Positions 1 to 64,000 of a stretch of DNA of 64,000 nucleotides are shown in pieces; positions within the stretch are counted from its first letter, which is position 1, and every line of letters begins with the position of its first letter. Origin of the DNA: Gelidibacter algens. GTDB lineage: Bacteria; Bacteroidota; Bacteroidia; Flavobacteriales; Flavobacteriaceae. Made by a program: the position numbers and the translations under genes. Where the stretch lies: assembly GCF_001678675.1 (NCBI RefSeq), contig NZ_LZRN01000017.1:1-64000 (forward strand), in the 5' to 3' direction. The notes under the pieces were generated by a model. The model searched no databases. It saw only the letters and a program-made list of their open reading frames with translations, and had not been told where the DNA came from.

Positions 1-51
1 TTTTTAATTTGTTTTTTTGAAACGGCTTATCTAAATAAACCGTGTTACAAA

Positions 52-147
52 CTACTTCTTTTTTGGAGCAGCTTGTGGAGCCTTTTTTGCTGGTTGTTTA
101 TCAGCAGGCTTAGCTTGTGGTTTCCCACCTGGATTTGATTGTGCCAT
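52..147 (-). CDS. 31-residue Lys/Ala/Pro-rich basic peptide, function unknown
   Basis: A short complete frame, from an ATG at 147 to a TAG at 52-54, encodes a peptide starting MAQSNPGGK and made almost entirely of Lys, Ala, Pro and Gln, ending in three lysines. Its composition resembles the basic tail of histone H1-like proteins, but it is too short to assign a family. It has no signal peptide or membrane segment. It lies on the same strand as the heavy-metal-associated protein upstream, about 85 bases away. The strong compositional bias favours a real peptide over chance, but low complexity also makes homology hard to show. I do not recognise it with certainty. Confidence 0.45.
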   Translation of the reverse strand: MAQSNPGGKPQAKPADKQPAKKAPQAAPKKK

Positions 148-233
148 AATAGTATCTGATTTAAAATCTATCCTAAATATACAACCGGCAGACATGCCGT
201 TATTCTCTCATTAGCAAACATTTAACTAAACGT

Positions 234-596
234 TTACTGCTTATCGTTTTTATGATCCTCCTTAATGGCTTCATCTCTATAATAACAACAGGCATGTAAA
301 CTATTGTAAGCTTCGTCGGTTGCTTTGATTTCTTTAGTATCGTGCCCTACGTCAGCAATACTTTGCTGTATGGCTTTCAAACTAGTTTTACGCTCATCAA
401 AAATCAATTTCAGTTCATGGGTGTTGACGTCCCAATTGGCAATTTTAACCCCTTTGGCCTTTATAGCCGCTTTTTCAATTCGCTCTTTACACATGGTGCA
501 CACACCGTCTACTTCAATGGTTGCTTTGGCATTTTTATTCTGTGCGAAGCTTACTGTTCCTATTAATACTGTTAATACAAAGACTATTTTTTTCAT
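234..596 (-). CDS. Secreted heavy-metal-associated (HMA) domain protein
   Basis: 120 residues from an ATG at 596; a longer reading from further upstream would put non-signal residues ahead of a clean signal peptide (MKKIVFVLTV... to SFAQ, about residues 1-19), so the later start is preferred. The mature part is a single HMA fold with the metal-binding Cys33-x-x-Cys36 in the context VCTMCKER, as in MerP and copper chaperones. A C-terminal tail carries His101-Ala-Cys103-Cys104 and many charged residues. Members of this family bind soft metals such as Cu(I), Zn or Hg; the actual metal cannot be read from sequence. It is the last gene of a same-strand group with a TonB receptor and a HYC_CC_PP protein, suggesting periplasmic metal handling. 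Confidence 0.85.
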   Translation of the reverse strand: MKKIVFVLTVLIGTVSFAQNKNAKATIEVDGVCTMCKERIEKAAIKAKGVKIANWDVNTHELKLIFDERKTSLKAIQQSIADVGHDTKEIKATDEAYNSLHACCYYRDEAIKEDHKNDKQ

Positions 597-700
597 AATT
601 TTAATTTTTGTTATTGTTTGTTTTTGCAAAAAATACACGCCTAATTTTTTCTAAATATATTCGTGTATTCGTGGCTTTTTAATAAATTAGTTCGAATGAA

Positions 701-726
701 GAGGTTCCTGTCTCCGCAGGAATTGG
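701..726. repeat. Palindromic dispersed repeat, copy 1
   Basis: The 26 bases at 701-726 form a small hairpin (GGTTCCTG ... CAGGAA) and match the stretch at 37323-37348 inside the ridA-like coding region with only two substitutions. Just upstream, 659-676 (ATTCGTGTATTCGTGGC) resembles 37788-37805, where the aldehyde dehydrogenase start codon lies. Both are therefore dispersed repeat families in this genome. Here they sit harmlessly between the TonB receptor and the HMA gene. Confidence 0.7.
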
Positions 727-2979
727 TTACTTTATTTTGAACCGCAACCCTGCGTAATACATACTTCCAAAAATTGGACCGTAAACATAGGTGGTGTCAA
801 AATTTGGTCCAAAAGGATCATCGGCCCCCAAAATTGGGTTGTCTTGTCTCACATTGGTCATGTTTTCTCCACCTAAATATACCTCAAATTTTTCAGAAAA
901 CACTTTGGTAATTTGAGCATTCAACGTGCCCACAGTTGGTGTGTATGTTGGTAATTGGTATTGCCGAGGATTTGAAGCGGTTGAAGAAAAACGCTGTTCT
1001 CCCAACCAATTGTAGGTAGCATCAAACTTCCACTGTGCAAGATTCTCGTTTGGTTTTGTCTCATAAGACATGTTTGCAAAAATCCGATGCTTGGGTGTCA
1101 ATGGTTTCTCCAACTTTCCAGAATTGTATTGTGTTTTGATATCATAATATTTATAGGCCGTTCTAAAATCAAACCCTTCAAAAACGTTATAATTCAATTC
1201 GACTTGAAAACTATTTGCATAACTAGCGCCGTCAAGGTTGTAGAAATTTATTTCTCGTGGATTTTCATAATCGACCACAATCTGGTTTTGGAAGTCGGTT
1301 CTGTAGTAATCCAACGTAATATCTGCTTTATTCCCAAATAGATTAAAACCCTGCAAAAATGAAACACCGTAATTCCAAGCGATCTCGGGATCCAGACCAT
1401 TGTCATTTCTAGAACTTCCCATAATTGCTGAACGCTCTATGAGTAAGTCCCTTGACGTCGCAAAAATATTCTGGTTTTCAGCAAAAATATTGGCACTGCG
1501 CTTTCCTCTACCAAAAGACACTCTAAACGCCGATTTTTCCCAAGGGGTATATCTTCCGTGGAACCTAGGGGTAACAAAGGTTCCCAACACATTGTGTCTA
1601 TCAATACGGATGCCGGCAGTCAAATTGATCTTTTCTAAATTATCAAAATTATATTCCATAAATGCTCCCACTGAATTTTCAGTCCGCTCAAAATCTTCTG
1701 TCTGCACCAGTTCATCATAATGGTCATACGTATAACTCACGCCCGTTTTGATCTTATGTCGTGAATCACTGATGATCGTATTGTAAATACCATTCACATA
1801 TAAGCTATTATGTAAAATATCATATTGGTTCAACCCAAAATAAGACTCTTGTTTATGGCTGCTGAACGCGGTTTGCACCCCAATACTTTGCCAAGGAATA
1901 TTAGGATTCACGAAGCCTGATTTCACCGCAACATCAAATCTTCTGGTATCAATTTCACTTCCCCAAGCGTTGGTTGTCAATTTATCAGTATCAGGATTGA
2001 AGTTGAGCTGCCCAGTTTGTTTGGAATCGTCCAAATAGCCCAAATTGATAAAACTCACAAAACCTTTTTCTGGGTTGGTATATTGCCAACGGTTCATGAT
2101 GTTGACTTGTTTGTAGATGGGCATATCCATAAATCCATCGTCATTAACGTCATGTTTTTTATCCTGGGTATTCCCATGCAGATACAAACCGGTACTCCAT
2201 TTCTCACTGACTTTCGTATTTAAATGCACGTTGCCTTCAAAGCGTTCACTATTTGCGCCATACAGATTGACGAAGAGCTTATTGTCGGTTGTTGGTTTTA
2301 CAAGCTCCACGTTAATTTGACCCGCAATACTTTCAAATCCGTTGACCACACTTCCTGCACCTTTAGTAATTTGGATACTTTCCACCCAAGTTCCGGGCGT
2401 GAAACTCAGTCCGTAGGCTTGCGAAGCACCACGGATAGTAGGAATATTTTCGGCCGTAATCAAAATATAAGGGCTGGTCAATCCCAGCATTTTTATCTGA
2501 CGTGTGCCAGTCACGGCATCGGCAAAATTAACGTCAATGGAAGGATTGGTTTCAAAACTCTCAGATAGATTACAGCAGGCGGCTTTCAGCAATTCATCAC
2601 TACTTACAAACATCACATTGGCAGATTGTAAGTACGATTTTGAAGTGGCTTGCTTACGCGATGTCACCGTAATTTCATCGAGTTCACTAGTTGATTTTAA
2701 CGCGTGTTTGATAAATGTTTTGGCATTAATGCTTAGCGTATCCGTTTTAAAACCTACATAGCTAATCACCAATTTAGTATAATTTTCCTGATAAGGAATA
2801 CTGAATTTCCCGTTGATGTCCGTAGTGGCGCCAACAGTAGAATCCAACCAATATACATTGGCTCCGGGGAGCGGGATGGTAGTATTCTGTTCAGTAATTT
2901 CAACAATAATGCCTTCAATTTTTTCTTGTGAAAAAATAAAGGATGGCACCAATAATAGGATGCAAACTACAATTTTCAT
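727..2979 (-). CDS. TonB-dependent outer-membrane receptor with CarboxypepD_reg-like N-domain
   Basis: 750 residues from the ATG at 2979, followed directly by a signal peptide ending near FIFSQ. Domain order: signal peptide; carboxypeptidase-regulatory-like beta domain (about 20-105, ending LDEITVTS); plug domain (about 110-225); then a 22-strand beta-barrel region ending YAGLRFKIK, with the aromatic-rich terminus typical of outer-membrane barrels. The plug has an unusual Cys135-Cys136 pair in AACCNLSESFETNPS, also typical of a Bacteroidota subgroup of these receptors. It should import a substrate across the outer membrane using TonB energy; the substrate is not shown by sequence. The gene follows a HYC_CC_PP protein gene with about 77 bases between and precedes the HMA protein, so a metal or metallophore is the best guess. 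Confidence 0.9.
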   Translation of the reverse strand: MKIVVCILLLVPSFIFSQEKIEGIIVEITEQNTTIPLPGANVYWLDSTVGATTDINGKFSIPYQENYTKLVISYVGFKTDTLSINAKTFIKHALKSTSELDEITVTSRKQATSKSYLQSANVMFVSSDELLKAACCNLSESFETNPSIDVNFADAVTGTRQIKMLGLTSPYILITAENIPTIRGASQAYGLSFTPGTWVESIQITKGAGSVVNGFESIAGQINVELVKPTTDNKLFVNLYGANSERFEGNVHLNTKVSEKWSTGLYLHGNTQDKKHDVNDDGFMDMPIYKQVNIMNRWQYTNPEKGFVSFINLGYLDDSKQTGQLNFNPDTDKLTTNAWGSEIDTRRFDVAVKSGFVNPNIPWQSIGVQTAFSSHKQESYFGLNQYDILHNSLYVNGIYNTIISDSRHKIKTGVSYTYDHYDELVQTEDFERTENSVGAFMEYNFDNLEKINLTAGIRIDRHNVLGTFVTPRFHGRYTPWEKSAFRVSFGRGKRSANIFAENQNIFATSRDLLIERSAIMGSSRNDNGLDPEIAWNYGVSFLQGFNLFGNKADITLDYYRTDFQNQIVVDYENPREINFYNLDGASYANSFQVELNYNVFEGFDFRTAYKYYDIKTQYNSGKLEKPLTPKHRIFANMSYETKPNENLAQWKFDATYNWLGEQRFSSTASNPRQYQLPTYTPTVGTLNAQITKVFSEKFEVYLGGENMTNVRQDNPILGADDPFGPNFDTTYVYGPIFGSMYYAGLRFKIK

Positions 2980-3056
2980 GAGGTGATAAGGTATTTGATT
3001 TGACAATTCTTAAATAATAAGCGCGTGATGCGCAGCACTACAATATGAATTGCATA

Positions 3057-3467
3057 TCAAATGATGAAGACTTGGTCCAATACCTGAATATCGACGACCA
3101 AATTGGGTGGAGTATAATTTTTATGAGGGATCACCTGTTCTGATAATCCTTCAAAGAGATTGATGTAATTATAAAGTAAAGCGGTAAGCGTTAATTGTTG
3201 ATCGAAGTTGAAGTCTTCAAAAGAAGCTTTTTTCAACTGGTCCTGACCTTTAACATGTTCTACTTCATTTTTGCAGCATGATTGCTCTTCTGAAGTAATT
3301 GAAGTACCTTCCACATCCATGCCACAGGTATCTGCTTGAGAGAAAATGGCAGTATCAATTAATGTATCTCCACAGAAATGCTTTTCCATAGTAAAGGAAA
3401 CAGTAGACAACAGCACTAAAAAGCCTAGTGCTACGGAAAAGATTTTATGACTGCTATTTTGATACAT
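3057..3467 (-). CDS. HYC_CC_PP family secreted protein
   Basis: 136 residues from the ATG at 3467; an upstream reading to 3503 is excluded because a clear promoter lies at 3473-3500. A hydrophobic signal-like segment covers residues 8-26. The diagnostic motifs of this Bacteroidota family are present: His30-Phe-Cys32 (HYC position), Cys64-Cys65, and Pro120-Pro121 near the C-terminus. The family has no established biochemical function but commonly sits next to TonB receptors and HMA-type proteins, as here. First gene of the operon HYC_CC_PP - TonB receptor - HMA protein. The conserved cysteines make metal binding plausible, which is inference. Confidence 0.8.
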   Translation of the reverse strand: MYQNSSHKIFSVALGFLVLLSTVSFTMEKHFCGDTLIDTAIFSQADTCGMDVEGTSITSEEQSCCKNEVEHVKGQDQLKKASFEDFNFDQQLTLTALLYNYINLFEGLSEQVIPHKNYTPPNLVVDIQVLDQVFII

Positions 3468-3472
3468 CGCCG

Positions 3473-3500
3473 CAAAAGTACGGAAAAAAGTAGTGACCAA
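3473..3500 (-). promoter_or_regulatory. Bacteroidota-type promoter of the HYC_CC_PP/TonB/HMA operon
   Basis: Reading the minus strand, TTG at 3498-3500 is followed after 17 bases by TACTTTTG at 3473-3480, a perfect match to the -33/-7 consensus TTG-N17-23-TAnnTTTG. It ends five bases before the ATG at 3467, so the transcript has a very short leader or initiates almost at the start codon. Confidence 0.7.
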
Positions 3501-3517
3501 CACAGTTTAGAGACTCC

Positions 3518-3955
3518 TTAACTTTTTTTCGATTTCAATTTATGATAGTAGAATGCGGGCAGTAATAAAAGCAACAGTAATGGCTGGATTAAGAATCGTC
3601 TGATATTGAAGAAAATGTAGTAATCTTCCTGACTTGGATTGATAACGAAATATAAAAAGAAAGCCAACAAAATCAAGAATGAAACCACATAAATAAGTGT
3701 TGAAAATTTAACAATGTTCCAATCATTAAAGAAGATAAAAATGATGCCCAATGAAATTGCTGAATTGAGAACATATCTTAAGGTCGTAAACAGAGTGAGC
3801 TTTAATATTTCCCTACGCGGATTGTCAACATATAGGTAATCATTCTTAAAAAAAGTGAGATAAGGATCGTAGAACAATTCATTCTCAAAAGCACGAATCA
3901 GGATCAACAACCCGAAAAGTACCAACAGCAATATCATCTTGAATACGTTACTCAT
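3518..3955 (-). CDS. Exosortase F system-associated membrane protein
   Basis: 145 residues with about four hydrophobic helices (residues 5-22, 60-78, 83-105, 125-140), charged loops and a lysine-rich C-terminus. Its N-terminus overlaps the end of the exosortase gene by eight bases, which is the standard arrangement of the XrtF-associated protein. The family is of unknown function but occurs only beside exosortase F in Flavobacteriia, so a role as assembly partner or accessory of the sortase is inferred. The gene ends about 50 bases before the divergent-side promoter of the next operon. Confidence 0.8.
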   Translation of the reverse strand: MSNVFKMILLLVLFGLLILIRAFENELFYDPYLTFFKNDYLYVDNPRREILKLTLFTTLRYVLNSAISLGIIFIFFNDWNIVKFSTLIYVVSFLILLAFFLYFVINPSQEDYYIFFNIRRFLIQPLLLLLLLPAFYYHKLKSKKS

Positions 3956-4502
3956 TTGCCGCTTTTAAACTTGAAAACCTATTGATCCAGAACATCCAAA
4001 GCAAAAACACCATTCCGTAAATGATCAACGGAAATATTACCGTGTGCAATTCTTCCCTTCGCCATGGGTAATGATACAGCCCTATGGATAAGATGACGAT
4101 TCTAAAAAGATTGACCACATATATAAGAACGCTTCCTGCCAAGATATAAAAGAAGGTGGTTTTGAACTTTCCTGCAAATGCGATCACAAAAGACGCAAAC
4201 AAAATAATAACACTTAAGGAGTTGCATCCTTCCACCACACGCGCCAAATATTTAGAATTAATGATAAGCTTCATGGAGGGCTCATCAGGATGCCGTTCTA
4301 TCCTGGCCTCATAGCCAAAATTATTCAAAAGCGCTTCCGTTTGTTTAGCGACCAAATTGGTCATGTAATCAGGATAATATTCAGAACCGTCAGAATAGTC
4401 CAAATACAATTTATATGCAAATGTCAGCACGGCGTAAACCAATAAAAAAGTCACTATAAACTTGATAACCGATTTGTATTTTTTAACTAATTCCTTCAAC
4501 AA
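3948..4502 (-). CDS. xrtF: Exosortase family protein XrtF
   Basis: 184 residues, multi-pass membrane protein of the exosortase/archaeosortase family, which cleaves C-terminal sorting tripartite signals of exported proteins. The proposed catalytic residues are visible: Cys93 in VVEGCNSLS, Arg134 in NLFRIVIL, and His153 in ELHTVIFP. Translation must begin at a TTG (4502 or the adjacent 4499) since no ATG lies nearby. It overlaps its partner gene. It is short, as XrtF usually is, and is transcribed divergently from the GAF protein. No substrate with a recognisable C-terminal sorting signal was identified in this window. Confidence 0.85.
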   Translation of the reverse strand: MLKELVKKYKSVIKFIVTFLLVYAVLTFAYKLYLDYSDGSEYYPDYMTNLVAKQTEALLNNFGYEARIERHPDEPSMKLIINSKYLARVVEGCNSLSVIILFASFVIAFAGKFKTTFFYILAGSVLIYVVNLFRIVILSIGLYHYPWRREELHTVIFPLIIYGMVFLLWMFWINRFSSLKAANE

Positions 4503-4566
4503 TAAGAGATTTTATAAAGCGTGTTAAAATTATATAAAAAGCCTATTTCAAGCGGTCGTTTTTAAA

Positions 4567-4574
4567 TACTTTTG
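4567..4574 (+). promoter_or_regulatory. -7 box of the GAF protein gene
   Basis: TACTTTTG matches TAnnTTTG and lies 16 bases before the ATG at 4591. No convincing -33 TTTG is visible at the usual spacing. Confidence 0.55.
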
Positions 4575-4590
4575 CCAAAACTTTTAAACA

Positions 4591-5046
4591 ATGACCCTAG
4601 AACAACTCAGACCACAAATATCAACAATAATTTCTGAACATACTGCAACCGTTGATGAACGTTTGCTATCCATTTGCGAGGTTCTTGAATCTAACGTTCC
4701 CTATTATAATTGGGTAGGTTTTTATTTTAGAAATGGCGATAAGGAAGAATTGAAGTTAGGACCCTATGTGGGCGCCCCAACTGACCATACCATTATTCCG
4801 TTTGGAAAAGGAATTTGCGGACAAGTGGCGGTGAGCAACCAGAATTTTGTGGTGCCAGATGTTTCAGCTCAGGATAATTACATCGCCTGTAGTATGACCG
4901 TAAAAGCAGAAATTGTGGTTCCAATTTTTGTGAATGGCGAAAACATTGGTCAGATTGATATTGACTCCAACACACCAGATCCTTTTTCAGAAGAAGATGA
5001 ACGGTTTTTGGAGTTTGTATGTACTCAAGTTGCATCGCTCTTATAA
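4591..5046 (+). CDS. GAF domain protein, free methionine-R-sulfoxide reductase-like
   Basis: 151 residues forming one GAF domain. It has the fRMsr signature region: FGKGICGQVA, then VVPDVSAQDNYIACS and AEIVVPI, ending with DIDS. Known fRMsr enzymes reduce free methionine-R-sulfoxide with three cysteines; here the second (Cys76) and third, catalytic-position cysteine (Cys100) are kept with the exact 24-residue spacing, but the first, expected ten residues before Cys76, is His66. Activity could still run through a Cys76-Cys100 disulfide. Single gene, divergent from xrtF and closed by a strong hairpin terminator. Confidence 0.8.
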   Translation: MTLEQLRPQISTIISEHTATVDERLLSICEVLESNVPYYNWVGFYFRNGDKEELKLGPYVGAPTDHTIIPFGKGICGQVAVSNQNFVVPDVSAQDNYIACSMTVKAEIVVPIFVNGENIGQIDIDSNTPDPFSEEDERFLEFVCTQVASLL

Positions 5047-5049
5047 AAC

Positions 5050-5075
5050 TATTCTCGCAGAGACGCTAAGGATTT
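5050..5075. repeat. Possible fragment of a dispersed CGCAGAGACGC-type repeat
   Basis: The bases TTCTCGCAGAGACGCTAAGG after the GAF gene look like the start of the CGCAAAGACGC/CACAGAGA family of dispersed repeats that is also seen around 57124-57584. Only one short copy is present here, so this is a resemblance rather than a proven match. Confidence 0.3.
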
Positions 5076-5115
5076 ACTAAAGTCGCTACGTTACTTTCGT
5101 AAAATACACTATAAA

Positions 5116-5170
5116 AATTCCAAATTCCAATACTGAGTAAATGTATTGGAATTTGGAATTTTAGTTTTTT
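5116..5170 (+). terminator. Strong rho-independent terminator
   Basis: A perfect 19 bp inverted repeat (5116-5134 and 5144-5162, loop of nine) is followed by AGTTTTTT. It ends the GAF gene and, being symmetrical with A-rich sequence on the other side, may also end the convergent ABC permease gene. Confidence 0.85.
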
Positions 5171-5187
5171 TTACACCTTGTCTTTGA

Positions 5188-6444
5188 TTAAATACCTGTT
5201 CTAATTGCCTCTACAGGATCTAACCGTGATGCAGAAATAGCTGGAATCACGCCAGAAATCAGTCCGATAATAGTGGACAATATAAATCCTAAAAACATAT
5301 TACCTGCAGAAAGAACAAATTTGAAATCCCCCGTAATTTCAGATAGATTTACAATTATGGAAGTGAGCCAAACAAATACTAGTCCAACCAAACCTCCAAT
5401 GATTGCCAAAATTGTTGCTTCAAACAAAAACTGCAACAAAATAAAACGGTTTTTAGCACCGAGCGATTTTTGAATCCCAATAAGATTGGTACGTTCCTTA
5501 ACACTCACAAACATAATATTTGCAATTCCGAAACCACCAACCAACAATGAGAAACCACTAATAATCCAACCCATGATATTCATGGTGCCGATAATACCAT
5601 CAATAGCGTCAGTAAAACCTGAAATTTTGTTGATAAAAAAGTTATCTGGATCTCCAGCTTTTAAGCCTCTGTAGGCTCTAAATTTTTGTTTTAAAACGTC
5701 TTCAAAAGCACCAATATCTACCCCTTTTTCAGGTTTTATAAGGATTGCCCCTGGGATACCGTCAACGCCCCCATTTTGAAAACGTCTCACAAAGTTGGCG
5801 GGCAAGTATGCTTTATCATCAGGGTTACCGCCAAACCCAGCACCCATTTTTTTCATCACCCCAATCACTGTCAATTTTCGACCGTAGATTCTAATTTGTT
5901 TACCTAATGGGCTCACATTACCGAACAAATTTTCAGCAATGGAATATCCCAAAACTACTACTGGAGAGCCATTAATAGATTCTGATTCTGTGTAAAATCG
6001 TCCATCTTCAATTTTTATATTCTCGATCTCATAAATTTCGTTGGAGGCCGGATTAACTGAGACTCCAGCAATCGTTTCAGACTCATACCTGACGGTTTCC
6101 GAATTTCCAAAAATAACATAGGCGGAGGCTGCAATGTCTGGCACAGTGCGTCTGATATAATCAAAATCATCGTACTCGGTTTGAGGAAAATTATCACGCT
6201 GCCAACGTGGCACCTCAGTTGGTCCAAAGGAAAACTTAGTCAAATAAATGGTATTTTTATCTAAACCAGATAATTGATCCTGAATATTTCTATCCAAGGA
6301 ATCTACGGCTGCCAAAACGGCGATGATGGAGAAAATACCAATAGTGACACCCAAAAGAGATAAAAAGGTACGCAGCTTATTGTTGGTAAGAGCGTTTATG
6401 GCAAAGGAGAAACTTTCTTTGAATAGGCGTAAGTAAAGCAACAT
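5188..6444 (-). CDS. MacB/FtsX-type ABC transporter permease
   Basis: 418 residues. One membrane helix near residues 22-48 after the typical start LFKESFSFAINALTNNKLRTFLSLLGVTIGI, a large periplasmic MacB_PCD domain (about 50-280), then three C-terminal helices (about 290-315, 340-365, 380-405) and the closing motif RLDPVEAIR typical of FtsX/MacB permeases. It lacks an ATPase domain, so it needs a partner ATPase encoded elsewhere; none is adjacent. The family exports lipoproteins, peptides or antibiotics, or couples cytoplasmic ATP hydrolysis to periplasmic work; the cargo is unknown. The coding strand is convergent with the GAF gene and divergent from purH. Confidence 0.88.
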   Translation of the reverse strand: MLLYLRLFKESFSFAINALTNNKLRTFLSLLGVTIGIFSIIAVLAAVDSLDRNIQDQLSGLDKNTIYLTKFSFGPTEVPRWQRDNFPQTEYDDFDYIRRTVPDIAASAYVIFGNSETVRYESETIAGVSVNPASNEIYEIENIKIEDGRFYTESESINGSPVVVLGYSIAENLFGNVSPLGKQIRIYGRKLTVIGVMKKMGAGFGGNPDDKAYLPANFVRRFQNGGVDGIPGAILIKPEKGVDIGAFEDVLKQKFRAYRGLKAGDPDNFFINKISGFTDAIDGIIGTMNIMGWIISGFSLLVGGFGIANIMFVSVKERTNLIGIQKSLGAKNRFILLQFLFEATILAIIGGLVGLVFVWLTSIIVNLSEITGDFKFVLSAGNMFLGFILSTIIGLISGVIPAISASRLDPVEAIRTGI

Positions 6445-6558
6445 GTATTTTTGGTGGTTTTAAGACAAATTTAAAGATAGGACGTTTTCAACAATTTTTT
6501 GTTACAAAAAACACAAATAAACTCCCCCCGCTTACCTCAAATTGTCTTCTATATATTG

Positions 6559-6566
6559 TACTTTTG
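6559..6566 (+). promoter_or_regulatory. -7 box of purH
   Basis: TACTTTTG matches TAnnTTTG. It lies 58 bases before the first ATG (6624) and 85 before the preferred ATG (6651). TTG at 6542-6544 is present but too close to be a good -33 element. Confidence 0.5.
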
Positions 6567-6650
6567 CGGTTAACAAAAAACTTTTTTTATTAATATTTAA
6601 TTTTCTATCGCTTACATTGCAAAATGGGGCCAAACCATACACAACACAGC

Positions 6651-8180
6651 ATGCATAACAAAACTATTTCTTCTGCCTTGATTTCTGTTTTCAGTAAAGA
6701 CGGCTTAGAACCTATTGTAAAACAATTAAACCAATTAGGCGTTACAATTTACTCTACTGGAGGCACTGAAAAATTTATTAAAGACCTGGGCATTGACGTG
6801 GTTCCTGTAGAAGATGTAACCTCTTACCCTTCCATTTTAGGCGGCCGTGTCAAGACCTTGCACCCAAAGGTTTTTGGGGGAATTTTAAACCGTCAAAATA
6901 ACTCTAAAGATTTAGCAGAACTGGCAGAGTTTTCAATCCCACAAATTGACTTGGTAATTGTGGATCTTTATCCGTTTGAAAAAACGGTGGCTTCTGATTC
7001 AAGTCATGAAGATATCATTGAAAAAATTGACATTGGAGGTATTTCCTTGATTAGAGCTGCTGCCAAAAACTACTCTGATGTGGTTTGCGTTTCATCTGTT
7101 GATGATTATAATGAATTTTTGGAGCTTTTAGCGTCGAAAAACGGTGAAACTTCAGAAGAAGATCGTAAACGTTTTGCAGCTAAAGCCTTCAACGTCTCCT
7201 CTCATTACGATACTGCAATTTTTAATTATTTCAACAAAAACCAAGAAGAACCTGTTTTCAAGATCAGTGAAACAAATGGCAAGGCTCTCCGCTATGGTGA
7301 AAACCCTCATCAAAAAGGATTTTTCTATGGCGATTTTGAAGCGATGTTTACCCAATTGCACGGTAAAGAATTAAGCTATAACAATTTATTGGATGTGGAC
7401 GCCGCTGTCAATTTGATGAACGAGTTTAAAGGAGAAGCACCAACCTTTGCTATCTTGAAACATAATAATGCTTGCGGATTTGCGCAAAGAGACACCCTGC
7501 ACCAAGCTTATTTAGATGCTTTGGCGGGGGACCCAGTTTCGGCATTTGGTGGTGTTTTAATTGCAAACACTGAAATTGATAAGACCACCGCTGAAGAAAT
7601 TCACAGTTTGTTCTGTGAAGTGGTGATTGCCCCTAGTTTTTCTGCGGAAGCGCAACAACTGTTAGAAGGCAAGAAAAACAGAATCCTATTAATACAAAAA
7701 GAAGTGGAGCTTCCACAAACAACCGTAAGAACATGTTTGAACGGCATTTTGGTTCAGGACAAGAACACTAAAACAGATGTCGTTTCTGATTTAAGTTATA
7801 CTACCAACAATAAACCTTCTCAAAACGAGTTAGAAGATTTGATATTCGCTTCAAAAATTTGCAAGCACACCAAATCTAACACCATTGTATTGGCAAAAAA
7901 CAAACAATTGTGTGCCAGTGGAACCGGACAGACCAGTCGTGTCGACGCTCTTAACCAAGCCATCCACAAAGCGCAATCTTTCAGTTTTGATTTAAATGGC
8001 GCTGTGATGGCAAGCGATGCCTTTTTCCCTTTTCCTGATTGTGTGGAAATTGCCAAAAATGCAGGTGTTACTGCGGTAATTCAACCAGGAGGCTCTATCA
8101 AGGACAACTTGAGCATTGCCTATTGTAATGACAACAATGTAGCCATGGTATTTACCGGCACACGTCATTTTAAGCATTAA
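6651..8180 (+). CDS. purH: Bifunctional AICAR transformylase / IMP cyclohydrolase
   Basis: 509 residues from the ATG at 6651; an in-frame ATG at 6624 would add MGPNHTQHS, which is not part of the family's usual start at KTISSALISVFSKDGLEPI. N-terminal MGS-like cyclohydrolase domain (about 1-150; STGGTEKFI, SYPSILGGRVKTLHPKVFGG) and C-terminal AICAR formyltransferase domain (about 200-509; LRYGENPHQ, AILKHNNACGFA, DPVSAFGG). It catalyses the last two steps of de novo IMP synthesis in the cytoplasm. Monocistronic between the permease and the mre operon. Confidence 0.95.
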   Translation: MHNKTISSALISVFSKDGLEPIVKQLNQLGVTIYSTGGTEKFIKDLGIDVVPVEDVTSYPSILGGRVKTLHPKVFGGILNRQNNSKDLAELAEFSIPQIDLVIVDLYPFEKTVASDSSHEDIIEKIDIGGISLIRAAAKNYSDVVCVSSVDDYNEFLELLASKNGETSEEDRKRFAAKAFNVSSHYDTAIFNYFNKNQEEPVFKISETNGKALRYGENPHQKGFFYGDFEAMFTQLHGKELSYNNLLDVDAAVNLMNEFKGEAPTFAILKHNNACGFAQRDTLHQAYLDALAGDPVSAFGGVLIANTEIDKTTAEEIHSLFCEVVIAPSFSAEAQQLLEGKKNRILLIQKEVELPQTTVRTCLNGILVQDKNTKTDVVSDLSYTTNNKPSQNELEDLIFASKICKHTKSNTIVLAKNKQLCASGTGQTSRVDALNQAIHKAQSFSFDLNGAVMASDAFFPFPDCVEIAKNAGVTAVIQPGGSIKDNLSIAYCNDNNVAMVFTGTRHFKH

Positions 8181-8291
8181 TACAAACCTGAAAATAAAAA
8201 TTACAGCGAATTTTTGAGATAGATTTTTTAATTAAAAAAACATAACGGAAACTCAACTAAAATCAGGAGAAACACGTATATAATAAAATCG

Positions 8292-8320
8292 TTGATATTT
8301 ATTAACTTTTATTACTTTTA
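8292..8320 (+). promoter_or_regulatory. Probable promoter of the mre operon
   Basis: TTG at 8292-8294, an 18-base spacer, then TACTTTTA at 8313-8320, one base off the TAnnTTTG consensus. It lies 50 bases before the mreB start. Confidence 0.45.
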
Positions 8321-8369
8321 CATCAATATCAGCAAACATCTAATATCAACCTACAATCAATAATAGCAC

Positions 8370-9398
8370 ATGGGATTTTTTGATTTCTTAACAGAAGAAA
8401 TAGCCATAGACTTAGGAACCGCAAACACCTTGATTATTCACAACGACAAAGTAGTTGTAGATAGTCCATCCATAGTTGCAAGAGACCGAATTTCGGGAAA
8501 AATAATCGCTGTTGGTAAAGAAGCCAGCATGATGCAAGGAAAAACGCATGAAAACATCAAAACGATAAGGCCATTAAAAGATGGTGTTATTGCTGATTTT
8601 GACGCGTCTGAACAGATGATTAATTTGTTTATCAAGAACATCCCTGCATTAAAGAAGAGGTTTTTTACCCCTGCATTACGCATGGTGGTGTGTATCCCTT
8701 CCGGAATTACTGAGGTAGAGATGCGCGCTGTTAAAGAATCGTGTGAACGTGTTAATGGCAAAGAGGTGTATTTGATACATGAACCAATGGCCGCAGCTAT
8801 TGGTATTGGTATTGATATCATGCAACCAAAAGGGAATATGATTGTAGATATAGGTGGCGGAACTACAGAAATTGCCGTTATTGCCCTGGGCGGGATTGTT
8901 TGTGACAAATCTGTTAAGGTTGCTGGTGATGTGTTTACGAACGATATTGTATACTATATGCGCACCCAACACAACCTTTATGTGGGTGAGCGTACAGCTG
9001 AAAAAATTAAGATACAGATTGGTGCTGCAACCGAAGATTTAGAATTACCACCTGATGAAATGAGCGTTCAAGGGCGTGATCTTTTAACAGGAAAACCAAA
9101 GCAGGTTCAAATTTCTTACCGAGAAATTGCAAAAGCACTTGACAAATCCATTTTACGTATTGAAGATTCGGTGATGGAAACCCTATCACAAACGCCACCT
9201 GAATTGGCGGCAGATATTTACAATACTGGAATTTATTTGGCTGGTGGAGGCTCCATGCTTAGAGGCTTGGACAAGCGTTTGTCTCAAAAAACAGATTTAC
9301 CTGTGTATATTGCTGAAGATCCTTTAAGAGCTGTGGTTAGAGGAACGGGAATTGTATTGAAAAATCTTCCTAAATTCAAAAGTATATTGATAAAATAG
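8370..9398 (+). CDS. mreB: Rod shape-determining protein MreB
   Basis: 342 residues, the usual length. Actin-fold markers: phosphate-1 motif AIDLGTANTLI near residue 14, phosphate-2 MIVDIGGGTTEIAV near 160, and the adenosine motif LAGGGSMLRGLDKRL near 290. MreB polymerises on the inner membrane face and positions the elongasome. First gene of mreB-mreC-mreD-mrdA-rodA, all on the same strand with gaps of nine bases or fewer or with overlaps, so co-transcribed. Confidence 0.97.
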   Translation: MGFFDFLTEEIAIDLGTANTLIIHNDKVVVDSPSIVARDRISGKIIAVGKEASMMQGKTHENIKTIRPLKDGVIADFDASEQMINLFIKNIPALKKRFFTPALRMVVCIPSGITEVEMRAVKESCERVNGKEVYLIHEPMAAAIGIGIDIMQPKGNMIVDIGGGTTEIAVIALGGIVCDKSVKVAGDVFTNDIVYYMRTQHNLYVGERTAEKIKIQIGAATEDLELPPDEMSVQGRDLLTGKPKQVQISYREIAKALDKSILRIEDSVMETLSQTPPELAADIYNTGIYLAGGGSMLRGLDKRLSQKTDLPVYIAEDPLRAVVRGTGIVLKNLPKFKSILIK

Positions 9399-9407
9399 TA
9401 AGCCCCA

Positions 9408-10232
9408 ATGCAACAAATTATAAACTTTGTACTTCGGAACAAAACTTTCCTCGTGTTTTTGTTGCTCTTCGGGTTGTCTCTATTTTTCACCATCCAGTCA
9501 CACTCCTATCACAAAAGTAAGTTTATCAATTCTTCCAATATGGTTACGGGAAGCATCTATAAAGTAGCCAACGGGGTTGGACAATACTTCAATCTTGTAG
9601 AGCAAAACAAGGCTTTGTTGGAAGAGAACCGTATGTTAAAATCTATTGTGCATAATTTTGACCGAGATACTTCAAAAATAAGCTTTACAGATAGTCTCAA
9701 GTTTAACTCACACTACAAGTTTAGGACTGCTGATGTTTATAAAAACAGTTATTCCCAAACCGCTAATTATTTGACCATCAATAAAGGAAAAAAAGACAGT
9801 ATCAAGATTGATTATGGCGTCATAACCTCACAAGGTATTGTTGGTATTATTGAAAACACCTCACAAAATTTCTCTTCGGTGCTATCCATTTTAAATACGC
9901 GAAGCCGGATCAATGCCCAATTAAAGAAGACCAATCACATTGGGTCATTAGTATGGAATACGGAATCAGCTGAGTTTGCGCAGCTTATTGACATTTCAAA
10001 ATTTGCACCTGTAGCTATTGGAGATACTATTGTTACTGGCGGGCAATCGACTATTTTTCCAAAAGGCGTTTTAATTGGTACGGTCAATTCCTATAAAATA
10101 GATAATGGTGGTGATAGCTATACCGTAAATGTGAAACTTTTCAATGACATGACCAATATTGGTCACGTTTATGTTGTTGAAAATTTACAGGCTGCCGAAA
10201 TAAAATCCTTACAAAAACCAAAAGATGACTAA
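9408..10232 (+). CDS. mreC: Rod shape-determining protein MreC
   Basis: 274 residues: an N-terminal membrane helix (about 12-30), a coiled coil (about 60-80, LVEQNKALLEENRMLKSI) and a beta-rich periplasmic domain containing YLTINKGKKDSIKIDYGVI and VVTGGQSTIFPKGV, as in MreC proteins. It scaffolds PBP2 and MreD in the elongation complex. It starts nine bases after mreB and overlaps mreD by eight bases. Confidence 0.93.
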   Translation: MQQIINFVLRNKTFLVFLLLFGLSLFFTIQSHSYHKSKFINSSNMVTGSIYKVANGVGQYFNLVEQNKALLEENRMLKSIVHNFDRDTSKISFTDSLKFNSHYKFRTADVYKNSYSQTANYLTINKGKKDSIKIDYGVITSQGIVGIIENTSQNFSSVLSILNTRSRINAQLKKTNHIGSLVWNTESAEFAQLIDISKFAPVAIGDTIVTGGQSTIFPKGVLIGTVNSYKIDNGGDSYTVNVKLFNDMTNIGHVYVVENLQAAEIKSLQKPKDD

Positions 10233-10731
10233 AGTTGCCCTTAATATGGCCGCAAGGTTTGTCGTTTTGATTTTGGTGCAAGTACTGATCTTTAACCATA
10301 TCAACTTTATGGGGTATATCAATCCCTATATTTACATCCTATTTATCATTTTATTTCCGGTGAACAATAATCGAACGCTATTTGTTTTCTTAGCATTTTT
10401 ACTCGGTTTTTGTGTGGACGTGTTTTCGGACTCAGGAGGTATTCATGCCGCTGCTTGCGTGACCTTGGCTTTTATAAGGCCTGTCTTTCTCAAGTTTTCG
10501 TTTGGTATGGTTTACGATTATCAATCTATCAAGTTCAGCCAAACAGATTTTAGCAGTAGGCTCATCTATTTTTCTGCGCTGATTTTTATCCATCACTTTA
10601 TAATGTATTCCTTAGAAATTTTTAACATTTCTAAAATAATTTTAATCTTGCAAAAAACGTTATTCTCTAGTATTTTCACTATACTCCTTTGTTTGATTAT
10701 CACAATACTTTTTAGCAAAAAACGTAAATGA
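10225..10731 (+). CDS. mreD: Rod shape-determining protein MreD
   Basis: 168 residues, five or six hydrophobic helices, with the MreD-like segment FLLGFCVDVFSDSGGIHAAACVTLAFIRP around residues 62-90. Inner-membrane partner of MreC. It overlaps mreC by eight bases and the next gene by four (ATGA), so its position in the operon is as informative as its sequence, which is weakly conserved in this family. Confidence 0.9.
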   Translation: MTKVALNMAARFVVLILVQVLIFNHINFMGYINPYIYILFIILFPVNNNRTLFVFLAFLLGFCVDVFSDSGGIHAAACVTLAFIRPVFLKFSFGMVYDYQSIKFSQTDFSSRLIYFSALIFIHHFIMYSLEIFNISKIILILQKTLFSSIFTILLCLIITILFSKKRK

Positions 10732-12665
10732 GAAAATTGTTGCTCCTTTCTATTATTGTTGTTGTAGGTTTAGTTTTTATTTCACGCTTATTTTATCTTC
10801 AGGTTTATAATGAAGAACCATACAGCTTGTATGATGACAACGCCATAAGAAAGGTTTATGACTACCCAAAACGTGGTTATGTTTATGACCGAAACAACAA
10901 ATTACTTGTGGCCAACCAACCGTCTTACGATGTGATGTTTATACCTCGTGAGGTAAAACCGTTGGACACTTTAGAATTTTGCAACCTGTTGAGAATTACC
11001 AAAGAAGATTTTATAAATTTCTACAATAAAGCTTACCAATACTCACCGCGATTACCCTCTGTTTTTATTCCACAACTATCAAGAATTGAATATGCCGTTT
11101 TGCAGGAGAAGATCCGTAAATACGAAGGTTTTTATATTCAAAAACGTTCTCTAAGAGATTACCAGACCACAATAGGCGCTAATGTATTGGGAGATATTGG
11201 AGAAGTCAACAATTATATTATTGAAAACGATCCTTATTATGAGAGTGGCGATTTAATTGGCAAACAAGGGGTAGAATTATCCTATGAAGAAGTTCTGCGA
11301 GGTGTGAAAGGTATAAAATTCATACAGAAAGATCGATTCAATAGAGATATTGGCGCATACAAAGATGGTATTTATGACACCTTGCCTCAACCTGGACATG
11401 ACATCACTATTACCATAGATTCTGAACTTCAGGAATATGGTGAGCTACTGATGCGGCATAAGCGCGGCGGGATCATAGCCATAGAACCAAGTTCTGGCGA
11501 AATTATCGCCATGGTATCCGCACCTTCCTATAATCCAAATTTGTTGGTGGGCAGACAGCGCTCAAGAAATTTTTCCAAACTGTATACAGATACAATCGCA
11601 AAACCGCTATTTGATAGAAGTTTAAAAGCACAATATCCACCAGGGTCACCTTTTAAAGTATTAAATGCATTGATAGGCCTTCAAGAAAACGTCGTCACAA
11701 CAGAGGAGAAGTTCCATTGTAGAAATGGTTATTATTTGGGAAGCAGAAAACTCACCGGATGTCACAGTCACGCAAGTCCTTTAGCTATGAATGGTGGCAT
11801 TGCTCAATCTTGCAACGCCTATTTTGCTAACGTATATAGACGCATCATCGATAAATATGATAAGCCACATGATGGAATGGATGTGTGGAGTAACCATCTT
11901 AAAAGTTTCGGATTGGGAGACTATTTGGGATATGACCTCAAAATAGGAAATAAAGGACGTATTCCTGACGGCGATTTCTATGATAAATGGTATGGCGAAA
12001 ATAGGTGGGCTTCTACCTATAACATCTCTAACGCCATTGGCCAAGGAGAAGTTGAGGCAACGCCTATCCAATTGGCAAATATGGTAGCTGCCATTAGCAA
12101 TCGTGGATATTATTACACCCCTCATATCATTAAAAACATTGAAGGAGAAACTATTGACGAAAAATATACCACACGTAATTACACCACTATTGACAAAGAA
12201 AATTTTGAACCTGTGGTACAAGGGATGTTTGATGTTTACAATTCAGGTACAGCTTACAGCCTTCAGGTGCCCGGAATTGAAATTTGCGGAAAGACTGGAA
12301 CGGCTGAAAACTTCATGAATATAGACGGGCAACGCACCCAATTGACAGACCACTCCATATTTGTTGCCTTTGCGCCAAAAGACAATCCTAAAATTGCTAT
12401 TGCTGTTTTTGTTGAAAACGGGTATTGGGGAAGCCGCTTTGCAGGGCGTATAGCCAGTTTGATGATTGAGCAGTACATTAATAAGGAAGTGACCATGACC
12501 TCTATGGAAAATTGGATTTTAACCCATAGCTTGGAAAATGAATATGAAAAACCTTATTCTGGTGCACCTTTTGGGATCAACCGGGAATCTGCTTTACAGG
12601 TCATAGATAAAATCACAAAAGATACTGTTCCAAATCCTGTCACCTCATTATCCCCATTTAAGTAA
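10728..12665 (+). CDS. mrdA: Penicillin-binding protein 2 (elongasome transpeptidase)
   Basis: 645 residues: one N-terminal membrane helix (about 5-24), PBP dimerisation domain (about 45-210), and a transpeptidase domain with all three active-site motifs: Ser-Pro-Phe-Lys in YPPGSPFKVLNAL (about residue 307), SCN in AQSCNAYF, and KTG in CGKTGTAEN. It cross-links peptidoglycan during side-wall growth and works with RodA, encoded next. Start overlaps mreD's stop. Confidence 0.96.
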   Translation: MRKLLLLSIIVVVGLVFISRLFYLQVYNEEPYSLYDDNAIRKVYDYPKRGYVYDRNNKLLVANQPSYDVMFIPREVKPLDTLEFCNLLRITKEDFINFYNKAYQYSPRLPSVFIPQLSRIEYAVLQEKIRKYEGFYIQKRSLRDYQTTIGANVLGDIGEVNNYIIENDPYYESGDLIGKQGVELSYEEVLRGVKGIKFIQKDRFNRDIGAYKDGIYDTLPQPGHDITITIDSELQEYGELLMRHKRGGIIAIEPSSGEIIAMVSAPSYNPNLLVGRQRSRNFSKLYTDTIAKPLFDRSLKAQYPPGSPFKVLNALIGLQENVVTTEEKFHCRNGYYLGSRKLTGCHSHASPLAMNGGIAQSCNAYFANVYRRIIDKYDKPHDGMDVWSNHLKSFGLGDYLGYDLKIGNKGRIPDGDFYDKWYGENRWASTYNISNAIGQGEVEATPIQLANMVAAISNRGYYYTPHIIKNIEGETIDEKYTTRNYTTIDKENFEPVVQGMFDVYNSGTAYSLQVPGIEICGKTGTAENFMNIDGQRTQLTDHSIFVAFAPKDNPKIAIAVFVENGYWGSRFAGRIASLMIEQYINKEVTMTSMENWILTHSLENEYEKPYSGAPFGINRESALQVIDKITKDTVPNPVTSLSPFK

Positions 12666-12671
12666 TAATAC

Positions 12672-13949
12672 ATGCAAAGAGATCACAGAGGATTAAATTT
12701 TGATTGGATTACGATTGCCCTGTTTCTGCTGCTTGTTGGTTTTGGATGGCTCAACATCATGTCTGCCTCCCATTCTGGAGAAATAACCAACTATTTTGAC
12801 ATGAGTCAACCCTACGGCAAACAATCAGTATTTATTCTTTTCACAATCGGCTTGATCATTCTTATCCTAGCATTAGACGCCAAGTTTTATGAACGTTTTG
12901 CCAGTGTTATTTTTTTCGTATCGATGTTGTCTTTGGTAGGCCTCTTTATTTTTGGAAAAAATGTGAATGGTGCTACTGCTTGGTATGCTATTGGTGGCAT
13001 GACGCTTCAACCAAGTGAGTTCGCCAAGTTTGCGACTTCTTTGGCCGTAGCAAAATACATAAGCGATCTTCAAACAAATATAAAAACCTTTAAAGACCAA
13101 ATCAAAACGATAGCTATTATTGTGCTACCTGCGGTCTTGATTCTATTGCAAAATGATGCAGGAAGTACTGTGGTTTACGCAGCCTTCTTTTTTGTGTTTT
13201 ACAGAGAAGGGCTACAACAGATTTATCTTGTAATTGCTGTCTTCTTAATCCTATTATCTGTTTTAGCACTTAAGTTCAACGTGGTTATTGCCAGCTCAGT
13301 TGCTGCACTATTAATATTTGGGCACCACTTTTTAGGACGAAAAAAACGTCCGCAGCTTATTCAGCCCATTGCCATCGTTTTACTATGTGTGGGGGTTTCC
13401 TTTGGGATAACATATTTTTACAACAGCATACTTCAAGAGCATCAAAAGGACCGAATTAGTTTATGGTTGCGTTTGGAAAAGGATCCTGAGAAGCTACAGC
13501 AAATGAAGCAGACCATTCTTTACAATCTTAATGAGTCTGAAAAAGCCATCAGTTCTGGAGGATTAACTGGAAAAGGATTTTTAGAAGGCACAAGAACAAC
13601 TGGTAAGTTTGTGCCTGAACAACACACAGATTATATTTTTAGCACCGTCGGAGAGGAATGGGGCTTTCTGGGCAGTGCCCTTGTGATCCTTCTATTTGTT
13701 GCACTCATGCTTCGTATCCTTTATTTGGCAGAGCTACAAAAATCACAATTTAGCCGAGTTTATGGGTACTGTGTTGCCTCAATCCTATTTCTACATTTTA
13801 TGATCAACATCGGCATGGTGATGGGCTTGATCCCAACCATAGGCATCCCGCTCCCCTTCTTTAGTTACGGAGGCTCCGGACTTTGGGCATTTACGATTTT
13901 GCTCTTTATTTTTATAAAACTCGATTCCAACCGGATCAACGAGTGGTAG
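12672..13949 (+). CDS. rodA: Rod shape-determining glycosyltransferase RodA (SEDS family)
   Basis: 425 residues with about ten membrane helices. SEDS family markers: NGATAWYAIGGMTLQPSEFAKF, the segment FVPEQHTDYIFSTVGEEWGF, and the C-terminal GLIPTIGIPLPFFSYGGSG. RodA polymerises lipid II into glycan strands paired with PBP2. It begins six bases after mrdA and is the last gene of the operon. Confidence 0.96.
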   Translation: MQRDHRGLNFDWITIALFLLLVGFGWLNIMSASHSGEITNYFDMSQPYGKQSVFILFTIGLIILILALDAKFYERFASVIFFVSMLSLVGLFIFGKNVNGATAWYAIGGMTLQPSEFAKFATSLAVAKYISDLQTNIKTFKDQIKTIAIIVLPAVLILLQNDAGSTVVYAAFFFVFYREGLQQIYLVIAVFLILLSVLALKFNVVIASSVAALLIFGHHFLGRKKRPQLIQPIAIVLLCVGVSFGITYFYNSILQEHQKDRISLWLRLEKDPEKLQQMKQTILYNLNESEKAISSGGLTGKGFLEGTRTTGKFVPEQHTDYIFSTVGEEWGFLGSALVILLFVALMLRILYLAELQKSQFSRVYGYCVASILFLHFMINIGMVMGLIPTIGIPLPFFSYGGSGLWAFTILLFIFIKLDSNRINEW

Positions 13950-14019
13950 GGAATTCATTATCCAGGATTTAGATTTTAAAGTACATAATCTCAATTAAAA
14001 GTTAGTGTTTACATAAAGA

Positions 14020-14042
14020 AACCTGCTTAATAAAGGCAGGTT
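14020..14042. terminator. Hairpin between convergent rodA and valS
   Basis: A perfect 7 bp stem AACCTGC / GCAGGTT with a nine-base loop lies between the two convergent stops (13949 and 14070). T-runs on either strand are weak, so termination is likely but not certain. Confidence 0.5.
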
Positions 14043-14069
14043 CTTATCAAAAAATGGTAGTAATCCATT

Positions 14070-16700
14070 CTATTTCAAATTGGCTAAACTCGCTGTAATC
14101 GTTTCTATTTTTGCCAAAGCGTCAGCTTCTTTATTGCGCTCATTCTGCAACACTTGTTCCGGAGCATTGTTTACAAAACGTTCATTTGATAATTTACTCT
14201 GTACCGATTTTAGGAATCCTTGAGTATAGTGCAATTCATCTTTCAGTTTCTTGATTTCTTCTTCCACATTAATGGCTCCAGAAATTGGGATAAAATATTC
14301 ATTGGCGTTTACTCTGAAACTCAATGCACCATTTACAGCATCACTAACAGCGTCCATTTTAGAAATATTTCCCATTTTCGCAATGACTGAATTATAGCGC
14401 TCTGACAAACTTTCGTTATTGATGACTGATAATTCAATGCTGTCTTTAAAGGAAATGTTTTTGTCCTTTCTAATAGTTCTAATTCCTGAAATCACCTCTT
14501 TTACCATTTCAAAGTCAGAAATTAGCTGGGCATCAAACGATTTCACTTTAGGATATTTTGCAACGATCAATGCTTCTTCTGGCGTTCTTTCTGCAATAAA
14601 ATGCCAAATTTCTTCGGTCAAAAACGGCATGAACGGATGTAATATTTTTAAATTAGATTCGAAGATTTCAATCACACTCTTAAATGTTTTTGAATCTATA
14701 GGTTGCTGATATTCTGGCTTGATCATTTCCAATAACCATGAACAGAAATCGTCCCACACCAACTTATAAATGCCCATCAATGCATCAGAGAGTCTGTATT
14801 TACTATAGTGATCTTCTATTTCAGCCAAGGCATACTGAAACTTAGATTGGTACCATTCTACCGCAATCTTCGAGGCTTCCGGCTGGTCAATTTCTGCAAC
14901 TTCCCATCCTGTTACCAATCTGAAGGCATTCCAAATTTTATTGGCAAACCCTTTTCCTTGGTTGCACAACTCTTCATCAAACATCAAATCGTTTCCGGCC
15001 GCAGAGCTCAATAAAAGTCCCACACGCACCCCATCAGCCCCGTAATCGTCAATCAATTTTAAGGCATCAGGAGAATTTCCTAATGATTTACTCATCTTCC
15101 GACGTTGCTTATCACGCACCAACCCGGTTAAATATACATTTTCAAATGGTTTTTTATCTCTGTATTCATACCCAGCCACGATCATACGTGCCACCCAAAA
15201 AAACAAAATATCTGGTCCTGTGACTAAATCATTGGTAGGATAGTAATAGTCAATTTCAGGATTGTCAGGATTGCGGATGCCATCAAAAACACTTATTGGC
15301 CACAACCATGAGGAGAACCACGTATCTAATGCATCTTTATCCTGTATTAAATCAGCTGTTGTAAGCTGAGGATTGTTTGCTTTTTGTCGTGCTAAGGTCA
15401 AGGCTTCCTCTGGAGTTTCCGCCACGACAAAATCATCTTTCCCATCGCCATAGAAATAAGCAGGAATCTGTTGGCCCCAAAGTAACTGACGTGAAATATT
15501 CCAGTCGCGAATGTTCTCCATCCAATGGCGGTAGGTATTATTGAAACGTTTTGGAAATAGTTTCACCTCTTCATCTTCCAACACCGCTTTGATAGCAGGC
15601 TTTACAAGATCTTCCATTTTCAAAAACCATTGATCAGAAAGTCGAGGCTCTATAACCGCTCTGGTCCGTTCACTTGTGCCTACTTTATGAGTGATGTCTT
15701 CCGTTTTTACAAGAATGCCCATTTCTTTCAATTCTTTGGTCACATCTTTACGGGCCACAACGCGATCTTTTCCTTGATGATGTAAACCGAAACTATTCAG
15801 CGTTGCATCATCATTAAGGATATCTACAACCTCCAATTGATGTCTATCACCAATTTCCTTATCATTTACATCATGTGCAGGGGTAATCTTCAAACACCCT
15901 GTCCCAAATTCCATATCCACATAGTCATCTGCTATAATGGGCACAACTCTATTACATATTGGCACTATGACATTTTTGCCGATCAAATGTTGAAAGCGCT
16001 CATCATTTGGATTCACGCAAATTGCTGTATCACCCAAAATGGTTTCCGGACGCGTGGTAGCAATGGTTACAAAATCCTCTTGATTTTCTATTTGATAGTT
16101 GACGTAGTACAATGCATCAGTGCGCTCAACATGAATCACCTCTTCATCAGACAAGGTGGTTTTAGCTTCCGGATCCCAATTGACCATTCGGTAGCCACGA
16201 TAAATTAAACCTTTGTTGTATAAATCCACAAAAACCTTGATGACAGATTCGCTCATCTCATCATCCATTGTAAATTTGGTGCGGTCCCAATCACAGGAAC
16301 ACCCCAACTTTTTCAATTGCTCAAGAATCACCCCACCATACTCCTGCGTCCAATCCCATGCGTGACTTAAAAACTCTTCACGGGATAGCTTGTTTTTATC
16401 AATACCTTGCTCCTTCAATTTAGCCACTACTTTAGCTTCCGTTGCAATGGAGGCGTGGTCTGTACCTGGCACCCAGCAGGCATTTTTGCCTTGTAAGCGC
16501 GCTCTTCGAATGAGCACATCTTGAATGGTATTGTTCAACATATGCCCCATATGCAATACTCCAGTAACATTTGGCGGTGGAATCACAATAGTATACGGCT
16601 CACGCTCATCTGGAACGGACCTAAAATACTTGTGTTCCAACCAATAGGAATACCATTTATCTTCGACACTAGACGCGGAATATTTTGCTGGGATTTGCAT
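14070..16700 (-). CDS. valS: Valyl-tRNA synthetase
   Basis: 876 residues, normal for bacterial ValRS. Class I markers: HMGH at residues 50-53 in PPNVTGVLHMGHML and KMSKS near residue 535. An editing (CP1) domain with TTRPETILGDTAI follows at about 215-225, and the C-terminal coiled coil (about 800-876, ending in alternating Lys/Glu/Leu) is present. It charges tRNA-Val in the cytoplasm. Divergent from the DUF1573 gene. Confidence 0.97.
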   Translation of the reverse strand: MQIPAKYSASSVEDKWYSYWLEHKYFRSVPDEREPYTIVIPPPNVTGVLHMGHMLNNTIQDVLIRRARLQGKNACWVPGTDHASIATEAKVVAKLKEQGIDKNKLSREEFLSHAWDWTQEYGGVILEQLKKLGCSCDWDRTKFTMDDEMSESVIKVFVDLYNKGLIYRGYRMVNWDPEAKTTLSDEEVIHVERTDALYYVNYQIENQEDFVTIATTRPETILGDTAICVNPNDERFQHLIGKNVIVPICNRVVPIIADDYVDMEFGTGCLKITPAHDVNDKEIGDRHQLEVVDILNDDATLNSFGLHHQGKDRVVARKDVTKELKEMGILVKTEDITHKVGTSERTRAVIEPRLSDQWFLKMEDLVKPAIKAVLEDEEVKLFPKRFNNTYRHWMENIRDWNISRQLLWGQQIPAYFYGDGKDDFVVAETPEEALTLARQKANNPQLTTADLIQDKDALDTWFSSWLWPISVFDGIRNPDNPEIDYYYPTNDLVTGPDILFFWVARMIVAGYEYRDKKPFENVYLTGLVRDKQRRKMSKSLGNSPDALKLIDDYGADGVRVGLLLSSAAGNDLMFDEELCNQGKGFANKIWNAFRLVTGWEVAEIDQPEASKIAVEWYQSKFQYALAEIEDHYSKYRLSDALMGIYKLVWDDFCSWLLEMIKPEYQQPIDSKTFKSVIEIFESNLKILHPFMPFLTEEIWHFIAERTPEEALIVAKYPKVKSFDAQLISDFEMVKEVISGIRTIRKDKNISFKDSIELSVINNESLSERYNSVIAKMGNISKMDAVSDAVNGALSFRVNANEYFIPISGAINVEEEIKKLKDELHYTQGFLKSVQSKLSNERFVNNAPEQVLQNERNKEADALAKIETITASLANLK

Positions 16701-16738
16701 ACTTTGGTACTGTTTTTGTTTCTTTGAATGTTAACAGG

Positions 16739-16746
16739 CAAAGTTA
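16739..16746 (-). promoter_or_regulatory. -7 box of valS
   Basis: On the minus strand TAACTTTG matches TAnnTTTG 38 bases before the valS ATG. No -33 element could be identified. Confidence 0.45.
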
Positions 16747-16840
16747 CTTATATTTCTGTTTTTGTGAAATTATAAAAACAATTATTAACCCAATTTAAGA
16801 CGTCACTTTTAAACAGATTGATGTCATACGTCTAATAAAT

Positions 16841-16871
16841 TTTGCAAAACGATTAAAAGTAAGTAATTTTG
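16841..16871 (+). promoter_or_regulatory. Promoter of the DUF1573 gene
   Basis: TTTG at 16841-16844, a spacer of 19 bases and TAATTTTG at 16864-16871: an ideal Bacteroidota sigma-A promoter, ending 22 bases before the ATG. Confidence 0.75.
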
Positions 16872-16893
16872 ACGCTATCAATTTAAATATAAA

Positions 16894-17322
16894 ATGATGA
16901 AAAATTTAATAGCAATAGTTTTTGTAGGAATGCTGAGCATTTCTGCATTTGCACAAGACAAAGTAGCAAAGATTGAGTTTAAAACTGATGTCATAGACTA
17001 TGGCACAATAGAAAAAGGTGCTGATGGGGTTCGTGTTTTTGAATTTACGAACACTGGTAATGCTCCATTGATCATTTCAAAAGTTTCTTCAACTTGCGGT
17101 TGCACTGTACCAAAAAAACCTGAAGGACCAATCCTTCCAGGACAGAAAGGTGAAATACAAGTAAAATATGACACACAACGTGTCAACCCAATACGCAAGA
17201 CTATTACTGTCTTGTCAAATGCTGAAACGCCAACGGTTGCTCTAAAAATCAAAGGTGATGTTATCGATTCTAGCAAAACTAGTGTTTTAGAGAAACAAGA
17301 TAAAAGTGTCATGGAACAATAA
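16894..17322 (+). CDS. Secreted DUF1573 domain protein
   Basis: 142 residues. Signal peptide to about residue 20 (ends SAFAQ), then one Ig-like DUF1573 domain with the hallmark VRVFEFTNTGNAPLIISKVSSTCGCTVP and WP-like PILPGQKGEIQVKYDT. Two ATG codons in a row (16894, 16897) leave the start ambiguous by one residue. These small beta-sandwich proteins are abundant in Bacteroidota envelopes; function unknown. Its last 14 bases overlap the end of the convergent protease gene. Confidence 0.85.
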   Translation: MMKNLIAIVFVGMLSISAFAQDKVAKIEFKTDVIDYGTIEKGADGVRVFEFTNTGNAPLIISKVSSTCGCTVPKKPEGPILPGQKGEIQVKYDTQRVNPIRKTITVLSNAETPTVALKIKGDVIDSSKTSVLEKQDKSVMEQ

Positions 17323-18688
17323 CATTGTTCTTTAGTTTACAATACAGAGCTCTCAATTTGAGGGCTTTTTTTTTTAAAAATAAACTTTCCAATTTAAAAC
17401 GAAAGGTCATGATCACGCCATCCCTTTCAATAACAAGCTTAATAGGCTTTCCTTCTTCCTCTCTAAAAAATGTGTTGACCTCCTGTAGTTTGAGCGGATG
17501 CGTTTCTCTACCATTAACCGAAAGAATGATATCCCCCAACAGTAAACCTGCTCTTTCTGCGGGAGAGTCAGGTCTCAATTCCACAATACTGAACGCGGGT
17601 TTAAGTTCATATTTATAGGCTTCTATAATCATAAGCTTATCCGAAGATTGGTCATCTTTAAACCGATTGCTTTCACGCTCCTTCACTATTCTAACTCCAG
17701 CCTGTTCTAAAATAATGCCACTTTTATTGTATTCAAATGGAGCATTGAAATACTTATTCTTCTTGAAGGTCACCTTCCCATTTCCATAATCCATTATGAT
17801 GTTAAACCGTTTCAATAATTCCCCCGCCATACTGCCACTACGCTCCTTAAATTTTCTTGCGAAACTCACTGAAGCCGAATCAGGATAAGCCACATTCAGG
17901 TTTTTAAGATGGAAATCATTGATGGAAAACTCCTCTAATTTTGACCGTTTACCATGCACACTGCCGCTCAATCCCTTCCCTAAAAAATCCACGAAGTACT
18001 GATTGTTTTCAGGAACCAGTCCTAATGAATCATCTTCAAAAAGCCAAAGTGCATCGCTCCCACCTGAGTCCATTAATAATTTTACAGGTACTTTTTTGTT
18101 GTTAGCTACAACACTAGCATCAATAAATGGTTTATTGTTGACCAATGTGAGATTAAGAGTTTCACATGTTCTGCAGTTTTTATATTTAAAAGTTTTAGGA
18201 TTGTTTAACCTTAGAAATTTGGAGCCATAATTGATTTCAACAATAAAATCCTTAAAAATATCATACCCTATAATCCCATGCACTTGAACGCCCAATCTTG
18301 GTGTGAAATTAATTGAGGCATCAGTAATTATATAAACGTCCTGATTGACATTTGTAGCAGCACCAATTTTGAAAAGATTTTGCTCTGACTTTAAAGCTAC
18401 CACATAATCACCGTCTCCCAAACCGCGCAAATAAATGCTTTCAAGATTTGTAAATTCCAACCCATCCGATGAGTTGATAATATTGAACAATATCGGTTTG
18501 CTCACACCTGAATCTAACAGAAACGACAGGGCAACACCATTTATCTCCACTGGAATAATAATAAGGTTGTCAATCAATTGAAAATTCACTTTTGTACGCT
18601 CTGTTCTAATCAAATTGAATTGACTCTGCGCATAGGTAAAATCGCAAAATACCATGAAAAACATAAAGACTAAAAATCTAAAAAACAA
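17309..18688 (-). CDS. Retropepsin-like aspartyl protease with C-terminal PDZ domain
   Basis: 459 residues. An N-terminal signal-like segment ends near DFTYAQ. Two aspartyl-protease half-domains are visible: LSFLLDSGVSKPILFN (about residue 55) and VKLLMDSGGSDALWLF (about 205), each with the Asp-Ser/Thr-Gly core. A PDZ domain occupies about 350-430 (ELRPDSPAERAGLLLGDIILSVNGRE). The start is most likely the TTG at 18688, since ATGs at 18664 or 18655 would leave a signal peptide without its basic residue. Periplasmic or surface processing is inferred; the substrate is unknown. Convergent 14-base overlap with the DUF1573 gene. Confidence 0.85.
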   Translation of the reverse strand: MFFRFLVFMFFMVFCDFTYAQSQFNLIRTERTKVNFQLIDNLIIIPVEINGVALSFLLDSGVSKPILFNIINSSDGLEFTNLESIYLRGLGDGDYVVALKSEQNLFKIGAATNVNQDVYIITDASINFTPRLGVQVHGIIGYDIFKDFIVEINYGSKFLRLNNPKTFKYKNCRTCETLNLTLVNNKPFIDASVVANNKKVPVKLLMDSGGSDALWLFEDDSLGLVPENNQYFVDFLGKGLSGSVHGKRSKLEEFSINDFHLKNLNVAYPDSASVSFARKFKERSGSMAGELLKRFNIIMDYGNGKVTFKKNKYFNAPFEYNKSGIILEQAGVRIVKERESNRFKDDQSSDKLMIIEAYKYELKPAFSIVELRPDSPAERAGLLLGDIILSVNGRETHPLKLQEVNTFFREEEGKPIKLVIERDGVIMTFRFKLESLFLKKKALKLRALYCKLKNNVIVP

Positions 18689-18809
18689 TAAAAAAGTGAT
18701 AGGGTTACAGCAATTTACAATTCTTTAGCACCACATTCTTTATTTACATCCTCATTTTCAAAAATCTTCGAGATAATTTTCAGAACTTTGCCTCTTAAAT
18801 TTTATTCTT

Positions 18810-20003
18810 ATGCCAAAAATTTCTCAAAAAGGGCAGTTGATGCCGTCTTCTCCTATAAGAAAACTAGTACCATACGCTGAACAAGCCTATAAAGATGGTA
18901 AAACTGTATATCATTTAAACATTGGGCAGCCTGATATCAAAACGCCCGAAGTTGCTTTGGATGCTGTTAGAGTGCATTCTTTGGACATATTGGCCTATAC
19001 ACGCTCTGAAGGTTCTGAAGATTACAGAAAAAAAATAGCGCAATACTATGCTAAAAACAATATCAATGTAAGTCATACCGATATTATTGTAACCACAGGC
19101 GGTAGTGAAGCTTTGCTGTTTGCCTTTGGGAGTGTAATGGACTCAGACGATGAGATCATAATTCCTGAACCTTTTTATGCCAATTACAACGGATTCTCCA
19201 TAGCGTCTGACATCAAAGTTGTGCCTGTGATTTCTAAAATAGAGGACAACTTTGCGTTGCCTCCTATTGAAGAATTTGAAAAACTGATTACAGATAAAAC
19301 AAAAGCCATTTTAATTTGTAACCCAGGTAATCCTACAGGGTATCTTTATTCTAGAGAAGAAATCAAAAAACTAGCCGTCATTGTAAAAAAACATGACCTC
19401 TTCTTAATTGCTGATGAAGTTTATAGAGAATTTGTGTATGAAGGCAATGAGTTTTACTCCATTATGCAGGAAGAAGGCTTAGAAGATTACGCTATTATGA
19501 TTGATTCTGTATCTAAGCGTTACAGTATGTGCGGTGCCAGAATTGGATATTTGGTTTCTAAAAACAAGGAAGTTATCCAAACGGCATTAAAATTTGCACA
19601 AGCACGTTTGAGCCCTCCTACCCTAGCACAAATTGCTAGTGAAGCAGCCTTAAATACCCCTCAGAGTTATTTTGATGATGTTATTGTAGAGTACGAGAAA
19701 AGAAGAAATACGCTAATTAGAGAATTGAAGACAATTGACGGCCTTAAAGTTGCAGAGCCAAAAGGCGCCTTCTACTGTATTGTAGAATTGCCAATTAAAA
19801 ATGCAGATCATTTTGCCCAATGGCTTTTGGAAAGTTATGATTATAACAAAGAAACAGTAATGGTTGCTCCTGCAGCAGGGTTTTATTCTACACCAAATGT
19901 AGGATTGAATCAAATCAGAATAGCATACGTTCTCAATGAACAAAGTCTCATTAGAGCAGTTCATATTTTAAAGGAAGCCTTAAAAGTTTACCCCAATAAC
20001 TAG
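18810..20003 (+). CDS. PLP-dependent class I/II aminotransferase
   Basis: 397 residues, fold type I aspartate-aminotransferase-like (AAT_I). Motifs: VYHLNIGQPDIKTPE at the start, TTGGSEALLFAF, CNPGNPTGYLYSREEI, the aspartate in LIADEVYREFVYEG, and the PLP lysine in SVSKRYSMCGARIGY. Typical of AspB-like or alanine/methionine-related aminotransferases; substrate not predictable. Its stop overlaps the murB start by one base, so the two genes are translationally coupled. Confidence 0.9.
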   Translation: MPKISQKGQLMPSSPIRKLVPYAEQAYKDGKTVYHLNIGQPDIKTPEVALDAVRVHSLDILAYTRSEGSEDYRKKIAQYYAKNNINVSHTDIIVTTGGSEALLFAFGSVMDSDDEIIIPEPFYANYNGFSIASDIKVVPVISKIEDNFALPPIEEFEKLITDKTKAILICNPGNPTGYLYSREEIKKLAVIVKKHDLFLIADEVYREFVYEGNEFYSIMQEEGLEDYAIMIDSVSKRYSMCGARIGYLVSKNKEVIQTALKFAQARLSPPTLAQIASEAALNTPQSYFDDVIVEYEKRRNTLIRELKTIDGLKVAEPKGAFYCIVELPIKNADHFAQWLLESYDYNKETVMVAPAAGFYSTPNVGLNQIRIAYVLNEQSLIRAVHILKEALKVYPNN

Positions 20004-21016
20004 TGCAAATCCAAAAAAACATATCACTTAAAACCTATAATACTTTTGGGCTAGACGCTCGTGCAAAGTATTTTATAAAGGTTGAAAGTCTAGCAGAATT
20101 AATAGAGGCATTGAGCTTAGATGCTTATCCAGATAAATTCATTCTTGGTGGCGGCAGTAATATGTTGCTCACCAAGGATTTGGATTGCTTGGTGATTCAA
20201 GTAGCACTCAAGGGTATTGAAATCATTGACCATCAAGAAGATTTCGTTCTTGTTAAAGCAAATGCTGGTGAAAACTGGCATGAGTTTGTGTTATGGTGTT
20301 TAGAACATGATTTTGGAGGCCTTGAGAATTTGTCCTTAATCCCTGGAAATGTGGGCACCGCTCCCATTCAAAACATCGGCGCCTATGGGGTTGAGATCAA
20401 AGATGTTTTTGTGTCTTGCGACGCCTTAAACATAAAAACCAATAAATTGGAAACTTTTACTAAAGAGGCCTGTCAATTTGGATATCGTGAATCTATATTC
20501 AAACAGGCTAAAAAAGATCAATATATTATTTTGGATGCCACCTTCAAATTGACCAAAGTCGAGCACCAACTCCATACGGAATACGGTGCCATTGCTACAG
20601 AATTAGAAGCCATGGGCATCGTGAAACCTACCATACAGGATATTTCAAAGGCAGTAATAAACATACGGGAAAGCAAACTCCCCAACCCTAAAGAAATAGG
20701 CAATAGCGGCAGTTTCTTTAAAAATCCAATCATTTCCAAAAGTCATTATGAAAAGTTAAAAATTAACTTTCCTGAGATTCCAAGCTATAGTATTTCTCCT
20801 AGTGAAGTGAAAATCCCTGCAGGTTGGCTAATTGAAAAATCAGGGTTTAAGGGTAAAACCTTTGATCAATATGGCGTCCACAAAAAACAAGCTCTAGTTT
20901 TGGTCAATTACGGTAACGCCAAAGGCTCAGACATCTTAAATCTAGCCAAGCTCATTCAAAAAACAATACAGCAAATTTTTGGGATCACCATAGAAATGGA
21001 AGTCAACATCATATAA
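20003..21016 (+). CDS. murB: UDP-N-acetylmuramate dehydrogenase
   Basis: 337 residues, type I (E. coli-like) MurB. FAD-binding region with LGGGSNMLL near residue 50 and LSLIPGNVGTAPIQNIGAYG near 110; the active-site region NSGSFFKNPI near 235; IPAGWLIEKSGFKG near 270. It makes UDP-MurNAc for peptidoglycan. Translation begins at GTG 20003 inside the previous gene's stop codon. A hairpin follows the gene. Confidence 0.95.
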   Translation: MQIQKNISLKTYNTFGLDARAKYFIKVESLAELIEALSLDAYPDKFILGGGSNMLLTKDLDCLVIQVALKGIEIIDHQEDFVLVKANAGENWHEFVLWCLEHDFGGLENLSLIPGNVGTAPIQNIGAYGVEIKDVFVSCDALNIKTNKLETFTKEACQFGYRESIFKQAKKDQYIILDATFKLTKVEHQLHTEYGAIATELEAMGIVKPTIQDISKAVINIRESKLPNPKEIGNSGSFFKNPIISKSHYEKLKINFPEIPSYSISPSEVKIPAGWLIEKSGFKGKTFDQYGVHKKQALVLVNYGNAKGSDILNLAKLIQKTIQQIFGITIEMEVNII

Positions 21017-21017
21017 A

Positions 21018-21046
21018 AAGGCTTCAACTATTTAAGTTGAAGCCTT
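21018..21046 (+). terminator. Hairpin after murB
   Basis: Perfect 12 bp stem (21018-21029 and 21035-21046) with a five-base loop, two bases after the murB stop. No T-run follows, so it may act as an RNA 3' end stabiliser instead of an intrinsic terminator. The rest of the gap to 21242 holds nothing recognisable. Confidence 0.6.
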
Positions 21047-21242
21047 GATATAATCACTGTAGTGTCAATTGAAAAAGCTATTAATCAATCCCTTTGAAAA
21101 GAAGAAATTTCAACGCTACAGATATAAAAACAATATTTAAATGTAAGGTAGTTTCTTTGTAATTTTACCACCTTATAGTTGATATACGAAAGAAAAACGT
21201 ATCTGGACTTTATAACCTGATATTAAATTAAATTTTAACTTT

Positions 21243-21773
21243 TTGAGCTACTCATTAGAAGAACATATTGTTCAACTTCTTGGAAAAGGAGACAAAGCTG
21301 CGATTAATTTACTTTATGAAAATTATTCTGATAGCCTTTATGGTGTTATTTTAAAAATAACCAATAACGAAGAACTCGCCCAAGATGCCTTACAGGAGAG
21401 TTTTGTGAAAATCTGGAAAAACTCCAAAAAATACGATTCTAAGAAAGCAAAACTTTTTACTTGGCTCTACCGGATTGCACGCAACACGGCCATTGATAAA
21501 TTAAGAAGTTTCAACAATCGTTTCGAAAAAGAAGTCCAAATCGACAAATCTAACGTATATATTTTACCAACCGCAAGTTTAAATCAAGACGTTATAGATT
21601 TGAAAATGCATGTTACCAAACTAGATGAAAAGTACCAGATTGTGCTAAATGCCTTGTTTTTTGAGGGCATGACACAACAGGAAGCTAGTGATGAGCTAGA
21701 CATACCGCTTGGGACAATAAAATCTCGTTTGAAAATTGGGTTGAGAGATCTACGAAAACTTTTCAACGATTAA
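21243..21773 (+). CDS. ECF-type RNA polymerase sigma factor
   Basis: 176 residues: sigma-70 region 2 (about 20-95, LAQDALQESFVKIWKNSKKYD then LFTWLYRIARNTAIDKLR) and region 4 (about 115-170, MTQQEASDELDIPLGTIKSRL). Starts at TTG 21243, for lack of an ATG nearby. The next gene, 12 bases on, encodes an RskA-like anti-sigma factor, the expected regulator. Resembles the SigK/RskA group by the partner gene. Stimulus unknown. Confidence 0.88.
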   Translation: MSYSLEEHIVQLLGKGDKAAINLLYENYSDSLYGVILKITNNEELAQDALQESFVKIWKNSKKYDSKKAKLFTWLYRIARNTAIDKLRSFNNRFEKEVQIDKSNVYILPTASLNQDVIDLKMHVTKLDEKYQIVLNALFFEGMTQQEASDELDIPLGTIKSRLKIGLRDLRKLFND

Positions 21774-21785
21774 AGTTTAGGAATA

Positions 21786-22593
21786 ATGGAAAAAAAATTA
21801 CACAATTTTATGGAATCGGGCCTATTGGATAGCTATATCTTGGGCACCACTTCTCCTAATAGAAAATTTAGAAGTCGAAAGTTATATAGCTGAGTTTCAT
21901 GAAGTTGCATTAGAATATGATAGACTTCAAGACAATTTAGAGATTTTAGCAAAAGCGAGCCTAGTCGAAGCTCCAAGGTTTATTTTGGATGACATTCAAC
22001 TGGAAATTTCAGATGAGACACCAGTGGTACAAATGTCTCCACGCATTAAGCAAAAACGCACACCTTGGTTCAGCATAGCAGCTAGCATTGCTGCCCTAAT
22101 ATTTGCAGGATCCTCTTTTTTACTTTACGAACAAAACATGTCTTTAAATACTGAGAATCAAGTTGTCGTAGATGAGATTTTTGATCTTAGAAGTGATATT
22201 GAGGAAAACAACCATAGACTAGAAAATGTGATGCTTCAGTTTATGAAATTGAACAATCCAGAAACTGAAAAATATGTCTTAAGAGGAAATTCAAGAGCCA
22301 AGAATCTCAAAACTGTGGCGTATATCAATGCTGTAGATAAAACATCAATGATTGATGTGGTGTCGTTGCCTAGATTACCTGAAAACCAGACCTACCAAAT
22401 TTGGGCAGAATTACAGGACAGAATGGTCAACCTCGGGATTTTAGATGAATCTGAGCGTAAGCTAAAAACGATTCCCTACATGGAAAATGCACTTGGCTTA
22501 AGCATTACTATAGAGCCTAAATCAGGATCACAAATCAATAAAGCACATGCCGAGAACTCGGTAGCAGAAATTATTCTCAAAAACAATCAATAG
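21786..22593 (+). pseudogene. RskA-like anti-sigma factor, frameshifted
   Basis: Read from ATG 21786 the frame gives MEKKLHNFMESG ... TSPN and then stops at a TGA after about 35 codons. A single extra A at 21861 explains this: removing it joins TSPN to ENLEVESYIAEFHEVALEYD and the reading continues to 22593, giving about 268 residues. The joined protein has an N-terminal anti-sigma zinc-finger-like region, one membrane helix (near FSIAASIAALIFAGSSFLLY) and a C-terminal RskA domain with LPENQTYQIWAELQDRMVNLGIL. It should sequester the upstream sigma factor at the membrane. Either a true mutation, leaving the sigma factor unrestrained, or a sequencing error. Confidence 0.8.
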
Positions 22594-22615
22594 AAATTTA
22601 TAAATTATTTAGTTC

Positions 22616-22645
22616 AAAACCACCTCAAAAGGGTGGTTTTTTGTT
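22616..22645 (+). terminator. Rho-independent terminator after the anti-sigma gene
   Basis: Perfect 9 bp stem AAAACCACC / GGTGGTTTT (22616-22624, 22632-22640), seven-base loop and a T-rich tail. Confidence 0.8.
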
Positions 22646-22702
22646 TGTTAGTAATCCTACTGAACTCTTGCGCTCAAAGTACTTAAAATTGTTTAAAAGC
22701 CT

Positions 22703-22710
22703 TATCTTTG
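22703..22710 (+). promoter_or_regulatory. -7 box of the small membrane protein gene
   Basis: TATCTTTG matches TAnnTTTG 16 bases before the ATG at 22727. Confidence 0.5.
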
Positions 22711-22726
22711 TAAAAATTTTAAGCTC

Positions 22727-22930
22727 ATGAAACTTTTACTCATAACATTTATTCTCTTAGGTCTTGGAATTGCTGGTATTGCCATTAAATTATGGGCAAA
22801 AAAAGACGGAAAATTTGCAGGCACTTGTGCCAGCCAAAATCCAATGCTCAACAAAGATGGTAACGCATGTGGGTTTTGTGGAAAATCTGCTGATCAATTT
22901 GAAACTTGCAGTGAACCTAAACATTCTTAA
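22727..22930 (+). CDS. Small cysteine-rich membrane-anchored protein
   Basis: 67 residues: one N-terminal hydrophobic helix (2-22), then a short segment with four cysteines, TCASQ, CGFCGK and ETCSE. It resembles a conserved flavobacterial family annotated only as membrane or secreted protein; the CGFCG spacing suggests a metal site or redox pair, unproven. It is seven bases before the glycosyltransferase gene and probably shares its transcript. Confidence 0.75.
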   Translation: MKLLLITFILLGLGIAGIAIKLWAKKDGKFAGTCASQNPMLNKDGNACGFCGKSADQFETCSEPKHS

Positions 22931-22936
22931 AGGTTA

Positions 22937-24049
22937 ATGATTATTTTACATGTGCTTTTCTACATTTTTGTTGCAGTCTTTTGTGTTCAAATATTCTTTT
23001 ATGGTTATGTTTTTTCCAAAGTAAAACAGAAAGATCATATACGCAATTCATCCCACAAACCTCATATCTCTGTTATTGTATGTGCGAAAAATGAAGCCAA
23101 AAATCTAAACCGTTTTTTACCTTATATTTTGGATCAAGACTATCCCAATTTTGAATTGGTATTGATCAATGACAGTTCAAAGGATAGCACCTTAAAGGTT
23201 ATGCAACGTTTCAAGACGGACCATAGCAATGTTAAGATTATAAATGTAAAAAACATTGAAACTTTTTGGGGAAATAAAAAATATGCCCTCACTTTAGGCA
23301 TTAAGGCAGCAACACATAATCATCTTTTATTTACAGATGCCGACTGTAAGCCGGTTTCCAACCAATGGATCAGCGAAATGAGCAATCATTTCTCAACAGA
23401 CCATCATATCGTCTTAGGATATGGTGCTTATGCCAAAGTCAAAAAATCATTTCTAAACAAACTGATCAGGTTTGAAACTTTAATGACGGCCGTTCAATAC
23501 TTTTCGTATTCTAAATTGGGAACTCCCTATATGGGCGTGGGTAGAAATTTGGCCTACACCAAAGATCTATTTTTTAAAGCTCGAGGTTTTATGGATCATA
23601 TGCACATCAAATCTGGGGATGATGATTTGTTTGTCAATCAAATTGGTGAAGCAAATAATACGACAATCTCATTATCTAAAGTCAGTTTCACTGAATCTCT
23701 TTCTAAAAAAACTTATAGTGAGTGGATAACTCAAAAGAGCAGACATGTATCTACCGCAAAACATTATAAGCCAAAACACAAAGCTGCTTTGGCCCTGTTT
23801 TTTATATCACAAATTTTATTTTTTATTATAGGCATTGCACTACTCAGCACATTATTCTACTTGAAAATTGTAGTGGGATTAATAGTGGCAAGATATCTTA
23901 CCTTGTTTATCAATTTAACCTTGGCTTCTAAAAAGTTGAATGAAAAAGACTTGATTCCTTATTTTCCACTTCTCGAAATATTTTTAATTGTAACACAATT
24001 CTCTATCTTTATAAAAAATCTCATTTCAAGACCGACGTATTGGAAATAA
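22937..24049 (+). CDS. Membrane-bound family 2 glycosyltransferase
   Basis: 370 residues. N-terminal helix (about 3-25), GT-A domain with ISVIVCAKNEAKNLNRFLP, LVLINDSSKDST and the nucleotide-sugar DxD in LFTDADCKP near residue 137, an acceptor-site-like GDDDLFVNQ, then two or three C-terminal membrane helices (about 285-365). It transfers a sugar at the inner membrane; product unknown. The last ten bases overlap the next sigma factor gene, indicating one operon. Confidence 0.88.
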   Translation: MIILHVLFYIFVAVFCVQIFFYGYVFSKVKQKDHIRNSSHKPHISVIVCAKNEAKNLNRFLPYILDQDYPNFELVLINDSSKDSTLKVMQRFKTDHSNVKIINVKNIETFWGNKKYALTLGIKAATHNHLLFTDADCKPVSNQWISEMSNHFSTDHHIVLGYGAYAKVKKSFLNKLIRFETLMTAVQYFSYSKLGTPYMGVGRNLAYTKDLFFKARGFMDHMHIKSGDDDLFVNQIGEANNTTISLSKVSFTESLSKKTYSEWITQKSRHVSTAKHYKPKHKAALALFFISQILFFIIGIALLSTLFYLKIVVGLIVARYLTLFINLTLASKKLNEKDLIPYFPLLEIFLIVTQFSIFIKNLISRPTYWK

Positions 24050-24588
24050 AGCAAATCATTGAAAAAGCAAAAAAAAATGACCAATCTGCATTTAATGTGT
24101 TATTAGATTTTTTCTGGAATGATGTTTATGGTTTTCAATTGAAACGCACCGAAAACGAGAATGATGCAGAAGACATCACCATACAAACCTTTTCAAAAGC
24201 CTTTGATAAAATTAGCTCCTATAATGACACCTATGAGTTCAAAACATGGCTGATTACGATTTCCAAGAATATTCATATTGATTTCATAAGGAAAAGAAAA
24301 TCATCGTTTCAAACCAGATCCCGTTACAACAATACCGACGATTTTAATGATATTATTGACGAATCACCTTCTCCTGAAGATAAGCTCATCACTGAGCAGA
24401 ATTTGGCAAAACTACTGCGTGATATTAAGAAGCTTAAACCCCACTACCAAGAAGTTATCAACTTAAGATACTTCCAAGAGTTGAGTTATAAGGAAATTTC
24501 AGAAGAACTTAATGAACCTATAAATAACGTCAAAGTCAAGCTCTTAAGAGCTAAAAAGTTATTGGCAGAGATAATTGCCAAAAAATAA
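24040..24588 (+). CDS. ECF-type RNA polymerase sigma factor (second)
   Basis: 182 residues: region 2 (DAEDITIQTFSKAFDKISSY, then FKTWLITISKNIHIDFIRKR) and region 4 (YKEISEELNEPINNVKVKLLRAKK). Starts at TTG 24040, inside the glycosyltransferase gene. No anti-sigma gene follows, unlike the one at 21243. The family includes envelope-stress regulators. Confidence 0.87.
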   Translation: MEIKQIIEKAKKNDQSAFNVLLDFFWNDVYGFQLKRTENENDAEDITIQTFSKAFDKISSYNDTYEFKTWLITISKNIHIDFIRKRKSSFQTRSRYNNTDDFNDIIDESPSPEDKLITEQNLAKLLRDIKKLKPHYQEVINLRYFQELSYKEISEELNEPINNVKVKLLRAKKLLAEIIAKK

Positions 24589-24710
24589 AGACTCAAAGGA
24601 AAATTGAAACCATAAATTTTACATCCATTTATGTCACAGCTCTTTTAATTAAGCAGATTTATCATTAGCTATCTGACCACACGATGATATAGTTTTACAA
24701 TTATACTTTG

Positions 24711-24718
24711 TATCTTTG
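24711..24718 (+). promoter_or_regulatory. -7 box of lipA-gap
   Basis: TATCTTTG matches the consensus and ends 21 bases before the ATG at 24740. It overlaps an upstream TTG-initiated extension of lipA, which argues that the ATG is the true start. Confidence 0.6.
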
Positions 24719-24739
24719 TCATTGAAAAATTTCGAATCA

Positions 24740-25618
24740 ATGAGTACAGAAACCATTTCAAAAACAATTCCAGAACGTCAACCCAAACCAAAGTGGCTAA
24801 GAGTAAAATTACCCACCGGTAAAAAATATACTGAGCTTAGAAGTTTAGTGGACAAATACAGTTTAAATACTATTTGTACCTCCGGAAGTTGTCCAAATAT
24901 GGGCGAATGTTGGGGAGAAGGTACAGCTACCTTCATGATTTTAGGAAATATTTGTACACGCTCTTGCGGATTTTGCGGCGTCAAAACGGGGCGTCCAGAA
25001 GTTTTGGATTGGGATGAACCTGAAAAAGTAGCCCGTTCTATAAAATTAATGGAAATCAAGCATGCCGTTCTCACAAGTGTAGACCGCGATGATTTGAAAG
25101 ATATGGGAAGTATCATGTGGTCAGAGACAGTCAAAGCTGTGCGTCGGATGAATCCTGAAACAACGCTAGAAACACTGATTCCTGATTTTCAAGGCATAGA
25201 ACAACATATTGACAGAATCATAGATGTGGCTCCTGAAGTGGTTTCCCATAATATTGAAACCGTTAGAAGACTGACCAGAGAAGTTAGAATCCAGGCCAAA
25301 TATGATCGAAGTTTAGGTGTTCTCAAATACCTGAAAGATCAAGGTCAACGCAGAACAAAATCTGGCATTATGCTGGGTCTTGGAGAAACCCGCGAAGAGG
25401 TTATTGAAACCCTACATGATTTGAGAGCCAATGATGTTGACGTAGTTACTATTGGACAATATTTGCAACCTAGTAAAAAACATTTACCTGTAAAACAGTT
25501 TATCCTTCCTGATCAATTCAAGGAGTATGAAGCTATTGGATTGGATCTTGGGTTTAGACATGTGGAAAGTAGCGCTTTAGTAAGGTCGTCATACAAAGCG
25601 CAAAAACACATCAATTAA
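24740..25618 (+). CDS. lipA: Lipoyl synthase
   Basis: 292 residues. Auxiliary [4Fe-4S] cysteines in [13 protein letters not shown] (C-x4-C-x5-C) and the radical-SAM cysteines in CTRSCGFC (C-x3-C-x2-C), plus the C-terminal SSALVRSSY serine motif of LipA. It inserts sulfur into octanoyl groups to make lipoyl cofactor for 2-oxoacid dehydrogenases. The stop TAA overlaps the gap start ATG (TAATG). Confidence 0.96.
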
Positions 25619-26613
25619 TGATAAACATTGCCATTAATGGATTTGGACGCATTGGTCGGCGCGTATTCCGACTGATCCAGGAACGAAATGATATGCAAGT
25701 TGTTGCCATTAATGATTTAGCAGATGCTCGAACCTTGAGCCATTTGTTAAAATATGACAGCATCCACGGGGTTTTAAAAACGAAGACTTCCTATGATGAT
25801 GAACATATTATTTTTGAAGATCAACACATTCGCTTACTGAATCACAAACAAATCGGAGATATCGATTGGGCACCCTTCAATGTTGATTTTGTGATTGAAG
25901 CTACTGGTAAGTTTAGAACTTTTGAAGTTTTAGAAAATCATATCAAAAACGGTGCGAAGAAGGTGATTCTATCGGTTCCTCCTGCCGATGATTCTATAAA
26001 AACTATTGTCCTAGGCGTCAACGATAGTATCCTAACCGGAGACGAAACAATCATTTCAAACGCTTCCTGTACCACTAATAATGCAGCACCTATGATTGCT
26101 GTTATTGATGATCTTTGTGGCATTAAACAGGCTTACATCACCACCGTACATTCTTATACTACTGACCAGAGCTTACATGACCAACCGCATAAAGATTTAA
26201 GACGTGCCAGAGCCGCTGGTCAATCGATCGTGCCCACAACAACGGGAGCAGCAAAAGCACTGACCAAGATTTTTCCGAAACTCAATGATGTTATTGGTGG
26301 TTGCGGCATTAGAGTTCCTGTACCTAACGGCTCCTTGACTGACATCACGCTAAATGTTGAAAAAACAGTCTCCATTGAAGACATTAATTTAGCCTTCAAA
26401 AAAGCTTCAGAAACACATCTTAAAGGTATCTTGGAATATACTGAAGATCCTATTGTATCTATTGATATTGTTGGCAATCAGCATTCGTGTGTTTTCGATT
26501 CCCAAATGACCTCTGTTATCGGAAATATGATAAAAATTATAGGTTGGTATGATAATGAAACTGGATATTCCAGTAGAATTCTCGATTTAATTCGCAATAT
26601 AGCGATGAAATAG
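25618..26613 (+). CDS. gap: Type I glyceraldehyde-3-phosphate dehydrogenase
   Basis: 331 residues. NAD-binding start INGFGRIGRRVFRL, catalytic Cys in NASCTTNNAAP (the usual SCTTNCLAP with Asn and Ala variants), and VPTTTGAAKAL. NAD(P)-dependent step of glycolysis. Overlaps lipA by one base, an uncommon pairing for a glycolytic gene. The CTTNNAAP variant is typical of a secondary GapA group in Bacteroidota rather than of the main glycolytic copy; this is inference. Confidence 0.93.
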   Translation: MINIAINGFGRIGRRVFRLIQERNDMQVVAINDLADARTLSHLLKYDSIHGVLKTKTSYDDEHIIFEDQHIRLLNHKQIGDIDWAPFNVDFVIEATGKFRTFEVLENHIKNGAKKVILSVPPADDSIKTIVLGVNDSILTGDETIISNASCTTNNAAPMIAVIDDLCGIKQAYITTVHSYTTDQSLHDQPHKDLRRARAAGQSIVPTTTGAAKALTKIFPKLNDVIGGCGIRVPVPNGSLTDITLNVEKTVSIEDINLAFKKASETHLKGILEYTEDPIVSIDIVGNQHSCVFDSQMTSVIGNMIKIIGWYDNETGYSSRILDLIRNIAMK

Positions 26614-26665
26614 ACACTTTTGTCGAATAAATAATTATATTTGTTTTTATAAAGTGACCAAAAAA

Positions 26666-28897
26666 ATGTCCCAATCAAATTATTATATAGTTGCTTTTTT
26701 TGTTTTAATATCCTCTGCACTATTTTCCCAAAATGCTGCAGATGATGATATTGACATTCTTCAAATGCGAATTCAAAACTACATTTCCCAATCTGGTTTT
26801 GAAACCGAACGCGGTGACTATTACAATGCCAAAGATAATTTAGAAAAAGCTCTCGTGATTGCCAGTAATATTGGCGACAAAAAAAGTGAAGGGAGCATTC
26901 ATACAAAAATTGCGAAAGTCCAATTTATAGTTGAGGAGCCCGAGAGCGCTTTGATATCTCTTACGAAAGCCGCTGAACTGCAAAGAGAAACCAATGATTA
27001 CGCCAATTTAGCCATTACCTATAACGTCCGTGGTATTTTACATACCAGTAAAAAGGAATATCAAGTTGCTCTAGACTATTTTAATTCTGCCAAAACCAAA
27101 TTTGAAGAAGAAGGTCTAGAACGCTTTATTGCAGATGTTAATTTAAATGAAGCCAAGGTTTATATTGAATTGGAAGACTATAAAATTGCCAAGGCAAAGC
27201 TCGAAAAAACGATCATTCTAACAAAAAAATACAATCAAGTAGGTCTTTTGAGCAGTGCCCTGATCAATAGCGGTAAAGTCCATCAAAAATTAGGGAATCA
27301 GGAATTAGCTTTATCAATGGCTAAAGAAGGATTGGAACTTGCTGAACGAAACAGTATTTATGAATATATCAACGACGGCTATTTGACCTTGAGTGAAATT
27401 TATCAAGAAAATGAAGATTACAAACTCGCCAATCAATATTTAAAGAAACACATACAACTGTCAGATTCACTACTGGACATTAAACGTGAAAACCTATCCC
27501 CTGAAAAAAAATCCCAATTTATTAATGAATATAAGGATTCAGAGCGGAAAAAAATGGCAGTCGAGCTTGAAGAAGCGGATGCCTCAAATAACCTGACAAG
27601 AATTACTACAATTTTGAGCATTGCCTTGATCACCATTTTATCACTGCTAACATTATCATTATATAAAAACAATAACATAAGGCTCAAAACTAACAACATG
27701 CTCCATAAAAAGAATGATGAGCTTATTGTTGCAAAGGAAAAAGCGGAATTGGCCTCTAAAACAAAAGCCAATTTTTTATCAACAGTAACACATGAGCTGA
27801 GAACACCTTTGTATGCGGTGACAGGTTTAACCAACATGCTTCTGGACGAAGAACCAAAACCTGACCAAATTTCGCATTTGAAATCCCTCAAATTCTCTGG
27901 AGACTATTTATTGACGTTCATTAACGACATTCTGCAGATCAATAAAATAGAGGCTAACAAGGTTGATTTGGATCCTGAGATATTTAATCTGAGGAAAAAA
28001 GTCGAAAATGTCATTTCAGCGTTGAGCAACTCTGCCCTTGACAATAATACCAAGCTCCATTACGAATACGACAAGGATTTACCTTCGACGTTTACAGCAG
28101 ATCAATTGAAAATTTCTCAAATTTTGATCAACCTGATAGGTAACGCCATTAAGTTTACAAAAGATGGTGACATTTGGGTAAGACTGAAAAAGCTCAATCA
28201 AACCGATGATGTTTTTACCATCAGATTTGAAATACAGGATAATGGTATTGGCATCACAAAAGAGAAGCAAGAACACATGTTTGAAAGTTTCTCCCAGGGC
28301 TCCATACAAATCAACAGAAAATACGGTGGAACTGGCCTTGGACTTTCCATTGTAAAAGGTCTCATCGAAATTTTGAAGGGGAAAATATATCTGAAAAGTG
28401 AACTCGGAAAAGGATCGAGTTTCTTTTTTGAAATCCCCCTAACCTATTCTCCTGAACCTATAATCACTGAAAAACCAAAAAACCCTAACGAAATCAATGC
28501 TTTGGACTTAACAAATATCAAAATTTTGGTTGTTGAAGACAACAAGATCAACCAAATGATAACCCGTAAGATTTTAAACAAAATGAGCCTTTATTGTGAT
28601 GTTGTTGATAATGGCGAAGATGCAGTGGAACGCGTTAAAGAAGTACAATATGACGTTGTATTGATGGACATCCACATGCCTGGTATCAGTGGTCTTGAAG
28701 CCACCAAAATCATTAGAACGTTTGATAAGGAACTCACCATATTTGCATTAACCGCGGTGACTTTAGAGGATAAAATGCACGAGTTTGACGAGGCTGGTTT
28801 TGATGATATTATCTCTAAACCTTTTAAGCAGGAAGATTTTGAAAAGAAACTGTTCACTGCCCTAAAGTCGAACCAAAAACCAACCGCGTCTATTTAA
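26666..28897 (+). CDS. Hybrid sensor histidine kinase with TPR sensor region
   Basis: 743 residues from ATG 26666 (a GTG four codons earlier is possible). Order: signal peptide (to about 25), periplasmic tetratricopeptide repeats (about 30-270), a membrane helix (about 310-330, ALITILSLLTLSLY), HisKA with phospho-acceptor His376 in THELRTPLYAVTG, HATPase_c with NLIGNAIKFT, DNGIGIT and GGTGLGLSIVKG, and a receiver domain with Asp668 in VVLMDIHMPGISG and the lysine in DIISKPF. A sensor with periplasmic TPR input and an internal receiver is a common Bacteroidota type. Signal and final output are unknown. The end overlaps the convergent lpxK gene by eight bases. Confidence 0.92.
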   Translation: MSQSNYYIVAFFVLISSALFSQNAADDDIDILQMRIQNYISQSGFETERGDYYNAKDNLEKALVIASNIGDKKSEGSIHTKIAKVQFIVEEPESALISLTKAAELQRETNDYANLAITYNVRGILHTSKKEYQVALDYFNSAKTKFEEEGLERFIADVNLNEAKVYIELEDYKIAKAKLEKTIILTKKYNQVGLLSSALINSGKVHQKLGNQELALSMAKEGLELAERNSIYEYINDGYLTLSEIYQENEDYKLANQYLKKHIQLSDSLLDIKRENLSPEKKSQFINEYKDSERKKMAVELEEADASNNLTRITTILSIALITILSLLTLSLYKNNNIRLKTNNMLHKKNDELIVAKEKAELASKTKANFLSTVTHELRTPLYAVTGLTNMLLDEEPKPDQISHLKSLKFSGDYLLTFINDILQINKIEANKVDLDPEIFNLRKKVENVISALSNSALDNNTKLHYEYDKDLPSTFTADQLKISQILINLIGNAIKFTKDGDIWVRLKKLNQTDDVFTIRFEIQDNGIGITKEKQEHMFESFSQGSIQINRKYGGTGLGLSIVKGLIEILKGKIYLKSELGKGSSFFFEIPLTYSPEPIITEKPKNPNEINALDLTNIKILVVEDNKINQMITRKILNKMSLYCDVVDNGEDAVERVKEVQYDVVLMDIHMPGISGLEATKIIRTFDKELTIFALTAVTLEDKMHEFDEAGFDDIISKPFKQEDFEKKLFTALKSNQKPTASI

Positions 28898-29897
28898 CAA
28901 AATTATTTATCAACGTATCGAATTCTGTTTTTCTATCTATTTTCATTTCAATAGGCAAGTAATAAAGGGCTTCTTGATTTATGAAATGAGACTGTAAACG
29001 CCCCATATCTTTTTCGGTAGTGACAATCAATGTTTTCTTTTTTAAATTGATAAGATCACTCTCGGTAAAATCGTGATGATCTTTAAATTTTAAATGCTCA
29101 AACTGCAATCCCAACGCTTTTAAATAGCCCACCAGCGGTTTAGGATTTGCAATACCGGTCACCAAAGTAAAGTTTTGATTTTTAAGAGTCTCCAAATCCA
29201 CTATGCCTCCATTATTGTGCATGTTTTTTGAGTAAGCAATACTTCCAAAAAATACCTGTTGGTGCGCTAATGGCTTTATCTTTTCTAAAATCTCCTGCTT
29301 TATCATATCAGTTATATTCTCAGGGCATTTGGTTACCACAATAAGATCTGCACGTTTGGCACCATCTCGCGGCTCTCTCAAATTTCCAGTAGGCAACAAC
29401 ATATCGTCAGTATAAAGATCATCAAAGGCGGTCAAGAGAATATTGAAACCTGCGTCAACCTTCCGGTGCTGAAATGCATCATCCAATAAAATAAGTTCAG
29501 GAGGATGCGCTAAGACCATTAATTGAGAAATCCCATGCACCCGATCAGCATCCACACTCACAATGATATCATTAAATTTCTGATAAAATTGAAAAGGCTC
29601 GTCACCAATACTGCTTGCGCTGGCACTTTGATCTGCGACAATAAAACCACTAGTCTGCCTTTTGTAGCCCCTGCTTAGGGTTGCAATATGATGTCGCGGA
29701 CTTAACAATCGAATTAAGTATTCAATCATTGGCGTTTTCCCGGTCCCACCCACGCTAAGGTTACCTACACAAATGACAGGAAAACTGTAAGATGTTGATT
29801 TCTTTATGCCAAAATCATAGAATTTATTTCGTAGCCATGTTACCAAATAATAAATGGGAACTATCGGGAAAAGGAGATACCTAATTAATTTCATCAT
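28890..29897 (-). CDS. lpxK: Tetraacyldisaccharide 4'-kinase
   Basis: 335 residues from ATG 29897 (29894 is equally possible). An N-terminal hydrophobic helix precedes the Walker A motif GNLSVGGTGKTPMIEYLIR, followed by LSRGYKRQTSGF and DDAFQHRKVDA. LpxK phosphorylates the lipid A disaccharide at the inner membrane, sixth step of the Raetz pathway. A longer reading upstream overlaps the divergent nif3 gene and is rejected. Confidence 0.93.
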   Translation of the reverse strand: MMKLIRYLLFPIVPIYYLVTWLRNKFYDFGIKKSTSYSFPVICVGNLSVGGTGKTPMIEYLIRLLSPRHHIATLSRGYKRQTSGFIVADQSASASSIGDEPFQFYQKFNDIIVSVDADRVHGISQLMVLAHPPELILLDDAFQHRKVDAGFNILLTAFDDLYTDDMLLPTGNLREPRDGAKRADLIVVTKCPENITDMIKQEILEKIKPLAHQQVFFGSIAYSKNMHNNGGIVDLETLKNQNFTLVTGIANPKPLVGYLKALGLQFEHLKFKDHHDFTESDLINLKKKTLIVTTEKDMGRLQSHFINQEALYYLPIEMKIDRKTEFDTLINNFVK

Positions 29898-29915
29898 AAC
29901 GAAAATATAATATTT

Positions 29916-29923
29916 TATCTTTG
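29916..29923 (+). promoter_or_regulatory. -7 box of the nif3 operon
   Basis: TATCTTTG matches the consensus and ends 26 bases before ATG 29950; it excludes the earlier TTG start of the longer reading. Confidence 0.55.
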
Positions 29924-29949
29924 CTTTGAACCCAAAAACAAAAAAATCT

Positions 29950-31044
29950 ATGATTATCCAAGATGTCATCAACCATCTCGAAAAATTAGCCCCTCTGGCA
30001 TATGCTGAAGATTTTGACAACGTGGGTTTGTTAATTGGTGATCGAAACACTCAACTAACAGGGGTTATGGTGACGCTAGACACACTAGAAAGTGTGGTTG
30101 ATGAGGCTATTGAGCGTCAGTGCAACTTAATTGTCAGCTTTCATCCCATCATTTTTAAAGGTTTAAAAAAGATCAACGGTGCTAATTATGTAGAACGCGT
30201 GGTCCTAAAGGCCATAAAGCATGATATTTCCATCTACGCCATTCACACTGCTTTGGATAATTCTTTACAAGGGGTCAATGACATTATTTGTGACACTTTA
30301 GGCATTGGTAATAAAAAAATACTTTTGCCTCAAAAAGGCACGATCAAGAAACTCACCACTTACGTTCCGAAAAAAGATGCTGATGGGTTGCGTGTAGCCT
30401 TGTTCAAATCTGGCGCTGGCCAAATAGGCAATTATGAAGATTGCAGTTTCAATACAGAAGGTGTTGGCACTTTTAGAGGTAATGACGCATCAGACCCAAA
30501 AGTTGGAGAACGCTTTGAATACCGCCAAGAACAGGAAACACAAATATCAATAACCTTTCAAAAGCATCTGGAACATCATATTCTCAAAACACTTCTAGAA
30601 CATCATCCTTATGAAGAGGTGGCTTATGAAGTAACCACATTAGACAATTACAACCAACATATTGGTATAGGCATGGTTGGGGAACTTGCAAATGACATGG
30701 CAACCGAAGATTTTTTACAGTTTGTAAAGCAAAAAATGAATGTTTCTTGTATAAAACATTCTGAACTCACTACAGACAAGGTCAAACGGATTGCTGTATT
30801 GGGAGGTTCGGGTAGTTTTGCAATTGCCGCAGCAAAGTCGGCCAAAGCTGATGTTTTCATTACTGCAGATTTAAAATACCACGACTTCTTCTCGGCCGAA
30901 AACCAAATAATTCTAGCAGATATTGGTCATTATGAAAGCGAACAGTTCACAAAAACCTTTTTAGCTCACTATCTCTCAAAAAAAATTACTAATTTTGCAG
31001 TCGTTTTATCGACGATAAACACCAATCCTGTAAAGTATTTATAA
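29950..31044 (+). CDS. Nif3-like dinuclear metal centre protein
   Basis: 364 residues, the long form with a PII/CutA-like insert (about 130-235). Metal-site residues are suggested by SFHPIIFKG, AIHTALDN and the C-terminal ADIGHYESEQFT. The family (YbgI/Nif3, also called GTP cyclohydrolase 1 type 2) forms hexameric toroids with two metals; its physiological substrate is unsettled. The next gene starts two bases after its stop and encodes the coiled-coil protein that accompanies it in many Bacteroidota. Confidence 0.9.
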   Translation: MIIQDVINHLEKLAPLAYAEDFDNVGLLIGDRNTQLTGVMVTLDTLESVVDEAIERQCNLIVSFHPIIFKGLKKINGANYVERVVLKAIKHDISIYAIHTALDNSLQGVNDIICDTLGIGNKKILLPQKGTIKKLTTYVPKKDADGLRVALFKSGAGQIGNYEDCSFNTEGVGTFRGNDASDPKVGERFEYRQEQETQISITFQKHLEHHILKTLLEHHPYEEVAYEVTTLDNYNQHIGIGMVGELANDMATEDFLQFVKQKMNVSCIKHSELTTDKVKRIAVLGGSGSFAIAAAKSAKADVFITADLKYHDFFSAENQIILADIGHYESEQFTKTFLAHYLSKKITNFAVVLSTINTNPVKYL

Positions 31045-31046
31045 TT

Positions 31047-31829
31047 ATGGCAAAAAAAGCTGAACTTTCTGTTGAAGACCGATTAAGATCGTTGTATGAT
31101 TTACAACTAATTGATTCAAGAGTTGACGAAATCAGAAATATTAGAGGGGAACTTCCTTTAGAAGTAAGAGATTTAGAAGATGAAGTTGAAGGACTGAATA
31201 CTAGACTTGAAAAATTAAATGGTGGCCTTACCGTGGTTGATGAAGAAATCAAATCAAAAAAGAATCTGATTGAGGAAGCTAAAACTTTGATCAAAAAATA
31301 CGCTGAGCAGCAAAAAAATGTTAGAAATAACAGAGAATTCAATTCCATAACCAAAGAAATTGAATTTCAGGAATTAGAAATTGAATTGGCTGAAAAGCAC
31401 ATTAAGGAATTCAAAGTTCAAACAGAGCAGAAAAAAGAAATCATTTCTGAAACTAAAGACCGTTTGAAAGACCGTCAAGCACACTTAAAGCACAAGAAAA
31501 GTGAATTGAATGCTATTTTGGCTGAAACCGAAAAGGAAGAAACCGCTTTGGTCAAAAAATCTGAAGAGTATCAAGAATCTCTTGATGAACGTTTGGTAAA
31601 TGCTTACCACAGAATTAGAGCAAACGTTAAGAATGGCTTAGCAGTTGTTGCTATTGAGAGAGGCGCTTCCGGAGGATCTTTTTTCACCATTCCCCCACAA
31701 GTGCAAGTTGAGATCGCATCACGTAAAAAAGTAATTACAGATGAGCATAGTGGACGTATCTTGGTTGACGCGCAATTGGCCGAAGAGCAAAAAGAAAAAA
31801 TGCAAAAATTGTTTGCTAAATTAAGCTAA
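31047..31829 (+). CDS. COG1579-like coiled-coil protein with degenerate zinc ribbon
   Basis: 260 residues. A long alpha-helical coiled coil (about 10-185) is followed by the place where a C-terminal C4 zinc ribbon is found in homologues, with CxxC ... CxxC. Here these positions are Ser208-Gly-Gly-Ser211 and Asp232-Glu-His-Ser235, so all four ligands are missing while the surrounding IPPQVQVEI and GRILVD are conserved. It cannot bind zinc in the classical way. Paired with nif3 in one operon; function unknown. Confidence 0.85.
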   Translation: MAKKAELSVEDRLRSLYDLQLIDSRVDEIRNIRGELPLEVRDLEDEVEGLNTRLEKLNGGLTVVDEEIKSKKNLIEEAKTLIKKYAEQQKNVRNNREFNSITKEIEFQELEIELAEKHIKEFKVQTEQKKEIISETKDRLKDRQAHLKHKKSELNAILAETEKEETALVKKSEEYQESLDERLVNAYHRIRANVKNGLAVVAIERGASGGSFFTIPPQVQVEIASRKKVITDEHSGRILVDAQLAEEQKEKMQKLFAKLS

Positions 31830-31850
31830 ACACGATTTTTATTATACTTA

Positions 31851-31884
31851 AAAAGCCTTTACGAATTGTAAAGGCTTTTTTTTT
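31851..31884 (+). terminator. Rho-independent terminator of the nif3 operon
   Basis: Perfect 12 bp stem AAAAGCCTTTAC / GTAAAGGCTTTT with five-base loop, followed by TTTTT. Confidence 0.88.
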
Positions 31885-31951
31885 AACATAATTTTCATAT
31901 TTACTTTTTAAGGTTCAATACCCTTTAACGACTACCTACAAAATCAAACTT

Positions 31952-32602
31952 ATGAAATCACTTATTTTATCACTCACCCTTATATTTCTCTTTAGTTGTC
32001 AAAATAAGGCACAGAACAGTCCCAAACAGCAGGCCGTTAAAACTGCTGAACCTATTGAAGTACCAATGTCTAACGGCAAAGCAAAGGCTTATTTTGCGAG
32101 TGGTTGTTTTTGGTGCGTAGAGAATATTTACCAACACGTAAAGGGTGTGGAAGAGGTTATTAGTGGTTATGCAGGTGGCCATACCAAAAACCCTACGTAC
32201 GAATCCAGTAACACTGGTAACACAGGCCATGCAGAGGCCGTAGAGGTTATTTATGATCCAAGCGTGGTGAGTTTTGCAACCTTGGTAGATGTCTATTTTG
32301 GCTCCCAAAACCCAACACAAGTCAATGGTCAAGGTCCTGACAGGGGTTCACAATACCGTTCTATTATTTTTTATCAGAATGATGCACAGAAAAAAATTAT
32401 TGATGAAAAGAAATCGGCGTTGTCCAATAAATTGAATGAAACCGTTGCTGCTGAAGTGTATCCATTTCAGGAATTCTGGATAGCAGAAGGTTACCATCAA
32501 GACTACGAGGTAAAGAATCCTCAGAATCCATACATTCAAAACGTATCCATCCCGAGGTATGAACGTTTTGAGGCCAAATTTCCAGAATTGATTAAGAATT
32601 AA
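31952..32602 (+). CDS. msrA: Lipoprotein peptide-methionine (S)-S-oxide reductase
   Basis: 216 residues. Signal peptide with a lipobox ending at Cys16 (LFLFSCQN) places it on the periplasmic side. The catalytic motif GCFWC has Cys52 as nucleophile; further MsrA motifs are SGYAGGHTKNPTYE, TGHAEAVEV and YHQDY. It repairs methionine-S-sulfoxide in envelope proteins. Downstream hairpin at 32629-32660. Confidence 0.93.
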   Translation: MKSLILSLTLIFLFSCQNKAQNSPKQQAVKTAEPIEVPMSNGKAKAYFASGCFWCVENIYQHVKGVEEVISGYAGGHTKNPTYESSNTGNTGHAEAVEVIYDPSVVSFATLVDVYFGSQNPTQVNGQGPDRGSQYRSIIFYQNDAQKKIIDEKKSALSNKLNETVAAEVYPFQEFWIAEGYHQDYEVKNPQNPYIQNVSIPRYERFEAKFPELIKN

Positions 32603-32628
32603 CCGTCTTTCAACGGTCCCTATAAAAG

Positions 32629-32660
32629 CTTGCAAACTATACATTTGCAAGTCTTTTTTA
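32629..32660. terminator. Bidirectional terminator between msrA and the methyltransferase
   Basis: Stem CTTGCAAA / TTTGCAAG (32629-32636, 32644-32651) with seven-base loop, T-run on the plus side and A-rich bases ahead of the stem serve both convergent genes. Confidence 0.75.
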
Positions 32661-32661
32661 T

Positions 32662-33462
32662 TTAAACTTTTGTTGCTTTCAAAGTGAAAATTAAAGGATA
32701 TAATCTATCCTTGGTAACAAACATTCCAGACTCAGTTTTCACCAAAGCAGGTAATACGTTGTAAGGGCTCTCGTCATACTCTTTCAAATAGTCAATGCGT
32801 AAGCCAGCTTCAGATAAAGCAGAAACAACCTCCCCCAGCCCATGATTCCAACCATATTCTTTACTCTTCATTTTTGAATTAGTGTTGGCGTACGTGCCTT
32901 GATACTCTTCATAAATAACGGCATCCTGCATATAACCATATTTCAAATCGGCTTTTCCGTCTAGATAATCAAACATCCAAACAATAGGGTGAAATTCTGC
33001 CATAAAAAAAGTCCCGCCATTTTTCAAACGTTTTGCAATCATTTGTCCCCAAGGTTTTAAATCGGGCAACCAACCTATTACGCCATAACTTGTAAAAACA
33101 AAATCAAAACGGTCAGAAATAAAACTAGAGGTTTCAAGGACATTGCAGCATACAAATTTAGCGTCCAATTGCAATTCCGCGTTCAGTTGCTGTGCTAAAG
33201 CTATGCCTTCATCGCTAATATCAACGCCCACGCACTTGGCTCCTAGTCTACTCCAACTCAAGGTATCCTGACCAAAATGGCACTGCAAATGCAATAAACT
33301 CTTTCCACTGACATCTTTAAGGGCTTCCAGTTCATAGCACATCAATGACGATTTGCCGTTTTTAAAAGCTTCCAGATCATACATATCACTTTGTGCATGG
33401 ATTTTCACTTTTTCATTCCAGGTAGCTCTATTGACCTTAAAGTAATCATCATTGTTTTTCAT
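32662..33462 (-). CDS. Class I SAM-dependent methyltransferase
   Basis: 266 residues, Rossmann fold with motif I SLLHLQCHFGQDTLSWS (about residue 54), the acidic VGVDISDEG and FDFVFTSYGVIGWLPD. The N-terminus VNRATWNEKVKIHAQSDMYDLE is typical of a Bacteroidota methyltransferase family of unknown substrate. Divergent from the lipoprotein gene at 33530. Confidence 0.85.
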   Translation of the reverse strand: MKNNDDYFKVNRATWNEKVKIHAQSDMYDLEAFKNGKSSLMCYELEALKDVSGKSLLHLQCHFGQDTLSWSRLGAKCVGVDISDEGIALAQQLNAELQLDAKFVCCNVLETSSFISDRFDFVFTSYGVIGWLPDLKPWGQMIAKRLKNGGTFFMAEFHPIVWMFDYLDGKADLKYGYMQDAVIYEEYQGTYANTNSKMKSKEYGWNHGLGEVVSALSEAGLRIDYLKEYDESPYNVLPALVKTESGMFVTKDRLYPLIFTLKATKV

Positions 33463-33529
33463 AATCGCTGTTTAAATCTAAATTAAAACTTTTGCAGCAT
33501 TCTTCCTTATCTTTACAAAAAAATTAAAA

Positions 33530-34198
33530 ATGAAAAACATACTGATTTTAATCGTCTTAACGAGCTTCGTTTTATCTTGCAAGCAAAAAGAAGACACTAA
33601 AAAAGTTGCCGAAAAAGAATGGTCAACAGCCGAAAAAATTGCAAATGCCCACGGATTTGAAAATTGGAAAGATGTTTCTGAATTGCATTTTACCTTCAAT
33701 GTAGAAAGGGATACCGCACATTTTGAACGTTCATGGATTTGGAAGCCCAAAACAGATGATGTCATGATGATTTCTGGCAAGGATACGATTGCATATAATC
33801 GAAAAACTGTAGACAGCATCACTCTAAATGCCGATAAAAGCTTCATCAATGATAAGTATTGGCTATTGGCTCCTTTTCAATTAGTATGGGATAAAGGCAT
33901 TCAAATTTCTGAGGCGTCTAAAGAGGCGGCACCAATAAGTAACAAAGAAATGAACAAGATTTCTGTAACTTATCCTTCTTATGGCGGCTACACTCCAGGA
34001 GATGCCTATGATTTTTATTATGATGATAACTACATGATCAGCGAATGGATCTATAGAAAAGGAAATTCAACTGAGCCTTCCATGATGACTACTTGGGAAG
34101 ACTATGAAGATTTCAACGGCATTACGATTGGTAAAGCCCACAACAAACCTGACGCCAACTGGAAACTTCATTTCACAAACATCAAGGTCATCAAATAA
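33530..34198 (+). CDS. Uncharacterised lipoprotein
   Basis: 222 residues. Signal peptide with lipobox FVLSC (Cys17) and a mature beta-rich protein with many Trp and Tyr (HFERSWIWKPKTDD, WLLAPFQLVWDKG, YPSYGGYTPGDAYDFYYDDNYMISEW). I do not recognise a named domain; similar short lipoproteins are common in Flavobacteriaceae. A -7-like TATCTTTA lies at 33508-33515. Monocistronic with a downstream hairpin. Confidence 0.8.
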   Translation: MKNILILIVLTSFVLSCKQKEDTKKVAEKEWSTAEKIANAHGFENWKDVSELHFTFNVERDTAHFERSWIWKPKTDDVMMISGKDTIAYNRKTVDSITLNADKSFINDKYWLLAPFQLVWDKGIQISEASKEAAPISNKEMNKISVTYPSYGGYTPGDAYDFYYDDNYMISEWIYRKGNSTEPSMMTTWEDYEDFNGITIGKAHNKPDANWKLHFTNIKVIK

Positions 34199-34310
34199 GA
34201 GGTGTGTTAAAATAGTATTAAAACCATGGATGTCATAATCCAAAGCGCATTTTTGGGACGTATATAAGACATCAAAAGAATATTCCGCAGTATGCGCCTC
34301 TATATATTCA

Positions 34311-34350
34311 AAGAGCTTCCACTTAAAAAGTTGAAGCTCTTTTTTTTTAT
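34311..34350 (+). terminator. Terminator after the lipoprotein gene
   Basis: Stem AAGAGCTTCCACT / AGTTGAAGCTCTT with one mismatch and a tail of nine or more T. It lies over 100 bases after the stop at 34198; the intervening bases and those up to 34482 show no gene or other structure. Confidence 0.7.
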
Positions 34351-34482
34351 GTCATATCAGTATTCATAAGCTTTTTCAACTATTGAAAATTTAAGATTGC
34401 ACTGCGCTGTGGTTCTATTCTAAATCCTCTTCACTCACCAATAATCTCTCTTTTCTGTAATTCTTTCTAAGCTTATAATCCT

Positions 34483-34490
34483 TATTTTTG
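34483..34490 (+). promoter_or_regulatory. -7 box of the kynurenine cluster
   Basis: TATTTTTG matches the consensus and overlaps the first possible TTG of kynU at 34488. A start inside the promoter is not possible, so translation should begin downstream, at TTG 34515. Confidence 0.55.
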
Positions 34491-34514
34491 TGTACAACCC
34501 AAAAACAACACGCC

Positions 34515-35783
34515 TTGTCACATTATAAAATAGGATTGGAATACGCTCAACAGCAAGATGAAAATGACCCTCTGGCAACTTTTAGAGATCGCTTTCACAT
34601 TCCAAAAGACAAAGAGGGAACCGATTTGATCTATATGACCGGGAATTCCCTGGGACTCCAACCTAAAGCAACAAAAGCGTACATCCACCAAGAACTGGAA
34701 GATTGGGCAAACTTAGGGGTTGAAGGTCATACCGAAGCAAAAAACCCTTGGTTGCACTACCACGAATTACTGACAGAAAGTATGTCAAACGTAGTGGGTG
34801 CGAAACCTATTGAAGTTATCGTCATGAATACCTTAACGGTCAATCTCCATTTGATGATGGTGTCCTTTTATAAACCCACGCCAAAACGTTATAAAATACT
34901 GATTGAAGCTGACGCTTTCCCATCAGACAAATACGCCGTAGAATCACAATTGCGCTACCATGGTTTTGATGAGAAAGAAGGCGTCGTTTTATGGAAAGCC
35001 AGAAAAGGCGAAGAATTGGCAAACTATGAAGATTTAGAAACTATTTTAGAAACCCAAGGTGATGAAATTGCTTTGGTCATGATTGGTGGCGTTAATTATT
35101 ATACAGGACAGTTTTTTGATTTAAAGCGCATTACCCAACTTGGCCATCAGCATGGCTGTGTTGTCGGATTTGACTGTGCGCATGGTGCAGGAAACGTGGC
35201 GTTGAACCTTCATGATTCAGGCGCTGATTTTGCGGTGTGGTGTACCTATAAATATTTGAATTCCGGACCAGGCAGTTTGGGAGGCTGCTTTATTCATGAG
35301 CGTCATGCACATAACAAAAACCTCAACCGTTTTACAGGTTGGTGGAGCCATAACAAAGAAACCCGTTTTAAAATGCGTGATGAATTTGATCAACTTGCAG
35401 GCGCTGAAGGTTGGCAATTAAGCAATCCGCCTATTTTATCAATGGCAGCTATTAGAGCGTCATTGGATATGTTTGCAGAAGTTGGCATGGACAAGTTGAC
35501 CAAAAAATCGAAACAGCTTACGGGGTATTTTGAATTTTTAATTGAGGAAATGAACAATGCCAACATCAAAATAATGACACCTTCAAACCCAGAAGAACGT
35601 GGATGCCAATTGTCAATTCAAGTAAAAAATGCCGATAAAAAATTACATCATCAATTGACAGAAGCAGGCGTTATCAGTGATTGGCGAGAGCCTGATGTGA
35701 TCCGTTGTGCACCTGTCCCGTTGTACAATTCATTTCAGGATGTATACTATTTGGTGGAGAAACTAAAAGAGATATTAAAATAA
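34515..35783 (+). CDS. kynU: Kynureninase
   Basis: 422 residues from TTG 34515, matching the family start (MSHYKIGLEYAQQQD). PLP-dependent fold type I: MTGNSLGLQPK, FDCAHGAGNVALNLHDSG and the PLP-lysine region CTYKYLNSGPGSLGG. It splits 3-hydroxykynurenine (or kynurenine) to 3-hydroxyanthranilate (or anthranilate) and alanine in the cytoplasm. First gene of the cluster and 15 bases from kmo. Confidence 0.95.
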   Translation: MSHYKIGLEYAQQQDENDPLATFRDRFHIPKDKEGTDLIYMTGNSLGLQPKATKAYIHQELEDWANLGVEGHTEAKNPWLHYHELLTESMSNVVGAKPIEVIVMNTLTVNLHLMMVSFYKPTPKRYKILIEADAFPSDKYAVESQLRYHGFDEKEGVVLWKARKGEELANYEDLETILETQGDEIALVMIGGVNYYTGQFFDLKRITQLGHQHGCVVGFDCAHGAGNVALNLHDSGADFAVWCTYKYLNSGPGSLGGCFIHERHAHNKNLNRFTGWWSHNKETRFKMRDEFDQLAGAEGWQLSNPPILSMAAIRASLDMFAEVGMDKLTKKSKQLTGYFEFLIEEMNNANIKIMTPSNPEERGCQLSIQVKNADKKLHHQLTEAGVISDWREPDVIRCAPVPLYNSFQDVYYLVEKLKEILK

Positions 35784-35798
35784 TTTGAACATTTAAAA

Positions 35799-37247
35799 AT
35801 GAACGTTACAAATAAAAAAGTCCGCTCCTTTGGAGATGATTTAGGGGAGGTCAAACAAAATGTACTCGTTATCGGGGCAGGATTATGCGGAAGCTTACTC
35901 GCTTTGCGCTTGGGCCAACGGGGCTATAACGTATCGGTTTACGAAATGCGTCCAGACCTTCGAAAAGTGGAGATCAGTGCAGGACGTTCTATAAATTTAG
36001 CGCTGTCGGATAGAGGTTTTAAAGCGATGCGGCTCGCTGGAATTGAAGATAAAGTTAAAGCATTATGCATCCCGATGAATGGACGCATGTTGCATGATAT
36101 GGAGGGCAACACCATATTGGCTCCTTACAGTGGACGAGAACATGAATACATCAACTCCATTTCTCGTGGTCAGTTAAACGCCCTACTCTTGGATGAAGCG
36201 GAAAAGCATGAGAACGTCAAAATTCATTTTAATAAAAAATGTAAATCGGTCGATTTTGAAAAAACGACGGTCTCCTTTGAAGATTATAAAACTAAAGACG
36301 AATTTATAGAAGATGCTGATATCATTATTGCCACAGATGGTGCAGGTTCAGCCATGCGACAAAGCTATTTTTTAGGAAAGAAGTTTTTATTCAGTTTTTC
36401 ACAAGATTGGTTGACCCATGGTTATAAGGAACTAAGCATTCTTCCTGCAGAAAATGGAGGCTATAAAACCTATAAAAACGCCTTACATATTTGGGGACGT
36501 GATAGCTTTATGTTGATTGCTTTGCCTAATATGGACGGCAGCTTTACGGTGACTCTATTTTTAAGTTATGAGGAAGGCGAATACAATTTCAATAATTTAA
36601 CCTCTCAAGAAAAGGTGGTTGAATTTTTTCAGAAATATTTTAAAGATGCTTTGCAATTAATGCCAAACCTTGCTGAAGATTTTTTCACAAATCCGACAGC
36701 ACCTTTGGGCACCGTCAAATGTTCGCCATGGCATTATAAAGGTAATACCCTATTAATGGGCGATGCCGCACATGCTATTGTCCCTTTTTACGGACAAGGC
36801 ATGAACGCTTCTTTTGAAGATGTGGTAGAATTTGACAAGGTTTTGGATGCAGGCCATCAGGACTGGGAAAGCGTTTTTAAAGCGTACGAAAAGAATCGTA
36901 AAAAAGATACAGATGCCATTGCTGATTTAGCGATTGACAATTTCCATGAGATGAAAGGTCATGTCAACAACGTTATTTTTAGAGAAAAGCGTAACTTGGA
37001 GATGTCACTGGAAAAACAATTCCCCAAGGATTACTCTTCAAAATATTCATTGGTAACTTTTAATGAAGATATCGGATATAGAGAAGCCATGCTAAGAGGT
37101 CGTGCACAGGACAAAGCCATTCTGAACATGCTAACAGATAAAGAGCTAGATCTCAATGACGATTTAAAAACCAATTTAGAAAAAGTAAAAACAGCCACAG
37201 AAGAAATTTTGGATGACGACCGGGTGGCAAAGAATTTCAAGCATTAA
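35799..37247 (+). CDS. kmo: Kynurenine 3-monooxygenase
   Basis: 482 residues. FAD-binding GxGxxG at residues 26-31 in VLVIGAGLCGSLLALRLGQRG; the KMO hallmark GRSINLALSDRGFKAMRLAG follows; the second FAD motif GDAAHAIVPFYGQGMNA lies near residue 325. It hydroxylates kynurenine with NADPH and O2. Residues 8-18 (VRSFGDDLGEV) precede the family's usual start and are encoded by a palindromic repeat; there is no alternative start codon between ATG 35799 and the FAD motif, so the extension is translated. No membrane anchor, as in bacterial KMOs. Confidence 0.94.
   Translation: MNVTNKKVRSFGDDLGEVKQNVLVIGAGLCGSLLALRLGQRGYNVSVYEMRPDLRKVEISAGRSINLALSDRGFKAMRLAGIEDKVKALCIPMNGRMLHDMEGNTILAPYSGREHEYINSISRGQLNALLLDEAEKHENVKIHFNKKCKSVDFEKTTVSFEDYKTKDEFIEDADIIIATDGAGSAMRQSYFLGKKFLFSFSQDWLTHGYKELSILPAENGGYKTYKNALHIWGRDSFMLIALPNMDGSFTVTLFLSYEEGEYNFNNLTSQEKVVEFFQKYFKDALQLMPNLAEDFFTNPTAPLGTVKCSPWHYKGNTLLMGDAAHAIVPFYGQGMNASFEDVVEFDKVLDAGHQDWESVFKAYEKNRKKDTDAIADLAIDNFHEMKGHVNNVIFREKRNLEMSLEKQFPKDYSSKYSLVTFNEDIGYREAMLRGRAQDKAILNMLTDKELDLNDDLKTNLEKVKTATEEILDDDRVAKNFKH
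35821..35852. repeat. Palindromic repeat inside kmo
   Basis: The bases GCTCCTTTGGAGATGATTTAGGGGAGG have a CTCC-TTT-GGAG hairpin plus a TTAGG(G)GAGG tail, the same layout as 40405-40438 (CCTTCCC-TTC-GGGAAGG-TTAGGAAGG) and the reverse of 40184-40211. It encodes kmo residues 8-18. Confidence 0.6.
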
Positions 37248-37253
37248 AAATAC

Positions 37254-37284
37254 AACCTCACAGGTTTTGAAAACCTGTGAGGTT
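37254..37284. repeat. Perfect palindrome between kmo and the ridA-like gene
   Basis: AACCTCACAGGTTT / AAACCTGTGAGGTT, 14 bp arms with a three-base loop. The same sequence, with one wobble change, recurs at 40262-40292. It may also terminate or protect the upstream message. Confidence 0.9.
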
Positions 37285-37304
37285 TGAAAAAATAAAGAAT
37301 AATC

Positions 37305-37739
37305 ATGAGCAAAGACCAAAATGAGGTTCCTGCCTCCGCAGGAACTGGTGTAACACCAAGAGGCGCCTACCCACATACCAAACGTGTTGGCGATTTTATT
37401 TTTGTGTCCGGTACAAGTTCGAGACGGGCCGATAATACTATAGCAGGCGTTGATATTATTGATAATATGGGCACAAAGCATCTAAACGCCGAAGTCCAAA
37501 CCCGTGAAGTCATCAAGAATATCGAAAAAAATCTCGCTAAAGAAGGAGCAACTTTGAATGATATTGTGGATGTCACCTCATTTTTAGTCAATATGAACGA
37601 TTTTGCCGGCTACAATAAAGCCTATGCCGAGTTTTTTGATAAAGAAACAGGACCTACCAGAACCACTGTGGCAGTCCATCAGTTGCCCCACCCAGATTTG
37701 GTGGTGGAGATTAAGGTGATGGCTTATAAAAAACTATAA
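37305..37739 (+). CDS. RidA/YjgF-family deaminase, probable 2-aminomuconate deaminase
   Basis: 144 residues. RidA fold with [40 protein letters not shown] and the conserved Arg/Glu in [25 protein letters not shown]. Members placed in aminomuconate gene clusters hydrolyse 2-aminomuconate to 4-oxalocrotonate and ammonia; the placement here between kmo and the semialdehyde dehydrogenase supports that function. The N-terminal residues 7-15 (EVPASAGTG) are encoded by a dispersed palindromic repeat, copy 2 of the one at 701-726; the conserved domain begins right after it. Confidence 0.85.
37323..37348. repeat. Palindromic dispersed repeat, copy 2, in coding frame
   Basis: Stem GTTCCTGC / GCAGGAAC (37326-37333, 37338-37345), loop CTCC. 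Only two of 26 bases differ from 701-726. A decayed relative occurs at 37824-37846. Confidence 0.85.
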
Positions 37740-37747
37740 ATGAACCA

Positions 37748-37776
37748 ATCGTTCAGGTTTTAAAAACCTGAACGAT
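37748..37776. repeat. Palindrome between the ridA-like gene and the aldehyde dehydrogenase gene
   Basis: Perfect 13 bp arms ATCGTTCAGGTTT / AAACCTGAACGAT with a three-base loop, sharing the CAGGTTT/AAACCTG core with 37254-37284. Lies eight bases after the upstream stop. Confidence 0.85.
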
Positions 37777-37799
37777 CTAAAAATAAAATTCGTGAATTA

Positions 37800-39278
37800 G
37801 TGGCAAACCGAAAAAAACAAGATGAGATTCCTGCTTTCGCAAGAATACAGAACTACATCAACGGTCAATACGAGAACCCGTCGTCAAACGAATGGCTAGA
37901 CAACTATTGTCCAGCTAATGGCGAAGTTTACGGACAAATTCCAAACTCCTCAAAGGAAGATGTAGAAAATGCGTATACAGCTGCCAAATCTGCTTTTAAG
38001 CAGTGGTCACAAACTACTTTGGAAGAGCGCAGCAGAATCCTGATCAAGATTTCAGAATTGTTGGAGGAAAATCTGCATCGGTTTGCTGAAGCTGAAAGCA
38101 AAGACAATGGCAAACCGGTGGCGTTGGCAAAAGAAGTGGACATCCCGAGAGCAGCGAGTAATTTTCGGTTTTTTGGAAATGCCATTACGCAATTTGCTAG
38201 TGAAAGCCACGAAAGTGTGGGTCAAGACGCCATTAATTTCACCTTGCGTCAACCTATAGGTGTGGTGGGCTGTATTTCGCCTTGGAATCTTCCACTCTAT
38301 CTCTTTACGTGGAAAATTGCGCCAGCTATTGCCGCAGGTAATTGTGTGGTTGCCAAACCTAGTGAAGTCACCCCAGTGACGGCATTCCTTTTAGGCGAAA
38401 TTTGTACGGAAGCAGGGTTGCCAAAAGGTGTGCTTAACATTGTTCACGGCTTAGGTACTTCCACAGGACAAGCCATTGTTGAACATCCAGATATTAAAGC
38501 GATAAGTTTTACAGGAGGCACAGCAACAGGTGCCCATATTGCTAAAGTGGCTGCACCACTATTCAAAAAACTGTCTTTGGAATTGGGCGGAAAAAACCCT
38601 AACATCATTTTTTCAGATTGTGAGTATCAGGATATGTTGGAAACAACGGTACGTTCGTCTTTTGCTAATCAAGGGCAGATTTGCTTGTGCGGGAGCCGCA
38701 TTTTTGTAGAAGCTCCGATTTATGAAAAATTTAAAAATGATTTTGTTGCGAAGGTAAAAGCACTTAAAGTGGGTCACCCATCTGACGACAGCACAAAAAT
38801 TGGCGCATTGGTTTCTAAAGCGCATCTTGAAAAAGTGATGACATATATCAAAATTGCAAAAACAGAAAACGGCAAAATTCTGTGCGGTGGGAACAAAGTG
38901 GTTCTTAAAAATTACGAAAACGGTTATTATTTGGAACCGACCGTTATTGAAGTCGGATCAAATAACTGTCGCGCCAATCAAGAAGAAATATTCGGACCTG
39001 TGGTGACCATCATGCCTTTTGAGAGCGAGGATGAAGTTTTGGAAATGGCCAACAGCGTCAAATACGGATTGTCGGCGACACTTTGGACCAACGATTTAAA
39101 ACGGACCATGCGGATGAGTAACCAATTACAAGTAGGAATTGTTTGGGTAAATACATGGATGATGCGCGATTTACGCACCCCTTTTGGTGGAATAAAAGCT
39201 TCCGGCGTGGGCAGAGAAGGCGGATTTGAGGCGCTACGTTTTTTTACGGAAGCGAAGAATGTGTGTATAAAATATTAG
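37800..39278 (+). CDS. Aldehyde dehydrogenase, probable 2-aminomuconate-6-semialdehyde dehydrogenase
   Basis: 492 residues. NAD-dependent ALDH superfamily: CISPWNLPLYLFTWKIAPA, the general-base Glu in LELGGKNPN and catalytic Cys in NQGQICLCGSR, then GPVVTIMPF and TPFGGIKASGVGREGG. The best substrate from context is 2-aminomuconate-6-semialdehyde. The start is the GTG at 37800, since no ATG precedes the conserved IQNYINGQY; that GTG lies in a repeat of the ATTCGTG...GTGGC type (compare 659-676), and residues 9-16 (EIPAFARI) come from a decayed palindrome. Confidence 0.9.
   Translation: MANRKKQDEIPAFARIQNYINGQYENPSSNEWLDNYCPANGEVYGQIPNSSKEDVENAYTAAKSAFKQWSQTTLEERSRILIKISELLEENLHRFAEAESKDNGKPVALAKEVDIPRAASNFRFFGNAITQFASESHESVGQDAINFTLRQPIGVVGCISPWNLPLYLFTWKIAPAIAAGNCVVAKPSEVTPVTAFLLGEICTEAGLPKGVLNIVHGLGTSTGQAIVEHPDIKAISFTGGTATGAHIAKVAAPLFKKLSLELGGKNPNIIFSDCEYQDMLETTVRSSFANQGQICLCGSRIFVEAPIYEKFKNDFVAKVKALKVGHPSDDSTKIGALVSKAHLEKVMTYIKIAKTENGKILCGGNKVVLKNYENGYYLEPTVIEVGSNNCRANQEEIFGPVVTIMPFESEDEVLEMANSVKYGLSATLWTNDLKRTMRMSNQLQVGIVWVNTWMMRDLRTPFGGIKASGVGREGGFEALRFFTEAKNVCIKY
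37824..37846. repeat. Palindromic dispersed repeat, decayed copy 3, in coding frame
   Basis: GAGATTCCTGCTTTCGCAAG resembles the 37323 copy, with arms ATTCCTGC / GCAAGAAT containing one mismatch. It encodes residues 9-16 of the aldehyde dehydrogenase. Confidence 0.65.
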
Positions 39279-39280
39279 AT

Positions 39281-39311
39281 TCCCACCCCACCCCTCCCGA
39301 AGGGAGGGAGC
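39281..39311. repeat. Palindromic GC-rich repeat between the dehydrogenase and SDR genes
   Basis: CCCACCCCACCCCTCCCGAA then GGGAGGGAG: stem CCCTCCC / GGGAGGG with loop GAA. Same family as 40184-40211, another GC island in AT-rich surroundings. Confidence 0.8.
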
Positions 39312-39361
39312 TCATTAGTAGATAAAATTAAATTTAACATTTTAACAGATAAAAAAAAACG

Positions 39362-39378
39362 CCTTTCCTCAGGAAAGG
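39362..39378 (+). promoter_or_regulatory. Short hairpin just before the SDR start codon
   Basis: CCTTTCCTCAGGAAAGG is a perfect palindrome ending ten bases before the SDR ATG, where it could fold in the leader RNA and affect translation. It follows a run of nine A. Confidence 0.4.
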
Positions 39379-39388
39379 TCAGAATAGG

Positions 39389-40171
39389 ATGGATTTAAAA
39401 CTAAATAACAAATACGCATTAGTATGCGGCAGTACAGCGGGAATAGGGAAAGCGACGGCCATGTCATTGGCTTCAGAGGGTGCGCATGTCACCTTAGTGG
39501 CAAGAAATGAGGAAAAACTCAAGCAGACAGTTTTGGAGCTCGCCAATCCAGAACGTCATAGTTACATTGTTGCTGATTTTTCAAATCCTGAAGAACTGCA
39601 ACGTAAAGTTTCTGAATTTATCACGCAGAACCATGGATTTCACATCTTGTTGAACAATACCGGCGGACCAGCGGGTGGACCTATTTTTTCAGCAGAACTT
39701 GAGGAATTTGAAAACGCTTTCACGCAACATCTCAAGTGCAATCATGTATTGGTGCAAACAGTCGTTCCTTTTATGAAAGATGAACATTACGGACGTATTA
39801 TCAATATTATTTCTACTTCCGTGAAACAACCTTTGGATGGACTCGGCGTGAGCAATACCATTCGTGGAGCAGTTGCCAATTGGAGCAAAACATTAGCCAA
39901 TGAACTTGGTCAGTTTGGCATTACCGTAAATAACGTACTTCCGGGAGCTACAGGGACGGATCGTTTGACGGAAATTATTAAAAATAAATCAAACAAATCT
40001 GGAACTACTGAAGAGGAGGCTGCCAATGCCATGAAAAGTGCAGTCCCTGCAAAACGTTTTGCAAAGCCCGAGGAACTTGCCTATGCCGTTACTTTTTTGG
40101 CTAGTGAGCGTGCAGGTTATATCAACGGCATCAACCTTCCTGTGGATGGCGGACGGACGAAGTCTTTGTAA
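39389..40171 (+). CDS. SDR-family oxidoreductase with non-canonical active site
   Basis: 260 residues. Rossmann start GSTAGIGKATAMSLASEGA with TGxxxGxG-type loop, NNTGGP, and C-terminal NNVLPGATGTD and YINGINLPVDGG. The catalytic serine Ser142 is kept, but the Tyr-x-x-x-Lys motif reads Ser155-Asn-Thr-Ile-Arg159, so both catalytic Tyr and Lys are replaced, as in a known sub-branch of SDR proteins. Role in the kynurenine route is unclear; reduction of an unsaturated oxo acid downstream of aminomuconate is one possibility. Leader contains a GC-rich palindrome and a hairpin. Confidence 0.85.
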   Translation: MDLKLNNKYALVCGSTAGIGKATAMSLASEGAHVTLVARNEEKLKQTVLELANPERHSYIVADFSNPEELQRKVSEFITQNHGFHILLNNTGGPAGGPIFSAELEEFENAFTQHLKCNHVLVQTVVPFMKDEHYGRIINIISTSVKQPLDGLGVSNTIRGAVANWSKTLANELGQFGITVNNVLPGATGTDRLTEIIKNKSNKSGTTEEEAANAMKSAVPAKRFAKPEELAYAVTFLASERAGYINGINLPVDGGRTKSL

Positions 40172-40183
40172 TTCCTAAAATCC

Positions 40184-40211
40184 CATCCCTAACCCTTCCC
40201 GAGGGGAAGGG
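40184..40211. repeat. Palindromic GC-rich repeat after the SDR gene
   Basis: ATCCCTAACCCTTCCCGAGG then GGAAGGGAAC; stem CCCTTCCC / GGGAAGGG, loop GAG. Reverse orientation of the copy at 40405-40438. Confidence 0.85.
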
Positions 40212-40261
40212 AACTGATATGGAGAACTTAAATTTCAAATTATACAAAATCGAAAAAAATA

Positions 40262-40292
40262 GACCTCACAGGTTTTCAAAACCTGTGGGGTC
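40262..40292. repeat. Palindrome, second copy of the 37254 repeat
   Basis: GACCTCACAGGTTTT / AAAACCTGTGGGGTC, 15 bp arms with one wobble pair and a one-base loop. Nearly identical to 37254-37284, three kilobases away. Confidence 0.9.
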
Positions 40293-40404
40293 TTTGTATA
40301 TTAGTGGGATCATTTTGAAACGAGGTATTTCATCTTTAAATGTCTTAATTTTCACACTTGAAATACATCAGTGTTTAATAAAATTCTTAACTGCCCAGTT
40401 AAGA

Positions 40405-40438
40405 GTTCCTTCCCTTCGGGAAGGTTAGGAAGGGATTT
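40405..40438. repeat. Palindromic GC-rich repeat just before the dioxygenase start
   Basis: Stem CCTTCCC / GGGAAGG (40408-40414, 40418-40424), loop TTC, tail TTAGGAAGGGA, ending a few bases before ATG 40443. The open frame continues upstream through it, but the conserved protein begins at the ATG. Confidence 0.85.
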
Positions 40439-40442
40439 TATC

Positions 40443-40979
40443 ATGAGCAAATTAGTTTCTCCTTTGAATTTTAAAGCTTGGATTGAAGAAAATAGACATC
40501 TTCTAAAACCGCCAGTTGGCAATAAAGTCGTTTGGAAAGACGGCGATTTTATCGTTATGGTTGTTGGTGGTCCCAACAATAGAAAAGATTATCACTATAA
40601 TGAAACTCCAGAATTTTTCTATCAGATTGAAGGCGATATCGTCTTAAAAATAATCGACAATGGGAAGCCAATTGATGTCCATATCAAAGAAGGTGACATT
40701 TATTTATTGCCTCCAAAAGTGCCCCATTCCCCACAGCGCGGTGAAAATACCGTCGGTTTGGTAATTGAATACAAACGACCTGAAGGCATGCGTGACGCAC
40801 TCCTTTGGTTTTGTGAAAATTGCACTACAAAATTATACGAAGAAGATTTTACAGTTGAAAATATTGAAACCGATATGCCTGTTATTTTTGACAAGTATTA
40901 TGGAGACAAGGACAAACGTAAATGTCCCAATTGTGGAGAATTGATGGAGCCACCCCAAAAGGTGAAAATTGATAGCTAA
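40443..40979 (+). CDS. nbaC: 3-hydroxyanthranilate 3,4-dioxygenase
   Basis: 178 residues from ATG 40443, the usual bacterial length. Cupin with Fe ligands His51, Glu57 and His95 (RKDYHYNETPEFFYQIEGD and PPKVPHSPQRG), and a C-terminal rubredoxin-like site with Cys124, Cys127, Cys161 and Cys164 as in bacterial enzymes. It opens 3-hydroxyanthranilate to 2-amino-3-carboxymuconate-6-semialdehyde. The upstream repeats lie in its leader. Confidence 0.94.
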   Translation: MSKLVSPLNFKAWIEENRHLLKPPVGNKVVWKDGDFIVMVVGGPNNRKDYHYNETPEFFYQIEGDIVLKIIDNGKPIDVHIKEGDIYLLPPKVPHSPQRGENTVGLVIEYKRPEGMRDALLWFCENCTTKLYEEDFTVENIETDMPVIFDKYYGDKDKRKCPNCGELMEPPQKVKIDS

Positions 40980-41119
40980 GTATTGATTTAAAAAAAATAA
41001 AATTCCTTTCCTTTTTAAGGCAAAGTGGATTATTCAGAATAAACGGATTGAAGATGGAAGGATCACCCCTTTAATCTAAAACAACTAAAAATAGAGTTCC
41101 ACTATCGTGGTAAGTCAAC

Positions 41120-42205
41120 ATGGAAAAACGAAAACTTCGCATCAACGGTCATTCTCATCTACTTCCCTATCCGGAGGAAATCCCTCAGTTCATGAAAGAC
41201 AAAGGTATTTTTTGGGTGGACAAGGACCGTAAATTTATGCTTCAAAAAGATTGGAGCCGTCCAGTGACGGATTCAAGTTTCTTTTTGGACGAGAAATTAG
41301 CGTGGATGGAGCGTTTTAAGATAGACCATGCCGTAGTATTAAATCTGTCACAGCTTTATGGCAATGGCTTGCGTTTAGAAGAAATGAAACAGGCGCTAAG
41401 GTTCCAGAATGATTTTAATGCCAAAATTCAAAGAGAAAATCCGAGTAAATTCACCTGTGGCTTTGTGGTTCATCCTGGATTTGTTCGTGGTGCCTGTTGG
41501 GAAATTAAGCGTTGCGTTGAAGAATTGGGGATGCAACTCCTCTGTTTGCCTACGCATTATATGGACACCATCGGGACATGGCGCTGTATTTTTGACGAAG
41601 AGAACGAGCCCATCTTTGAGCTGGCGAATAAATACAATCTAGCCGTAGAAATCCATCCTTATGATGGTGAAAAATTTATAAAATTAGAAAACACGTCTTG
41701 GCGTTTCCATTTAATTTGGATGTTGGCACAATGTGCAGATGCGTACCATTTTTTGACGCTAAATGGCTATCAAGACAAATATCCAAATATGCGCACCTGT
41801 TTTGCTCATGGTGGACAATTAGCGCAGATAAATTTAGGCCGACGTATTCAAGGTTTTGACGGCAGGCCAGATTTATTTGAAGGCAAAAGTCACCCAAGAA
41901 AAGCCGTAGGCCATAAAAACATTTTCTTTGACACTTTGGTACACGATACCGGAGGATTGCAACTATTGATTAAAAACCAAGGCTCCAGACAGGTGCTTAT
42001 GGGACTCGATGACCCTTATCCATTGGGTGAAATGGAAAGTGCACAACAATCTTCATATCCTGGTAAAATTTTGGATTTAGCCGTTAAACAAGAAATAATT
42101 ACAGAGAACCAGCGTGATGCCATTTGGGAAGACAACGTTATTAGATGGTTGTGCGGTGATGATGAAACAGCAAAGCAAAATTTAATGAACAGAATATTAA
42201 GTTGA
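41120..42205 (+). CDS. Amidohydrolase, probable 2-amino-3-carboxymuconate-6-semialdehyde decarboxylase
   Basis: 361 residues, TIM-barrel amidohydrolase_2 family. Metal ligands His11 and His13 in INGHSHLLP, further ligand regions VEIHPYDGE, CFAHGGQLAQ and the Asp in MGLDDPYPLGE, as in ACMSD. In this cluster it would remove CO2 from the dioxygenase product, steering flux to aminomuconate semialdehyde and away from quinolinate. Slightly longer than the eukaryotic enzyme. The 140-base gap before it holds no recognisable gene. Confidence 0.9.
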   Translation: MEKRKLRINGHSHLLPYPEEIPQFMKDKGIFWVDKDRKFMLQKDWSRPVTDSSFFLDEKLAWMERFKIDHAVVLNLSQLYGNGLRLEEMKQALRFQNDFNAKIQRENPSKFTCGFVVHPGFVRGACWEIKRCVEELGMQLLCLPTHYMDTIGTWRCIFDEENEPIFELANKYNLAVEIHPYDGEKFIKLENTSWRFHLIWMLAQCADAYHFLTLNGYQDKYPNMRTCFAHGGQLAQINLGRRIQGFDGRPDLFEGKSHPRKAVGHKNIFFDTLVHDTGGLQLLIKNQGSRQVLMGLDDPYPLGEMESAQQSSYPGKILDLAVKQEIITENQRDAIWEDNVIRWLCGDDETAKQNLMNRILS

Positions 42206-42331
42206 GCGTAATCCCATAAGTGATCACTTCTGACTTTTTGTAAAACGAAGCATGCTGTTACTTTTTGTTATGGTGTAAAAAAATCCTTTGACCATTTAAG
42301 TCACGAGTGCCCTCATTCAGACATAAAAATT

Positions 42332-42973
42332 ATGCATTTTATATCAGATCAATTAGACCAATATATCGAAAATCATTCTGAAAACGAACCAGAATTATTG
42401 CAACAACTCTCACGGGAAACACATCAAAAAATTTTACAGCCACGTATGCTCAGCGGCCATTATCAGGGTCGTGTATTGAGCATGTTCTCTAAATTATTGC
42501 ATCCAAAATCCATATTGGAGATTGGTACTTACACGGGATATTCTGCATTGTGCTTGGCTGAAGGACTTCACAAAGATGGCGTATTGCACACTATTGACAT
42601 CAATGAGGAGTTGGTCGATTTTCAGAGAAAATATTTTGACCAATCCCAACAAGGTCATCAGATCCATCAACATTTAGGTGATGCTTTAGAAATTATTCCA
42701 ACATTGGAAACTCACTTCGATATCGTGTTTATAGATGCCGACAAAGACAATTACGCCAAATACTTCCATTTAATCATAAACAAGCTGAATCCGGGAGGGA
42801 TTATTCTTTCTGACAATGTCTTGTGGAGCGGCAAGGTAATGGAGCCTGTAAAAAAAGACGATCGGTCTACTGAGGCTTTGATAGCCTATAACAAACTGCT
42901 GAAGGATGATGCTCGGGTAGAAACTATTGTATTGCCTATCCGCGATGGTTTAACGGTAAGCAGAAAAACATAA
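42332..42973 (+). CDS. Class I SAM-dependent O-methyltransferase (COMT-like)
   Basis: 213 residues. Motif I ILEIGTYTGYSALCLAEGL, DADKDNYAKYFHLI with the metal-binding Asp, and LSDNVLWSGKV; closing IRDGLTVSRK. Family 3 (CCoAMT-like) enzymes methylate catechol-type hydroxyls with Mg2+. It follows the kynurenine genes by about 130 bases and could modify hydroxylated aromatics, but family members are widely distributed and the substrate is unknown. Confidence 0.88.
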   Translation: MHFISDQLDQYIENHSENEPELLQQLSRETHQKILQPRMLSGHYQGRVLSMFSKLLHPKSILEIGTYTGYSALCLAEGLHKDGVLHTIDINEELVDFQRKYFDQSQQGHQIHQHLGDALEIIPTLETHFDIVFIDADKDNYAKYFHLIINKLNPGGIILSDNVLWSGKVMEPVKKDDRSTEALIAYNKLLKDDARVETIVLPIRDGLTVSRKT

Positions 42974-43085
42974 GATGAAGACCAAATTACACCTATCTAA
43001 AATTGGCACAGCGTAACTTGGTTTCAAAAAAGCTATAAAACTTCTGATTTTAAAGTCGCTGACCCCTCAGATATTATATTCTATT

Positions 43086-43302
43086 TCAGTATTGTCCGGT
43101 TAAACACCATATGAAGTCCCTACGGGACATTGAACTCATTTTAACTTTATGATTACCAATATTTTGTACCCCTGGGACAATATGCTGTTAGGCATTTAAT
43201 ATGGGTAACTAAATAGAACCCCTGCAAAGGCTAGTTCCGTAGGGACTAATTATAGAATGGGGTTTCCCAGAATCATGTATTACTTTTATCGGACAACACT
43301 GA
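43086..43302. mobile_element. 217 bp MITE-like element with nested inverted repeats
   Basis: Terminal inverted repeats of 19 bp with three mismatches: TCAGTATTGTCCGGTTAAA at 43086-43104 and the complement of TCAGTGTTGTCCGATAAAA at 43284-43302. Inside, AGTCCCTACGGGAC (43114-43127) and the complement of AGTCCCTACGGAAC (43233-43246) form a second, inner inverted repeat. No coding capacity. It fills most of the 406-base gap between the O-methyltransferase and the channel gene. A non-autonomous element mobilised by a transposase elsewhere is the likely nature. The flanks 42974-43085 and 43303-43379 show nothing else. Confidence 0.6.
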
Positions 43303-43379
43303 TTCTATTTATATAAAAACTTGGATACAAGCGAAAACTTTAGTATTATCAAGGATACAAAAATCACTCACCATATTTT

Positions 43380-44483
43380 ATGACATTAAAATCAAAAGTT
43401 GCATCAGTAGTTCTTTTTTGCACCACGCTAACAATTTTTACCTATACACTACATGCCCAAGAAACCGAGAAAACTTCCAACACCACTGAACTACTAGTAG
43501 GGGTTGCTGGCAGCGAACCTTTTGTGTTTGGAAAAAATTCTTCATCAAAAGGAATTGCGATAGAAATATGGGAAGATGTAGCTAATAAGAAATCATGGGA
43601 CTATACTTATAAGATCTTTGATACTGTTGAGGACGCGCTTTATGCCTTGAACAAAGGCGATTTAAATGTAGTGGTCGGACCTATCAGCATTACCTCACAG
43701 CGGCTTGAATATATGCGATTTTCACAACCCTTTTACAATTCAAGTTTAGCCGTGGTGTCACGTGTGGATGATTTGACCATTTGGCAAAAAATAAAACCGC
43801 TTTTTAGTGTCAAATTACTATTGGCCGTTGGTATTTTCCTAATTATACTTGCCATTGTAGGCACCTTGCTATGGCTGGCAGAACGAAAAAAATCGCCAGA
43901 CCAATTTCCTTCCAAACCTGCAGATGGCATCGGCACTGGCATGTGGCTTGCCATCGTCACCATGAGTACTACCGGTTATGGTGACAAGGCACCCATTACA
44001 TTGTGGGGACGGATTATTGCAGGAAGCTGGATGATTATCTCTATTATTTTTGCGACGTCGATGGTGGCTGGAATTGCAAGCACTCTGACGCTTACTTCTC
44101 TTGGCACATCAACGGTTTCCAATGTTGAACAGTTGGCAGGACGTAAGGTTGCTACTATTGCTGCGTCACCTTCAGAAGCCTTTTTAAAAGCCTACAAAAC
44201 CAAAATTACAGCTGTCAATAACCTCAACTCTGCCATGACAAAATTGACAAATAGAGAGGTGGACGCTGTGGTTTATGACCGACCACAACTGTTATATTAT
44301 TTGAAAAACAATAAAGATGAAGCGCTCTACATTGCCAAAGCTGAATATTATAAACAAGGATATGGTTTTGCTTTTCCTGTAGATTCAGATCTTATTTATG
44401 AGGCCAACAGAGCCTTATTGGAGCTTGCAGAAGATCAAGAAATCTCAACCATTGTGGACTATTATTTGGATAAAGACGAATAG
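43380..44483 (+). CDS. GluR0-like ligand-gated potassium channel (bacterial ionotropic glutamate receptor)
   Basis: 367 residues: signal peptide (to about 27); first half of a periplasmic amino-acid-binding domain (35-130, ending SITSQRLEYMRFSQPFY with Arg108 at the ligand-carboxylate position); membrane helix M1 (about 143-167); pore loop with potassium filter Thr198-Gly-Tyr-Gly-Asp202 in MSTTGYGDKAP; membrane helix M2 (about 208-235); second half of the binding domain (240-365). This is the exact layout of the prokaryotic receptor GluR0 with an inverted KcsA-like pore. Expected to open a K+ path on amino acid binding. Monocistronic; ends in a terminator. Confidence 0.9.
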   Translation: MTLKSKVASVVLFCTTLTIFTYTLHAQETEKTSNTTELLVGVAGSEPFVFGKNSSSKGIAIEIWEDVANKKSWDYTYKIFDTVEDALYALNKGDLNVVVGPISITSQRLEYMRFSQPFYNSSLAVVSRVDDLTIWQKIKPLFSVKLLLAVGIFLIILAIVGTLLWLAERKKSPDQFPSKPADGIGTGMWLAIVTMSTTGYGDKAPITLWGRIIAGSWMIISIIFATSMVAGIASTLTLTSLGTSTVSNVEQLAGRKVATIAASPSEAFLKAYKTKITAVNNLNSAMTKLTNREVDAVVYDRPQLLYYLKNNKDEALYIAKAEYYKQGYGFAFPVDSDLIYEANRALLELAEDQEISTIVDYYLDKDE

Positions 44484-44534
44484 CGATCGCAAAACATTAC
44501 ACGCTTTAATCTAAAAGATTTTTATAGAATAAAA

Positions 44535-44570
44535 AATTCTTCCTACCTGTGAAGAATATTTTTTATGTTT
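44535..44570 (+). terminator. Terminator after the channel gene
   Basis: Stem ATTCTTC / GAAGAAT with eight-base loop, A-rich on the left and ATTTTTTATG on the right. The rest of the gap to 44776 shows no convincing gene. Confidence 0.65.
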
Positions 44571-44776
44571 TTTTTCACAGTACTCAACCTCCTCGCCATT
44601 TGGAATATTTCAATCAAAACAATGCAGTAATTTTTGCTGCAGTTACCGCCGCTACTGAGTTTCATTTTAGTAAATATATAGACGTGAATGACTTTTAAGT
44701 ATAATAACTTATCAGCTTGAGATATTTTAAATTTTAAAAAATATTAGATAAAAGGGAAGATTACTATTGAAACAGA

Positions 44777-45067
44777 TTACATTTTACGCTTGACGGAGCC
44801 CACGGCATCTTCTACCTCATCTTTAACCTTTTTTACTTCTTCTGTAAAGGTTTTGGTATATTCTGATGTATTGATCCCATTTTTATCTGCGCTTTTAGTA
44901 ATCTCAGACTTCAGATCATTAGTGGCGTCTTTGAGCGTGCGCATGCCTTTGCCCAAACCTTTTGCAATGTCTGGTACCTTATCTGCACCAAAAACCATCA
45001 CCACTATAAGTAGTATGAACATGATTTCAGTGGTTCCGATAAATAGAAATGTAGATTGTAGTATCAC
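44777..45067 (-). CDS. tatA: Sec-independent translocase protein TatA
   Basis: 96 residues from a GTG at 45067. Single membrane helix (about 6-24) containing a Glu, the FG motif in VVMVFGADKVPDIAKGLGKG, then an amphipathic helix and charged C-terminal tail. It multimerises to form the pore for folded twin-arginine proteins. Lies downstream of the M1 peptidase gene on the same strand but beyond a terminator, so separately expressed. tatB/tatC are not in the window. Confidence 0.9.
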   Translation of the reverse strand: MILQSTFLFIGTTEIMFILLIVVMVFGADKVPDIAKGLGKGMRTLKDATNDLKSEITKSADKNGINTSEYTKTFTEEVKKVKDEVEDAVGSVKRKM

Positions 45068-45100
45068 AGTGCAAATATAGTGAGATGTTTTGAATACAAT

Positions 45101-45129
45101 AAAAAAGCCGACAGTTAAATTAGTCGGCT
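45101..45129 (-). terminator. Terminator after the M1 peptidase gene
   Basis: Stem AGCCGAC / GTCGGCT (45106-45112, 45123-45129) with a T-run on the minus strand, 22 bases past the peptidase stop. Confidence 0.75.
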
Positions 45130-45150
45130 CTTATAGTTAAAGTTTTAGGC

Positions 45151-47457
45151 TCATTCTCTAATTTTATTTTTAAAGCTATCAAACTGACTTTTCTCTTCTT
45201 TTCTAGGCCAAGAATTATTGGAGGTATCAATATCTGCAGTTTCAGCATTAGGGTCTACTACAATTGATATGATTTCCTTTTGAGATGGAATGGCCTTACT
45301 GACTTGATTGTCATTTAACCTCCAAATCTCTGCTGGATAGGTTTCTGTTTTTGAAGTGCCATCCACATAATTATACTGAACGATGATAGGCATGACCAAT
45401 CCTCCTGGTTTCTCGAAAGTAACATTGTAAAAATACTTTGGCGTTTTAATGTTTTTGCGCTCTGCTTCAGTAAAATTATCCATTACATATTCTTTAAGTG
45501 ATGGAATATCATTTACTTGAATACCTTTTTTCATGGTTTCGGTCAATTCTTCGCTGCCCTCTTCCACCATATATACCATAGGTTCCAACGTATCAATGTC
45601 CAAACCTCTTCGGGAAGCGACATCTTTGATGTATTGGTTAGGTTCTGAAGACACATAAAACTTGGTCACTTCCTTCACGCCAATATCTACCCAGTCTGTC
45701 GTGTAAAACCAACCTCTCCAATACCAATCCAAATCAAAGGCAGAAGCATCTTCCATCGTTCTAAAAAAGTCTTCGGGTGTAGGGTGTTTAAACATCCAGC
45801 GATGTGAATATTCTTTAAACGCATAATCAAACAACTCACGGCCCATGACGGTTTCTCTTAAAATATTAAGCGCCGTGGCAGGTTTTCCGTAGGCATTATT
45901 TCCAAATTGGTAGGTATTTAAACCTTTGCTCATAATTGGCGCAATATAATCTTGATTCCCTTCCATGTAAGGCACGATGTTGGCAGCTGGCCCACGGCGA
46001 GATGGGAATGTTTTATCGTTTGGAGATAAGGCGTCAGGATACCACTCACCAAAATCCTGTTCGGCAACATATTGAAGGAAGGTGTTCAAACCTTCATCCA
46101 TCCAAGTCCATTGGCGTTCATCACTATTGACGATCATTGGGAAAAAGTTATGCCCTACCTCGTGGATGATCACGCCCATCATACCATACTTGACACGGTC
46201 ACTATAAGATCCATCTTTTTCAGGACGTCCATAATTCCAGCAAATCATTGGGTATTCCATGCCCTGCCGTTGTGCATGCACAGAAATGGCTTTGTGGTAT
46301 GGGTAATCAAAAGTCATTCTTGAATATGATTTCAGAGTACTTGCAACTGCTTTAGTGGACCATTCTTCCCATAGTGGATTGCCTTCTTTGGCATATAATG
46401 ACACGGCCATCACATCTTTGTCGCCCACTTTAACGGCCATCATATCCCAAATATATTTGCGGGAGGTGGCAAAACCAAAGTCACGCACATTTTCAGCATA
46501 TAACTTCCAAGTTTTTTTAGCTTTTGAATGACCTTTCTCCGCCTTTTCAGCTTCTGCCTGAGTTACAATCAAAACAGGTTTGTCATAAGATTTTTTAGCC
46601 TTTTCATAGCGCGACATCATGTCTTTGGAAAATACGTCTTCTCTATTCATCAATTTTCCGGTGGCATCTAAAATATGATCAGCCGGCACAGTGATATTCA
46701 CCTCAAAATTCCCAAATGGCAAAGCAAATTCATCACGTCCCCAAAATTGTGAGTTTTGCCAACCTTCAACATCATTATATACAGCCATTCGTGGATAGAA
46801 TTGCGCTATAACATACGCTCTATTGCCATCTTCAGGAAAATACTCGTAGCCAGAACGCCCGCCATCTTTTACATGGTCGTTAATATTGTACCACCATTTG
46901 ATGCCGAAAGAGAATTTCTCTCCTGATTTCAAAGGTTGTGGTAACTCTACACGCATCATCGTTTGATTGATGGTGTATTGCAATGGTTTTCCTTTAGTGT
47001 CTTTGACTTCTAAAATATTGAATCCGCCATCAAAGTTTTCAGCCAAATAAGTCGATGCAAATTGTGAGGTTGTAGCCGCTTTTGCCACCCCACTACTTTC
47101 AATTAAAGGCGACTTCGAGTCTTTGGCGCGTTGGTTTTGATCTAATTGGACCCATAGGTAAGTCAATACATCTGGCGAATTATTGCTATATGTAATGACC
47201 TCATCACCAGAGATTTTTGCTTCCTCATCATCAAGCTCAATATTCATCTTATAATCTGCTTGTTGCTGATAATAAGCTACACCAGGAGCTCCAGATGCCG
47301 CCCTGTACATATTGGGCGTAGAAAACTCATTGTACAATTGTCTAAATTTGTTAGTGTTGACGTGACCGGGTTTTCGGTCTTGCTTGATGTCTTCTTGAGC
47401 AGACGTGCTCACAGAAATAAATAGGAATGCGAGGCAAAAAAATTGATATACTTTCAT
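45151..47457 (-). CDS. Secreted M1-family zinc metallopeptidase
   Basis: 768 residues. Signal peptide (ends STSAQ), N-terminal beta-domain, then the gluzincin motif HEVGH with a downstream Glu in WMDEGLNTFLQY. A C-terminal domain follows (about 600-768), rich in Asn, Asp and Lys. Expected to be a periplasmic or surface aminopeptidase, consistent with protein-feeding marine Bacteroidota. The family normally recognises N-terminal substrates through GxMEN; here QGMEYPMICW is the equivalent position. Confidence 0.9.
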   Translation of the reverse strand: MKVYQFFCLAFLFISVSTSAQEDIKQDRKPGHVNTNKFRQLYNEFSTPNMYRAASGAPGVAYYQQQADYKMNIELDDEEAKISGDEVITYSNNSPDVLTYLWVQLDQNQRAKDSKSPLIESSGVAKAATTSQFASTYLAENFDGGFNILEVKDTKGKPLQYTINQTMMRVELPQPLKSGEKFSFGIKWWYNINDHVKDGGRSGYEYFPEDGNRAYVIAQFYPRMAVYNDVEGWQNSQFWGRDEFALPFGNFEVNITVPADHILDATGKLMNREDVFSKDMMSRYEKAKKSYDKPVLIVTQAEAEKAEKGHSKAKKTWKLYAENVRDFGFATSRKYIWDMMAVKVGDKDVMAVSLYAKEGNPLWEEWSTKAVASTLKSYSRMTFDYPYHKAISVHAQRQGMEYPMICWNYGRPEKDGSYSDRVKYGMMGVIIHEVGHNFFPMIVNSDERQWTWMDEGLNTFLQYVAEQDFGEWYPDALSPNDKTFPSRRGPAANIVPYMEGNQDYIAPIMSKGLNTYQFGNNAYGKPATALNILRETVMGRELFDYAFKEYSHRWMFKHPTPEDFFRTMEDASAFDLDWYWRGWFYTTDWVDIGVKEVTKFYVSSEPNQYIKDVASRRGLDIDTLEPMVYMVEEGSEELTETMKKGIQVNDIPSLKEYVMDNFTEAERKNIKTPKYFYNVTFEKPGGLVMPIIVQYNYVDGTSKTETYPAEIWRLNDNQVSKAIPSQKEIISIVVDPNAETADIDTSNNSWPRKEEKSQFDSFKNKIRE

Positions 47458-47526
47458 TTGAGATAGTTAAATATTTTATAAACAGTTTGGGAAATTAATT
47501 AATTTGAAGTTATAAGCCTTGGGTAG

Positions 47527-48027
47527 TTAAAAATTTAACATAGCTTTATCATTCCGATCCATTAAAATGAAACTTTTCTTTTCACCATTAATTTTGAGTT
47601 TTACAATATTCTGTTGGTCATCAAAACTATCAAATAGCAAGGTATTAGAGATTTCGAATGTCTTGATGTCCTTAACATCAGCAACTTCCAAATAACAAAA
47701 TAGAATATCATTGTCATACTCTTTACCTATAAATTTGAGGTCTGCTATTTTGCCGTTAATTTTAACGGTAATTTTATCTTTTAAATAACGCTCCAGGTAC
47801 ACGCCAACTTCTTCGGCTTCATTTTTTGGAGAGAATGTCAAGCGTTTTTCATAACGTTTCCGAAATGTGTTTTCCAAATCGTCGATAAAAATTCTGGAGA
47901 TTATTTGAACTGACTTCTTCTCTTTCACATATTCAACTTCAGTGACACTCACATAAAACTTATGCGCACTAACTGAAAGTAGTAGTGGTAAAAGAATTGC
48001 TAAAACAAGAATTTTAATGGTTTTCAT
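47527..48027 (-). CDS. DUF6702 family secreted protein
   Basis: 166 residues. Signal peptide (residues 1-21, ends SVSA), then a beta-rich domain beginning HKFYVSVTEVEYVKEKKSVQIISRIFIDDLE, the DUF6702 hallmark. Function unknown; in Flavobacteriaceae it is normally followed by an M1 peptidase gene, as here (gap 70 bases). Confidence 0.85.
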   Translation of the reverse strand: MKTIKILVLAILLPLLLSVSAHKFYVSVTEVEYVKEKKSVQIISRIFIDDLENTFRKRYEKRLTFSPKNEAEEVGVYLERYLKDKITVKINGKIADLKFIGKEYDNDILFCYLEVADVKDIKTFEISNTLLFDSFDDQQNIVKLKINGEKKSFILMDRNDKAMLNF

Positions 48028-48089
48028 AAATCATTTGTATGTTCAAAAATATAGTTTTGGGAGGTGCAATAACAGTGCCAACCATAGTT

Positions 48090-48860
48090 CTACTCTTTTG
48101 GGGTTTGTAGAATGACCTTATAGGCTTTTAATTTAGTTTCTAAGAACGTCAGGGTAGACATGTCATTCTTGATTTTACACAGATTTTCAAATTCTGGATC
48201 ATCCTGACAAAAATAGAAAAACTCTACCCGATGTTCTTCCTCTAAGTCATGCGTACTGAAAAAAAGTTCAGAAAAATCAGCTTTCATCTTATCAAGGCAG
48301 TTGTCCATTTTCTCCAACTTCACAAATTGCTTTAATCGTTTGGTACGGCCACTTATGGCATTGATGATAGGCACTATTGGGATGAGACCTCCGCCCGATG
48401 TTGCTTCATATAAACGCCTTTCAGTTTGAGTCTTCAACTTTCCAGTATATCCCGGGATGCCCAAATCATAAAAATTAAGATCGCGCTTTAGTTCAGCATT
48501 TTCGATATCGAACATTAAATTACCCGTAAGGATTTTGCCTACCACCACTTCATCCAAGGCAGTGACCAATTCTTCCAAGTCCACAAGCATTTGTTTCGAT
48601 GCGATGATCAGTTTGGTCACCACAATCTCCTTTGGTTGGTAAGAAATACCAGAAAAAAGAATGGTATCATTCAATTTTGCCGGAATTGTAAACCCGCCAT
48701 TGCTATTGCTAATAGAGAATCTGCTCGCGGTTTTATTGATAATGTGGATGCCCTCCACCTCATCAGTCGCCGTTATTTTTCCGGTAATCTCAACGGCTTG
48801 TGCGGAGGCCTCTATCGCACAAAGCAACAGGAATAGGCTAAACATAAAAATAGGTCTCAC
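48090..48860 (-). CDS. CarboxypepD_reg-like secreted protein, paralogue 3 of a tandem trio
   Basis: 256 residues from GTG 48860, whose start overlaps the previous gene's stop (GTGA). Signal peptide to ASAQA, N-terminal carboxypeptidase regulatory-like domain (about 22-100), the core ALDEVVVGKILTGNL and YDLGIPGYTGKLKTQTERRLYEA, then an all-helical C-terminal half with two cysteines in FFYFCQDD and ENLCKI. The C-terminal half is unique to this paralogue group. No known function; may form part of a surface or periplasmic sensor module. Confidence 0.8.
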   Translation of the reverse strand: MRPIFMFSLFLLLCAIEASAQAVEITGKITATDEVEGIHIINKTASRFSISNSNGGFTIPAKLNDTILFSGISYQPKEIVVTKLIIASKQMLVDLEELVTALDEVVVGKILTGNLMFDIENAELKRDLNFYDLGIPGYTGKLKTQTERRLYEATSGGGLIPIVPIINAISGRTKRLKQFVKLEKMDNCLDKMKADFSELFFSTHDLEEEHRVEFFYFCQDDPEFENLCKIKNDMSTLTFLETKLKAYKVILQTPKE

Positions 48861-49660
48861 TCTTCGGTTTTAGTTTGGAGATTCGATTTATAACTTATCA
48901 GTTTTTCCTTTAGAAAGTCGAGCATTTTAAAATCATCATTAATTATACATAGGGGTTCAAACTGGGTGTCATCTGCACAGAAATAGAAAAATTCATTGTG
49001 GTAACGTTCTTCTAAAGGATGTGCAGTAAATAAAATTTTGGCAAGATTGGACTTTGTTTTGCTGATGCATTGGTCTAGATTTTCAAGATAAACTCTATGT
49101 TTTAGTTCTTTCGTTCTGCCTGAAATTGCATTAAAAATAGGATCCAAAGGAAGTGATCCGCCCAATAAAGCCAACAAGTGAATGGGTTTAAAATCGCCTG
49201 CCGTATACAAACGGCGTTCACTCTGGGTTTTTGGTTTACCTTGATATCCCGATATTCCCAAATCATAGAAATTGATACTGCGCTCCACTCCAGAATTGGC
49301 CAAGTCTGCACTCAAATCGCCCGTCAATATTTTACCCAACACCACTTCATCCAAAGCAGTTATGTTCTCAGTGAGATAAATGGTCAATGATTTTGAATTG
49401 ATCATATCCTTACCAACCATCACTTTTTTCAATGTGTAAGAAACTCCGGAAAATGTCAAGGTATCATTCAATTTAACGGGTATGGAAAATTCACCTCTGC
49501 TGTTTGAAATGGTAAAAGTATTGGAGGTATTATTGAGGATATGGATGCCTTCTACATCATCTTTCGCAAGGATTTGACCTTTGATGTCAACAGTTTGGGC
49601 CATCATAAAGTGCATTCCAAAGACCATAAAAATAGAATAAACGTACTTATTCTTTCCCAC
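48857..49660 (-). CDS. CarboxypepD_reg-like secreted protein, paralogue 2
   Basis: 267 residues from GTG 49660, 14 bases inside the preceding gene. Signal peptide, regulatory-like domain, then the same core as its neighbour (ALDEVVLGKILTGDL, YDLGISGYQGKPKTQSERRLY, FFYFCADDTQFEPLC). About half of the residues are shared with the downstream copy, so a recent tandem duplication is likely. Function unknown. Confidence 0.8.
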   Translation of the reverse strand: MGKNKYVYSIFMVFGMHFMMAQTVDIKGQILAKDDVEGIHILNNTSNTFTISNSRGEFSIPVKLNDTLTFSGVSYTLKKVMVGKDMINSKSLTIYLTENITALDEVVLGKILTGDLSADLANSGVERSINFYDLGISGYQGKPKTQSERRLYTAGDFKPIHLLALLGGSLPLDPIFNAISGRTKELKHRVYLENLDQCISKTKSNLAKILFTAHPLEERYHNEFFYFCADDTQFEPLCIINDDFKMLDFLKEKLISYKSNLQTKTEE

Positions 49661-50459
49661 CTTCTGTTTCTAAGAAATCTTTACTTTTAACGCTGATGAA
49701 TTCTAAAAACTGAAACTCCTTTCCAGAGTTCAATAACGAATAATCAATGCCATGATCTTCTACATAAGTTATAAATTCGCCCACTTTATCTTCTGGGATA
49801 TTGAAGTTCTCTACTAAAAACTTGGCACTGTAGTGTTCTGTAAAATCGTCGTAAGAAATTAGAGGGGTCATCTTCGCTCTGTCCTTGTTTTTATCGGTAT
49901 TAAAGATGGGTCTTAAAAACAGGTCCACAATCCCGATGATGTTAAGACCGTATGGGATGTTGTTCCCTGTTCCTGGCATTGCAACGTTAACTACTTTCGA
50001 CTTGTAATCATCAGGAAATTCATAATCGTTCATGTTTGCCAAACCAAAGTATATAGCGTCCAAATCTGGGTTAAAGGTTTTGACACTTTCTATATCAACC
50101 AATAAATTTCCTGTAAGGTCATACGGTAAAAGAATAATTTCATCCAGTTTATTAATTTTCTCTACCAAAAACACGGTCATCTTTTTGGTTTGCATGATAT
50201 TTTTATCAATGGTAACCGTAAAATCCTGGAACTGCAAGGCTCTGAACTCGACAATATCATTGAGCGCCACATTGAGTTTAAACAAACCATTTTCATCTGT
50301 AAGTGTACCCTTTTTAACAGATGTATTATAAACCGTAATACCTTCCAAATCATTGCTGTCCACAACAATCTTTCCTGAAATTTCAATGCGCTTGATGTTT
50401 TGTGACGTCACCAAGAAGATGGGTACCGTTATAAAGAGATAAAGTAAAGCTGTTTTCAT
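49647..50459 (-). CDS. CarboxypepD_reg-like secreted protein, paralogue 1
   Basis: 270 residues. Signal peptide (to about 19, VTSQ), regulatory-like domain with GIFKLNVALNDIVEFRAL-type strands, and the core LDEIILLPYDLTGNLLVDIE. The C-terminal half differs from the other two (Pro- and Asp-rich, NIPYGLNIIGIVDLFLRPIF) and lacks their cysteines. First gene of the trio on the transcript. The oldest or most diverged copy. Confidence 0.8.
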   Translation of the reverse strand: MKTALLYLFITVPIFLVTSQNIKRIEISGKIVVDSNDLEGITVYNTSVKKGTLTDENGLFKLNVALNDIVEFRALQFQDFTVTIDKNIMQTKKMTVFLVEKINKLDEIILLPYDLTGNLLVDIESVKTFNPDLDAIYFGLANMNDYEFPDDYKSKVVNVAMPGTGNNIPYGLNIIGIVDLFLRPIFNTDKNKDRAKMTPLISYDDFTEHYSAKFLVENFNIPEDKVGEFITYVEDHGIDYSLLNSGKEFQFLEFISVKSKDFLETEGGKE

Positions 50460-50673
50460 AAGAGTTAATTTTAGTTAGGCTGCATAAAGAAAGGATGAAC
50501 TCTCTTAATTAAAATCTAAAGTCTGACTAAATTTTTGTTAAAGTGGCAGATTACTTAAATTTACGACAAAATACTTGAGATGACATGTCTTCATCCAAGA
50601 ATTAAGTTCTTTCTTACAGGCAAGAATCTTATGAAAAGATGTACGGACATTATATTGTATAAAAACTGACCCT

Positions 50674-51381
50674 ATGAAAAAAATGATAATTGCCAGTACG
50701 TCTACAGTACATGGCAGCGGTTATTTAAATTACCTTTTAGAAGAATTGATGTTCTTTTTTGCGGATACTGATACCATTTTATTTATTCCTTATGCACGGC
50801 CAGGAGGCATTAGCCATGAGGAATACACAGAAAAAGCCAAAGCGACTTTTTTACAAATTGGAAAAAAGGTAAAGGGCATTCACGAGTTCGACAACCCTAA
50901 AGAGGCTCTAAAAAGTGCCAAAGGAATTTTTGTTGGCGGCGGCAATACTTTTGTGCTGGTCAACCAACTGTATAAAAATAATTTGATAAGCACTTTACAA
51001 GATGTGATTAACAATGGAACCCCATATTTGGGTACGAGCGCTGGCAGTAACATCTGCGGACTCACCATACACACCACCAACGACATGCCTATTGTATACC
51101 CACCAAGTTTTAAAACTTTGGCGATGGTACCATTTAATATCAATCCGCATTATTTGGATCCTGACCTAAGCAGTAAACACATGGGAGAAACCAGGGAGAC
51201 ACGGATACAAGAATTTCATGCCTTTAACTCACCACCCGTTATTGGCCTCAGGGAGGGCAGTTGGCTTGAAGTGAATGGTGATCGTATTATTTTAGAAGGG
51301 GAATTGGATGCGCGTATCTTTGAATATAATAAAGCGCCGTATGAGGTGAAGACTGGAACAGATTTGAGTGGATTGAACTAA
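50674..51381 (+). CDS. pepE: Dipeptidase E (peptidase S51)
   Basis: 235 residues. Catalytic nucleophile Ser122 in GTSAGSN, Asp137 and His159 in NINPHYLDP at positions equivalent to the Ser-Asp-His of E. coli PepE; FVGGGNTFVL precedes them. It cleaves Asp-Xaa dipeptides in the cytoplasm. Monocistronic, followed by dispersed repeats. Confidence 0.92.
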   Translation: MKKMIIASTSTVHGSGYLNYLLEELMFFFADTDTILFIPYARPGGISHEEYTEKAKATFLQIGKKVKGIHEFDNPKEALKSAKGIFVGGGNTFVLVNQLYKNNLISTLQDVINNGTPYLGTSAGSNICGLTIHTTNDMPIVYPPSFKTLAMVPFNINPHYLDPDLSSKHMGETRETRIQEFHAFNSPPVIGLREGSWLEVNGDRIILEGELDARIFEYNKAPYEVKTGTDLSGLN

Positions 51382-51399
51382 TGTTTGGAAGTTAGAAGG

Positions 51400-51462
51400 T
51401 AGATTTTAGATATTAGATGCTAGATTATAGATACTAGATGCTAGATGCTAGATTATAGACTA
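51400..51462. repeat. Direct repeat tract TAGATGCTAGATTATAGA
   Basis: The 18-mer TAGATGCTAGATTATAGA occurs at 51414-51431 and again, identically, at 51442-51459, with degenerate copies around it (TAGATATTAGATGC, TAGATACTAGATGC). Low-complexity slippage product with no coding function. Confidence 0.85.
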
Positions 51463-51533
51463 ACCAATTTTTTTTGATAGACATGTGCCATTATACCTTA
51501 ATCCTGACATTTTTTTAAGCTCCATAATTCATG

Positions 51534-51561
51534 ACATCCGTGCAATCCGTGCAATCCGTGT
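51534..51561. repeat. Tandem CAATCCGTG repeat
   Basis: CATCCGTG-CAATCCGTG-CAATCCGTG, three near-perfect 9-mers in a row. Belongs to the class of short dispersed repeats seen elsewhere in this window (compare 659-676). Confidence 0.75.
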
Positions 51562-51591
51562 CTAAAAAAATAAAAAATTCGTAACTGAGTC

Positions 51592-52017
51592 CTATAGCTT
51601 CTTCAAAAAATGATAGCCCAAAATCTCAAAGCCCTCATTGTAGTAAAACTTATGTGAGGGATAATTCTGCACATAGGTATTCAGCTCTACAGATTGACAG
51701 CCCTTTTGTGCCACATAATCATAAATACATTTCATAAACTGTTTGCCCAAACCCTTTTTTCTGTAAGCATCCTCAATAAAAACGTGATCCAGTTCTACAC
51801 TTTTTCCAGAATAATGACGCGTACAAAACCACATGCCTGCTATTCCGATAAGCTTTTCACGATCATAAATGGCCGCACATTCGTAATTCTGGGTGACTAT
51901 TTCAGCAAAACGCTGTTTGAGCACAGCTTCAGTAATTTTCTGATTGTTCAATTTTAGCATCAACGGAATGATGGTATTGATGTTGGATGGATCAATAATT
52001 TTGAACGAAATGGGCAT
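51592..52017 (-). CDS. GNAT-family N-acetyltransferase
   Basis: 141 residues, single GNAT domain: VELDHVFIEDAYRKKGLGKQFM contains the acetyl-CoA loop R/Q-x-x-G-x-G/A (YRKKGLG), followed by VELNTYVQNYPSHKFYYNEGFEILGY. Substrate unknown. Terminal gene of a short minus-strand stretch. Confidence 0.85.
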   Translation of the reverse strand: MPISFKIIDPSNINTIIPLMLKLNNQKITEAVLKQRFAEIVTQNYECAAIYDREKLIGIAGMWFCTRHYSGKSVELDHVFIEDAYRKKGLGKQFMKCIYDYVAQKGCQSVELNTYVQNYPSHKFYYNEGFEILGYHFLKKL

Positions 52018-52233
52018 AGGCTAAATTTTGAGTAAAAATAAATAAATAACTTCATATCTACTTGGCTTAAGTTTGATTGATTTACTCTGATTGCTTGGAC
52101 AGACATCTTTTAATCCTTTGCGGAAACCCATTTGCTTTTTTTCCATGATTTCAAGTTTTAGAATTCCAATTTGAGATATTAGGAATTGACCGGGCAAGGA
52201 CTCCAAATTCAACAGCAACGGATTTAAAACATG

Positions 52234-52262
52234 AAAAAGCCTCTCAAAATAAGAGGCCTTTT
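52234..52262 (-). terminator. Terminator after the ankyrin gene
   Basis: Stem GCCTCT / AGAGGC with flanking A and T runs, 25 bases beyond the ankyrin gene stop on the minus strand. Confidence 0.75.
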
Positions 52263-52286
52263 CAAATACTAACTCAATATGTTCTG

Positions 52287-52667
52287 CTATGAAAGTTTAT
52301 TCAAATACGCTACCGTATCTAATGCTTTAAATTGTTTGGCATAGTCCATAGCCGTCATGCCTTTAATTGATTTCTTTTTAAGTTCTGCTCCACTTTTAAC
52401 GAGCACCTCTAAAATCTCTTTCCTATTATACTTTGCCGCATACATTGCCGGTGTCATGCCATTGGATTTCAAATTGACATCAGCACCTAATTGAATCAGT
52501 TTTTTGACAGTTTCAAGGTCACCTTTTACAATAGCCATACAAAACGGACTGATTGAAACGTTCGAGGTAGTAATGCCAGATGGCACCACCTCAATTGTTG
52601 TAGCTGCATTTGTGCTGTTTAAAGCAAACCCTAATGCAATTGCAGAAATAATAAATGTTTTTTTCAT
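52287..52667 (-). CDS. Secreted ankyrin-repeat protein
   Basis: 126 residues. Signal peptide (ends STNA), then three ankyrin repeats (about 44-126) with the consensus LVKSGAELKKKSIKGMTAMDYAK and LGADVNLKSNGMTPAMYAAKYNRKEI. Periplasmic ankyrin proteins of this size often act as protein-interaction adaptors; partner unknown. Confidence 0.82.
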   Translation of the reverse strand: MKKTFIISAIALGFALNSTNAATTIEVVPSGITTSNVSISPFCMAIVKGDLETVKKLIQLGADVNLKSNGMTPAMYAAKYNRKEILEVLVKSGAELKKKSIKGMTAMDYAKQFKALDTVAYLNKLS

Positions 52668-52900
52668 GATGAATGATTTTTGATTAATGAATGTTTTTTT
52701 GATTCTATAAGACAGACGATTTAAAAATATAAGTGTTACAGTATCTCCAATTAAATAAGGTTTTATTAACTTTTTAATCCAGAATCATGTTAGTTTTGTG
52801 AATTACATAAAATCGCTATTTGCCAGATAGACTCAAAGATTTAACCGCGGCAATATTTTCAATTTTAAATGATATATTACCGTTTGAGGTTATAAACTTT

Positions 52901-52908
52901 TATCTTTG
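52901..52908 (+). promoter_or_regulatory. -7 box of gpmI
   Basis: TATCTTTG matches TAnnTTTG 19 bases before ATG 52928. TTTG at 52883-52886 is too close to serve as a standard -33 element. The rest of the 260-base gap 52668-52900 shows no gene. Confidence 0.55.
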
Positions 52909-52927
52909 AAACTCAAAACCATTCACC

Positions 52928-54445
52928 ATGAACAAAAAAGTCATCCTTATGATTCTTGACGGTTGGGGGAAATCTCCAGACCCAAAAGTTTCAGCTATAG
53001 ATAATGCCAACACGCCATTTATTGATTCGCTTTATACCAAATATCCCAACGCATCTTTGAGAACTGATGGGCTTCATGTAGGGTTGCCTGAAGGTCAAAT
53101 GGGGAATAGTGAAGTTGGCCATATGAATTTAGGGGCTGGCAGAATTGTATATCAGGATTTGGTAAAAATCAATTTAGCGGTTCAAAATAATACCATTGCA
53201 CAAGAAAAAGTCTTGGTAGATGCCTTTACATATGCTCGAGACAATCATAAACCGGTGCACTTTTTAGGCTTGTTGAGTGATGGTGGCGTGCATTCACATA
53301 TCAATCATTTATTTGGGTTACTGGACGCTGCAAAAAAATATGATCTTGATAATGTATTTGTCCATGCCTTTACGGATGGGCGTGACGTAGATCCAAAATC
53401 GGGTTTAGGCTTTATTTCGCAACTTCAAAATAAAATCAAGGATACTTCCGCCCAATTGGCAACGGTAACCGGACGCTATTATGCCATGGACCGCGACAAT
53501 CGTTGGGAACGTATCAAATTGGCCTATGATGCACTCGTTAACGGGATTGGTGAACCTTCTACGGATGTTATTCACTCCATTCAAGAGAGTTATAATAACG
53601 AGGTGACCGATGAATTTATAGAACCCATTGTGATGACAGACCACAACGGGATTCCTAAAACCACAATAAAAGATGGCGATGTCGTTATTTTCTTCAATTT
53701 CAGAACCGATAGAGGGAGACAATTAACAGAAGCTTTATCTCAATATGATTTTCATGAGCAAAACATGCACAAACTCGATTTGCACTATGTAACTATGACC
53801 AATTATGACGCTATTTTTACTGGGATCAACGTTGTTTTTGAAAAAGATAATCTGACAGAAACTTTAGGTGAAGTCTTGGAAAAATATCACAAAAAACAAA
53901 TCCGTATTGCGGAAACTGAAAAATACCCGCATGTAACCTTTTTCTTTTCTGGAGGAAGAGAAATTCCATTTGATGGTGAGAAGCGTGTTTTGCGGAACTC
54001 GCCCAAAGTGGCTACCTACGACCTAAAACCAGAAATGAGTGCTTATGAACTGCGCGACGCTTTAATTCCTGAATTGGAAAGTGAAGATGTCGATTTTGTA
54101 TGCCTCAACTTCGCCAACGGTGATATGGTGGGCCACACAGGCGTGATGGATGCTGCCATTAAAGCTTGTGAAGCGGTTGATGTGGTCGTGAAAGATGTGA
54201 TCACTACTGCCTTAGCGCACAATTATACAACACTTTTAATTGCAGACCACGGGAACTGTGAAACCATGATCAACCCTGATGGTTCACCAAATACAGCGCA
54301 TACCACCAATCCGGTACCCGTCATATTAATCGATAAAGATTTGAAACACATCGATGACGGAATTTTAGCTGATTTAGCGCCGACCATTTTAAAATTAATG
54401 GGAGTGCCACAACCAGAGATCATGACGCGTCATTCACTTATTTAA
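52928..54445 (+). CDS. gpmI: 2,3-bisphosphoglycerate-independent phosphoglycerate mutase
   Basis: 505 residues. Alkaline-phosphatase superfamily metal sites MILDGWG at the start, phosphorylated Ser61 in GQMGNSEVGHMNLGAGR, the substrate-binding RYYAMDRDNRWER, and metal ligands in FANGDMVGHTG and IADHGNCETM. Interconverts 3- and 2-phosphoglycerate in glycolysis, Mn2+-dependent. Confidence 0.96.
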   Translation: MNKKVILMILDGWGKSPDPKVSAIDNANTPFIDSLYTKYPNASLRTDGLHVGLPEGQMGNSEVGHMNLGAGRIVYQDLVKINLAVQNNTIAQEKVLVDAFTYARDNHKPVHFLGLLSDGGVHSHINHLFGLLDAAKKYDLDNVFVHAFTDGRDVDPKSGLGFISQLQNKIKDTSAQLATVTGRYYAMDRDNRWERIKLAYDALVNGIGEPSTDVIHSIQESYNNEVTDEFIEPIVMTDHNGIPKTTIKDGDVVIFFNFRTDRGRQLTEALSQYDFHEQNMHKLDLHYVTMTNYDAIFTGINVVFEKDNLTETLGEVLEKYHKKQIRIAETEKYPHVTFFFSGGREIPFDGEKRVLRNSPKVATYDLKPEMSAYELRDALIPELESEDVDFVCLNFANGDMVGHTGVMDAAIKACEAVDVVVKDVITTALAHNYTTLLIADHGNCETMINPDGSPNTAHTTNPVPVILIDKDLKHIDDGILADLAPTILKLMGVPQPEIMTRHSLI

Positions 54446-54473
54446 TGCTTTCAAATCGGTAAAAGTTTTATTG

Positions 54474-54481
54474 TATTTTTG
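54474..54481 (+). promoter_or_regulatory. -7 box of the HAD-like gene
   Basis: TATTTTTG matches the consensus 18 bases before ATG 54500 and just after the gpmI stop, suggesting independent expression. Confidence 0.5.
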
Positions 54482-54499
54482 ACCCCAAAATAGTAACTC

Positions 54500-54907
54500 A
54501 TGAATTTTCAGAACAGACTCATCATAGGCGTTGATTTTGACGGTACCATCGTAGAAGATGGCTACCCAAAAATCGGGAAACCACGTATTTTTGCCTTTGA
54601 AACACTTAAACGTCTTCAAGAAGATGGGCACCGCCTAATTTTATGGACTTACAGAAGTGGTAGAAGTCTTGATGAAGCTGTTGAATTCTGCGAACAAAAC
54701 GGCATCACCTTTTATGCCGTCAACAAAAGTTTCCCTGAAGAGCAGTATGATGCTACCAAAAGCCGAAAAATTTACGCTGATCTTTTTATTGATGACCGCA
54801 ATATTGGCGGCGTTCTCGGCTGGGGCGAAATCTATCAAATGATTACCAATGAAGACCCCAATATTCCTGAAAAGCAGAAAAAGGGGTTCTTTTCGTTTTT
54901 TAGATAA
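54500..54907 (+). CDS. HAD-superfamily hydrolase (BT0820 type)
   Basis: 135 residues: compact HAD core without cap. Motif I VDFDGTIVEDG with nucleophile Asp, ILWTYRSGRSLDEAVEF as motif II, and IDDRNIGG at motif IV. The related Bacteroides BT0820 family contains structurally known hydrolases of unknown substrate. Convergent with the CoA-transferase gene. Confidence 0.85.
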   Translation: MNFQNRLIIGVDFDGTIVEDGYPKIGKPRIFAFETLKRLQEDGHRLILWTYRSGRSLDEAVEFCEQNGITFYAVNKSFPEEQYDATKSRKIYADLFIDDRNIGGVLGWGEIYQMITNEDPNIPEKQKKGFFSFFR

Positions 54908-54910
54908 AGT

Positions 54911-56185
54911 TTAATTTGTCATCAGATCAAAATATTGTCTGTCAATAGCTTCCCGATGATTGGGATGCGCGATATCTACCAAGGCTTTAACACGATTTTT
55001 AATTGTTTTTCCAAATAATTCAGCAATACCATATTCCGTCACCACATAATGCACATGGGCACGGGTGGTCACAACGCCCGCTCCAGGTTTTAAACTTGGC
55101 ACAATTCGGCTGATGCCCGATTTCGTTTCAGACGGCAATGCAATAATCGCCTTGCCACCATCACTTAATGAAGCGCCTCTGATAAAATCCATTTGTCCAC
55201 CAACACCTGAATATATATTTGAGCCCATAGAATCGGCACACACCTGTCCCGTCACATCAACCTCAATGGCGGAGTTGATGGCCACCATTCGCGGATTTTG
55301 TTTAATGATGGACACATCATTGGTATAATTAGAGGCTCGCATTTCAATAAACGGATTGTCATCTACATAATCATACAAACGTTTGGAACCCATTAAAAAT
55401 GTCGCCAAAGCCCTGCCTCTATTGATGTTTTTATAATTACCGTTGATGACATCCTTTAAGATAAGATCAATCACACCATCACTGAACATCTCGGTGTGCA
55501 ATCCCAAATCCTTATGATTGGTCAATCTTGTCAATACCGCGTTTGGAATGCTCCCAATGCCCATTTGCAAGGTACTTCTGTCTTCAATCAGGCCGGCCAC
55601 ATAATCGCCTATCTTTCCTTCAATAGCGGTTGGTTCAGCCATTTCATGGATTGGTAGCGGCTCATCACACTCTACAAACGCATCAATCTCAGAGCAATGG
55701 ATAATTCCAGCCCCATGGGTTCTTGGCATTTGCTTGTTGACCTGTGCAATCACATATTTAGCATTGTCTATGGCTGCCAATGTGGCTTCCACAGAAACTC
55801 CAAGAGAACAATACCCATGTTTGTCAGGAACGGAGACGTGAATCAACGACACGTCCAATTCTAATATCCGACGTTTAAAAAGCAAGGGCACCTCGCTTAA
55901 AAAAACTGGGGTATAAGAGCCATTTCCTGCTTTGATGGTATGCCTTACGTTTTTACCTATAAAGAAGGAATTGACATGAAAACTATCTTTCAATTCGGGG
56001 TTGGCATAAGGTGCCACACCTTCAGTATGGAGCTGACAAATTTCGACATTTCTAAGTTCTTCATGACGGTTGGCCAAAGCCTTGATTAATAGTTGAGGAG
56101 CCGCAGCGGCTGCATGCAAATAGATTCGGTCATTCGATTTTACAGCCTTTAGGGCTTCTTCCGCAGTGATTGATTTATACATCAT
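54911..56185 (-). CDS. Acetyl-CoA hydrolase/CoA transferase family protein
   Basis: 424 residues. Class I CoA-transferase fold: GNGSYTPVFLSEVPLLF, VSVPDKHGYCSLGVSVEATLAAI, LQMGIGSIPNAVL, and the C-terminal domain with GQVCADSMGSNIYSGVGGQMDFIRGA and VTEYGIAELFGKT. Comparable to 4-hydroxybutyrate CoA transferases and acetyl-CoA hydrolases; acyl substrate not predictable. Divergent from map. Confidence 0.9.
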   Translation of the reverse strand: MMYKSITAEEALKAVKSNDRIYLHAAAAAPQLLIKALANRHEELRNVEICQLHTEGVAPYANPELKDSFHVNSFFIGKNVRHTIKAGNGSYTPVFLSEVPLLFKRRILELDVSLIHVSVPDKHGYCSLGVSVEATLAAIDNAKYVIAQVNKQMPRTHGAGIIHCSEIDAFVECDEPLPIHEMAEPTAIEGKIGDYVAGLIEDRSTLQMGIGSIPNAVLTRLTNHKDLGLHTEMFSDGVIDLILKDVINGNYKNINRGRALATFLMGSKRLYDYVDDNPFIEMRASNYTNDVSIIKQNPRMVAINSAIEVDVTGQVCADSMGSNIYSGVGGQMDFIRGASLSDGGKAIIALPSETKSGISRIVPSLKPGAGVVTTRAHVHYVVTEYGIAELFGKTIKNRVKALVDIAHPNHREAIDRQYFDLMTN

Positions 56186-56279
56186 TTACTATTTAAGAGG
56201 ATAAAATTATCTAATAAATTACATTTAAAAACTGTCAAAGGTCATGTTCCATAAAAATGTCCACCCCAGTAATTTTAAG

Positions 56280-56287
56280 TATCTTTG
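56280..56287 (+). promoter_or_regulatory. -7 box of map
   Basis: TATCTTTG matches the consensus and lies 18 bases before ATG 56305, inside the longer open frame starting at 56257. This supports ATG 56305 as the real start. Confidence 0.6.
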
Positions 56288-56304
56288 CCCATATTTTTTT
56301 TACT

Positions 56305-57123
56305 ATGATCATACAAAAAACAAGAGAAGAAATAGAGTTGATGCGCGAAAGCGCCCTTATTGTTTCCAAAACATTGGGTATGTTGGCCAAAGAAGTCAAA
56401 CCTGGAGTTACCACCATGCAATTGGATAAAATGGCCGAAGAATTCATTCGTGCACAAGGCGCCATACCAGGATTTTTGGGACTTTATGATTGTCCGTCTA
56501 CCTTACTTTGTAGTACCAATGAAGCCGTTGTTCACGGATTACCAACTGATGTCCCTTTAAAAGAGGGTGATGTGGTGGCCATTGACTGTGGTGCGATAAA
56601 AAACGATTATTACGGAGACCATGCCTACACCTTTGAAATAGGCGAAGTGGCTCCGGAAGTAAAAAAACTCCTTCAAATTACCAAGGAATCTCTGTATGTG
56701 GGCATCCGAGAGTTAAAAGTGGGCAATCGTGTGGGTGATGTGGGTTACGCCATTCAGAATTATTGTGAAGCCCAAGGTTATGGTGTGGTTAGAGAATTAG
56801 TAGGACATGGCCTAGGCAAAAAAATGCACGAAGATCCTGAAATGCCAAATTATGGCAAACGCGGACGTGGCAAAAAATTCATTGAAGGGATGGTCGTGGC
56901 TATTGAGCCTATGATCAATTTAGGAACGTACAAAATTAAGCAACTCAGTGATGGTTGGACGATTGTGACTTTAGATGGAAAACCAAGCGCGCATTTTGAA
57001 CATGATGTGGCCATTATAGATGGAAAACCAGAAATTCTGTCCACTTTTGGGTATGTTTATGAGGCTTTGGGGATTGTGTCTGATGAGGAGGATGAGTTTA
57101 GGCGAGAGGCGTTGGTGCTTTAA
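56305..57123 (+). CDS. map: Type I methionine aminopeptidase
   Basis: 272 residues from ATG 56305 (MIIQKTREEIELM). Metal ligands are visible: Asp in AIDCGAIKNDYYGD (two Asp), His in GHGLGKKMHED, Glu in AIEPMI, and Glu in FEHDVAI. It removes initiator Met in the cytoplasm. Its stop at 57123 directly abuts the left end of the GxxExxY cassette, which separates it from the methyltransferase gene that often follows map in this group (inferred). Confidence 0.95.
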   Translation: MIIQKTREEIELMRESALIVSKTLGMLAKEVKPGVTTMQLDKMAEEFIRAQGAIPGFLGLYDCPSTLLCSTNEAVVHGLPTDVPLKEGDVVAIDCGAIKNDYYGDHAYTFEIGEVAPEVKKLLQITKESLYVGIRELKVGNRVGDVGYAIQNYCEAQGYGVVRELVGHGLGKKMHEDPEMPNYGKRGRGKKFIEGMVVAIEPMINLGTYKIKQLSDGWTIVTLDGKPSAHFEHDVAIIDGKPEILSTFGYVYEALGIVSDEEDEFRREALVL

Positions 57124-57584
57124 TTATTTCACAGAGATGCACAGAGTTTCACAGAGATACACTGAGGGAAATGGAAGATAAACTGACTAAAAAAATCATT
57201 GGCGCTGCTATAGAAGTTCACAGAGCTTTGGGTCCTGGGTTGTTGGAGTCTGCATATCAAAAGTGTTTGTTTTTTGAGCTTAAATCTCAAGGTCTTAAAG
57301 TAGAACAAGAAATTTCTTTGCCAATTATTTATAAAGACATCAAATTAGACCATGGCTATCGGATTGATTTATTGGTCGAAAATGACGTTGTTGTTGAAAT
57401 CAAAACTGTTGAAAAATTTACTGACGTACATTACGCTCAAATATTAACCTATTTAAAATTAGGCGATTTCCCTAAAGGATTACTAATTAATTTTCATACA
57501 AAACTTTTAACCTCAGGAATCAAACGTTTTATTAATTCATCTCTGTGAAATTCTGCGTTTTCTCCGTGCATCTCTGTGAAATAA
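57124..57584 (+). mobile_element. 461 bp inverted-repeat cassette carrying a GxxExxY gene
   Basis: The ends are a 23 bp inverted repeat with a single mismatch: 57124-57146 (TTATTTCACAGAGATGCAC then AGAG) and 57562-57584, complementary. Further CACAGAGA-type repeats line both inner sides (57147-57167 and 57539-57555). The cassette runs from one base after the map stop to one base before the methyltransferase start (TTG 57586), so it fills the whole gap. The stop codon of the GxxExxY gene lies in the right repeat. No transposase inside. Precise mechanism unknown. Confidence 0.65.
57171..57548 (+). CDS. GxxExxY protein, PDDEXK nuclease-fold family
   Basis: 125 residues. Signature Gly23-Leu-Leu-Glu26-Ser-Ala-Tyr29 in RALGPGLLESAYQ, and a PDDEXK-type core with Asp66 and Glu76-x-Lys78 in YRIDLLVENDVVVEIKTVE. 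The last residues Ser-Leu and the stop fall inside the flanking repeat. The family has no known reaction. Because it lies inside an inverted-repeat cassette it may be the mobility factor or a selfish passenger; inference. Starts at ATG 57171, two bases after the repeat. Confidence 0.85.
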   Translation: MEDKLTKKIIGAAIEVHRALGPGLLESAYQKCLFFELKSQGLKVEQEISLPIIYKDIKLDHGYRIDLLVENDVVVEIKTVEKFTDVHYAQILTYLKLGDFPKGLLINFHTKLLTSGIKRFINSSL

Positions 57585-57585
57585 C

Positions 57586-58359
57586 TTGAAAAAACTCTTC
57601 AAATTCATCCTCAACACCATCCCAAGACCTATCCTCATCAGGTTGAGCTACGTGGCACGTCCTGTTTTGGCATTCTTTTTAAAAGGAAACCAGTTTACAG
57701 ACCCTATTGACAACAAAAGTTTCAAAACCTTTTTACCATACGGGTATGGGAAGCAGCGTAACAATGTCTTATCACCTTCCACATTAAGTTTGGAACGCCA
57801 CAGATTGCTTTGGCTGTATCTCAAAAATGAAACCGATTTCTTTACGGCTTCCAAAAAAGTTTTGCATTTTGCCCCTGAACAGGCGTTTTACAAACGGTTT
57901 AGAAAGATGGCACATTTGGACTATGTAACGACCGATTTAAACTCGCCATTGGCCGATGTTAAAGCTGATATTTGCAATTTGCCGTTTAAGGACAATGAAT
58001 TTGATATCATTTTATGCAACCATGTGTTGGAACATATTCCTGACGATACCACAGCGATGCAAGAGTTATACCGCATCATGAAACCTGGAGGCTACGGTAT
58101 TTTTCAGATTCCGCAGGATGTTTCAAGGGCGGAGACGTTTGAAGATGACAGCATCACCGATCAAAAGGAACGCGCTAAGATCTTTGGTCAATATGACCAT
58201 GTACGGGTATATGGACGGGATTATTTTGACAAACTACGCGCTGTCGGATTTCAGGTAGAGGAAGTCGACTATACAATGGCATTGTCTGAAGTGGACGTAA
58301 ACCGATTTTGTCTGGCTAAAGGGGAAATTATTCCAGTAGTGCGCAAGAAAATGTCCTAA
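57586..58359 (+). CDS. Class I SAM-dependent methyltransferase
   Basis: 257 residues. Methyltransf_11-like: FAPEQAFYKRFRKM, DLNSPLADVKADICNLPFKDNEFDIILCNHVLEHIPDD and RIMKPGGYGIFQIP. Starts at TTG 57586, directly after the cassette; the original start may have been changed by its insertion. Substrate unknown. The gap to apbE is without features. Confidence 0.85.
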   Translation: MKKLFKFILNTIPRPILIRLSYVARPVLAFFLKGNQFTDPIDNKSFKTFLPYGYGKQRNNVLSPSTLSLERHRLLWLYLKNETDFFTASKKVLHFAPEQAFYKRFRKMAHLDYVTTDLNSPLADVKADICNLPFKDNEFDIILCNHVLEHIPDDTTAMQELYRIMKPGGYGIFQIPQDVSRAETFEDDSITDQKERAKIFGQYDHVRVYGRDYFDKLRAVGFQVEEVDYTMALSEVDVNRFCLAKGEIIPVVRKKMS

Positions 58360-58458
58360 GTATTGCAGGTAGTTACAAAGCGAAAACTCAGTATTACACC
58401 AAGGAAGTTAGAGATTTATGTCTATCTGCTTGCCTAAAGCCAGTCCACAAACATTGGT

Positions 58459-59478
58459 TTATTCTTCAGGAAAACCGTTCAAATTGAGTGTCTCAAATTC
58501 CTTTTGATCATTTTCAAAAATCAAGAACACTTTTAATTCAGGATGCGCTGTTAAAAAAGTCTTTACTTTTTCAATGCCCATAGCCTTGAATGCTGTAGCG
58601 TAAGCATCAGCCGTCATACAATCCTTAGTAATCACCGAAATACTCAACAAATTAGTTTTACTGGGATAGCCGGTTTTGGTATCGATGATATGGGAATAGC
58701 GATTGCCCAAGCTATCTGTTTTGAATTTTCTGTAAGTTCCTGACGTTGCCATAGCTTCATCATGCAGTGAAATGGCCATCAAAATAGATTGTTCACCGTC
58801 AAAATGTGGCAACTCCACTCCTACCTTCCAAGGCTTTTGCTTTTCAAAATTCTGGCCTTTGCACCTGATTTCACCACCAATTTCAACAATATAATCTGTG
58901 ATGTTCTGATCTTCCAAAAAATTGGCAATCACATCTACCCCATATCCTTTTGCAATAGCATTGAAATCAATAAAAGTATTTGGATTAACTTTAATGATCT
59001 TGTCGTTTTCCAGTCTGACTTTATCCAATCCGACGGTCAGCATCAAACTATCAATTTTAAGACTGTCAAGCGCTACAATTTTACCTTCAGGACCAAAATC
59101 CCAAGCATTGACCAAAACGCCTATGGTTGGATCGAAAACGCCGTCAGTAGCCTTAAAAATTTCTTTTGACGTATTGAATACCGTTTTAAAATGGGCATCC
59201 ACGGCAAACGCTTCATTGCGGTTGATTCTTGAAATATCTGTATCTGACTGATACGTGGACATCGACGTATTGATCACTTGAAATAGACTATCAAATTGCT
59301 CTTGGAAATTTTCATCCTGTTCTGAATAATATTGCACCCCATAGGTGGTTCCAAAAACCTCTCCCGATAGTGTGATGTTTTTTGGTTCTTGATTACAAGA
59401 AACTATCAGTAAAGCAAAGAAGATTAGCGCTAGGTGCCAACGACGCTCAACCAGAGTTCTCAATATCATTTTCGACAT
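58459..59478 (-). CDS. apbE: FAD:protein FMN transferase (flavinylating enzyme)
   Basis: 339 residues. Lipoprotein signal ending at LIVSC (about Cys28), so it acts in the periplasm. ApbE hallmarks: FDPTIGVLVNAWDFGP, IDFNAIAKGYGVDVIANFL, VEIGGEIRCKG, and ATSGTYRKF. It transfers FMN to Thr in the DxxxGAT motif of NqrC and NqrB. Encoded next to the nqr operon on the same strand, ahead of its terminator. Confidence 0.93.
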   Translation of the reverse strand: MSKMILRTLVERRWHLALIFFALLIVSCNQEPKNITLSGEVFGTTYGVQYYSEQDENFQEQFDSLFQVINTSMSTYQSDTDISRINRNEAFAVDAHFKTVFNTSKEIFKATDGVFDPTIGVLVNAWDFGPEGKIVALDSLKIDSLMLTVGLDKVRLENDKIIKVNPNTFIDFNAIAKGYGVDVIANFLEDQNITDYIVEIGGEIRCKGQNFEKQKPWKVGVELPHFDGEQSILMAISLHDEAMATSGTYRKFKTDSLGNRYSHIIDTKTGYPSKTNLLSISVITKDCMTADAYATAFKAMGIEKVKTFLTAHPELKVFLIFENDQKEFETLNLNGFPEE

Positions 59479-59486
59479 GTGTCCAT

Positions 59487-59864
59487 TTAATTTAAATTGG
59501 TTTCTACTACTTGGATGCCATTGTATTCTATCAAATATTCTTCATTTAAATAGACTGGCAAATCTTCACCATTTGGATTTCCCAACCCTACGCCCGCGTA
59601 TAACACTTTCGCATCCTTTTCCCGAGCATGTTTCTTAAAAGATTCCATCCAAATCACATCATAGTTATTGGGATTATCAGGCAGCATCACCGCCTTAACA
59701 ATGACGAAAAAATACTGCTTGCTCTTGTCCATACACACAAACTGCGGATGCTTTTTTAGTTTGCTGTTAACTGCTATAAATTCAAAGCCTCGTTGTTCCA
59801 GTTCCTTTCCAACATGGTTCATGGCGAGGTTATGTAGTTCCTGTTTTGTAAGTGCTTTGCTCAT
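59487..59864 (-). CDS. Uncharacterised small protein near apbE
   Basis: 125 residues, soluble alpha/beta protein with the strand-turn-strand region YFFVIVKAVMLPDNPNNYDVIWMESFKKHAREKDAKVLYAGVGL. Eight bases ahead of apbE on the same strand and probably co-transcribed with it. Homologues are sometimes labelled as Nqr subunit F, but none of NqrF's iron-sulfur or FAD motifs is present, so that label is not supported. Function unknown. Confidence 0.75.
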   Translation of the reverse strand: MSKALTKQELHNLAMNHVGKELEQRGFEFIAVNSKLKKHPQFVCMDKSKQYFFVIVKAVMLPDNPNNYDVIWMESFKKHAREKDAKVLYAGVGLGNPNGEDLPVYLNEEYLIEYNGIQVVETNLN

Positions 59865-60079
59865 GCTACAAAAATACGATAATGGGACCGATTAGGGTCT
59901 TAAGAAAAATGAAAATAATTGGAAGCTTAATAAGACGAATATCCCAGATTCGCCCTAAAATCAAGAACTCTTTTACCTGAACTATGATACCATTTAAATA
60001 CTTATTTTCTGTTAAAAACCTAGAAATACTTTATTTGATTCCTCAATTGTAGTATCTTAATAGGAAAAAAAAATCTGCT

Positions 60080-60541
60080 ATGTACACTTCCCTCCGTTTA
60101 GAACAGGCTATTCACAAATTATACAATGCGTTTCACAATGATGAATTGCACCCCGAATGTTGCCAGCAATGTGCCGTTGGAAATATTTTGGACAACAAAG
60201 ATGCCTGGAAACATCTGTCTGACCGTCATGGCTCTTTACAATTGAACTATGTAGGATTGGTCAACCAAAATTTTGGGAGAACATTCAATGGCTATTCGCC
60301 TATTGAATTATTGCAAATAGAAGCCCGATTCTTAAAAGGCTGTGGGTATTCTTTACCCTTACATCACAAAGGCATCAAACCCAAAAACCCTAAAGACAAA
60401 GCTGTCCTTTTCGACGGTTTGTGTGAAACCGTAGCATTTTTATGTGCATTGGACGGTGTGGATAACGTCATGGACTATTCCAAATTGTTCGAGGTTGACA
60501 ATAACCAACCGCGGTATCAATTACAGGAGCTCTTCGCATAA
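60080..60541 (+). CDS. Uncharacterised Cys-rich protein next to the nqr operon
   Basis: 153 residues. N-terminal ELHPECCQQCAVGNIL has three close cysteines (CCxxC) and a fourth lies at KGCGYSLPLHH; further Cys in GLCETVAFLCALDG. No membrane segment. The pattern suggests an iron or zinc site, unproven. Divergent from the apbE group and convergent with nqrF, sharing a terminator with it. Sometimes annotated as an Nqr subunit, without domain support. Confidence 0.75.
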   Translation: MYTSLRLEQAIHKLYNAFHNDELHPECCQQCAVGNILDNKDAWKHLSDRHGSLQLNYVGLVNQNFGRTFNGYSPIELLQIEARFLKGCGYSLPLHHKGIKPKNPKDKAVLFDGLCETVAFLCALDGVDNVMDYSKLFEVDNNQPRYQLQELFA

Positions 60542-60626
60542 AATAAGAAGGATTCTCAAACTAAAACTAGTTCTTGAGAATTGAATTTCAGATAATGTCT
60601 CCAACAGGAGTCTGAATGTAAAATAG

Positions 60627-60669
60627 AAAAAGAGGCTGTTTCATGAGTTATGAGACAGCCTCTTTTTTT
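60627..60669. terminator. Bidirectional terminator of the nqr operon
   Basis: An 18-19 bp stem (60627-60644, 60650-60668) with one wobble pair and a five-base loop. A-run on the left and T-run on the right make it work in both directions, for the convergent nqrF and 60080 genes. Confidence 0.88.
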
Positions 60670-60750
60670 TAATTTTATATTTAAAATTCTATTGTTTAAA
60701 TGGATACGCTTTTTACGCTATGACCCACTTAAGAAATGATGCTTTTAGAC

Positions 60751-62058
60751 TTATCCTCCAAAGTCATCAAATCTGATATTCTCGTCAGGAATCCCGAAGT
60801 CTTCACCCATTTTCTGAACCGCTTGGTTCATCAATGGTGGACCACAGAAATACAATTCGATATCTTCTGGGGCTTCATGGTGATTTAAATAATTATCAAT
60901 CACAGTGTTGTGTATAAACCCAACAAAACCATCTCCAGGGGCATCAATACTTTCTTTCACTTTCCAATTGTCCTCTTCCATTGGTTCAGACAGTGCCAAG
61001 TAGAATTTAAAGTTAGGGAACTCACGCTCTAGTTCACGGAAGTGCTCCAAATAGAATAATTCACGCTTAGAACGGCCACCATACCAATACGACACTTTAC
61101 GACCTGTTTTTAGAGTTCTAAATAAATGGTACAAGTGAGAACGCATAGGAGCCATACCAGCTCCACCACCAATATATAGCATTTCTGCCTCAGACTCATT
61201 AATGAAGAATTCACCATAAGGGCCAGAGATAGTTACTTTATCACCTTCTTTCTGATTAAAGATAAATGATGAGGCAATCCCCGGATTGACATCCATCCAA
61301 CCATTTTTGGCACGGTCAAAAGGAGGCGTTGCGATACGCACGTTTAACATAACTTCACGTCCTTCTGCAGGATAGGAAGCCATAGAATACGCCCGCTCTA
61401 TAGTCTCAGTATTTTTCATCACCAATGGCCACAATTTAAATTTGTCCCATTCTGCTTGAAATTTATCAGGAGTGTCATGCTCTTCTGGATGCGCAGTAAT
61501 GTCCATATCTTCAAAATTGACAGTACATGGGGGGATTTCAATTTGAATATAACCTCCGGCTTTGTAACCCATATCTTCAGGAATCTGAACCACAAACTCT
61601 TTAATAAAAGAAGCTACGTTATAATTTCTCACAACGGTTGCTTCCCATTTCTTGATTCCAAATACTTCTTCAGGAATGGTGATTTCCATGTCCTGTTTTA
61701 CTTTCACCTGGCATGATAAACGCGCACCGTCTTTCAACTCTTTACGTGAAAAATGTGGGGTTTCTGTTGGAAGTGCTTCACCTCCACCTGATAACACATG
61801 ACATTCACACTGAATACAGGTACCACCACCACCACACGCTGATGGTAAGAATATCTTTTCTGCTCCTAAAGTTGATAATAAGCTGCTTCCTGAAGCCACT
61901 TCTATTTCCCGTTCACCATTAATCAAGATCTTTACGGGTCCTGATGGTGATAATTTCTGTTTTACGTATAATAACAAGGTTACCAATAATAACGTAACCA
62001 CTAAAAACGCTACTACTGTTGTCAATACGGTTCCTAAAGTTCCTGCTGCTAAAATCAT
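60751..62058 (-). CDS. nqrF: Na+-translocating NADH:quinone reductase subunit F
   Basis: 435 residues. N-terminal helix (about 5-28), a plant-type [2Fe-2S] domain with CGGGGTCIQCECHV and a fourth Cys in RLSCQVK, then FAD- and NADH-binding domains with RAYSMASYPAEG, GGGAGMAPMRSHL and CGPPLMNQAV. It takes electrons from NADH and feeds the sodium pump. Last gene of the nqr operon in the window. Confidence 0.96.
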   Translation of the reverse strand: MILAAGTLGTVLTTVVAFLVVTLLLVTLLLYVKQKLSPSGPVKILINGEREIEVASGSSLLSTLGAEKIFLPSACGGGGTCIQCECHVLSGGGEALPTETPHFSRKELKDGARLSCQVKVKQDMEITIPEEVFGIKKWEATVVRNYNVASFIKEFVVQIPEDMGYKAGGYIQIEIPPCTVNFEDMDITAHPEEHDTPDKFQAEWDKFKLWPLVMKNTETIERAYSMASYPAEGREVMLNVRIATPPFDRAKNGWMDVNPGIASSFIFNQKEGDKVTISGPYGEFFINESEAEMLYIGGGAGMAPMRSHLYHLFRTLKTGRKVSYWYGGRSKRELFYLEHFRELEREFPNFKFYLALSEPMEEDNWKVKESIDAPGDGFVGFIHNTVIDNYLNHHEAPEDIELYFCGPPLMNQAVQKMGEDFGIPDENIRFDDFGG

Positions 62059-62059
62059 A

Positions 62060-62761
62060 TTATTCTGATATTTTAGTATTATCGGCTACACTCATTTCTT
62101 CTTCAACACCTTCCAATGTATTCTGGTTCTCATTCTCAACAGTTTGAACTTGCGCTGATGGTTCAGTAGATGGCTCTCCTACTTCATCACCTCCTGTCAA
62201 CATCCCACCAAAACTCAAAAACCCAATACCCATTAAACCTGTAATGATGAAGGTGATCCCCAAACCTCTCAAAGGCATAGGCACGTTGGAATATCTGATT
62301 TTCTCACGAATGGCGGCAATAGCTAAAATTGCCAAAAACCATCCAATACCAGAAGAAACCCCATAATTAAGAGCCAAGCCAAAATTTGCGATTTCACGTG
62401 ATTGCATAAAGAGTGACCCACCTAAGATAGCACAGTTTACCGCAATTAAAGGTAAAAATATACCGAGTGAATTATATAATGAAGGAGAAAACTTCTCTAC
62501 AACAATCTCTACCAATTGCACCATGGTGGCAATGGTTGCGATAAACATAATAAAAGAAAGAAAACCTAAATCATAGTCTGCAAACTCCGGTCCTAACCAT
62601 TTCAAAGCTCCCGGTTGAAGCAAATACTGATCCAACAACCAGTTTAATGGCACCGTAATGGCCAATACAAATATTACCGCTGCTCCTAAACCAACAGCCG
62701 TAGCGACTTTTTTAGATACTGCCAAGTATGAACACATACCCAAGAATACCGCAAAAACCAT
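62060..62761 (-). CDS. nqrE: Na+-translocating NADH:quinone reductase subunit E
   Basis: 233 residues, six membrane helices, with NCAILGGSLFMQ (the conserved Cys that ligates the intramembrane iron centre) and ALNYGVSSGIGWFLA. A C-terminal extension of about 30 acidic residues (ending EEEMSVADNTKISE) is longer than the usual NqrE. Starts one base after nqrF in the minus direction. Confidence 0.95.
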   Translation of the reverse strand: MVFAVFLGMCSYLAVSKKVATAVGLGAAVIFVLAITVPLNWLLDQYLLQPGALKWLGPEFADYDLGFLSFIMFIATIATMVQLVEIVVEKFSPSLYNSLGIFLPLIAVNCAILGGSLFMQSREIANFGLALNYGVSSGIGWFLAILAIAAIREKIRYSNVPMPLRGLGITFIITGLMGIGFLSFGGMLTGGDEVGEPSTEPSAQVQTVENENQNTLEGVEEEMSVADNTKISE

Positions 62762-62909
62762 ATTATCAATAAAAATAAGACTTGAAAATAAATTACTATA
62801 TGCTCTACCACTTTTTTATTTTTTTTTAAATCTGAATGAGATTCAGGATCTCACTATTTTTTTAATTGCCCTCGAAGTTCCTGACACAAACATCGGAAGC
62901 TAAGTGATG

Positions 62910-63554
62910 TTAATCTTCAATTAAGTCTCTATTTCTACTGCGCTGTACCCAAATGATCAATCCAACGATAATCAACGCCATTGGAGGCATCAACATAAAA
63001 CCATTGTTTTCATATCCTGAAGCATAAACCCCAGTTTGTTCTATTGGATCTCCCAATACAGGGAAGCCAAATAAAGTTCCAGAGCCCAAAAGTTCTCTAA
63101 AGAAACCAACAATTATCAGGATAACGGCGTAGCCTAAAGCGTTTCCGATACCATCCAAAAACGACCTCCAAGGTCCGTTGGCTAAAGCGAATGCTTCAAA
63201 ACGTCCCATAATGATACAATTGGTAATAATCAACCCAATAAAAACCGAAAGTGTCTTACTAAGCTCAAAAGCATAAGCTTTTAAAACTTGATCCACAACA
63301 ATTACCAGAGCAGCAACAACAACAAGTTGTACAATGATTCTAATCTTGGAAGGAATAATATTCCGCATCAAGGAAATGACCACGTTACCAACTCCTAAAA
63401 CGAAAAGCACTGCAATACCCATAACCAATGAAGCTTTAAGCTCCGCAGTAATAGCCAATGCCGAACAGATTCCTAATACCTGGATCGTGATTGGGTTATT
63501 GTCTGTTAACGGATCAGTAATTAACTTCGTGTCCTTTTTTGAAAGAAGTCCCAT
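62910..63554 (-). CDS. nqrD: Na+-translocating NADH:quinone reductase subunit D
   Basis: 214 residues, six membrane helices, NPITIQVLGICSALAIT with the iron-centre Cys, and IITNCIIMGRFEAFALAN. Paralogue of NqrE with opposite topology. A 148-base T-rich spacer separates it from nqrE, the only long gap in the operon; it contains no clear hairpin. Confidence 0.95.
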   Translation of the reverse strand: MGLLSKKDTKLITDPLTDNNPITIQVLGICSALAITAELKASLVMGIAVLFVLGVGNVVISLMRNIIPSKIRIIVQLVVVAALVIVVDQVLKAYAFELSKTLSVFIGLIITNCIIMGRFEAFALANGPWRSFLDGIGNALGYAVILIIVGFFRELLGSGTLFGFPVLGDPIEQTGVYASGYENNGFMLMPPMALIIVGLIIWVQRSRNRDLIED

Positions 63555-63555
63555 A

Positions 63556-64000
63556 TTAGTTAGTTTTTAAATTATTAAAGTACGGCAAGTACAATCTTAA
63601 ATCTTTTTTGATCATTGCAGAAACACCATCACCAGTAATTGTAGCACCAGCCAACGCATCTACCGCATAATCGTCTTTCGATTCATTTTTAGGATCATTG
63701 TTTCCCTTTGCGACGTTAATGCCTTTAAACACTCCTGCTTCAGTCAGCAAACGTTCTCCATAAAAATCATCCATAAAATACCGTTGTTTGATGTTGGCAC
63801 CCAAGCCAGGTGTTTCTCCGGCGTGGTCAAAAAACACACCTTTTACTGTCATCTCCTCATTTAAAGCCACATAGCCCCAAATTTCATCCCAAAGACCTTT
63901 TCCTCTAATGGGGGCAACATATACAGTTTCGCCCTCCATTTCTCCAACAAACAGTGGCAAATATCGTGATTTCCCTTCCTTAGCCCTGTTTTGTTGTTTT
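63556..64000 (-). CDS. nqrC: Na+-translocating NADH:quinone reductase subunit C (partial)
   Basis: 147 C-terminal residues are visible; the frame continues past the right edge. Reading through from the edge gives KQQNRAKEGKSRYLPLFVGE, so an apparent start at 63960 is only an internal Leu codon. FMN-binding domain: LWDEIWGYVALN, DHAGETPGLGA and the flavinylation motif DALAGATITGDGV, whose Thr in the D-x-x-x-G-A-T motif receives FMN from ApbE (encoded at 58459). nqrA and nqrB, expected further along, are outside the window. Confidence 0.95.
   Translation of the reverse strand, partial: KQQNRAKEGKSRYLPLFVGEMEGETVYVAPIRGKGLWDEIWGYVALNEEMTVKGVFFDHAGETPGLGANIKQRYFMDDFYGERLLTEAGVFKGINVAKGNNDPKNESKDDYAVDALAGATITGDGVSAMIKKDLRLYLPYFNNLKTN

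Follow-up and report, generated by a model that had tools for sequence, protein, structure and literature searches.

The 461-bp unit that separates map from a methyltransferase gene in Gelidibacter algens is best read as one copy of a widespread small element, in which the gene for a PD-(D/E)XK nuclease (GxxExxY) is combined with its own predicted recognition arrays and which would move only rarely; we put the probability of this reading at roughly 55%. Judged from the flanks of the loci compared, an array of up to four heptads stands on each side of the gene, and the two face each other. The heptad sequence is likewise coupled to the protein clade, within genomes, across genomes and in a fresh set of loci. 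This coupling of a kind of repeat to a kind of nuclease points to a little-noticed class of nuclease-and-repeat elements.

The whole cassette (left array, GxxExxY gene and right array; + strand) occupies positions 57124–57584 of the window, by which we mean the entire 64,000-nucleotide stretch of DNA that was analysed, and its extent was compared between filled and empty junctions. Its left neighbour is a map-like gene (Peptidase_M24, PF00557; 56305–57123, + strand), whose start we took at the ATG at 56305 (the longer ORF starts at 56257). The right neighbour is a class I methyltransferase gene with a TTG start (PF08241; 57586–58359, + strand), for which an orthologue was matched in 53 of 59 genomes. 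The initial annotation described a unit of 461 bp with 23-bp inverted repeats differing by one mismatch, and these coordinates are right: the arms at 57124–57146 and 57562–57584 are 23 nt each and complementary at 22 of 23 positions (96%). However, the ends were under-described as simple terminal repeats, each arm being an array of four 7-base units (heptads) of CACAGAG-like sequence, with the two arms facing each other. The heptads have the general form C[AG]CN[AG]A[GT] and start ∼ 10 bp apart. In the left arm (57124–57166, + strand) the outer end TTATTT is followed by CACAGAG, CACAGAG, CACAGAG and CACTGAG, which start at 57130, 57140, 57150 and 57160 (spacing 10-10-10). The right arm (57541–57584, − strand) carries its four heptads on the − strand, starting at 57541, 57551 (one mismatch), 57562 and 57572 (spacing 10-11-10), and has the outer end AAATAA. 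Between them lies the GxxExxY gene (57171–57548, + strand; 125 aa), whose TGA stop codon (57546–57548) overlaps the first right-hand heptad, in line with the earlier proposal that the right repeat is used for the stop. With map ending at 57123 and the methyltransferase gene starting with its TTG at 57586, 0 and 1 base are left beside the cassette, in agreement with the earlier count of one base or none. The TTG start was correctly placed right at the junction, and an empty junction from another genus (G022), which reads ...TTTAATCC-TTGAAAAAACTC, already has it. The start codon is thus not made by the insertion, and we rejected the idea that it is a product of that event. No ORF of at least 60 aa other than GxxExxY was listed in the cassette and no separate transposase gene was found within the 461 bp, as the initial annotation had said.

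The octamer CACAGAGA is found four times in the 64-kb window, always within the arms. Because 4 of 100 shuffles also reach four (mean 1.18), this count alone is modest evidence; the 23-nt inverted pair and its recurrence throughout the family carry the weight. At 51536–51560 (− strand), in the gap between two convergent ORFs, three heptads of the CACGGAT type form a solo array with no GxxExxY gene.

The profile scores of the protein, 154.5 bits for TIGR04256 (cut-off 35) and 148.4 bits for PF13366 (PDDEXK_3, cut-off 22; its only match), are above the curated cut-offs and place it in the GxxExxY/PDDEXK_3 family, to which the sole gene of the unit had been assigned before. E26, D66, E76 and K78, which from our knowledge of the PD-(D/E)XK superfamily we take to be the candidate catalytic residues, are conserved in 287, 290, 290 and 291 of 291 loci respectively. 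All four are present in the window protein, whose candidate active site is thus intact. A structure model had a mean pLDDT of 93.7. The nearest folds returned by Foldseek were 4ic1 SSO0001 (probability 0.99), presumably a Cas4, the alkaline exonuclease LHK-Exo and lambda exonuclease. These folds, together with a weak match to a Cas4b profile (PADLOC, E 1.4e-4), constitute the likeness to the Cas4/RecB/lambda-exonuclease group, whereas no Foldseek match had an E-value of 0.001 or better and the best TM-scores were 0.44–0.53. A sequence search for a solved structure of the window protein found none. In one report, a cas4 neighbour was called GxxExxY by the pipeline used (PMC8934634).

To follow the repeats through the family, 208 GxxExxY loci with 200-bp flanks were assembled from a genus set (31; Gelidibacter and two neighbours), a named GTDB set (71) and an even draw from the Bacteroidota (106). 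The GTDB loci are the usable ones among the best 80 of 576 matches to the window's clade; the Bacteroidota draw consists of 80 regions from among the score-sorted matches listed, with multi-copy genomes favoured. A fresh set comprised 60 regions from the order, selected in the same way from the score-sorted matches listed and again favouring multi-copy genomes, plus further loci of the order and less two loci whose genomes were already represented in the first set. The 532 control windows were cut from the 208 loci themselves and consist largely of coding sequence. Inverted repeats were scored by local alignment of the upstream flank with the reverse-complemented downstream flank. The median score was 18 for the 208 loci compared with 10 for the control windows, and 142 of the loci lay above the 99th percentile of the controls (15), with 15/31 in the genus set, 50/71 in the GTDB set and 77/106 in the Bacteroidota draw. 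Among the fresh loci, 63 of 83 exceeded the same score. Inward-facing heptads numbered 4.54 per locus and outward-facing ones 1.75, against 0.74 and 0.70 in the controls; at least three inward heptads were present in 158 of the 208 loci but in only 5.3% of the control windows. An earlier pass over 132 of the 208 loci had placed 89 above the control threshold of that pass. When the upstream flank of one locus was paired with the downstream flank of another, the 99th percentile was 24, which 25 of the 132 own pairs exceeded. The flanks of different loci resemble each other, and this counts against our preferred reading.

Outside the Bacteroidota (assigned by titles), 24 named loci were found, of which 19 were usable; 13 scored above 15 and all 19 had at least three facing heptads. 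Chloroflexota, Planctomycetota, Pseudomonadota, Acidobacteria and one archaeal MAG (Methanothrix) are represented among them. When all runs of facing heptads are considered, none exceeded four units. Of the 55 four-unit runs, 27 had the spacing 10-11-10 and 10 had 9-11-9, and the first gap equalled the last in at least 50. Units 1 and 3 are 20–22 bp apart in 51 of these runs and units 2 and 4 in 52, a separation that corresponds to two turns of DNA. The outer ends of the arms are T-rich, often TTTAACC or TTTCAC. Facing repeats that fall outside the heptad pattern (ACCATATAAG-like or CAGGATTT-like) accompany GxxExxY in eight loci (L328, L336, L339, L345, L277, L233, L235 and L239).

The window's genome contains five GxxExxY genes and each of the other sites has another type of repeat (types assigned by eye). 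The C1 site has a CGCAGAG-type repeat in a 590-bp tandem pair (L002/L004), the C27 site a CCCGCAGAT-type repeat with three more gene-less paired copies adjoining, and the C9 site a AACGCTGAT-type repeat and a GxxExxY gene with one stop. GxxExxY is present in 9/9 Gelidibacter genomes, the other eight showing a similar variety of repeats. At L070, L073 and L074 both arms lie upstream of the gene and not around it.

Coupling between protein and repeat was tested on loci with at least three facing heptads of the searched form, which leaves out 50 of the 208 loci and 37 of the 83 fresh ones. Over the remaining 158 loci the distance between proteins correlated with the distance between heptads (Mantel r 0.563; largest value of 2000 permutations 0.148). 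The within-genome correlation, with shuffling among paralogues, was 0.577 (62 pairs, 13 genomes), a value reached by none of 5000 permutations. For 70 of 76 genes, the heptads of the nearest protein from a foreign genus were closer than those of paralogues in the same genome; indeed, paralogues sharing a genome differ more in their heptads (2.04) than random loci do (1.81). Prediction from the nearest protein was correct in the fresh loci for 30 of 39 bases at heptad position 2 (baseline 20), 28 of 40 at position 5 (12) and 43 of 45 at position 7 (24). These results agree with the initial view that gene and repeats belong together. The coupling could reflect co-inheritance of the gene with its flanks rather than recognition. 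However, the tree shows ∼ 24 switches at heptad position 2, ∼ 25 at position 5 and three at position 7; those at positions 2 and 5, with the within-genome test, disfavour pure hitch-hiking.

A ranking of protein columns by co-change with the heptad placed residue 121 at the top for position 2, several helix 1 residues including residue 6 for position 5, and residues 17 and 89 for position 7. On the tree, residue 6 and position 5 changed the same way in a mean of 5.7 of 9 independent pairs (opposite 0.5; median p 0.07), and residue 121 and position 2 in 4.6 of 8 (opposite 0.1; median p 0.06), compared with 1.2 of 7 (opposite 0.3) for comparison column 28. The rules for residues 6 and 121 were fixed ahead of the fresh loci (83, of which 46 had at least three heptads). 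In these, T6 was accompanied at position 5 by G in five cases and A in one, and S, A or G at residue 6 by G in eight and A in 23 (p 0.014, ignoring relatedness). At position 2, V121 went with 17 G and 6 A, and I121 with 3 G and 15 A (p 0.0004, again ignoring relatedness). Five ambiguous loci were dropped from each test, and four had another residue at 6. By purity in the fresh set, column 6 was outside the ten best columns for position 5 and column 121 was fifth for position 2. We regard the residue–heptad code as a hypothesis, since relatedness is ignored, the purity of other columns equals or exceeds that of these two, and the C-terminal tail of the protein partly overlaps arm DNA.

The arms might owe their likeness to pairing in RNA rather than to a DNA-binding protein. 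In an element of the type of the 23S rRNA intervening sequences, they would pair in the transcript, the ORF would lie in the loop and RNase III would process the hairpin. The placement of the gene would suit such an element, for GxxExxY runs in the same direction as both neighbours in 210 of 259 cases. With the upstream neighbour alone it is co-directional in 252 of 275, and the first heptad follows the upstream stop codon by a median of 12 bases (89 loci). An element of this type would also suit a second Gelidibacter site, where GxxExxY (G007, G002) is replaced by a four-helix-bundle gene (TIGR02436) in G005 and G006; G003 has a lone arm there, and nothing is evident in G000 and G004. The pattern of mismatches argues otherwise. 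Pairing kept in the sense transcript would give more G-U than A-C mismatches; we counted 276 G-U and 287 A-C in 142 loci, and 366 and 426 in the 205 loci above threshold (p 0.036, in the opposite direction). There is no G-U excess, and pairing of the arms in sense RNA is disfavoured. Within a locus the two arms agree at 0.907 of heptad columns and 0.678 of spacer columns, a difference that arises partly by construction, since three letters are set by the heptad pattern and a local alignment prefers matching positions. Left–right agreement at the four heptad positions free to vary is 0.76, compared with 0.51 for left and right units of random loci. In 13 orthologous cassettes from the map junction, left and right arms of the same cassette scored 19.3 and those of different species 19.4. 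Neither copying nor compensation thus keeps the two arms similar, and concerted evolution between them was not found. Selection for arm pairing in RNA, by which an intervening sequence or RNA hairpin element would be recognized, was thus not detected, and we consider such an element improbable. The arms appear to be kept as putative binding sites rather than as pairing partners.

The initial annotation saw in the cassette a minimal selfish or self-mobilizing unit. The association of gene and repeats and the existence of empty sites and gene-less paired arms agree with this, but a recent insertion at the site is not supported. In seven of nine Gelidibacter genomes the junction holds the window's clade (frame-broken in G007). 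The junction of G004 is occupied by another GxxExxY (37.6% identity), which has arms of the CACGAATT type and is preceded by a duplication of part of the map end; that of G002 contains broken GxxExxY pieces between CACGAATT-type arms. The duplication ahead of the G004 copy (L042) is in tandem and comprises the left arm as well as the end of map. Among 21 loci from other genera at this junction, the window's query found two GxxExxY genes (G026, 38.6%; G034, 75%), and in eight map and the methyltransferase gene lie within ∼ 25 bases of each other (by eye). Such empty junctions, and the exact fit of the cassette between two genes, are what a self-mobilizing unit newly inserted here would produce. 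No target duplication was apparent against the empty junctions, which come from other genera, and no transposition event was seen among the loci compared. Of the 291 loci, 22 are at the map junction, 19 belonging to the window's clade (66–100% identity) and three to the other clade. The window's clade is found there in at least five genera, including Gelidibacter, Flavobacterium, Aequorivita and the genera of G277 and G034. Its positional orthologues in these genera are 66–89% identical and synonymous sites are saturated; a recent insertion is thereby rejected in large part, and we hold it to be very improbable. Unrelated GxxExxY clades have taken the same map–methyltransferase gap. Re-use of one junction in this manner would be compatible with a homing endonuclease gene.

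For six Gelidibacter copies, dN/dS was 0.02–0.08 in 12 of 15 pairs and 0.19 in the closest pair (two not computable), and dS was above 1 in nine pairs; the arrays persist nonetheless. By these ratios the window's copy is under purifying selection, and with the same clade at the junction in at least five genera it can be considered a long-term resident. The preserved junction and low dN/dS at high dS would also fit a settled host function, in which GxxExxY or another protein would bind the arrays as operators or structural sites for autoregulation or DNA processing, with movement incidental or long over. Among pairs of homologues from separate genera, 35 of 46 have both neighbours in common at a protein distance below 0.2, as would be expected of a host gene, but at 0.3–0.4 the home is shared in only 73 of 2137 pairs, from which it follows that relocation does occur. 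The corresponding values are 56/305 at 0.2–0.3, 11/8242 at 0.4–0.5, 0/11,264 at 0.5–0.6 and 38/17,175 at 0.6–0.7; this course suggests long residence, slow relocation and occasional re-use of a gap by another clade. Rarity on plasmids (8 matches in 72,556 records) and the lack of a match in 50,697 phage records, at the sensitivity of this query, also speak for a host function. The distribution is patchy, however, GxxExxY being present in 59 of 118 evenly drawn Bacteroidota genomes and in 48 of 148 genomes of the order; the arms stand on both sides of the gene, facing, and not only at the promoter; and the copies in G007 and G002 are broken. A settled host function is possible but, to our minds, rather doubtful.

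In 513 kb around the GTDB loci we counted 114 arrays of at least three heptads (reversed control, 7). GxxExxY was within 250 bp of 78 of these and farther from 36, and five of 13 close facing pairs of arrays were more than 2 kb from a GxxExxY gene. In the window's genome the seed motif TTTCACAGAGAT, allowing one mismatch, occurred 13 times forward and 16 times in reverse and was not enriched relative to its reversed-pattern control (11 and 18). On inspection, six more array sites were seen beside one-mismatch seed hits (reversed control in the same loci, none). Because these arrays are gene-less, the proposal that the gene and its ends invariably move as one does not hold throughout. One Flavobacterium junction, inspected by eye in 30 loci, held the GxxExxY cassette in 10, a gene-less pair of the CACGAAG type in nine and of the CGCTGAT type in five, two further gene-less types once each, nothing in two and another upstream gene in two. 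The gene-less arms matched those of a GxxExxY cassette resident in the same genome in 6 of 12 genomes with such arms at this junction, by a threshold set after the scores had been seen. Gene-less arms might be copies made in trans from a resident cassette, although a match in no more than half of these genomes weighs against our preferred reading.

These gene-less forms raise the question of whether the paired arms are MITE-like or terminator-like repeats that another factor moves and in which GxxExxY is a frequent passenger. Four gene-less types at a single junction, the 36 distant arrays and the six genomes that have no resident copy with matching arms would be expected of such repeats. The 78 arrays close to the gene would not, nor would an arm type that follows the protein clade, also within genomes, and we regard a passenger role as unlikely. 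As in MITEs, the arms are short facing repeats without a transposase and have gene-less forms; the full form differs in carrying a conserved nuclease gene and in that no target duplication was apparent against the other-genus empty junctions.

In the mechanism that we favour, that of a rarely moving nuclease cassette, the GxxExxY protein itself would read the heptads, probably via helix 1 and the C-terminal strand, and would cut DNA at or near the arms. Host repair of the cuts would very rarely duplicate or relocate the cassette, and cutting and repair may leave gene-less paired arms and solo arms behind. Between moves, a copy would be passed on for a long time at one place, immediately behind a stop codon in the gap between two genes of the same direction. 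Such a mode of working would be like that of REP-RAYT systems, with a different enzyme and a different repeat.

Published work on REP-RAYT systems describes a nuclease-type gene flanked by inverted cognate repeats, a repeat class that follows the protein, several protein–repeat pairs per genome, syntenic orthogroups with long vertical inheritance, absence from plasmids and gene-less repeat copies (PMC3686654, PMC8049555). GxxExxY is likewise flanked by cognate inverted repeats, and it resembles these systems in its clade-coupled flanking repeats, its several protein–repeat pairs per genome, its rarity on plasmids, its shared neighbours and its gene-less arms. It differs in that RAYT is an HUH tyrosine transposase whereas GxxExxY is a PD-(D/E)XK enzyme; the window protein matches PF13366 only, and no HUH Y1 tyrosine transposase gene is present. 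Further, a REP is a short palindrome whereas each GxxExxY array has four non-palindromic heptads. Copies are also few, with six further sites by one seed motif compared with the 69–235 REPINs per E. coli genome given in this work (PMC3686654, PMC8049555), and the one unit type counted genome-wide is not a high-copy dispersed repeat. Since the enzyme belongs to another superfamily and the repeat is not high-copy by the one motif tested, the cassette is not a REP-RAYT member. TAACTGA heptamers are reported for Beggiatoaceae (PMC4679880). We found no description of an association between GxxExxY and repeats in the open-access literature searched.

We tentatively suggest, with rather less than even confidence, that GxxExxY and CRCNRAK-type heptad arrays form a distinct transposase-less class. 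Its Cas4-like clades would read their own four-heptad arms by a readable protein–DNA code, with many orthogonal pairs per genome, and the class would give rise to a large proportion of the intergenic repeats that are short and facing in Bacteroidota and several other phyla. If correct, this would provide a function and a substrate for a widely distributed orphan nuclease family and an origin for a class of short facing repeats. Should the nuclease read the arrays, it would be a second, unrelated solution to the problem solved by REP-RAYT, and a natural collection of small, programmable-looking, sequence-specific nucleases. As the protein–repeat pairs are many, orthogonal and predictable from sequence, specificity, cleavage and spread are directly testable.

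A few further sites are worth recording. In L012 (∼ 1441–1540; G000 C2, near 203,257) two window-type arrays stand back to back, the right-arm type followed by the left-arm type with TTATAGCTATTA between them, an arrangement that resembles abutted element ends. At the odhB–E1 junction, Gelidibacter genomes without GxxExxY there (L282–L284, L286, L287) often have a short palindrome of the GACCTGACAGG or GACCTCACAGG type. The four-helix-bundle (S23/IVP-like, TIGR02436) genes mentioned above (L294:2184–2558 and L296:2271–2630, − strand) are like the GxxExxY cassettes of two other Gelidibacter in their intergenic site and, in one of the two cases, in having strong inverted repeats; they differ in the unrelated protein and in the repeat. 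L296 has strong facing GTTGAGG/GTTTATG arrays (score 31), and L294 scores 12, which is not strong.
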